Part shown: piece by piece, positions 1-28,748 of the stretch
Layout: each line of letters starts with the position of its first letter
Position numbering within the stretch: the stretch's first letter is position 1
IMG/VR virus record: IMGVR_UViG_3300029309_000250
Location: 1 to 28,748 of that record
Strand: one strand, 5' to 3'
Source of the DNA: a virus
Length of the DNA stretch: 28,748 nucleotides
The notes under the pieces: generated by a model
What the model saw: the letters and a program-made list of their open reading frames with translations, nothing else
The model's database searches: none
Told to the model about the DNA's origin: nothing
Program-made: the position numbers and the translations under genes

Positions 1-84
1 GATAGCGATGAGAATGGCGTGAGTGCAGGGCCAATCACACAGTCTGCTACCGTGACTGTTAACGGGTATTGGAGCATCGTATGA
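1..84 (+). CDS. C-terminal end of a virion/tail protein (partial)
   Basis: The frame is open from the left edge and closes at a TGA whose first two bases belong to the ATG of the next gene (ATGA overlap). The 27 visible residues end in ATVTVNGYWSIV, an alternating beta-strand-like pattern rich in Thr, Val and Gly. That fits the end of a tail or fibre protein, and the next genes on this strand are also fibre-like. Only the last 27 residues are visible, so the family cannot be named. Confidence 0.6.
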   Translation, partial: DSDENGVSAGPITQSATVTVNGYWSIV

Positions 85-455
85 CCAGTGTACTGAATGT
101 AGATACTATTGCGGCAAAGGATGGTACTAGTCCTGTTGGGTTGACGAAGCAGACTGCGGCAAAGGTATTTGAACGTCACAATGCGTCTCATTCTCTTAGC
201 AGTAGTTTTAACGTATCAAGTATTACAGATAATGGAACAGGTGACACAACGGTCACTTACTCAAATGCTTTAAGTGCGGCTACACAAGTAATTGGTGGAA
301 GTGCTGGTAACGAAGATGGAAATGAATGTGTCATACTGTCTAACTCAAGGGCGGCATCTACAACAACAACCCACAGATATGTGGTTGGGGATTCTGGTGG
401 AACGTATCGGGACAGAGCCGTTAATACTACTTTAGTACATGGAGACCTCGCATAA
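81..455 (+). CDS. Tail-fibre-like protein, tandem paralog 1
   Basis: A 124-aa protein and the first of three tandem paralogs. The shared layout is a short N-terminal strand (VLNVDTIAAKDG), a central SSITDNGTGDTTVTYSNAL motif and a C-terminus ending in GDLA. The central motif resembles beta-rich modules common beside marine phage tail fibres, so I read it as a small structural or receptor-binding accessory protein. I chose the ATG at 81, which overlaps the upstream stop, over an in-frame TTG at 69 because the two other paralogs begin in the same way (M-x-S-x-L-x-V). The final codons (GGA GAC, 441-446) also supply a GGAG ribosome-binding site for the next gene. No membrane segment or cysteine cluster is visible. 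The paralogy is clear; the function is inferred. Confidence 0.75.
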   Translation: MTSVLNVDTIAAKDGTSPVGLTKQTAAKVFERHNASHSLSSSFNVSSITDNGTGDTTVTYSNALSAATQVIGGSAGNEDGNECVILSNSRAASTTTTHRYVVGDSGGTYRDRAVNTTLVHGDLA

Positions 456-853
456 TGGCAAGCATACTTAAAGTAGATGACCTAAGAGGTAACACAGCGG
501 CTGGCAATATTACGATTACCAGCGAGGGTGGATCTGCTACAATGCAGTTGCAACAGGGGGTGGCGAAGCAATGGGCTAAAACAAATTCTGCTGGAACTTC
601 TATTGAAGACAGCAATAATACAAGCTCTTTGACAGATAATGGTGCAGGCGACCAAACTATTACCATGACTAATGCTATGAGCAATGCGCTGTATGCTGTG
701 AGCATAGCAAATCAGACTCAAAACAGTTGTGAGTTATTCTTGCGTTCTAGTGCAACCGCCACTACGACCACCGTATTTAGAACAGGCGCATACACAGATA
801 GTGCTTATTCTGACTGTCAAATTGGTTCTATGGCTCAAGGAGACCTAGCGTAA
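455..853 (+). CDS. Tail-fibre-like protein, tandem paralog 2
   Basis: A 132-aa protein starting MASILKVDDLRG, an N-terminus often found on marine phage fibre-associated proteins. It carries the paralog signature SSLTDNGAGDQTITMTNAM near residues 54-72 and ends in GDLA. The start overlaps the previous stop (TAATG). Its 3' end provides GGAGACC at 839-845, ten bases from the ATG of the third paralog. The copies have diverged well beyond their signature motifs, so the duplication is not recent. Likely role: beta-rich tail or fibre component. Which part of the virion carries it cannot be told from sequence. Confidence 0.75.
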   Translation: MASILKVDDLRGNTAAGNITITSEGGSATMQLQQGVAKQWAKTNSAGTSIEDSNNTSSLTDNGAGDQTITMTNAMSNALYAVSIANQTQNSCELFLRSSATATTTTVFRTGAYTDSAYSDCQIGSMAQGDLA

Positions 854-1224
854 TGGCAAGCGAACTGAGAGTAAACACCCTGAAGGATGCTAGTGGTAAC
901 AACAGTATTGCCACCAGTTTTGTTGCAGGGGGAAGTGCAAAGTCTTGGATAAACTTTAATGGAACAGGCACTATTGCGATAAGGGACAGTTTCAATGTGG
1001 GCAGTATAACTGACAATGGAACGGGGCAAACAGGTGTTTCTTTTACAAGTGCTTTTGTAAATGATAGCTATGCTGCTTCTGGAGCCTTTGGATGGGCTAA
1101 TAATGGAAACCAAGTTTATACCACACCTACATCTGCTACTGTAGGAAGAGCAAATACGCTTGAGGCAAATGCCTATGTTGACAGGTCTGTTGTTTTAGCG
1201 ATTTATCACGGAGACCTAGCATGA
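853..1224 (+). CDS. Tail-fibre-like protein, tandem paralog 3
   Basis: A 123-aa protein starting MASELRVNTLKD, with the family motif GSITDNGTGQTGVSFTSAF near residues 50-68 and a GDLA C-terminus. It starts in a TAATG overlap with paralog 2 and ends in an ATGA overlap with the next gene; GGAGACC at 1210-1216 serves as that gene's ribosome-binding site. The region between the signature and the C-terminus differs strongly from the other two copies. That would suit variable surface-exposed modules, but this is inference. Structural role probable, exact role unknown. Confidence 0.75.
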   Translation: MASELRVNTLKDASGNNSIATSFVAGGSAKSWINFNGTGTIAIRDSFNVGSITDNGTGQTGVSFTSAFVNDSYAASGAFGWANNGNQVYTTPTSATVGRANTLEANAYVDRSVVLAIYHGDLA

Positions 1225-2228
1225 GTAAAGCAGCAGAACTAGCCGCACTGATAGGTTCGCAAACAGCCCTGTCAAACAGAAATCTGATTATCAATGGTGC
1301 GATGCAAGTTGCTCAGAGGGGTACATCTAGCACAGGATTAGGCTCAAATACTTCCGCTAATTATGTACTAGATAGGTTTTTAACCGCTAGTAGTAGTGCT
1401 GGCAGATACACAATGTCTCAAAACACAGTAACAGATTTATCAGGATTTGCTAACTCTTTAAAATTAGCATGTACAACAGCAGATACCAGCATTGCGTCAA
1501 CCGAATACCTTCTTCTTCAACACAGATTTGAAGGACAAAACTTACAGCTATTGAAAAAAGGCACATCTGATGCTGAACCAGTTACCCTCTCTTTTTATGT
1601 AAAGGGAAATGCGGCAGCAACTTATACCGCTGAATTATATGATTACGATAATACAAGACAATTTAGTCAAAGGTTTAATGTAACAACTTCATGGAATCGT
1701 ATATCCTTAACATATGCAGGAGACACAACAGGTGCTTACAATGATGATGAGGGGCTTAGTTTGTTCTTTATAATATGGCTTCACGCTGGCTCAACTTATA
1801 CCAGCGGAACACAAAATACAGCATGGGGGGCGGCAGTAGATAGTCAACGTGCAAACTCAAGTGATACATCATTTTTTGATAGCACATCAAGAACTTTTGA
1901 AATTACTGGCATTCAGCTTGAAGTAGGAGAACAGGCCACACCATTTGAACATCGGTCTATTGGGGATGAGTTGCTTAGGTGTCAAAGGTATTTTACAAAA
2001 TGGACTAACGCAAGTGTTTATTACGGTACAAGATATTCTTCTGCTAATGGATTTGTGTTTTTAGATTGTCCAGTAAGAATGAGAGCATATCCAACAGTCA
2101 CAACTTCTACATCCCAAACGTCAACAGGATTAGATGTGGCTTCATATAATTCACAAGAAAGAGTTGGTGTTTATATGGCCTCTATAGTCCCATACATAGG
2201 GGTTACAACTGCAGATGCGGAGTTATAA
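1221..2228 (+). CDS. Tail fibre / carbohydrate-binding-like virion protein
   Basis: A 335-aa protein. After a short helix (AAELAALIGSQ) it has RNLIINGAMQVAQRGTS near residues 20-36 and a YVLDRF motif near 49. A long jelly-roll-like beta region follows, closing with ITGIQLEVGEQATPFEHRS near residues 230-247 and then LLRCQRYF. This order of motifs is widespread in marine phage tail-fibre or sugar-binding proteins, where the beta-sandwich is thought to contact the host surface. The C-terminal ~85 residues after QRYF are probably a separate tip module. It overlaps the previous gene by ATGA and the next gene starts directly after its stop. I am fairly sure of the family type, not of the receptor. 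Confidence 0.75.
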   Translation: MSKAAELAALIGSQTALSNRNLIINGAMQVAQRGTSSTGLGSNTSANYVLDRFLTASSSAGRYTMSQNTVTDLSGFANSLKLACTTADTSIASTEYLLLQHRFEGQNLQLLKKGTSDAEPVTLSFYVKGNAAATYTAELYDYDNTRQFSQRFNVTTSWNRISLTYAGDTTGAYNDDEGLSLFFIIWLHAGSTYTSGTQNTAWGAAVDSQRANSSDTSFFDSTSRTFEITGIQLEVGEQATPFEHRSIGDELLRCQRYFTKWTNASVYYGTRYSSANGFVFLDCPVRMRAYPTVTTSTSQTSTGLDVASYNSQERVGVYMASIVPYIGVTTADAEL

Positions 2229-2408
2229 ATGAAGATTACAGCAGCAAAATATGGAAAAGCAGAGTTAGAACCAGAACGTGGCAACACGAGGGTAATAGCT
2301 ACTATTGATAGTGTAGAAATGCAAGTTCCTATTGACCCAGACAACCGTCACTACGCGGCTATTCTTGAGTGGGTAGCTGAAGGTAACACTATTCAGGATG
2401 CAGACTGA
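2229..2408 (+). CDS. Small conserved fibre-associated protein
   Basis: A 59-aa ORF that fills the gap between the fibre gene and the repeat protein exactly. Its ATG follows the upstream TAA directly and its TGA shares one base with the next ATG (TGATG). It reads MKITAAKYGKAELE, then IATIDSVEMQVPIDPDNRHYAAI, and ends GNTIQDAD; small proteins with a V-P-x-D-P-x-N-R-x-Y core are common next to marine phage fibre genes. No function is established that I know of; a role in fibre assembly is possible. Compact, acidic and cytosolic, with no signal peptide. Confidence 0.8.
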   Translation: MKITAAKYGKAELEPERGNTRVIATIDSVEMQVPIDPDNRHYAAILEWVAEGNTIQDAD

Positions 2409-3124
2409 TGTTTGGCTCTTATGCGATAGCTGAAAACAGTATCGCTACCGATGGCATTTTGCTATTTGGGACTGAGACCGTTGATGCAAACTTTACGCAA
2501 ACAACCGCCGCTAATGCTACCTTTTCAGGGGCGTTAGAGTTAGAAGCGTTGTTTGTAAAGATATCTGCTGCTGCTGGAACTCTTGTAGCTGAAGTAGATT
2601 TATCAAGTAACTTTACGCAGACTACAACTCAACAACTCATAGCTGTAGGCGTTGCGGAAGTAGATGCTAACTTTACACAAGATACCGCGCCAAACTTTAC
2701 AGCCTCTGGTGTCGCAAGTGTTGATGCAAACTTTACGCAGACTACAACTCAACAACTCATAGCCGTAGGCACTGCCAGTGTTGACGCTAACTTTACGCAA
2801 ACCACCACTCAACAATTAATTGCGTCAGGGATTGCAGAACTGGATGCAAACTTCACGCAAACATCAATAGGTGGTTTATTACTTGATGGAGCGGTGTCTT
2901 TAGACTCTCAGTTTGACTTGTCTGCTTTGGGAGGGTTTTTGTTAACTGCTTCACAAACAATGGACAGTCTGTTTATTATAACAGCAAACGGTGATATACT
3001 TTGGGTACAGGTGGATGCAGGCGCAACAACTGAAAACTGGACACCCATAACGCACACAGGCGATAGTTGGACAAACATTAACGCAGGATCGTCCGCAGAA
3101 ACATGGACAAATAAGGTGGCATAA
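2408..3124 (+). CDS. Repeat-containing putative tail/fibre protein
   Basis: A 238-aa protein built mostly of ~20-residue repeats (residues 25-184) with consensus (V/L)DANFTQTTTQQLIAxGxA, eight units of 18-22 residues. The last two units are degenerate (LDSQFDLSALGGFLL and so on). The C-terminal ~40 residues contain a short W-rich pair, ENWTPITHTGDSWTNINAG and SAETWTNKVA. Regular Val/Phe/Leu spacing suggests a stacked beta structure such as a solenoid or fibre shaft, consistent with its place among fibre genes. It has no cysteines. The following gene starts directly after its stop. Probably a structural protein; not matched to a named family. Confidence 0.7.
   Translation: MFGSYAIAENSIATDGILLFGTETVDANFTQTTAANATFSGALELEALFVKISAAAGTLVAEVDLSSNFTQTTTQQLIAVGVAEVDANFTQDTAPNFTASGVASVDANFTQTTTQQLIAVGTASVDANFTQTTTQQLIASGIAELDANFTQTSIGGLLLDGAVSLDSQFDLSALGGFLLTASQTMDSLFIITANGDILWVQVDAGATTENWTPITHTGDSWTNINAGSSAETWTNKVA
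2480..2959 (+). repeat. In-gene tandem repeat array (~60-bp units)
   Basis: About eight units of ~60 bp encode the 20-residue repeat of the surrounding gene. Two stretches, 2609-2643 and 2729-2763, are identical over 35 bases at exactly 120-bp spacing, which points to a recent duplication of a two-unit block. Other units have drifted mainly at third codon positions. Confidence 0.85.
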
Positions 3125-3916
3125 ATGGCAAGCACGTTTACAACAAACTCAGGCATCGAAAAGCCAGGATCTGGTGAACAGGCTGGAGCCTGGGGCACAA
3201 CGGTCAATACAAACTTTGACATCATAGACCGCGTGTTAAACGGTGTTAACACTCTTACTTTAACAGGTACAACCACAACATTAACTACAACGGATGGTCA
3301 GCTTTCTGACGGGCATTACAAAGTTTTAGTGTTATCTGGTTCGCCATCAGGAACAAACACGGTCACTATTACCCCTAACGACCAGTCAAAGCTGTACCTT
3401 GTAAACAATACCACCTCACAGTCTGTTGTGTTTACTCAAGGCTCTGGCGGTAATGTAACCATTTTAGCAGGGGCTTCTGCTTGGATATACGGTGATGGAG
3501 CAGGCTCCGGCGCACAAGTTCGTGTACTGCCTTCTGATGTTGTTGGGGACACGACTCCCCAACTTGGAGGAAATTTGGACGTTAATGGAAATTCGATTGT
3601 CTCTACCAGCAACGCTAATATTAACATTACACCTAACGGCACAGGCACAGTTGCTATATCTAAACTGCAAGCAGCAAGCCTAAACTATCCTACGGCTGAC
3701 GGCACGAATGGTCAGTATCTGCAAACAAATGGCTCAGGTACTCTAAGTTTTTCTACTGTGCCGATCAGCGGCAGTACATTTACATTAGGTAGTTGGACTA
3801 TAAGTGTGGTCAGTAACGAACTGGTGTTTAGTTACAACGGCACAGGCTACGCTAAAATAAAAACTACAGGCGAAATAGTCTCTGCGGATGACATTACAGC
3901 TTCGGGAACAATCTAA
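3125..3916 (+). CDS. Tail fibre protein
   Basis: A 263-aa protein. The N-terminus STFTTNSGIEKPGSGEQ, then GAWGTTVNTNFDIIDR, is a familiar start of marine phage fibre proteins. A beta-rich middle is followed by TTPQLGGNLDVNGNSIVS and INITPNGTGTVAIS (about residues 142-180), another recurrent fibre motif. The C-terminal ~60 residues (GSTFTLGSWTISVVSNELVFSYNGTGYAKI) look like a short beta tip. The ATG follows the upstream TAA directly, and the downstream gene also starts directly after this stop. Predicted to lie in the virion tail or fibre; receptor unknown. Confidence 0.75.
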   Translation: MASTFTTNSGIEKPGSGEQAGAWGTTVNTNFDIIDRVLNGVNTLTLTGTTTTLTTTDGQLSDGHYKVLVLSGSPSGTNTVTITPNDQSKLYLVNNTTSQSVVFTQGSGGNVTILAGASAWIYGDGAGSGAQVRVLPSDVVGDTTPQLGGNLDVNGNSIVSTSNANINITPNGTGTVAISKLQAASLNYPTADGTNGQYLQTNGSGTLSFSTVPISGSTFTLGSWTISVVSNELVFSYNGTGYAKIKTTGEIVSADDITASGTI

Positions 3917-4651
3917 ATGGCTCTTCCAGATTCTGGTGCAATTAAGTTAAGCGAAATAGCTTCACAGTATGGTGGCTCTGCTCCACACAGCTTGAAGGAC
4001 TACTATCGCAATGGCACTGAGGGCGTTCCTGACACAGCATCCACCCAAAGCATACCAGAATCTGGTGAGATTGGGCTAAAGGACTTTTACGGTAGTGCTG
4101 AAACCAACAACAGAGACATAAGAGTTTGGATGTCTTATTTGTTTTCTCCAATTGATACTTATGGATTTGGAGTTACCTCACAAAGCAGCACCGCCGCCCC
4201 CGGAATCATTTCTAATGGTGCAAATGCTGAGGCTTGGCAACCTGTGTTTCGTGCGGGGCAAGGCTATATAACCAGTGCAAGTATTACAATTTCGCAGAAT
4301 GAAAATGTAACCGCATATAACAATAATGTCGTTTTATACGGTGGTACAAGTAGCAGTGCGGTAACTAATGTGGTAGCAGCGTGGAACGCTGGGTATAACG
4401 GAAGCACTGGTGGGGCAAGAGGATACAGTATTTCTTGGAACGCTGATGGAACTATAAATTCTCTCACTAATACATCTAACACGTATAATTATACGATTAT
4501 TACATTAGCCACAAATAATGTGGCTGCTGCAAATTCAGCTGGTTATAAGTGGTTTGGTTTTTATGCAAAGAACCCTCCTAGCTTTGGTAAAGGTGCGCGA
4601 GTTTTGGGCGGAACTTTTTATAGTGCATCATCTGTGCCGCAACCTACATAG
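3917..4651 (+). CDS. Fibre/tail structural protein with PxSGxIxL repeats
   Basis: A 244-aa protein. The N-terminal 60 residues hold two versions of one short module: LPDSGAIKLSEIASQYGG and PHSLKDYYR, then IPESGEIGLKDFYGSA. This module is widespread in marine phage structural proteins. The remaining ~180 residues are beta-rich, with many Asn, Ser and Thr and few charges, and end in GGTFYSASSVPQPT, as expected for a surface-exposed domain. It is the last gene of the fibre block, 8 bases before the stabilization protein gene. Structural assignment is by motif and context only. Confidence 0.7.
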   Translation: MALPDSGAIKLSEIASQYGGSAPHSLKDYYRNGTEGVPDTASTQSIPESGEIGLKDFYGSAETNNRDIRVWMSYLFSPIDTYGFGVTSQSSTAAPGIISNGANAEAWQPVFRAGQGYITSASITISQNENVTAYNNNVVLYGGTSSSAVTNVVAAWNAGYNGSTGGARGYSISWNADGTINSLTNTSNTYNYTIITLATNNVAAANSAGYKWFGFYAKNPPSFGKGARVLGGTFYSASSVPQPT

Positions 4652-4659
4652 GGTGATAC

Positions 4660-6801
4660 ATGCCGTTAACAAAATTACAATTTAAACCAGGCATTAATAG
4701 AGAAATCACTTCGTATTCCAATGAAGGTGGCTGGCGTGATTGTGACAAAATTAGATTTCGTTTTGGCTACCCAGAAAAAATAGGCGGTTGGCAAAAGTTT
4801 ACCGAAGAAACCTATGATGGGTCTGTTCGCGCTTTGCATAATTGGATAGCTCTTGATGGTTCTGATTTTTTGGGGCTGGGTTCTCATTTAAAGTATTATA
4901 TTGAAGAAGGTCAGACGCTTAATAATATAACTCCAATTCGTTCTACAACGTCAGCAGGGGATGTTACTTTTGCAGCAACAAATGGCTCTGCTACTATCAC
5001 TGTCACAGACACAGGTCACGGTGCCTTTCAGTTTGACTTTGTTACCTTTTCTGGAGCAGCAAGCCTTGGCGGCGTAATCACCGCTACTGTTCTTAATCAA
5101 GAGTATCAAGTATCGAGAGTTGTTGATGCAAACACCTATGAGATTACAAGCGCGGTAGCAGCTAACTCTTCGGATTCTGGTAACGGCGGTTCAAGCACCG
5201 TGGGTACATATCAAATAAACGTGGGCCTTGATACTTCTGTTGGTGGCACAGGTTGGGGTGCGGGTCTGTACTATGGTGTAACCAACGGTGCGTTGCAAAC
5301 AACAGTGAATGAAGGCGGCACACTAACTGCTGGAGACACAACAATTACTGTTGCAAGCACTACAGGTATTGTAGCAAGTGATGTTGTTTTGATTGGCACA
5401 GAGCTTATCCTAGTTGGTGGCGTTTCAAGCAACGACCTGACAAGCTGCACTAGAGGTCATTCAGGTACAACTGCCGCATCACATGCTGATGGATCTGTTG
5501 TAAGACTAGCACTAGGTAATGCTAGTTCATCGGACGATTTTTCTGGCTGGGGCGATGCAGCATCTGGTGGTCTAACAACCACAACACAGATACGTTTGTG
5601 GTCACACGACAACTTTGGTGAAGACCTGCTTATCAACCCACGCGATGATGAGATTTACTACTGGGATAGAACTAATAACGTAACAACCAGAGCGGTAAAA
5701 CTTAATACGATTACTGGCACCAAAAGAAGCGTACCAACAAAAGCAAAACAGGTTCTTGTTTCTGACCGTGACCGACACGTTATTGCCTTTGGGGCGGATG
5801 GGTTGAACAGCAGTTCATCAGCAACGGACGGTAACGGTATACAAGACCCTTTGCTTATACGTTTTTCTGACCAAGAAAACCCTACTGAATGGTTTCCTAC
5901 ATCAACCAACACAGCGGGTGACTTGCGCTTGGGAGCAGGCTCAACCTTTGTACAGGCTGTAGAAACAAAGCGTGAGATACTTGTGTGGACAGACACTGCC
6001 CTAACTTCCATGCGTTTTATTGGTCCGCCATTTACTTTTGGCCTACAACAATTGTCTAGTAACACAACAATTATGAGTCCAAACGCTGCCGTAGCAACAG
6101 AAGACTTTGTGTTCTGGATGGGCATTGATACGTTCTATGTCTACGCTGGTCAAACACAAACACTGCCTTGCACCGTTAAAGACAAAGTGTTTTTAGATTT
6201 TAATCTTACACAAAAAGATAAGGTGGTTGCAGGTATCAACTCTGAGTTTAGTGAAGTAACGTGGTTCTATCCGTCCGCTAGTTCTAGTGACAACGACCGT
6301 TATGTTACATACAACTACAGTGAAAAGGTATGGTACTTTGGTACGCTTGAAAGAACTGCATGGTTGGACCGTGGAACTCGGAACTTTCCTATAGCTACTG
6401 GAAGCAGCATCATATACAACCACGAAATAGGGTTTGATGATGACGGGTCATCTATGGATTCGTTTATTGAATCTGCCTCTATAGACATTGGCGATGGGGA
6501 CAGGTTCACATATTTGCGAAAGGTTATACCCGATTTGACCTTTGATGGGTCAACAAACCTAGCCTCTCCACAAGCCACGTTTACCGTCAAAGCCCGTAAT
6601 AATCCAGGCGCAGACTTCAACAACACACAAGCTGGCACTTCAACAAGGACGCAATCAACACCTGTTGAAACCTACACAGAACAACTAGATTTAAGAGTTC
6701 GTGGACGTTCCTTTGCACTTCGTGTAGAATCAAATGCATTAGGGTCTAAATGGAAGTTAGGTAGTCCTCGCGTAGACATAAGACAGGATGGTAGAAGATA
6801 A
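4660..6801 (+). CDS. Packaged-DNA stabilization / tail protein (P22 gp10-like)
   Basis: A 713-aa protein whose start, TKLQFKPGINREITSYSNEG then GWRDCDKIRFRFGYPEKIGGW, is typical of the phage stabilisation protein family (P22 gp10 type). That family closes the portal and keeps packaged DNA in the head. Residues ~95-285 look like inserted beta domains, including ITVASTTGIVASDVVLIGTE and a TRGHSGTTAASHADGS segment. After that the core resumes with motifs such as LLIRFSDQENPTEWFPT, consistent with the beta-propeller-like body of this family. A ribosome-binding site (AGGGTGA) lies just before the ATG, and the stop overlaps the next start (TAATG). It is longer than P22 gp10 (about 470 aa) because of the inserts. 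Family assignment is good by N-terminal pattern, without a profile search. Confidence 0.75.
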   Translation: MPLTKLQFKPGINREITSYSNEGGWRDCDKIRFRFGYPEKIGGWQKFTEETYDGSVRALHNWIALDGSDFLGLGSHLKYYIEEGQTLNNITPIRSTTSAGDVTFAATNGSATITVTDTGHGAFQFDFVTFSGAASLGGVITATVLNQEYQVSRVVDANTYEITSAVAANSSDSGNGGSSTVGTYQINVGLDTSVGGTGWGAGLYYGVTNGALQTTVNEGGTLTAGDTTITVASTTGIVASDVVLIGTELILVGGVSSNDLTSCTRGHSGTTAASHADGSVVRLALGNASSSDDFSGWGDAASGGLTTTTQIRLWSHDNFGEDLLINPRDDEIYYWDRTNNVTTRAVKLNTITGTKRSVPTKAKQVLVSDRDRHVIAFGADGLNSSSSATDGNGIQDPLLIRFSDQENPTEWFPTSTNTAGDLRLGAGSTFVQAVETKREILVWTDTALTSMRFIGPPFTFGLQQLSSNTTIMSPNAAVATEDFVFWMGIDTFYVYAGQTQTLPCTVKDKVFLDFNLTQKDKVVAGINSEFSEVTWFYPSASSSDNDRYVTYNYSEKVWYFGTLERTAWLDRGTRNFPIATGSSIIYNHEIGFDDDGSSMDSFIESASIDIGDGDRFTYLRKVIPDLTFDGSTNLASPQATFTVKARNNPGADFNNTQAGTSTRTQSTPVETYTEQLDLRVRGRSFALRVESNALGSKWKLGSPRVDIRQDGRR

Positions 6802-7031
6802 TGTCGAGTAATCAGGTTGCACCACCAAGACTCCCAGAACCGCCGATAGAGTACACACAGCAGTATATGGCGGATCTTGTACGTTCATTGCAGGTTTTTA
6901 TTGAGCAGGAGCGTAATCCGGGTGAGATGCGAGGGACTAAACTAACGCTGACGGACCTACCTACTTCAGCGACGGGCCTTGAAACTGGGTCTTTGTTTAA
7001 TGACAGTGGTGTTGTAAAGGTCGTGACGTAA
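6801..7031 (+). CDS. Small conserved virion-module protein
   Basis: A 76-aa protein beginning SSNQVAPPRLPEPPIEYTQQ and continuing with YMADLVRSLQVFIEQ, then NPGEMRG and LTLTDLPTSATGLE. Proteins with the pattern LPEPP-x-EY-x-QQYM followed by LPTS-x-x-GLE are frequent in marine phages directly after the stabilization gene. No function is known to me. A helical N-terminal half and a short C-terminal strand region suggest a small head-tail or tail adaptor, but this is inference. One-base overlaps at both ends suggest translational coupling. Confidence 0.75.
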   Translation: MSSNQVAPPRLPEPPIEYTQQYMADLVRSLQVFIEQERNPGEMRGTKLTLTDLPTSATGLETGSLFNDSGVVKVVT

Positions 7032-7882
7032 TGGGTTTATTTAAGTCATTCAAAAAAATGCTTGCTCCTATTGGTGGGGCTGTTGGGTTTGCTCTTGGTG
7101 GCCCAATGGGCGCGGCCCTCGGCTCTGGGATTGGTTCTCTTGCTGGTGGTGGAGATATTGAAGACGCTTTGCTTGCTGGTGCTGTGGGTTTTGCTGGTGG
7201 TTCACTTGCTAAAAGTGCAGGCTTTGACTTGGGGTCCGGCAGTGGCATAGGTAGGTTGCTTCCAAGTTATAAAGGCACGTCTATGCTTGGCATGGGTGCA
7301 CCTTCCTTGCCCGTAGGCAGTAGAGGAAGTGGAGAGTTTCTTCGCACTGGTCTCAAATCTTCCGTGTCTCCAGAGAAAAAAGGCATCTTCTCATTGTTTG
7401 ACGACATGAGCATGGGCACAAAACTTGGTCTGGGTGCTGGTGCACTGGCACTTGCTGGTGGGCTGTTTGGTGAAGAAGAGGAAGAAAAGGGCGGTTCTGG
7501 TATGCCTGACACAAGACCGGGCGAAGTTAAGGGTACACTTGTAGGCAGGTCTGGAAAAAGGTATGATATGGATGACCCTACGGACATGAAACAATATGCA
7601 GATGAACTTAGAGAACTTCAGGACCCAGGGTACAACTATTATAATGACCCGTATCGTCCCGTTCGTCGTTCTTCTGGGTATGCTGATGGTGGGGATGTAC
7701 ATGCAGGCGGCGGTGAGGTTGATGGACCGGGTACAGGAACATCGGATTCTGTGCCAGCAAGGCTCTCCGACGGTGAGTTTGTTTTGACAGCTAAGGCTGT
7801 TAGAGGTGCAGGCGGCGGTGACAGAGATACTGGTGCCGCACGTTTATATGATATGATGTCAGAACTAGAGGCGACAGGCTAA
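7031..7882 (+). CDS. Glycine-rich putative virion/ejection protein
   Basis: A 283-aa protein. Residues ~12-70 are a Gly/Ala-rich hydrophobic stretch (GGAVGFALGGPMGAALGSGIG and further) that could insert in a membrane or pack as glycine-zipper helices. A second hydrophobic segment near residues 131-147 (LGLGAGALALAGGLFG) is followed by an EEEEE run. The C-terminus has YADGGDVHAGGGEVDGPG and a SDSVPARLSDGEFVLTAKAV motif that recurs in phage virion proteins. Glycine-zipper virion proteins often take part in forming the DNA-ejection channel, and its place just before two large internal-type proteins fits that. The function is inferred. Confidence 0.65.
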   Translation: MGLFKSFKKMLAPIGGAVGFALGGPMGAALGSGIGSLAGGGDIEDALLAGAVGFAGGSLAKSAGFDLGSGSGIGRLLPSYKGTSMLGMGAPSLPVGSRGSGEFLRTGLKSSVSPEKKGIFSLFDDMSMGTKLGLGAGALALAGGLFGEEEEEKGGSGMPDTRPGEVKGTLVGRSGKRYDMDDPTDMKQYADELRELQDPGYNYYNDPYRPVRRSSGYADGGDVHAGGGEVDGPGTGTSDSVPARLSDGEFVLTAKAVRGAGGGDRDTGAARLYDMMSELEATG

Positions 7883-8703
7883 TGGCGACACAAACAGTAG
7901 AACAGGTAACAAGACTTGCCCCCTTTCAGGAAGAGTTTCTGAAAGATATTTTTGCACAGGCACAGGCTCTTCGCGGCACACCACAGCCTTTTTCTCCACA
8001 ACAATTAGCTGGGTTGTCAACAGCGCAACAAGATGCAATATCGATGGCGCAGTCTGGTATTGGTGGGTATCAGCCGTTCCTTGACCGTGCAGCAGAGTTT
8101 GCTGGTCCTGGCGGTGTGACACAATTTATGAATCCTTTTGAGAATCAGGTTGTTCAGCAAACAATGCAGGACATTGCAACTCAAGGGGCTAAAGCACAGA
8201 ATCAACTTGCTGGTTCGGGTGTGGCATCTGGTGCGTTTGGTGGTTCACGGTTTGGTGTGGCGCAGGCAGACCTAGCTGGTAAAACATTAGAACAGCAGGC
8301 ACGTTCTGCTGGTCAGATTCGTCAGCAAGGTTTTCAACAGGCACAGCAAGCAGCACAAAACGCTGCACGTTTACAAGCAGGGCTTGGGCAGGCCCAGCAG
8401 CAGATGTTTGGGCAGGACATTAACCAGCTTCTGGGTATTGGTAGTCTGCAACAACGTCAGCAGCAGGCTGGCTTTGATGTTGCCAGAGCCAATGAACTGG
8501 GACGGCAGGCCCTGCCATTTCAGGAAATTGGATTTTTATCAGACATCTTTCGTGGTGTACCAGCGTTGCAGTCAACTATGCAAACAACTTCGACTCCGAG
8601 TCCGAGCCTTGGCTCACAACTTCTCGGACTCGGTATTGCGGGTCTCGGTGCTGCTGGTCAAGCACAAGGATTTGGCAACCTCTTTAACTTTGGAACTAGC
8701 TAA
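7882..8703 (+). CDS. Gln-rich putative internal virion / DNA-transfer protein
   Basis: A 273-aa protein, strongly Gln- and Ala-rich and predicted to be helical. It starts TQTVEQVTRLAPFQEEFLKD and has a SGAFGGSRFGVAQADL motif near residues 116-131, a pattern often seen in phage DNA-transfer or injection proteins. A long amphipathic region from residue 138 (QQARSAGQIRQQGFQQAQQA) resembles a coiled coil. The C-terminus is Gly/Leu-rich (LGSQLLGLGIAGLGAAGQ), again a possible membrane-active segment. It sits between the Gly-rich protein and two large virion proteins, an order like the ejection-protein cluster of P22-like phages. Role by composition and context. Confidence 0.65.
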   Translation: MATQTVEQVTRLAPFQEEFLKDIFAQAQALRGTPQPFSPQQLAGLSTAQQDAISMAQSGIGGYQPFLDRAAEFAGPGGVTQFMNPFENQVVQQTMQDIATQGAKAQNQLAGSGVASGAFGGSRFGVAQADLAGKTLEQQARSAGQIRQQGFQQAQQAAQNAARLQAGLGQAQQQMFGQDINQLLGIGSLQQRQQQAGFDVARANELGRQALPFQEIGFLSDIFRGVPALQSTMQTTSTPSPSLGSQLLGLGIAGLGAAGQAQGFGNLFNFGTS

Positions 8704-10832
8704 TGAACAACGAAGTCTTACGTCGTAAAATGTTCCGCACTGTACTGGCGGACTCTCGTGCTCCAACCGGGATCCTCGCATCTTCTCCTGAGATGGTTCG
8801 CACCGTACAGAAAAGAGTTGGCGGTGCACAGGCTGGTAGTTATGAATTGAATTTAATTCCCGAACTTGTACAGCGCGGTGACGTTCGAGCACTTCAAGCA
8901 CTGACCGCTCCCTCCTATCCAAAACAGGTAAGATTAGCTGCCTCTCAAGCTCTTGGTTCAGTAACAACTAAAGAGGCTGGGTCTCCAACAGCAGATTTTC
9001 TGTCTACCAGCGGACAGCAGCTTGCTCGTGGGGCTAAAGAAGCCGTTTCAGATGCATTAACAGACGCTGGCAAACTTGGTCAGGGAATATTAGATGTTGC
9101 TGATGCAACAAACCGAGGTGTCGCCGACTTTGTAACAACAGCAGCGCGTAACGATGCAGAAAGACTTTCATCTTTGGCTCAATCTGTGGGTGATAGTGAT
9201 GTAGCTAGTGGATTTATGCAAGGTGTAGGTAATATTGGAGAGGCACTCCGAAAAACTTTTACACCGAGTGGAGCAGCAGAAGCACGGGCAGAAAGAGAAG
9301 CGTTGCGCGAATCTTCTCCTGATGACACTCGTTTTGAACGATTTGTAAAGTCATCACCAACTCTTCCAGATATTGTGGAACTGGCAGGAGATGCGTCGGA
9401 GGGCATTCTTAGCGCAGGTCGTTATTTGTTTACCGATACACCATACGACACAGCAAAAGACGATGTTTCTACAGATCCTAGAGTTCGTTCTCCGTTTACT
9501 CCGGGTCCTATTAAAGTTGAAGAAGAACAGCTTGATGATGAATATGTGGGTATTTCTGATCAAATAACTCCTGTTTCAGGTGTAGACACTTTGACCAAAA
9601 CTAAGCCTAGCGATAAAGACGCAAACGGTAAGAATACAGCATCAGGTGACGCTAAAAAAACCAATCTTCAGTTGGCAACAGAGCTTATTGATTTGCGTAA
9701 TCAAAAGAAAGAAACGTCAAAGTCTACATTAGCTCAAACAACAGACCCAAATGTTGCAGCTAACACAGCTAATAGCATCGTAAATCTACAACAAGAAAAA
9801 AAGATAGACCAAAAAACAAAAGCAGAAACAACAGATGAGCTTCTGGGTATTGTGCCTCCCGGTGAAGAGCCTACTATGAAAGAAAGAATGGAAGCTCGTA
9901 AAGCTTTAATCACCGAACTGCTTGGTGAGGACAAAGCAAAAGACATACGCACGGATGCAAATTACAACCTGATGATGGTTGGTTTAATGATTGCTGCTGG
10001 TGAAAGTCCAAACGCTTTAACGAATATTGCAAAGGGTGCTGCGGCTGGGCTGCAAAAATATGGCGAAGTTGTTGGTGAAAAAGCTGTTGAAGAAAACAAA
10101 CGAGAACGCGCTATTGCTCTTCAAGCAATTGATGAGGTTCGTGGTGAAATTTCAACAGAGAAGAAGCAAGACTATGATGCTATGGTTAGACAAGCTGATC
10201 AACAGTTCCAGCTTGATTTACAAGAAACCAAAGACATAAATGCATTGAAGCGTCTTGAAAGGCAGCTTACAGCAGAAGAACAAAAACAGATAAAGCTGTT
10301 TGACTTTAAGACAAAAATGGCAGATCAGTCCTTTGAAGAAAACATGTTAATGCTTGGTTTTAAAGGAGACCAAGCGGCGGCACTGCAAGAGGACGCTCAA
10401 GCCTTTAAGATGGAGCTTGCTGAGTTCGCACAAAACGCAGACTCAGACGATATGAAAATGGTCAAAGCCATTCAAGCTGCCGGAGAGCTTGGCTTCAATG
10501 ATGCCTATGCTATCTACAAATCTAAATCTACAGGTAGAAGTACAGATGAAGAAAGACGTTTTGCAGAGTTGATAAAAGCAGGTGTCCCTGCATCACAGGC
10601 TTTGTTGTACGCAGGTCAGGGCGTTACCAAAGCCTTAATGGAAGAACTCGGTGTAGAAGGAGCGGAACAAAAGCTACAATCGGTGATGCGCGGGGGTCCA
10701 ATAAAAGTGTCCTCTCTACCTCAAAAGGCACAAGAACAAATAGCTGAAAGACACAAACCTGGAGACACAGTTAAAACAGGACAAGGTGAATTCATACTGA
10801 CTTCAGACGGCAATTTAGTACCTGCGAGGTAG
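8703..10832 (+). CDS. Large putative internal virion / ejection protein
   Basis: A 709-aa protein. The N-terminal ~80 residues are basic (NNEVLRRKMFRTVLADSRAP). Residues ~80-240 are helical with many Asp/Ala, and ~270-390 are charged and low in complexity. A conserved-looking helical block, ~400-470, contains GLMIAAGESPNALTNIAKGA and GLQKYGEVVGEKAVEENKRE. Residues ~470-560 have heptad-like Glu/Gln/Lys patterns expected of a coiled coil. The C-terminus ends GDTVKTGQGEFILTSDGNLV, a short beta hairpin. The make-up (large, helical, cytosolic, no enzyme motif) and position suggest an internal virion or tail-core protein. It starts in a TAATG overlap. No named family recognised. Confidence 0.65.
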   Translation: MNNEVLRRKMFRTVLADSRAPTGILASSPEMVRTVQKRVGGAQAGSYELNLIPELVQRGDVRALQALTAPSYPKQVRLAASQALGSVTTKEAGSPTADFLSTSGQQLARGAKEAVSDALTDAGKLGQGILDVADATNRGVADFVTTAARNDAERLSSLAQSVGDSDVASGFMQGVGNIGEALRKTFTPSGAAEARAEREALRESSPDDTRFERFVKSSPTLPDIVELAGDASEGILSAGRYLFTDTPYDTAKDDVSTDPRVRSPFTPGPIKVEEEQLDDEYVGISDQITPVSGVDTLTKTKPSDKDANGKNTASGDAKKTNLQLATELIDLRNQKKETSKSTLAQTTDPNVAANTANSIVNLQQEKKIDQKTKAETTDELLGIVPPGEEPTMKERMEARKALITELLGEDKAKDIRTDANYNLMMVGLMIAAGESPNALTNIAKGAAAGLQKYGEVVGEKAVEENKRERAIALQAIDEVRGEISTEKKQDYDAMVRQADQQFQLDLQETKDINALKRLERQLTAEEQKQIKLFDFKTKMADQSFEENMLMLGFKGDQAAALQEDAQAFKMELAEFAQNADSDDMKMVKAIQAAGELGFNDAYAIYKSKSTGRSTDEERRFAELIKAGVPASQALLYAGQGVTKALMEELGVEGAEQKLQSVMRGGPIKVSSLPQKAQEQIAERHKPGDTVKTGQGEFILTSDGNLVPAR

Positions 10833-10836
10833 AGCA

Positions 10837-13800
10837 ATGGCTGAAGAATTAATTGACCTTGGTATTCCAACCACATCGGGTTCTCCACAGAACACAGAAC
10901 CAGAAGAATCTTCTGATTTAATTGACCTTGGTATTTCTTTAAACCCAGAGTCAGAGACTCAAGAATCAACAACGCAGGAAATTGCTGAAGGTATTGCATC
11001 TGGATTAATTGCCATTCCACAGGGAATCGCGGAACTCGGTGCTTCTGCTGTGGACCTTGTCTTTGACACAAATTACACACAAGACGTAACTGATTTTGCG
11101 AACACTGTCCGTGAGATGGGAGGTATAGACCCAGAAGGTGCTGCTGGTGAAATTGCTGAAGTAGTAACGCAGTTTGTAATTCCGGGTCTTGGAGCGGCTG
11201 GTGCTGTCAGCAAACTTAGTCGTGTAAAAAATCTACCAAAACTAGCGCAGAAAGCTGCACAGATTGGTGCCGCAGGTGTGACAGATGCCGTTGTTGCTAC
11301 GGACGGTGTAACAACTATCGGTGATTTTTTTGGTGGCGGTATAACACAGACAACGGATACTGTTGGTCTTGAGGGCAGAGAGGCTGCTGCTGCAAAGATT
11401 GGTAATAAATTAAAGATTGGACTCGAAGCTGCTGGTGCTACCGCTGCTGTTGACCCCATATTAAAAGCCTTGGGTTACACTGGTAAAGGTGCAGTAAAAG
11501 TAACGGCTCCTGTAGCAGCCCCCGTAGCACGAGTAGCTTTACAAGCGGGGTCGGCTCTTAGCAGTGGTGTTCAAAAACTAGCGGACGAACACCCTCTAGT
11601 TGATGGGTTTCTTTCTTCTTTTAGGTTTAGAGGTAATCTATCACAAGAGACAGCAGAAGCTAGAAGTCGGATACGAGGCGAGGTTGATGCGGAGCTTGGA
11701 CAAGTATCAAGAACCATACTACAAATTGAAGACGGCATAAATACCGCTCTTAAAGAAGCAGAAGACGGGCTTGAAGGTGCATCTACTCTTACTCGACAAG
11801 AAGTGTTAAACGAATTTTATTCTTATCTAACAAAAGACGAAGTGTTCGTGCAACGGGCCGCAGATGCAGGAGTTCCTCCGTTAAAACTTTTGCCGCCACA
11901 GATGCAGGCGGCTGCTCGTAAGGCACGAGTGCAGGTTGATCGTTTGTCGAAACAAATTCAAGGTTCTGATTATCTTGCTCGTGAAGGTCTTGAGGGGAAA
12001 GAAGCAGAGGCCGCAGAGATTATTCAAGAAAACATAGGGTCATACTTACGTCGTCGATATAAAATTTTTGAAGACAAAAACTACATTAAGTCTGAGGCTT
12101 TTGCTCAAAACAGGCTCGACACAATAGATTATTTTATGAACAACCCTAACGTAGCAAAAAATATTGATGCGGAAATTAGGAACAGTGAGTCTATTTTAAA
12201 AGAAGGGGAAGACATTTTAGTTGAAGGCGGTCGGTCTGTGCTAACTCGTGACGCAGCAGAGCGTTTAACCGATAACTTTATTGATCAATACACCTCCAGA
12301 AACTTTAAAAGCCCCGGCTCTAAGAGTTCACAAAGAGTGGCTGCTAATAAACTGCGCACAGGTTTGTTTAAAAGCCGACAGGCTAACAACGAAATGCTTC
12401 GACGTTTAATGGGAGAAGTAAAAGATCCTGTTGAGGCATTGACTACAACTGTTGCAGATATGGCTGAGTTTGTAGCCACCGACAGATTTTACAAATTTAT
12501 TAATGAGAACTTAGTGGACGATGCCTCTGGTATGTTTATATCTCAGGAAGCGTTTAAAAGACTCCCTGGTGCGGCACAACGAGAATACGAGCAACTTGGA
12601 GAAGGGTTTGGTTCTTTAAAAGACGCAGTATACGCAAAAAATAATGTGTACAAAGATTTAACAATGCAAACTTATGCCAACACAAGAGACTTCAGTGAGG
12701 TTATGAGAGCGTCATATTCTGCGTTTCTACGAGGAAAAGGTATAACACAGTACGGAGCTACCGTTCTTTCTCCTGTTACTCAAATCAGAAACTTTACCTC
12801 ATCTAGTTTATTTGCCTTGGCACAAGGCAATGTTGGTACAGGCGCAAACCTTTTTGACTCAATAGGCACGGTATGGAAGGACATAGTAAAAAGACCCGAC
12901 AAGCAAAGCTACTTTAAAAACCTTCAACGCATGGGTGTTGTGGGCACACAATCACAACTTCGTGAAATCGACAACCTTATTTCTATGGGGTATGGAGTTA
13001 CGAAGGGAGCAGTGGACGATCCTTTAGGTATTCCTACCAGCGGTAAGTTAAGTCAAAAGTTTAAGCGCGGTAAGTCAGGTATGTTCCTTTCAAGCGTTAA
13101 CAAAAGAATGCGTGATCTTTATCAAGGCGGTGATGACGTTTGGAAAGTATATAACTTTGAATTTGAACGTAACAAGCTTTTGTCTGCGTTTGATGGTAAT
13201 GTAGACGCAGCAGCTAGAGCAGTTCTGGGAGACGAAGGGTATGCTGCTGCGATGCAACGGGCAGCAATAGATGGAGTCCCCTCTGCTAGAGCGGCGGCTC
13301 AAGCCTTGGATGAGCATTCTGCTAATCTAGTAAAAAATCTTGTCCCTAACTATGAAAGAGTGCCTGAGTTTATTAAAGGTCTTCGGAAGCTTCCTGTTGG
13401 TAACTTCATCGCATTTCCAGCAGAGATTCTTCGCACCAGTGCCAACACTTTTAAACAGGCATTAGACGAACTTGCCAGCGCGAACCCTAAAATTCGTGAA
13501 ATAGGAATGCGCCGCTTGATGGGTTTTACAACTACAACTATGGTTATCCCTACTGCAATGCAAAAAATGGCTCTTGATCTTACTGGTACAACACAAGAAC
13601 AGATTGATGCTATCCGTGAAAACGGAGCACCTTGGGAACAAAACGCAATACTCTTACCTACAAGCACAAAAGTAGGAGTCAACGGTGAGAATGTTATTAC
13701 CGGATATGTAAACTATAGCTACACAAATCCATACTCTTATCTCAACAAACCAGCTAGAGCTATTCTAAACGCTGTTAGCAAAGGCGAAGATCTTGGTTCA

Positions 13801-14838
13801 GACACTAATAAGATTGCAACAGACGCTGTGCTAGGGGCAGTCAAAGAAATGTTTGAGCCATTCGCAGGTGAATCTATTCTTACAGAGCGTCTTCTCGACG
13901 CAACAATTAGAAATGGAGTTACAAAAACAGGTGCAAAGGTGTATCGTGAAGACGTTGATACGCCCGGAGATAAAGTTTTAAAGAGCATGGCTCACATTAG
14001 TGGAGCGTTTCTGCCCGGTGGTGCAAAACTTGTAGTTGACATCAAAGGTCAAAAGAAAGAGACACAGGCTCCGGGCTTTGAGGTTGGAAGACTAGCTCGT
14101 GCATTTTCAGAAAATACGGTTGACCCCGCAGGCAACGAAAGATTTATGGCACAAGAAATCTTCCGCGCATTAAGTGGAGTTACAGAAACCGAAGTCAAAC
14201 CAGAAAATGTTCTCATGTATCGTGGCTTTGAATACGGTAGAGCTTTACAAAGTGCTTCTCAAATATTTAATTCCGCTGTGTCAACAAGAGGAGTGCTTGA
14301 TGATAATAGCGCATTAGAAACATATAGGGACGCAAACGAAGCTCGTTTCCGAATTGCTAATGAAATGTACCGCACCATTCAAAACATGAGAAAGTCTGGT
14401 ATGGCTGACTCAGAAATTCGTCGTGCTTTAAAAAAGAACAAGGTGGCGGATGCTTCTCAATTGATGCGCGGTGTGTTTGTTCCGTTCTCACCATCAGGAA
14501 CCATAAAGAAAAAAGTTCGAGACAACGGCAACCGACTTCCAATATCTGAGATTAATAAAATTAAACAAGAGTTTCGCCAGCGCAGATTAGGCGAAGCAGT
14601 TGAACCACAAGAACAAGAATCAGGTCTTTTGAATCTTGAATCTTCATCACAACAACCAGTTGCTGCAACCGCTAATCCTCCAGCGGTAGCGCAAGCGGGA
14701 GTCGTTCCTCCTCAACCAGCGGCTCCCGCACCTGTATCACAGCCACAGGACACTGGTGGCATAATGTCATTTCTAAGCGGCGGTAACCCAATAGACGCAA
14801 TAAAGAACTTACAAATATTTCAGAGGGCACAACAATGA
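10837..14838 (+). CDS. Very large internal virion / ejection protein
   Basis: A 1333-aa protein and the largest in the window. The N-terminus has two copies of LIDLGI (residues 5-10 and 28-33) in an acidic, disordered-looking stretch. Then come a hydrophobic Ala/Gly/Ile region (GIASGLIAIPQGIAELGA; VVTQFVIPGLGAAGAV) and a long mostly helical body with no enzyme motif that I can see; in particular no lytic transglycosylase signature. Around residues 620-660 the segment YSAFLRGKGITQYGATVLSP and TQIRNFTSSSLFALAQG is typical of very large marine phage internal proteins. The C-terminus is rich in Pro, Ala and Gln. Size, N-terminal hydrophobic patches and position before the lysozyme favour an internal core protein ejected with the DNA. 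The last four bases overlap the lysozyme start (ATGA). Confidence 0.7.
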   Translation: MAEELIDLGIPTTSGSPQNTEPEESSDLIDLGISLNPESETQESTTQEIAEGIASGLIAIPQGIAELGASAVDLVFDTNYTQDVTDFANTVREMGGIDPEGAAGEIAEVVTQFVIPGLGAAGAVSKLSRVKNLPKLAQKAAQIGAAGVTDAVVATDGVTTIGDFFGGGITQTTDTVGLEGREAAAAKIGNKLKIGLEAAGATAAVDPILKALGYTGKGAVKVTAPVAAPVARVALQAGSALSSGVQKLADEHPLVDGFLSSFRFRGNLSQETAEARSRIRGEVDAELGQVSRTILQIEDGINTALKEAEDGLEGASTLTRQEVLNEFYSYLTKDEVFVQRAADAGVPPLKLLPPQMQAAARKARVQVDRLSKQIQGSDYLAREGLEGKEAEAAEIIQENIGSYLRRRYKIFEDKNYIKSEAFAQNRLDTIDYFMNNPNVAKNIDAEIRNSESILKEGEDILVEGGRSVLTRDAAERLTDNFIDQYTSRNFKSPGSKSSQRVAANKLRTGLFKSRQANNEMLRRLMGEVKDPVEALTTTVADMAEFVATDRFYKFINENLVDDASGMFISQEAFKRLPGAAQREYEQLGEGFGSLKDAVYAKNNVYKDLTMQTYANTRDFSEVMRASYSAFLRGKGITQYGATVLSPVTQIRNFTSSSLFALAQGNVGTGANLFDSIGTVWKDIVKRPDKQSYFKNLQRMGVVGTQSQLREIDNLISMGYGVTKGAVDDPLGIPTSGKLSQKFKRGKSGMFLSSVNKRMRDLYQGGDDVWKVYNFEFERNKLLSAFDGNVDAAARAVLGDEGYAAAMQRAAIDGVPSARAAAQALDEHSANLVKNLVPNYERVPEFIKGLRKLPVGNFIAFPAEILRTSANTFKQALDELASANPKIREIGMRRLMGFTTTTMVIPTAMQKMALDLTGTTQEQIDAIRENGAPWEQNAILLPTSTKVGVNGENVITGYVNYSYTNPYSYLNKPARAILNAVSKGEDLGSDTNKIATDAVLGAVKEMFEPFAGESILTERLLDATIRNGVTKTGAKVYREDVDTPGDKVLKSMAHISGAFLPGGAKLVVDIKGQKKETQAPGFEVGRLARAFSENTVDPAGNERFMAQEIFRALSGVTETEVKPENVLMYRGFEYGRALQSASQIFNSAVSTRGVLDDNSALETYRDANEARFRIANEMYRTIQNMRKSGMADSEIRRALKKNKVADASQLMRGVFVPFSPSGTIKKKVRDNGNRLPISEINKIKQEFRQRRLGEAVEPQEQESGLLNLESSSQQPVAATANPPAVAQAGVVPPQPAAPAPVSQPQDTGGIMSFLSGGNPIDAIKNLQIFQRAQQ

Positions 14839-15293
14839 AATCTACAACTATTGATCAGCTACGTCAGGAGCTTGCTTCTGATGAGGGCTGCAAGTACGAA
14901 ATATATTTGGACCACCTAAATTTACCAACTTTTGGAATTGGTCACCTCATTAAGAAAGACGACCCTGAGTACGGCAAGCCTGTTGGTACAGTCATTGAAC
15001 AGGAGCGTGTAGACAACGTGTTCAAGTTGGACATCGCTGTTACACTTGAAGACTGTAAGCGTTTGTACCCAGACTGGGATGACCTGCCAGAAGAATGCCA
15101 GCTTATCATTGCAAACATGATGTTCAACCTGGGGTATCCCCGCCTGTCAAAGTTTGTCGGAATGAAGGCAGGGGTAGATGCACGATCCTTCAATGAAGCA
15201 GCCGACCAGATGGTTGACTCGAAGTGGTATACGCAGGTGCCAAACCGCGCACGTCGTTTAGTCGCAAGAATGCGTGACTTAGCAACTAGTTGA
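14835..15293 (+). CDS. Lysozyme / endolysin, T4-type (GH24)
   Basis: A 152-aa protein close in length to T4 lysozyme (164 aa), which cleaves the MurNAc-GlcNAc bond of peptidoglycan. The catalytic layout is visible: Glu17 in ASDEGCKYEIYLD, Asp26 in the same stretch, and Thr32 in LPTFGIGH. The spacing of 9 and 6 residues equals that of T4 Glu11-Asp20-Thr26. Later family motifs include ANMMFNLGYPRLSKF (about 94-108) and the C-terminal WYTQVPNRARRLVARM. There is no signal peptide, so release would need a holin, which I could not identify, or the protein acts from the virion. Last gene of the + strand block, ATGA-coupled to the giant virion gene. Confidence 0.92.
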   Translation: MKSTTIDQLRQELASDEGCKYEIYLDHLNLPTFGIGHLIKKDDPEYGKPVGTVIEQERVDNVFKLDIAVTLEDCKRLYPDWDDLPEECQLIIANMMFNLGYPRLSKFVGMKAGVDARSFNEAADQMVDSKWYTQVPNRARRLVARMRDLATS

Positions 15294-15313
15294 TTTTATT
15301 AAATAAAAACATC

Positions 15314-15373
15314 GATTCTCAGGGCCTTCAGCAGCGACAGCCGTGTCTAACTACCTTCAGGTCGCTGAGAATC
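15314..15373. terminator. Imperfect stem-loop between converging modules (possible bidirectional terminator)
   Basis: The 13-base sequence gtcgctgagaatc (15361-15373) is complementary to two separate upstream pieces: gattctc (15314-15320) and agcgac (15333-15338), with a 12-base bulge between them. An alternative 9-bp pairing is gattctcag/ctgagaatc. T-rich tracts lie beyond it on both strands (15389-15404 on +; gatgttttta on -). It is the only spacer between the + and - gene sets. The position suits termination for both, but the stem is interrupted and the T-runs are offset, so this is tentative. Confidence 0.45.
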
Positions 15374-15391
15374 AAGGTTTGTGTGCAGTTT

Positions 15392-15544
15392 TTACTTTTT
15401 TTTAGGTGGTCTTCCGCGTTTTTTCTTTTTAATCGTTGGTTTCTTTACCACAGACGGCTCAGTCTTTGGTTTTGTAAACGGTTCTAACTTTTTAGGCTTG
15501 CTAATTAAGCAGGGAAAGAACACTTTTAAAAATTTAGTCCACAT
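15392..15544 (-). CDS. AT-hook microprotein
   Basis: A 50-aa ORF preceded by a good ribosome-binding site (AGGAAG, five bases before the ATG), in a gap with no other gene on this strand. The N-terminus is aromatic and hydrophobic (MWTKFLKVFFPCLI), the middle is Pro/Lys-rich, and the C-terminus is KKKRGRPPKKK with the core R43-G44-R45-P46. The R-G-R-P core flanked by Lys is the classical AT-hook, which binds the minor groove of AT-rich DNA. It is the last gene of the replication-side module, 19 bases after the 83-aa gene. Possible roles are DNA binding or condensation, or tethering DNA to a membrane through the N-terminal segment. The motif is certain; the role is not. Confidence 0.75.
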   Translation of the reverse strand: MWTKFLKVFFPCLISKPKKLEPFTKPKTEPSVVKKPTIKKKKRGRPPKKK

Positions 15545-15563
15545 TTTTCTTCCTTTTCTTAAG

Positions 15564-15815
15564 TTAATCATTACAAAAAGTCTCCTCTATTTCTTCAAGG
15601 GTATACCTCCATACAAATACGGGGGTTCCTGGACCCATATATGCACCGAGCACGTTGTATTCAAAATACTCAACTGCCTCTGTGTCTGACATGCCTTGTT
15701 GTTTAAGTATTTCTATACATTTGTTTGCATCATAAGCTATCACAGGGTCGCTGCTACTTCTTTCTGCAACTCCTATCACAGCTTTATCATAGCCATCTGC
15801 TTTTAACATTGTCAT
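15564..15815 (-). CDS. Conserved hypothetical phage protein (83 aa)
   Basis: An 83-aa acidic protein with two parts: an N-terminal segment with IAYDANKCIEILKQQGMSDT, followed by EAVEYFEYNVLGAYMGPGTP and VFVWRY. Proteins with the D-x-E-A-x-E-Y-F-E-Y-N-x-x-G-A-Y pattern are common in phages of many hosts and have no known function. The ATG at 15815 is preceded by GGGGAG, which lies in a relic of the polymerase 3' end (15812-15877). An in-frame ATG two codons later is possible but less well placed. It forms an ATGA overlap with the relic's stop, so it was probably once coupled directly to the polymerase gene. Confidence 0.75.
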   Translation of the reverse strand: MTMLKADGYDKAVIGVAERSSSDPVIAYDANKCIEILKQQGMSDTEAVEYFEYNVLGAYMGPGTPVFVWRYTLEEIEETFCND

Positions 15816-15877
15816 TCTACTTCTCCCCAGTTATCTACAATTGTTAAACAACCAGCATTTAGGTTTCTGACACATCT
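15812..15877 (-). pseudogene. Relic copy of the DNA polymerase C-terminus
   Basis: Read on the minus strand, these 22 codons give RCVRNLNAGCLTIVDNWGEV, then E and a TGA. The intact polymerase ends TCVPNLN, PFDVDSAIVNNWGEVE, stop. The two match over CV-x-NLN and over IV-(D/N)-NWGEVE with a 3-codon deletion in between. In the last 24 coding bases 20 are identical, and most differences are synonymous third positions, as expected for true coding homology. The upstream part overlaps the last codons of the 69-aa gene in another frame. The relic has no start of its own; an in-frame TAA lies just upstream. Confidence 0.7.
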
Positions 15878-16068
15878 CTTTTACATTTCCATCCTGTTAC
15901 AACTAATGGTGATTTGTGATCAAGCAACACTTTTATTGTGTTTGCTAACATCTCATCAATGCGTTCTTCGCATTGTTCGACAGTTTTATATGGACCTCTG
16001 TCATCAGTGAACATAAAACAACCTACGTTTGTGTAAGCATGGCAAGCCATTAAAATTGCTGTAAACAT
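15859..16068 (-). CDS. Small cysteine-containing hypothetical protein inserted after polA
   Basis: A 69-aa protein (MFTAILMACHAYTNVGCFMF, then TDDRGPYKTVEQCEERIDEM) with cysteines at 9, 17, 33 and 62. The short hydrophobic N-terminus resembles a minimal export or anchoring signal, and four cysteines would suit a periplasmic disulfide-bonded protein; both points are inference. The ribosome-binding site is the GGGGAGAAGTGGAG that encodes the end of the polymerase; the ATG lies three bases after that stop. The gene stands between the intact polymerase 3' end and a decayed second copy, so it appears to be a later arrival. No known family; I see no nuclease motif. Confidence 0.7.
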   Translation of the reverse strand: MFTAILMACHAYTNVGCFMFTDDRGPYKTVEQCEERIDEMLANTIKVLLDHKSPLVVTGWKCKRDVSET

Positions 16069-16071
16069 TTT

Positions 16072-17946
16072 CTACTCCACTTCTCCCCAGTTGTTTACTA
16101 TTGCTGAATCAACATCAAAGGGTATGTTTAAGTTAGGAACACAAGTTGTCATTATTTCTGTTATTCGTTTTACTTGTTTGTTGTTCTCTATGTTAAAACA
16201 AAGTTCATCATGTACCGTTAGCATGGGAAGCAATCCCTCTGCGTAGCAATCAACCATCGCCTTCTTGGTTTGGTCGGCACTTGATCCTTGAATCAACCTG
16301 TTAAGTGCCTTGTATGTAAAGGCACGTTTAATTGCAGCTTTGCCGCCGTATTCCTTGGCAGCTTCTTCTAACGGCAGTGCCTTATTATAGCCGTATGACT
16401 TGGGTTGCCACATGTTAAATCTACACTTACGACCTAGCCAGGTTCTTATGTGACCATTTGTTTCAGCTTGTTTCATAGCTAAGTCAGCCATTCCTTTTAT
16501 GAATGGAACTCTTAAATGGTAGTCTTTTAAAAGAACCTTTGCTGATTCCTGTGGAATGTCCAGTACTCCTGCAAGTTTTCCTATGCCCATGCCATACATA
16601 ATACCAAGATTAACGGTCTTAGCTTGCTTTCTACTAATGCCGCCCATATCTGCAACCATTTGATGAAAGTCAGCACTACCTTCATGATACATCTTTACGA
16701 CATCATCTATTTGAGGGTGGCGATTTGCACCCTTTAACATAGAGCAGTAATGAGCCAGCCAGCGTGGTTCTTGAGAAGCGTAGTCAAATGAACCCCACTT
16801 GCACTCCTCTTCAGGAACAAACAAACCTCGAATCATTGCTTTAATTTCCGGGTCTCTTGCTGGAATTTGTTGAAGGTTTGGATTGGACGAAGAAAATCGT
16901 CCTGTGACAGTGCCCCCTTCATCTGAACGAAGAGGATTAAAATCACAATGAATACGACCGTTATGTGAATGTTCAAGAATAGTTTCAATAAATGTGGTAT
17001 TAGCCTTGTTAAATTCACGAAGACGAACAATCTTCTGCGCTAACGGGTGCTCATGGTTTGATAAAAACTGTTTTGTAAAAGCAGGTGCGCCTGTCTTTTC
17101 TGTTGTTTCATACTTCAAACCAACAGCATCAAAAGCTCTTGCAACAGAAGAAGCAACCCAAGGCTCGACATAAACCTCAGTCATTTCTTTTATTTCTTTG
17201 CGAAGAACCTCTTCACGTTTTCTTAATTCTTTTTGAACCTGTTCAGTTTTATCAATGTCTACTCTCACACCACGAGTCTTCATGTCCAACAGAACAGGCA
17301 GCAGACTCGACTCTAAATCAAAGATACCTGTGCACTCATCGCTGATAAGATCGGCCCGTAATCTGTCCCACAAACGTAAAGTAACAGACGCATCTTGTTC
17401 TGCATATCTGCCTACAAACGTGGAATCTAACTTCCACATGCCGCTTTTCGGGTCCACGCCATACATATCCGCCGCAGACTTTAACATCTTTTCGTTCTTC
17501 CATTCGCCCAGATATTCACCAGACAAAGAGTTTAGATTGTAGTATCGCCTGTTCTCATTCAAAAGTGGAGCGGCTATCATCGTATCGATAATCTTACCCT
17601 GTACCTCAATACCTGCCCACCGTAGCCAGCCAAGATCGTACATGCAGTTGTGCATAACTTTTTCTATGTGAGGTGTGGCTAATTGTTTCTTCAACCATTT
17701 AACAACAACCTCCTCCGGAAGGTTACCAGACTCATGTCTTACAGGAAAATATCCAACAAAATCTCCAGCAGCAACGGCATATCCTATGACATAACCATCG
17801 TCACGACACCATCCCGGACCCAGTGTAGTCAGGTTTGGGTCTCTTGTTTCTAAGTCTATCGATATTCTGTCGTAAACTGTCAGGTCCGGAAAGCTTGAAG
17901 GCGGTAACCAGCTTTCACTTTCTGGGTCAAATAAATCAACCTTCAT
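16072..17946 (-). CDS. polA: DNA polymerase I, family A, with 3'-5' exonuclease
   Basis: A 624-aa replicative polymerase. The 3'-5' exonuclease domain (~25-200) has Exo I DLE (D31, E33), Exo II HNCMYD (N100, D104) and Exo III YAEQD (Y181, D185), so proofreading looks intact. The polymerase domain has TGRFSSSNPNLQQIP (348-362), motif A DYASQEPRWLA (D388), motif B R439-K443-L447-Y451 in RKQAKTVNLGIMYG, and motif C VHDEL (D580, E581). The position equivalent to E. coli Phe762 is Leu447. No 5'-3' exonuclease domain and no DnaJ-like insertion is present. The start overlaps the DUF6378-like gene by 11 bases. It probably works with the primase, helicase and SSB-like protein encoded just upstream. 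A second, decayed copy of its 3' end lies at 15812-15877. Confidence 0.97.
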   Translation of the reverse strand: MKVDLFDPESESWLPPSSFPDLTVYDRISIDLETRDPNLTTLGPGWCRDDGYVIGYAVAAGDFVGYFPVRHESGNLPEEVVVKWLKKQLATPHIEKVMHNCMYDLGWLRWAGIEVQGKIIDTMIAAPLLNENRRYYNLNSLSGEYLGEWKNEKMLKSAADMYGVDPKSGMWKLDSTFVGRYAEQDASVTLRLWDRLRADLISDECTGIFDLESSLLPVLLDMKTRGVRVDIDKTEQVQKELRKREEVLRKEIKEMTEVYVEPWVASSVARAFDAVGLKYETTEKTGAPAFTKQFLSNHEHPLAQKIVRLREFNKANTTFIETILEHSHNGRIHCDFNPLRSDEGGTVTGRFSSSNPNLQQIPARDPEIKAMIRGLFVPEEECKWGSFDYASQEPRWLAHYCSMLKGANRHPQIDDVVKMYHEGSADFHQMVADMGGISRKQAKTVNLGIMYGMGIGKLAGVLDIPQESAKVLLKDYHLRVPFIKGMADLAMKQAETNGHIRTWLGRKCRFNMWQPKSYGYNKALPLEEAAKEYGGKAAIKRAFTYKALNRLIQGSSADQTKKAMVDCYAEGLLPMLTVHDELCFNIENNKQVKRITEIMTTCVPNLNIPFDVDSAIVNNWGEVE

Positions 17947-18220
17947 CGTTTATAATCTCCCCACCTAACGCGGCGTAGCCTATGATGTCCACCCAAGAAT
18001 CATCTTTACTGATGTCCTCAGACAAACGTGCTAACTTCAGGCCCACCATACAGGCCACTACCTCTTCGGGTGTGATGTCTTCATCCAGTTTATTTGCTAA
18101 AATAATCGACCATATCTCTGCAATGCGCATGTGGTTTAATTTAGCCGGGCCATATTCCTTGGCCCTTGGACCGTTGATTAAACCTTCGGCTGTGTCTAAA
18201 AAAAATTTTCTATCTTTCAT
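17936..18220 (-). CDS. DUF6378-like phage protein
   Basis: A 94-aa helical protein. It has GPRAKEYGPAKLNHMRIAEI near residues 17-36, then LDEDITPEEVVACMVGLKLA and ending DSWVDIIGYAALGGEII. The order R-x-x-x-Y-G-P, then a helix with I-A-x-I-W, P-x-x-V, K-L-A-R and D-x-x-G-Y-A matches the DUF6378 type found in many phage replication regions. The function of that family is not established; an all-helical fold reminiscent of MazG-type proteins is a guess. It overlaps the SF1 helicase gene by ATGA and the polymerase start by 11 bases, so it is firmly part of the replication operon. Confidence 0.75.
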   Translation of the reverse strand: MKDRKFFLDTAEGLINGPRAKEYGPAKLNHMRIAEIWSIILANKLDEDITPEEVVACMVGLKLARLSEDISKDDSWVDIIGYAALGGEIINDEG

Positions 18221-19731
18221 AGTTGAAACCCATATTGTGAAGTCGATTCAATGATATGCAATGTTTTTTTAGCACGAGTTAGGCCAACATAGAAAGTGCG
18301 AACCTCACTGTCTTGATCTCTGCTTTCAGCGCAAGCCCTTGATGTATCTAGAAGAAGAGCTACGTTGTCTGCCTCCCCACCTTTAGCCTTATGTATTGTT
18401 GACAGCTTAATCCTTGGCTTGTTTGTTAAAATTTTTTCTCCCATCCTGCGCACTGAGCTTATATATATTCTTTCTTTTTCTGCTATTTTTAAGACCTCAT
18501 GCCAAGGCTTGTCCTCTATGTTGTCTATAGAAAAGTTTTCTTTGATGTCGTGTAAAGTATGAGGCATTTCCGCATCTAGGCTTGATAGTCTTTTTCTTGC
18601 TGACCTTTTTAAAAAGTCTGATTTTAACAGGTTAGATAAAGTTTTTATCTCTTCCGCTGCAACACTAAGACCCTTGCACAGTTTAAGCCATACCTCTATT
18701 CCAGTCAGTACATTGGGTGAGATAGACCAACCGGAGCCTTCGCGCCAGAACAAATAGCCCTGATCTTTAAGGTCTGTTGCAATCTGATTAGCAATATAAT
18801 TTGTTCGACTGAGGATCAACCACTCGCCTTCCATCAGATTAAGGTCCGATATGTTGTAATGCCAAACAACTTGACCAGCCTCATTTACAGGCGACCATAC
18901 TTTTGATTGTCTCATAACTACCCTGTTTATCAGAGAGTTTGCAATTTCATATATGTTTTTAGGTAATCGATATGACTTATCCAATACCATCTTATTTTCT
19001 GATGCGTTTAGAAAATCACGAACATCTACACCCATCCAAGAGTAAATGCACTGGTCATCATCTCCTGCAAAATAGATACGCTTTGCCCGTGGCTTGAGCA
19101 CATCGTGAACCATGCGCCATTGTAACGGGGCCAAATCTTGTGCTTCATCAACTATCAGGACCTCTAACCTTGGACCTTCGCCCTGTGCTATAAAACTTTC
19201 AATCATATCCACAAAATCAATTTTACCTGTGTCGTGTTTGTAATCCTGCAACACTTCGTTAACTAATTTTAATTGTTGATAGAATGAATGTCTGTTGTTG
19301 GTGTCACTAAACTGTTGCTCAAGACTGACTCCACGCACCCTAGCTAACTGAATCATAGACAGATAGGAATCTCCTCCCTTGCCCGGTGAGAAGAGTTGCC
19401 CATCTGCCATGTTTAAAGATGAGTTAGAAGAAAACTCTACACCCAGTATATTACCAAGTTGCGTGAAGTCAGACCCCTTCAATACCCGTTGACTACTAAG
19501 CCCTAGATATTGAAAAGCCATCGAGTGTAATGTTCGGAACCAAACCATTTGATTAGGATCTATGTTCAGTGCAGCGGAAGCACGAGTCCGAGCTTCGTCT
19601 GCCGCCTTACGGCTGAAGGACACGAACGCTATATCCTCTGGCCTTGTACCATCTTCAAGTTCCTGCTTGACGATAGATATAAGCTTGGTTGTTTTGCCTG
19701 TGCCTGGTGGCCCAAAGATTGTGGTCTGCAT
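18217..19731 (-). CDS. UvrD/Rep-type superfamily 1 DNA helicase
   Basis: A 504-aa ATP-dependent 3'-5' type helicase. Visible SF1 motifs: Walker A GPPGTGKT (7-14), motif Ia FVSFSRKAADEAR (37-49), motif II VDEAQD (194-199), motif III AGDDDQCIYSW (222-232), motif IV KSYRLP (252-257), motif V STIHKAKGGEADNV (444-457) and motif VI YVGLTRAKK (481-489). The length is shorter than cellular UvrD (720 aa), with compact insert domains, as in phage versions. It lies directly after the primase gene (one-base overlap) and before the polymerase. No DnaB-type helicase is seen nearby, so this may be the fork helicase; it could also serve in recombination. Confidence 0.93.
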   Translation of the reverse strand: MQTTIFGPPGTGKTTKLISIVKQELEDGTRPEDIAFVSFSRKAADEARTRASAALNIDPNQMVWFRTLHSMAFQYLGLSSQRVLKGSDFTQLGNILGVEFSSNSSLNMADGQLFSPGKGGDSYLSMIQLARVRGVSLEQQFSDTNNRHSFYQQLKLVNEVLQDYKHDTGKIDFVDMIESFIAQGEGPRLEVLIVDEAQDLAPLQWRMVHDVLKPRAKRIYFAGDDDQCIYSWMGVDVRDFLNASENKMVLDKSYRLPKNIYEIANSLINRVVMRQSKVWSPVNEAGQVVWHYNISDLNLMEGEWLILSRTNYIANQIATDLKDQGYLFWREGSGWSISPNVLTGIEVWLKLCKGLSVAAEEIKTLSNLLKSDFLKRSARKRLSSLDAEMPHTLHDIKENFSIDNIEDKPWHEVLKIAEKERIYISSVRRMGEKILTNKPRIKLSTIHKAKGGEADNVALLLDTSRACAESRDQDSEVRTFYVGLTRAKKTLHIIESTSQYGFQL

Positions 19732-21263
19732 TAGAACGGCACCTCACTTTCAAGTTCGATACTTGGAACTTGGACCTCGGCATTGAATGCTGGAACCCAC
19801 CACACCCGAAGTGGTTTGGTATCACCCTTAGTAGTGTTAAATCTTTTCTGTCCATTTGCTGTGCCGTTGTCGTTTAGTTCCTTTAACCGCTCCTGAATCT
19901 GACCACGGCTATAACTGTCGAACTTCTGATTGCGCAGGTATTTAAGCAGTGCTTCTAGCTTGAAGTATGTGAGGCCCTCTTCATCGTCCGTGAAGGGCTT
20001 GCCAAGTGCAATCTCTTCAGCAGACTGGGCTTGTACCCGACCGTCACAGAACGCCTCTAGCAGGTCCATGAACTGACCTTTATAGGTAAGTTCTTCTGGC
20101 ACATCTATTTCGCTCATGCCGTCCATCAACATGGACACAATTACCTGCCAGTCTGCCATCTTCATCATCGGTGGCATGACATGTATCTGTTCCATACATG
20201 CTTTCTGAAAACGCTGCGGTGTTTGCAGGTCATCAGTTGTTAGTTCGACACGCCGACCACCCACGTCACAGAACCACACAGGTGGTTCAGACTTGACCAC
20301 ACATAGGCCAGTAATTTCTACATGTTGAACGTGGCTACCTATTCCACACGCTTTTGTTTTGCAGAGCGTTTTGTTGCAGAAAGACTTGAGGGGTTCTTGT
20401 TCACAGGGGAAACCATATTCCTTCTTATCGTGTTGAGACTGAATAGTGACGACTTCAGAAGCTGGTAAAGGGGGCGTACAGTATTTGACATTAATTTCTT
20501 CAAGACGTTCTCTCCATTTCTCAGGCTGTTCTTTTTTGGCACCAACAGCGGCAGCAAACATAACTGTGTTGCGCGTACCTTCTGGTATGCCCTGACTAAA
20601 CATATGCGACAGACATGGTGCCCACTGGTCAAACTCATCGACAGCTTTTCCAAGCTGTAAGTTTTGAAAATCTTTTGGGTCAATGCAGCGCAGCTTAACT
20701 AGCTTTAGAAACTCCGAAAGACTAGCTTCTTTTCCGTTTTCTTTTACCGCATATCTAAGTGTTTGCTTTGAGTCGAAATACGGTAGGTTAATAAAGTTTC
20801 CAATGTCCCCTCGTTCAACAAGAATCTCTTCTTGTTTTGGAAAAACTTCGCAACCTCCGTACCCAAAGTAAGCTGCAATCTCTGTTGCTTTATCTCTAAA
20901 AACACCTGCGTTTAAAAATTTTGTAAAGAAAAAGAATATATGTGCGCCACCCGATTTAGAACGACAGACAACACAAGGTATGTTGCTGTCTCTTAGCTTT
21001 TTATCAAGTGCAACTAAGTCTAAAGGGTATTGATCTATGTCCAGCGCACCAAATTTGCACTGACTATTTTCATTAATCGGTATGGAACCTACCCCCATTT
21101 TACCTTCAAGATGGGAAGTTACTAGCTCTATAGTTAATGGTGCTCTGATTATACGAGACTCTGCCTTTTGTTTTCCAGCGCGTCTCTCATCAGATATTTT
21201 TGTCTGTCCATGTGCGGTGCTAAAACCTTCAAACGCCGCCATGAACCGTTCGGCTTGGTTCAT
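19731..21263 (-). CDS. AEP-superfamily primase (PrimPol-like)
   Basis: A 510-aa protein with the archaeo-eukaryotic primase motifs: motif I GALDIDQY (metal-binding D75, D77), motif II SKSGGAHIFFF (S104, H108) and motif III GNFINLPYF (155-163). Next comes APCLSHMFSQGIPEGTRN (216-231), then a cysteine cluster C287, C296, C301, C306 in CEQEPLKSFCNKTLCKTKAC, the PriCT-like or Fe-S/Zn type region seen in TOTE-type and phage primases. The C-terminal third is probably a helical binding domain. It would make primers on ssDNA, perhaps with polymerase activity. The extreme C-terminus ELESEVPF looks like the acidic tip of SSB proteins. One-base overlap with the SF1 helicase; a strong hairpin (21288-21316) precedes the gene. 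Confidence 0.88.
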   Translation of the reverse strand: MNQAERFMAAFEGFSTAHGQTKISDERRAGKQKAESRIIRAPLTIELVTSHLEGKMGVGSIPINENSQCKFGALDIDQYPLDLVALDKKLRDSNIPCVVCRSKSGGAHIFFFFTKFLNAGVFRDKATEIAAYFGYGGCEVFPKQEEILVERGDIGNFINLPYFDSKQTLRYAVKENGKEASLSEFLKLVKLRCIDPKDFQNLQLGKAVDEFDQWAPCLSHMFSQGIPEGTRNTVMFAAAVGAKKEQPEKWRERLEEINVKYCTPPLPASEVVTIQSQHDKKEYGFPCEQEPLKSFCNKTLCKTKACGIGSHVQHVEITGLCVVKSEPPVWFCDVGGRRVELTTDDLQTPQRFQKACMEQIHVMPPMMKMADWQVIVSMLMDGMSEIDVPEELTYKGQFMDLLEAFCDGRVQAQSAEEIALGKPFTDDEEGLTYFKLEALLKYLRNQKFDSYSRGQIQERLKELNDNGTANGQKRFNTTKGDTKPLRVWWVPAFNAEVQVPSIELESEVPF

Positions 21264-21287
21264 AACTCACTCCGGGCAAGAGAGGAA

Positions 21288-21316
21288 GGGGGCAAGGTGT
21301 CCTCTGCCCTGCCCCC
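21288..21316 (-). other. Strong GC hairpin in the SSB-primase gap
   Basis: GGGGGCA (21288-21294) and TGCCCCC (21310-21316) are perfect complements around a 15-base loop, in one of the few real gaps (60 bp) of the module. No T-run follows on the minus strand, so it is not a standard terminator. It could block 3' exonucleases or limit read-through from the SSB-like gene into the primase gene. Confidence 0.6.
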
Positions 21317-21323
21317 AACTGGC

Positions 21324-22115
21324 TTAAAATGGTACGTCGGTATCATCAGACGAAGTGGTTGTCTGACTTTCTTCCCCTGTACTCATTTTAATTTCTCCGG
21401 CACGGTACGAATTGTACAAGTCACGAGCTTCCTGCAACGCTGGCATTGGCACGGACTCCATCTCTAACTGCTGCACTTGGTAGTTGAACCACGAACCTTT
21501 GTCGTTGGACTCTTGTATTGAGGTCAACTTCCACGGCACAGACCACATTGGCGGATTAAAAAGTCCCTTGGTTGGATGCTCTATCTTTAAACCTGCCCGA
21601 CGAGTGTTCCATTGCTTTGCAATCTTCATCTGTGTTTTCTTCATGTCACAGATCATCTGAGTAGTTATGCCCTTTTTATCATAAGCCAGTATCAAAAACT
21701 GTGCTGAACGAACAAGTTCGTTACCGTTTGGTAGCACCTCATTAGAGCCTTGCCGTTCTGTCTTACGAATGTCTGGGTTGTTTGAGTCTAGCTCACCCAT
21801 AAAACCACCACCGTTTTCTCGTAATTGGAACTCTAAAAGTTTTGTTGTGTACGCACACATTAGAACATCCACGCCTTCTTCAGCGTCCCAGTAATCACCA
21901 GTGACCGTGTTGAAGATATCGCCAGCGGATGCACCTTTGATAAACTTCGAGTCCGTTTTAATTAACTGTGGTGAAAGAGGCTGGAGAATACGCAAGAACG
22001 GAATCTGCATATCCTCTGCACCGATTGTCTCCATGCCCTGACCTGCTGCTTCGTACAGATCGTCCATGATATTAGCAACTGCTGTGTTTTCTTTTTTTGC
22101 TACTGCTTCAGCCAT
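21324..22115 (-). CDS. Single-stranded DNA-binding-like protein
   Basis: A 263-aa protein. The N-terminal region has EDMQIPFLRILQPLSPQLIK followed by SAGDIFNTVTGDYWDAEEGV, a pattern widespread in phage replication modules and often labelled ssDNA-binding protein. The middle is beta-rich (PMWSVPWKLTSIQ; SWFNYQVQQLE), which would suit an OB-like fold. The C-terminus is low in complexity and acidic, ending TTSSDDTDVPF, nearly identical in style to the DDDIPF tip by which SSB recruits partner proteins. It sits upstream of the primase and helicase and 2 bases after a coiled-coil gene. I consider the ssDNA-binding role likely, but no biochemical family is proven from sequence alone. Confidence 0.6.
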   Translation of the reverse strand: MAEAVAKKENTAVANIMDDLYEAAGQGMETIGAEDMQIPFLRILQPLSPQLIKTDSKFIKGASAGDIFNTVTGDYWDAEEGVDVLMCAYTTKLLEFQLRENGGGFMGELDSNNPDIRKTERQGSNEVLPNGNELVRSAQFLILAYDKKGITTQMICDMKKTQMKIAKQWNTRRAGLKIEHPTKGLFNPPMWSVPWKLTSIQESNDKGSWFNYQVQQLEMESVPMPALQEARDLYNSYRAGEIKMSTGEESQTTTSSDDTDVPF

Positions 22116-22117
22116 CT

Positions 22118-22681
22118 TTAGCTCCTTGTTATCTTTGCTTCAGTTCCAACGTGCACACCGAAAGTGTCGAAGTCTAACTCTTTGCCAGCTTCTATTCGAC
22201 CTTTCGCCCATGCTTTTAAGGTTTGTGGGTGTATATGTTCTTTATGATTAGGCTCGAAGCCCTGAGTGCGTAAGTCCTCAAGAACAGATTTAGCTACATT
22301 ATCCTGACCAGAGTTAAAGGAAACAGTCACATCATTTTTGATGATGTCTCCTTCGCCAATAGAACGTAGCCATGTAAACGCTTCCTGTTTTTTCTCTTCA
22401 GATATACGCGCATGAACGAACTGTCGAAGACTAACTTTGTTGCCCTCAACCGTTATAGAATCCATACCCATCTCTTGCATAAGATTAGGTATATCTTCTT
22501 CGTTTACCTTACGTTTTCTAAATTTAAGATCCTTAAGAGCCTGCTCTGTGTCAGCAATTTCTTGCTCGATCTTCATGGATTGTCTAATGAGATTGGACAG
22601 ATTGCTGCCCTTCTCATCTTTTACTTTGTCGAACTTAGAGGCATCGACTTCCTCATCAATTAGCGAAAACAAATCGCTCAT
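22118..22681 (-). CDS. Coiled-coil replication-module protein (DUF7173-like)
   Basis: A 187-aa protein. Residues ~27-56 (LIRQSMKIEQEIADTEQALK and on) form a predicted coiled coil. It is followed by IPNLMQEMGMDSITVEGNKV and a conserved-looking block with EAFTWLRSIGEGDIIKNDVT and VSFNSGQD, then HKEHIHPQTLKAWAKGRIEAG. The order resembles a phage family found beside SSB-like and Cas4- or RecA-type genes, which I recall as DUF7173; its function is unknown. The start (22681) lies next to a small hairpin that shows the ribosome-binding site in its loop. It ends two bases before the SSB-like ATG, so the two are probably made together. Confidence 0.65.
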   Translation of the reverse strand: MSDLFSLIDEEVDASKFDKVKDEKGSNLSNLIRQSMKIEQEIADTEQALKDLKFRKRKVNEEDIPNLMQEMGMDSITVEGNKVSLRQFVHARISEEKKQEAFTWLRSIGEGDIIKNDVTVSFNSGQDNVAKSVLEDLRTQGFEPNHKEHIHPQTLKAWAKGRIEAGKELDFDTFGVHVGTEAKITRS

Positions 22682-22682
22682 C

Positions 22683-22698
22683 GTACAATCTCCTGTAC
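22683..22698 (-). promoter_or_regulatory. Ribosome-binding site inside a small hairpin loop
   Basis: On the minus strand GTACA-GGAGAT-TGTAC forms a 5-bp stem whose 6-base loop holds the Shine-Dalgarno GGAG, one base before the ATG of the coiled-coil gene. It could expose or mask the site depending on a bound protein or on translation. The hairpin is short and its stability is modest. Confidence 0.4.
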
Positions 22699-22716
22699 TA
22701 TCTACGTTAAAGTTTT

Positions 22717-22755
22717 ACCCCTTCGGGTGTGGCGGCAAGTATAGACCGACTTGCC
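22717..22755 (-). other. Two hairpins in the RHH-DUF7173 gap
   Basis: Minus-strand GGCAAG...CTTGCC (22734-22755, 10-base loop) is followed by a small ACCC-GAAG-GGGT hairpin (22717-22728). The 81-bp gap is long for this genome. No T-run follows, so this may be an attenuator or RNA-processing site rather than a true terminator. Confidence 0.4.
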
Positions 22756-22762
22756 AACGGTT

Positions 22763-22909
22763 TTAAGCAGCTTTTTCTTCTGCTAACTTTGTTTTAATTA
22801 TGTGTGCTAACTCCCCACCAACACTTCGGTCATTCTTTTTAGCACGTTTCTTTAAAATTTCGTACAGTTCAGTAGAAACTGCAATAGATTTCCATTTTGT
22901 TGTGTCCAT
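22763..22909 (-). CDS. Ribbon-helix-helix (Arc/CopG-like) regulator
   Basis: A 48-aa ORF: MDTTKWKSIAVSTELYEIL, then KKRAKKNDRSVGGELAHII and KTKLAEEKAA. This is the classical short ribbon-helix-helix layout: a beta strand (KSIAVS), helix 1 (ELYEILKKRAKKN), a turn with RSVGG, and helix 2 (ELAHIIKTKLAEE). Such proteins dimerise and insert the paired strands into the DNA major groove. GAGG lies six bases before the ATG. A promoter-like sequence is just upstream (22941-22968) and a hairpin-containing gap follows. It marks the border between the accessory/SNF2 block and the replication block, so it likely regulates itself or that block. Family assignment by pattern. Confidence 0.8.
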   Translation of the reverse strand: MDTTKWKSIAVSTELYEILKKRAKKNDRSVGGELAHIIKTKLAEEKAA

Positions 22910-22940
22910 AATTATTCCTCATCATCTTTATTTTTATACA

Positions 22941-22968
22941 AATATCACACATTCTTTTATCAGGTCAA
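22941..22968 (-). promoter_or_regulatory. Sigma-70-like promoter upstream of the RHH gene
   Basis: On the minus strand TTGACC (22963-22968) is separated by 16 bases from GATATT (22941-22946), and TGT precedes the -10 box (extended -10). The surrounding sequence (22910-22994) is very AT-rich. It lies 31 bases before the RHH start and after the SNF2 helicase stop at 22995, the largest non-coding break in this strand's gene set apart from the convergent spacer. A T-rich tract (TTATTTTTTTATT) just before it could end the upstream transcript. Confidence 0.55.
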
Positions 22969-22994
22969 TAAAAAAATAAGACCTTTGCTTTTTG

Positions 22995-24452
22995 TTAACT
23001 CGTTACAGGTCGTGGTTCTAATTCCAGCCATTCACGAGCCTTTTCCCCCAATGTCTTTGCGGAAAGCTCTATCTTTTTTCGTAAAGTTTTAACGATGTGT
23101 ACATCAACAGTTCCTTTTGTAACTAAATCTACATAAGTTACTGGGTCATGCTGACCTATTCTGTGTGCCCTGTCTTCCGACTGAACTCTTGTTTCAAGAT
23201 TAAAGTCATTGGCATAATACACCACGTTCTTTGCAGCCGTCAGTGTTAGGCCATAGCCTGCGGTCTGTGGGTTGGCAACAAAGAACCTTGCATCTCCAAA
23301 CTGGAACGACTGTATTGCCTTTTGCCTGTCCTGATCTGATGTATCACCAAAATAAGTTACCGTAGATCCTGGGCCATATTTATTTTCAAGGGTGTCTTTT
23401 ATGTTCCGTATATCATATCTAAACCTTGACCAGATGATTATCTTGCCCGACATCTCTTCTATTGTTTCAAGCAAGGCATCAATTCTTTTTGTTGGAAACT
23501 CAACTAAGTCTCCGTCATCGGTCATGACATGCCCACACAATACCTGTTGTAACCTAAGTAATTGAGTCATCACAGCAGGTGCAGAAACAAGTTGTCCATC
23601 ATCTAGCAAAGCGATAGCTGCTGTCTTGATAGAGTGATAGTGTTGTATCTGTTCTTTTGTGCAGTAAACTTCACGAGTCGTGTATATTTTATCTGGTAAA
23701 TCTAACGCTTCTTCTTTCGTAACTCTGTATGAAAAACCAGTTAGTTTGTTAGATAACTCTTCTAAATTACGGTAGCCAACGACTTGTTGAAAGCTGTGTG
23801 CCCCCATCTTTTGTGTTCTGGTGATTGCATATCTGCCCTGAAAAGAATAGTAGCTGTCGAAGCCAAGCAGTTGCTTGCCCATGAATCCACATTGTGCGTA
23901 AAGATCCATAGGCGATTTCGTAACGGGCGATCCGGTAAGGATACGTCTGTACGATGCACTTTGACTAAGCTTAACCAGAGCCTTAGTCCGCTTGGCTTTG
24001 GGGTTCTTAATAGTTGTGCTCTCATCGACCGCAAGTAAGAAAGTCGAGCCTTGTGTAAAGAGATCCACATATTGAGAGACCTTCTTCGACGCTCCAAATC
24101 CCTCCACGTTGACCAGTAAGATGCGGAACTTTTTACGCTCTTCAACCCCTTCGGATAGACGTTTGCGCTGACTCTTGTTCGGACTCGAACTCCAAACATA
24201 TATCTCAGGTTCAATGTCTTCTGGTAAATGAGCAGGTATTTCTGATATCTCCCAGTTTCTATACACACCTTTTGGCGCAACGATAACTGCTGTGTCGATA
24301 CGTTTGTTATCGTATAGCCATGTGATGTTATCGAGCAATACCTTTGACTTGCCGCAACCCATTTCCATGAAGTATGCGAAGTTGGTTTTGTCGTAAGATT
24401 TTTGTAACGCCTCTTCCTGATGGGCGTATGGTTTTGTTTTGTATCTAAACAT
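22995..24452 (-). CDS. SNF2-like superfamily 2 helicase/ATPase
   Basis: A 485-aa ATP-dependent translocase. Visible motifs: Q-like YAHQEEAL (9-16), Walker A MGCGKSK (31-37), motif II VDEST (142-146; the DExx of SF2, here DEST), motif III TGSP (173-176), then the helicase C domain with IIIWSRFRYDI, VANPQTAGYGLTLTAA and the arginine-finger motif QSEDRAHRIGQ. This set is typical of phage SNF2 proteins, compact and without a chromatin-reader domain. Such enzymes translocate on dsDNA and in phages may help replication, recombination or removal of bound proteins. The ATG follows the upstream stop directly (TAAATG), and a promoter region lies after its own stop. Confidence 0.92.
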   Translation of the reverse strand: MFRYKTKPYAHQEEALQKSYDKTNFAYFMEMGCGKSKVLLDNITWLYDNKRIDTAVIVAPKGVYRNWEISEIPAHLPEDIEPEIYVWSSSPNKSQRKRLSEGVEERKKFRILLVNVEGFGASKKVSQYVDLFTQGSTFLLAVDESTTIKNPKAKRTKALVKLSQSASYRRILTGSPVTKSPMDLYAQCGFMGKQLLGFDSYYSFQGRYAITRTQKMGAHSFQQVVGYRNLEELSNKLTGFSYRVTKEEALDLPDKIYTTREVYCTKEQIQHYHSIKTAAIALLDDGQLVSAPAVMTQLLRLQQVLCGHVMTDDGDLVEFPTKRIDALLETIEEMSGKIIIWSRFRYDIRNIKDTLENKYGPGSTVTYFGDTSDQDRQKAIQSFQFGDARFFVANPQTAGYGLTLTAAKNVVYYANDFNLETRVQSEDRAHRIGQHDPVTYVDLVTKGTVDVHIVKTLRKKIELSAKTLGEKAREWLELEPRPVTS

Positions 24453-24653
24453 TTACTTCTCCGAAAGCTGAACGACATTGTTTCTCTGAAACCCTGTTAA
24501 TAAAACTTTAAGTTCTTCGTCGCTTGCTGTTGGAATAAACTCCCGATACATCTCTATTGCCTGTTTCAAATTTATCTCTCCGTCACAATACTGATCACAC
24601 ACATCAAACATTTTCTGCGTCTCAGGTGACGTTGTTCCTCTCATATCAATCAT
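24453..24653 (-). CDS. Small helical hypothetical protein coupled to SNF2
   Basis: A 66-aa protein (MIDMRGTTSPETQKMFDVCD, then QYCDGEINLKQAIEMYREF) with predicted helices and a DEELKVLLTGF segment. The stop is followed at once by the SNF2 ATG, and its start overlaps the 88-aa gene by ATGA. Small proteins directly upstream of phage SNF2 genes are frequent; it might assist the helicase, but nothing in the sequence proves it. An internal ATG at M15 is a weaker alternative start. Confidence 0.65.
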   Translation of the reverse strand: MIDMRGTTSPETQKMFDVCDQYCDGEINLKQAIEMYREFIPTASDEELKVLLTGFQRNNVVQLSEK

Positions 24654-24916
24654 TCTTTATACTCCTGCCCAACCCTGCCTTCGGGAAGTCTGTTACCAAG
24701 ACTGCCTGTGGATAAACCGTTTCTATATTGCATATCGTAATTACCTCTGTAAGGCTCTTCTACAATACAGCTAGAAAAATTTAGATATACATCATCAAAG
24801 TCTGTATCCACTGAATAACTGGACACCGCACCGTCAACGTACCGCTTGTCCCAGACAACACCATTAAAGGAATTAGACCTTATTAAAGTAAACCTAGTGT
24901 TCATTGTCGTGTTCAT
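24650..24916 (-). CDS. Hypothetical protein (88 aa)
   Basis: An 88-aa protein (MNTTMNTRFTLIRSNSFNGV, VWDKRYVDGAVSSYSVDTDF, and so on). It is probably beta-rich with many aromatic and Ser/Asn residues and has a single cysteine. No family recognised. It overlaps the zinc-ribbon gene (ATGA) at its start and the 66-aa gene (ATGA) at its end, so it is translated within the same operon. There are two candidate starts, Met1 and Met5; the overlap favours the first. Confidence 0.6.
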   Translation of the reverse strand: MNTTMNTRFTLIRSNSFNGVVWDKRYVDGAVSSYSVDTDFDDVYLNFSSCIVEEPYRGNYDMQYRNGLSTGSLGNRLPEGRVGQEYKE

Positions 24917-25611
24917 TTCGGCAGACCCCAGTTTCTATCAGGGTCATTGCGCCTGTTAGTTCCAAATTTTTGTCGCAGTTCAATATCATGCAGAACGGAT
25001 TGAGTCCCAACTTCTCGGACTTTGCCTGTCTGATTATTGATTACTTCAAAATAAGGCGTAAAACTTCCCATCCTTGTTTTGCCTGAGTTGCTCATGTATG
25101 TGCCATTCCAAAGATGCTTCTTAATTGTAAAGTGTCTGGATTCAACTGTGTGGCATCCCTTGCCGAATTTTTGCCAGAATACTTTATCCAAAAAGTAGGA
25201 TGACATTATCTCATACTTTGTTAAATCGTCAGGGTTTTTAGCCAGATAAACAATCCTCTGGTTATATGCTTGTTTGTTTTTAAATCGTAACTTGTAATCC
25301 ACGTTGACAGGTTGAGCCTCTTTTTTAGCTATACGCTCCCTTTTTTTCCTATCCTTTTCCTCATGGTATTCATAAATTTTACGAGCGGTTTTTGCATCAT
25401 GTACACCCAATCCTTCCCCACATTTTGCACAATCAGGAAAGTAAACACCACTGACATCTTCTGATACTGTGTTGTTGAATGAGTCTCCATCTTTAGTGTA
25501 GTATCCATAAAAAGTTGTGCCGCAAAACTCACAACCTAGATGCCGCCGCTTTTCGTAGATTGGCTTCATCATGCTATCTTTAAGTTGTTGCAGTTTATTA
25601 AGACCCCGCAT
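24913..25611 (-). CDS. Zinc-ribbon-containing hypothetical protein
   Basis: A 232-aa protein. The N-terminus holds two Cys pairs, C27-EF-C30 and C61-AK-C64, the spacing of a zinc ribbon. A Lys/Arg/Glu-rich helix follows (KIYEYHEEKDRKKRERIAKK), then a C-terminal region with ESRHFTIKKHLWNGTYMSNS and a FTPYFEVINNQTGKVREVG segment. It is basic overall, so nucleic-acid binding is plausible. I found no HNH or other catalytic motif that I could defend. A purine-rich ribosome-binding site GGAGAGGAGAT precedes the ATG. The 36-base gap before it (25612-25647) is otherwise empty. Confidence 0.65.
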   Translation of the reverse strand: MRGLNKLQQLKDSMMKPIYEKRRHLGCEFCGTTFYGYYTKDGDSFNNTVSEDVSGVYFPDCAKCGEGLGVHDAKTARKIYEYHEEKDRKKRERIAKKEAQPVNVDYKLRFKNKQAYNQRIVYLAKNPDDLTKYEIMSSYFLDKVFWQKFGKGCHTVESRHFTIKKHLWNGTYMSNSGKTRMGSFTPYFEVINNQTGKVREVGTQSVLHDIELRQKFGTNRRNDPDRNWGLPK

Positions 25612-25647
25612 TTTGAAATCTCCTCTCCAACAATATGCCCATTACTA

Positions 25648-26028
25648 TTAACCCTGAAGCACTCTTTGCCATGCTGCTCGAACCTCTGCTTCGATGTCAC
25701 CGCCCACGGGTTCTGGATCTGTTAGCCAGTTTTCAATAACCTTATCAATAATAGTTACCGCTTCTTGCCACTTCATCTTTGGTTCTTCAATTATGGTTAA
25801 GTTTCCGTAGGCCATCTTGCCTGCCTGCTCATTTAAATCTTCCACATCGGACTCCTGAATGTCTTTCCCTACCATACCAGATGATACATAACTGTCAACT
25901 ATTTCAAGTGAGCATATCGAACAAGCTATGTTTCCGTTGGTCTTATCAAGAAAAAGAGAGGACAAACACTTAGGACATTGGCCTGCGTCCAACGGCATTT
26001 GATAGTGATCAGTGATATTTTTTTTCAT
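25648..26028 (-). CDS. Small zinc-ribbon hypothetical protein
   Basis: A 126-aa protein. The N-terminus has C18-PK-C21 and C36-SI-C39, a TFIIB-like zinc-ribbon spacing (QCPKCLSSLFLDKTNGNIAC), followed by an acidic linker. A helical C-terminal half (MKWQEAVTIIDKVIENWL) ends in VRAAWQRVLQG. The start lies within the last codons of the upstream acidic gene (20-base overlap), where the GAAGAAG acts as ribosome-binding sequence. The role may be regulatory or as an adaptor; no family recognised. Confidence 0.65.
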   Translation of the reverse strand: MKKNITDHYQMPLDAGQCPKCLSSLFLDKTNGNIACSICSLEIVDSYVSSGMVGKDIQESDVEDLNEQAGKMAYGNLTIIEEPKMKWQEAVTIIDKVIENWLTDPEPVGGDIEAEVRAAWQRVLQG

Positions 26029-26278
26029 CTTCTTCGTCCTCTTCTTCCATAGAAATTATGTTTTGATTAGCCATTGCCATAGCCGCTGAAAGCAGTTGAT
26101 TAACGACAATCGGACTGTTCCGGTTGTTCATGATAGCTAGGCCAAGACCTGCGGACATCAGCAAATAAGCGGCATAATCCTGGCCCACTCTTTCATTTCT
26201 TAACAATCGGATGCAGTTGCTTACAATTCTTGAAGCTTTGTCTGCTACTTCCTCATAATCAGGACAGTCGCTCGTCAT
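26009..26278 (-). CDS. Hypothetical protein with acidic tail
   Basis: An 89-aa protein. The ATG at 26278 is preferred over an upstream in-frame one at 26344, because it forms an ATGA overlap with the small membrane-protein gene, whose codons occupy the extension. Helical: DCPDYEEVADKASRIVSNCI, LLMSAGLGLAIMNNR, QLLSAAMAMANQNII. It ends in an acidic run (MEEEDEEDEKKYH). The acidic C-terminus could mimic DNA or serve as a binding tip; this is speculation. No family recognised. Confidence 0.6.
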   Translation of the reverse strand: MTSDCPDYEEVADKASRIVSNCIRLLRNERVGQDYAAYLLMSAGLGLAIMNNRNSPIVVNQLLSAAMAMANQNIISMEEEDEEDEKKYH

Positions 26279-26454
26279 TTTCTGTGCTCCCACAGCCCAA
26301 ATAAACCCATAGTCGTTAAGACAGACCCAGCTATCCCAAGACAAAAGAAAGCTATAATATCTTCAACTGCTTCCTGCATCTCAACAAAATTCCATGACCA
26401 ATAGAACAAGACTAACCCAAAAGAAACACAAGCCAAAGAAATAAGTCTATACAT
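26275..26454 (-). CDS. Small membrane protein, two predicted TM segments
   Basis: A 59-aa ORF with a strong ribosome-binding site (AAGGAGG) before the ATG and an ATGA overlap with the following gene. It has two hydrophobic stretches, residues 3-20 (RLISLACVSFGLVLFYWS) and 34-54 (IAFFCLGIAGSVLTTMGLFG), joined by a short acidic turn (EMQEAVED), and a basic C-terminus (WEHRK). This is a hairpin-like inner-membrane protein. It might be a small superinfection, lysis or membrane-recruitment factor; its place in the replication-side strand argues against a classical holin. No family recognised. Confidence 0.75.
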   Translation of the reverse strand: MYRLISLACVSFGLVLFYWSWNFVEMQEAVEDIIAFFCLGIAGSVLTTMGLFGLWEHRK

Positions 26455-26455
26455 T

Positions 26456-26683
26456 TTAATCCTCCTTTTCTGCGTCCACTATTTCAATATCACCTATAGA
26501 AAAGCCAAGACTCTTCCATAACCCTCTGCGCCTTCTCAGTCTGTTCTCCGCTATCTCTTTTGCCTCAACCTCATCTATAGCCTTTACAAACTGGTCTTTG
26601 TAAAACTCAATGACTAAACCAACCCTGTATCGAGAAAGCTTCCCCGATGGAAACCTGCTCTTGGTTCTTAACTCCTCAGTCAT
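26456..26683 (-). CDS. Basic hypothetical protein (75 aa)
   Basis: A 75-aa protein starting at the ATG at 26683, eight bases inside the upstream gene (ATGACTGA), rather than at a farther in-frame ATG at 26812 which lies deep inside that gene. It has SKFPSG-like charge near the start (TKSRFPSGKLSRYRVGLVIE), then a helix EAKEIAENRLRRRRGLWKSL, and ends acidic (VDAEKED). The Arg cluster suggests contact with nucleic acid. One base separates its stop from the small membrane-protein ATG. Function unknown. Confidence 0.6.
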   Translation of the reverse strand: MTEELRTKSRFPSGKLSRYRVGLVIEFYKDQFVKAIDEVEAKEIAENRLRRRRGLWKSLGFSIGDIEIVDAEKED

Positions 26684-27083
26684 AAGGCTCTTCCCATTCG
26701 TCCGTAAAAACACTGTCCAGATGTTTGATGATGTCGTCCGGTAGATACAGACGTGGTTCTTCATAGCCCAGCGGTTCAAGCGACCTGCGTCTGGGGTCTT
26801 TCGCTGACGCATCTCGATCCCCGATCCTTTGTTCTATCTCAGGCAGCCAGTCATCCAGATTGTGTCCATGTTCTTTGTCTTCTGGAAACAGGATAGACTT
26901 GCCGTCCTTCTTGATGTCGAAGATCATGTAGTTGTGACAGCCCCATGTATCCGTCACGACTTCATAGCCAAGACTTTCAATCTCACCCTCGACCTCATGC
27001 GTTCCGTTCCAGCCATCACCGTCACCGAACCCGAACTTTGAGAAGGCATCTTCCCATTCCCATGAAATAATTACTCTAGGCAT
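26676..27083 (-). CDS. Acidic hypothetical protein (135 aa)
   Basis: A 135-aa protein (MPRVIISWEWEDAFSKFGFG, DGDGWNGTHEVEGEIESLGY, and so on) rich in Asp, Glu and Trp. The C-terminal part contains DDWLPEIEQRIGDRDASAKD and DDIIKHLDSVFTDEWEEPYD. It is strongly acidic, so DNA mimicry or protein binding is possible, yet nothing decisive is visible. It starts in an 8-base overlap with the previous gene (ATGCCTAG) and ends in another. Confidence 0.6.
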   Translation of the reverse strand: MPRVIISWEWEDAFSKFGFGDGDGWNGTHEVEGEIESLGYEVVTDTWGCHNYMIFDIKKDGKSILFPEDKEHGHNLDDWLPEIEQRIGDRDASAKDPRRRSLEPLGYEEPRLYLPDDIIKHLDSVFTDEWEEPYD

Positions 27084-27357
27084 TAGTCACTCCAAATAAA
27101 AATTCGTTGATTGTTTCGATGTCTTCCAACACCACGAACCAGTTATCTCCACTGCCACCCATGTGAATGGCTGTGCAGTCCTCCTCCAAGTTTCCTGTCC
27201 TGACGGTCATCGGGCGCAGAATGAATTGCCCGTCACCAAAATAAAACACACACAGTTCTGTGTCCCGTAGGTCATAGCCATTGCTGCTGTTACCAACAAC
27301 GTGCAACGGCATACGCCTACGCTGTATGCGCTCAAATGATTTTTCAACTTCAGACAT
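27076..27357 (-). CDS. Hypothetical protein (93 aa)
   Basis: A 93-aa protein (MSEVEKSFERIQRRRMPLHV, VGNSSNGYDLRDTELCVFYF) with a charged start and a beta-rich middle (GQFILRPMTVRTG; NWFVVLEDIETINEFLFG). It starts in an 8-base overlap (ATGTCTGA) with the upstream gene. No family recognised. The run of similarly spaced 8-base overlaps around it suggests that translation is coupled through this whole block. Confidence 0.55.
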   Translation of the reverse strand: MSEVEKSFERIQRRRMPLHVVGNSSNGYDLRDTELCVFYFGDGQFILRPMTVRTGNLEEDCTAIHMGGSGDNWFVVLEDIETINEFLFGVTNA

Positions 27358-27778
27358 AAATCAGCTCCCCAAATAAACCACGTTGAATAATCTGGTCTGC
27401 AATCTCAGCATCGATGTCACCATAACAAACGTGATTTATGATGTGCCACGAGTCCAACATATGAATGCCCTTGGTGATAATAGTCAGTGATGTACCATGT
27501 GCCACCTCACCTTCATCACGATGCATCACTGAGTAGCCCCAGCCATCACTGCCATGATAAATTGCCACCGGAAAGTTTTGCATTATCTGCTTGCCGACCT
27601 TCAGGTCTTTGCCCTTCGTGTGGATGTAATCCATCCAGTGTGTACTGCCCCCTTCGAGTGCAGTAATCCAAATATTTTCGGCAGTGTCTGCCCACCATTC
27701 AAACGGGAATTTATGCGCTACCGTCAGGATTGGCGGTTCCAGCATACCTGTTGACTCTGTCCATTGTTGATTATTCAT
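27350..27778 (-). CDS. Hypothetical protein (142 aa)
   Basis: A 142-aa protein with the start at 27778 (MNNQQWTESTGMLEPP), eight bases inside the upstream gene (ATGAATAA); an ATG at 27889 would overlap that gene far more. It has PFEWWADTAENIWITALEGG, then STHWMDYI, a segment found in several phage hypothetical families with an aromatic T-A-L-E-G-G core. SLTIITKGIHMLDSWHIINH and ADQIIQRGLFGELIYV follow. Probable soluble alpha/beta protein; function unknown. Confidence 0.65.
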   Translation of the reverse strand: MNNQQWTESTGMLEPPILTVAHKFPFEWWADTAENIWITALEGGSTHWMDYIHTKGKDLKVGKQIMQNFPVAIYHGSDGWGYSVMHRDEGEVAHGTSLTIITKGIHMLDSWHIINHVCYGDIDAEIADQIIQRGLFGELIYV

Positions 27779-28058
27779 TGTGTGTCTCCTTCCACTGAAT
27801 CTCAATGCCATTCTCTGGTGGCTTTTCCTGACTGTTCGACATGAAGTCCCAGCCAGAATTGTGATAGCTGTTGACTGCGATAATCTCACGGTCTAGCAGT
27901 TCGTAATACTGGCGCAGTCTTTCAACAAACATTTTTAGATCACCCCACTTGATGTTATCAGTCGGGTGGGTAGTGAACATGATGCCGTCACCCATCAGGT
28001 CGCCACGCTCATTCGCCATGTCCATCTCTTCAATCATCAACTGCTTTAGCTTGCCCAT
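27771..28058 (-). CDS. Hypothetical protein (95 aa)
   Basis: A 95-aa protein (MGKLKQLMIEEMDMANERGD, LMGDGIMFTTHPTDNIKWGD) with a helix LKMFVERLRQYYELLDREII. It starts with the repeated junction GGAGGCAAGCTGATGGG, which shares a base with the upstream stop. It is unlike the neighbouring proteins beyond this start region. No family recognised. Confidence 0.6.
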   Translation of the reverse strand: MGKLKQLMIEEMDMANERGDLMGDGIMFTTHPTDNIKWGDLKMFVERLRQYYELLDREIIAVNSYHNSGWDFMSNSQEKPPENGIEIQWKETHNE

Positions 28059-28255
28059 CAGCTTGCCTCCGTTACATCTACTAAGGTCCAGTCATCTTCC
28101 AAATTTTTGATAATGTCCCAGTCATCACAGGCTGACCACTCATGACTTTTTAACTTGTCATTGTTCGCAAAAGCCCATGCTGTCTCTTTGTCGGGGGCTT
28201 CGATGAAAGTTTCGTAAACCACTTTCTGAACGGCAGTCACTCTATATTTACCCAT
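28058..28255 (-). CDS. Hypothetical protein (65 aa)
   Basis: A 65-aa protein starting at 28255 (MGKYRVTAVQKVVYETFIEA, then PDKETAWAFANNDKLK); a longer ORF reading back to 28315 would run inside the upstream gene. A beta-strand start followed by an ETAWAFA helix resembles small phage proteins of unknown role. The C-terminus reads TLVDVTEAS, and the codons for EAS are part of the repeated translation-start junction. One-base stop/start overlaps at both ends. Confidence 0.6.
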   Translation of the reverse strand: MGKYRVTAVQKVVYETFIEAPDKETAWAFANNDKLKSHEWSACDDWDIIKNLEDDWTLVDVTEAS

Positions 28256-28267
28256 TAGCTTGCCTCC
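28251..28267 (-). repeat. Repeated gene junction (GGAGGCAAGCTAATGGG)
   Basis: A sequence holding the ribosome-binding site, the upstream stop and the downstream start recurs three times: here, at 28054-28070 (one difference, TGATG for TAATG) and at about 28682-28699 (GGAGGGTAAGCTAATGGG). In two of the three copies the upstream protein ends in EAS. The match covers about 17 bases, longer than a ribosome-binding site alone would need. Confidence 0.6.
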
Positions 28268-28686
28268 GAATATGCCCGTAGCATTTCGCTGTGTCTCATG
28301 CTGGCAGTTTCCCACCAGTATTGTAGATTTTCCTCATGGTCATAGCGACTTTCAAAAATTGTCACGAACATGTCTTGGTCGTAATCATCCCAACTGATGA
28401 TGTAGTAGTAGTCGCACCATTTGTTTTCTTCCATCATCATGGGAATTGATGTGTGTTCAAAGTTTGGAAGCAATCGAACCTCGCCACCTTTTGGATTCTT
28501 GTTTGCCGCAACAAACGCCGCCGCAAATTCATCAGCTTCCCATCTTGGCAAGGGCCAAGCATATGCCTTGGCATCTTCTATGTGTGCCGCTGCACCCTGT
28601 GGGTATCCATCATAATGTTTGTAGACACCATAGTAGCAATCATCGTTCAGACGTTCCTCGAAAAAATATACCGCTCTTGTACCCAT
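28255..28686 (-). CDS. Hypothetical phage protein (143 aa)
   Basis: A 143-aa protein, MGTRAVYFFEERLNDDCYYG, then VYKHYDGYPQGAAAHI. The strand-turn-strand start with Y-x-H-Y-D-G-Y-P is found in phage and bacterial hypothetical proteins of unknown role. It is rich in aromatic and acidic residues, with a MMMEENKWCDYYYIISWDDY segment, and ends in SEAS. Its ATG overlaps the stop of the gene upstream (TAATG) within the repeated junction. No enzyme motif recognised. Confidence 0.65.
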   Translation of the reverse strand: MGTRAVYFFEERLNDDCYYGVYKHYDGYPQGAAAHIEDAKAYAWPLPRWEADEFAAAFVAANKNPKGGEVRLLPNFEHTSIPMMMEENKWCDYYYIISWDDYDQDMFVTIFESRYDHEENLQYWWETASMRHSEMLRAYSEAS

Positions 28687-28748
28687 TAGCTTACCCTCCA
28701 GCCTTCATCATTCAAAAGGCATAAAATGTTATCAATGAACCTTGGCTC
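28686..28748 (-). CDS. C-terminal end of a hypothetical protein (partial)
   Basis: The frame is open from the right edge and reads EPRFIDNILCLLNDEGWRVS before a TAA that overlaps the next ATG (TAATG). The 20 residues are too few for a family. The GGAGGGTAAGC within its last codons is the ribosome-binding site of the gene below, as in the two other repeated junctions. Confidence 0.55.
   Translation of the reverse strand, partial: EPRFIDNILCLLNDEGWRVS

Follow-up and report, generated by a model that had tools for sequence, protein, structure and literature searches.

Introduction

Recombination at boundary sequences and illegitimate recombination are the standard explanations for phage mosaicism (PMC3029335), and one-sided double-strand break repair with illegitimate junctions at microhomology has been documented for phage T4 (PMC2988022). 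The seg and mob genes of T4 are free-standing homing endonucleases that lie beside essential phage genes (PMC2988022). In ICP1-like phages, HNH-AP2 genes are near the DNA polymerase gene in 29% of neighborhoods (PMC10448857). Mobile ORFs that provide a foreign C-terminus are known from fungal mitochondria, in atp6 of Allomyces and in atp6, atp9, cox2, and nad3 of Glomus (PMC3630166).

Here, we analyze the 3′ end of polA in a marine phage. The window, by which we mean the whole stretch of DNA analyzed, is a virus record from IMG/VR, 28,748 bases long. It carries a gene for a 69-residue protein directly after polA and, beyond this gene, a second copy of the polA end. We consider it very probable that this locus is a recombination scar, formed when a recipient resembling the relative L001 recombined with a sister phage having the gene order polA-69aa-60aa.

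Results

A second copy of the polA end

All genes of the locus are on the minus strand (Table 1). The polA protein has the C-terminus NWGEVE, and the gene ends in NIPFDVDSAIVNNWGEVE followed by TAG. The second copy, here called the relic, is 33 nt long, corresponding to about ten codons plus a stop, and has the polA end CAATTGTAGATAAC. It ends in TGA and, as the initial annotation had pointed out, overlaps the start of the 83-aa gene as ATGA.

Table 1. Features at the polA 3′ end of the window
Feature	Coordinates	Strand	Description	Basis
polA	16072–17946	−	Family A DNA polymerase with 3′-5′ exonuclease domain, intact	Pfam DNA_pol_A (2.5e-59) and DNA_pol_A_exo1; ORF
Last 106 nt of polA	16072–16177	−	Recombined tract	15 of 80 substitutions relative to L001
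69-aa gene	15859–16068	−	Cysteine-containing small protein	Usual polA neighbor in sister phages
Truncated start (~30 nt) of the 60-aa zinc-ribbon gene from the donor	15846–15875	−	Overlaps the 3′ end of the 69-aa gene	Alignment; 27/30 to L106
polA-end relic, ACAATTGTAGATAACTGGGGAGAAGTAGAATGA	15812–15844	−	Contains GGGGAG, which resembles a Shine-Dalgarno sequence, and the ATGA overlap with the 83-aa start	
83-aa gene	15564–15815	−	Directly adjoins polA in L001 and L002	phrog_13182 (2.3e-25)
59-aa gene	15392–15571	−	Basic protein; follows the 83-aa gene	Present in L001 and L002 too

When start codons are aligned, the relic and the L001 polA end agree at 25 of 29 positions, and the other 972 of the 973 ATG sites in the window score 13/29 at best; thus, the match goes far beyond ribosome-binding-site similarity, which upholds what had been proposed from the window alone. 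Over its full length, the relic matches L001 at 29 of 33 positions (differing at 4) and the window's own polA end at 25 of 33, consistent with the earlier view that the old polymerase end was left behind as a scar. The segment GTAGAATGACAATG of the relic is the same as in L001 without a mismatch, running on into the 83-aa gene. Among the other polA loci tested, only L003 has such a duplication.

The relic is shorter than it had been taken to be. The initial annotation was right that a polymerase end is duplicated and wrong about its extent, which is 33 nt and not ~75, or ~10 codons and not ~25. A longer relic was rejected: the stretch RCVRNLN-AG, read as its upstream half, is coding sequence of other genes and lies where the 69-aa gene, at its 3′ end, and the 60-aa zinc-ribbon gene, in its first ~30 nt, overlap. 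The DNA just upstream of the relic (AGAGATGTATCAGAAACCTAAGTGCTGG...) is also found in sister phages that lack the duplication, where it again forms the end of the 69-aa gene and the start of the 60-aa gene (MYQKPKCWSCG...). In the window, this truncated start reads MCQKPKCWLF, compared to MYQKPKCWSC, and the sequence then switches to the polA end. An assembly chimera was also rejected, since the same junction is present in an independent contig, L003, with many substitutions in the flanks (81 in 5034 bp between the window and L003).

Other features of the window are recorded here in their own right. Between the lysozyme gene (plus strand) and the minus-strand genes, an inverted repeat, GATTCTCAG...CTGAGAATC (15294–15385; folding energy, −26.6 kcal/mol; z, −3.1), is probably a terminator between convergent genes. 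Tandem repeats of 60 nt at 2468–2866 encode a 20-residue VDANFTQTT-type motif within a 238-aa protein; three successive ORFs of 123 to 132 aa at 69–1224 are alike in layout and all have a GDLA end; and a primase at 19731–21263 is related to the archaeo-eukaryotic primase family of TOTE systems (PF22548, 8e-16).

Both parental gene orders occur in relatives

A search for polA in relatives gave 80 loci, and later gene counts were made over 127 non-redundant loci. Three arrangements bear on the window. In arrangement A (L001 and L002), polA runs straight into the 83-aa gene through ATGA; these loci lack the 69-aa gene and are otherwise close to the window, with polA 98.0% identical over the gene and flanks 98 to 99% identical. 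Arrangement B (the window and L003) has the order polA, 69-aa gene, 30 nt of the 60-aa gene, 33 nt of polA end, 83-aa gene. In arrangement C (L004 to L015 and L106 to L120), polA is followed by the 69-aa gene and an intact gene of the 60-aa type.

Arrangement B is a join of C on its left side and A on its right. Up to and including the 30 nt of the 60-aa gene, the window is of the donor type (L005 and L106), and from the relic onward it is like L001. Homology to the C type continues through the 69-aa gene and 30 nt into the 60-aa gene and then stops, and the right breakpoint is located within a few nucleotides. Both orders are thus found unjoined in relatives, and the joined form with the same junction is found in two contigs. 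The insert also brought along a truncated part of the gene that comes next in the donor, as would be expected of a join made by recombination. That the order before the exchange was polA followed by the 83-aa gene, as suggested initially, is supported by L001 and L002. Among the relatives, we saw no locus without the 69-aa gene that carried both copies of the polA end, nor did the relic turn out to match unrelated sequence. A homologue of the 83-aa gene is also the direct neighbor of polA in L144 and L145.

In nucleotide sequence, the window's 69-aa gene is 85 to 90% identical to the closest C copies, and the body of polA is 79 to 81% identical; the 69-aa gene is identical in the window and L003. 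These two share a 598-bp stretch with one mismatch that spans the insert, compared to ~2% difference elsewhere (longest such stretch, p about 0.03), which hints at a recent spread of the B form.

The end of the window's polA, GTGGAGTAGAAAATGTTTACAGC, is that of donor-type phages L005 and L108 and not that of L001. Its last codons, GTGGAGTAG, are donor-like, yet positions −60 to −29 are identical to L001. The accumulation of substitutions in the last 106 nt of the gene (Table 1; 5875 nt compared) has a binomial p of 1.5e-11; positions −106 to −61, which the polA-end repeat does not cover, hold 10 substitutions. The tract is patchy, and at −106 to −61 it is L001, not the window, that comes closer to some of the donor-type phages (L015, 96%); for this reason a polarity of exchange based on the tract was rejected. 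Taken with the four positions at which the relic differs from L001, this points to a history with more than one exchange. At the right junction, there is no clear long microhomology; a GTTG match is a candidate only.

The small genes behind polA vary in other ways. A distant locus, L084, has the order polA-69aa-83aa without a relic. A gene of the 69-aa family and a zinc-ribbon gene (WGGDHD) occur in both orders, with the zinc-ribbon gene ahead in L017 and L019 to L029 and the 69-aa gene ahead in L004 to L015, implying that these genes have been reshuffled.

The 69-aa gene

Homologues of the 69-aa gene directly follow polA in 34 of the 127 non-redundant loci, window included, and just two of the 34, the window and L003, have the polA-end duplication. 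The protein had no match in Pfam or the PHROGs and no nuclease or recombinase signature there. The family has four invariant cysteines, and the structural model is a confident beta-beta-alpha-beta fold (pLDDT, 91.9) without a significant match in the PDB, all E values being above 1. A role as a nuclease was rejected in the absence of a family match; I-TevI, at rank 30 in the structural comparison, is noise. The 69-aa gene looks like an ordinary accessory gene.

Nuclease genes at the polA stop of relatives

At the polA stop of relatives, genes of the HNH_3 family are found in 10 of the 127 loci, PDDEXK_14 genes in 4, and phrog_18407 genes in 2. Pelagibacter phage HTVC023P has a LAGLIDADG gene (gp08) in this position, overlapping polA by 11 bp. 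The HNH, PDDEXK, and LAGLIDADG genes encode a nuclease domain, lie beside a conserved polA, and are polymorphic between close relatives: L026 (HNH) and L030 (PDDEXK) differ in the nuclease, with polA 99.6% identical, as do L126 (HNH) and L139 (PDDEXK), with polA 98.5% identical. These unrelated nuclease genes, and the copies of the polA end found with some of them, mark the polA stop as a docking site in repeated use and do not point to a new mobile element. The theme of targeting a 3′ end, raised in the initial annotation, is present at this stop codon, carried by the nuclease genes of relatives and not by the 69-aa gene.

Copies of the polA end, 14 to 15 nt long, are found with two kinds of cassette. 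The HNH protein of L026 and L125 has the C-terminus GYISRNGEVE, and GGAGAAGTAGAATGA in its gene is the same as at the end of polA. In L212 and L283, the PDDEXK gene terminates in GGAGAAGTAGGATGA, which matches the polA end at 14/15. When 8,939 ATG sites in the loci tested were compared with their own polA end, only L026, L125, and L212 reached at least 10/11, each at the right end of the nuclease cassette. That all nuclease insertions carry such a copy was rejected; most do not (L030, L033, L040, L048, and L080).

A general hotspot of gene conversion at the polA 3′ end was likewise rejected, as 2,002 locus pairs gave no general excess there, and L080 and L037, with and without an insert, showed no conversion tract at the polA end. 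The polA gene of L126 is a mosaic with respect to L034, L037, and L080: the 5′ part differs by 20 to 30%, and the last ~1.2 kb by a few percent. This last ~1.2 kb is clearly a recombination block that reaches the polA 3′ end and that L126 has in common with L037.

Discussion

One can envision an ancestor like L001, with polA followed by the 83-aa gene, exchanging DNA with a sister phage of the polA-69aa-60aa order. The left exchange would have fallen within homologous polA sequence, so that the polymerase end was replaced and yet stayed intact. The right exchange would have been one-sided and largely illegitimate, with the donor strand exiting ~30 nt into the 60-aa gene and rejoining the recipient ten codons ahead of the recipient's polA stop; this rejoining would explain why the old polA end now separates the new gene from the 83-aa gene. 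Without an insert, the terminal polA codons would provide the gene that follows with both a Shine-Dalgarno region and a start overlap, and recombinants with the old polA end before the resident gene would keep its translation start. It is probable that the remnant was retained, or that no other recombinants survived, since the end of polA also supplies the next gene with its ribosome-binding site and ATGA overlap; the relic probably preserves these signals for the 83-aa gene. The exchange may have been set off by a nuclease cutting close to the end of polA, given that nuclease genes occupy this slot in relatives. Inference enters this sequence of events at four points: the lineage of the donor, the precise position of the left breakpoint, the route of repair, and selection on the start signal. 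Counting against a recombination scar are the absence of the exact donor among the collected relatives, the differences between the relic and L001, the closeness of L001 to some donor-type phages at −106 to −61, the lack of a clear long microhomology at the right junction, and the adjacency of the 69-aa and 83-aa genes in another lineage, L084.

Could the two polA ends share nothing but a ribosome-binding site or promoter motif? The core GGGGAGAAG is certainly Shine-Dalgarno-like, but this reading can hardly be right. The 20-nt core is found only twice in the window (16079–16098 and 15819–15838), with no third match at up to 3 mismatches and 0.02 expected by chance; the score of the relic stands well above that of the next best ATG site, the relic is syntenic with the polA-83aa junction of L001, and the other polA loci tested, except L003, lack it. 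No similar 33-nt leader was seen before genes never adjacent to polA. A regulatory motif or phage promoter was rejected on the same count of two copies in the window, with no general occurrence in relatives. It is also quite improbable that the window order is ancestral and that a deletion between the polA-end copies removed the 69-aa gene from L001 and L002. These copies form a 42-nt direct repeat (76% identity) that could mediate such a loss, and the order in L084 would fit; however, the substitutions at −106 to −61 lie beyond the repeat and are not accounted for by a simple deletion, and the truncated 60-aa start marks the window junction as derived. The original proposal that the 69-aa gene is itself mobile, targets polA 3′ ends, and brings a replacement C-terminus did draw on an insert, new polA end, and old end arranged just as such an element would leave them. 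We now regard it as highly improbable. The protein has neither a nuclease or recombinase signature in Pfam or the PHROGs nor a significant fold match in the PDB, its gene is an ordinary neighbor of polA in 33 other non-redundant loci with the duplication in L003 alone, and the insert includes a fragment of the gene that follows in the donor.

A role for nucleases is a different matter, in that it would refine, and not exclude, a recombination scar. Endonucleases encoded at the polA stop would cut nuclease-free alleles, repair would import a new polA end plus cargo, and the old end would be left as the start signal of the resident gene; the 69-aa gene would have ridden along. We see this as possible but doubtful. 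It is favored by the presence of HNH_3, PDDEXK_14, phrog_18407, and LAGLIDADG genes at the same position, by the polA-end copies in both HNH and PDDEXK cassettes and their rarity among the ATG sites compared, and by the near-identical window/L003 stretch across the insert. Yet neither the insert nor ten other window proteins scanned include a nuclease, most nuclease insertions at polA lack a copy of the polA end, the locus pairs gave no general excess of conversion at the polA 3′ end, and L080 versus L037 gave no conversion tract there. One step further, this group of marine phages would have a dedicated cassette slot at the polA stop, in which the conserved codons AAC TGG GGA GAA GTA GAA TGA combine polymerase end, Shine-Dalgarno sequence, and start overlap, unrelated nucleases cut there, and successful insertions regenerate a 15- to 33-nt unit on both sides. 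We think this unlikely; if true, cargo like the 69-aa gene could be stacked behind polA with expression retained.

With both parents represented by close relatives, the locus cleanly illustrates the addition of a gene behind an essential phage gene and the resulting scar. Unrelated nuclease genes at the same stop codon make it a testable case of polA ends acting as a coding and translation-start unit that can be copied at docking. It also calls for caution, as a small gene of unknown nature next to such a scar is not necessarily a mobile element.

How does the locus compare with the systems described? As with the fungal mobile ORFs, the native C-terminus is left downstream of the insert, here as the relic, and the insert may have provided a new 3′ end for the host gene. 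The fungal ORFs encode an endonuclease held responsible for their movement, whereas the insert in the window consists of a small non-nuclease gene and a gene fragment, both attributed to a sister phage; since no recognizable endonuclease is encoded, this is not a mobile ORF of the fungal type. The free-standing homing endonucleases have their counterpart in the HNH, PDDEXK, and LAGLIDADG genes exactly at the polA stop of the window's relatives, but the insert in the window is without a nuclease. The available portions of the two accounts of such endonucleases (PMC2988022 and PMC10448857) do not describe polA-end copies at the right border, and a literature search for phage nucleases accompanied by a duplicated end of the host gene gave no relevant report. 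Mosaic, homeologous recombination between phages, as described in PMC2327257, has in common with the window the exchange of a block of genes between related phages, a join located at the boundary of a gene, and, in our case, a polA end common to both parents. The window differs in that it keeps a copy of the last ten codons of the target gene, apparently as the leader of the next gene.
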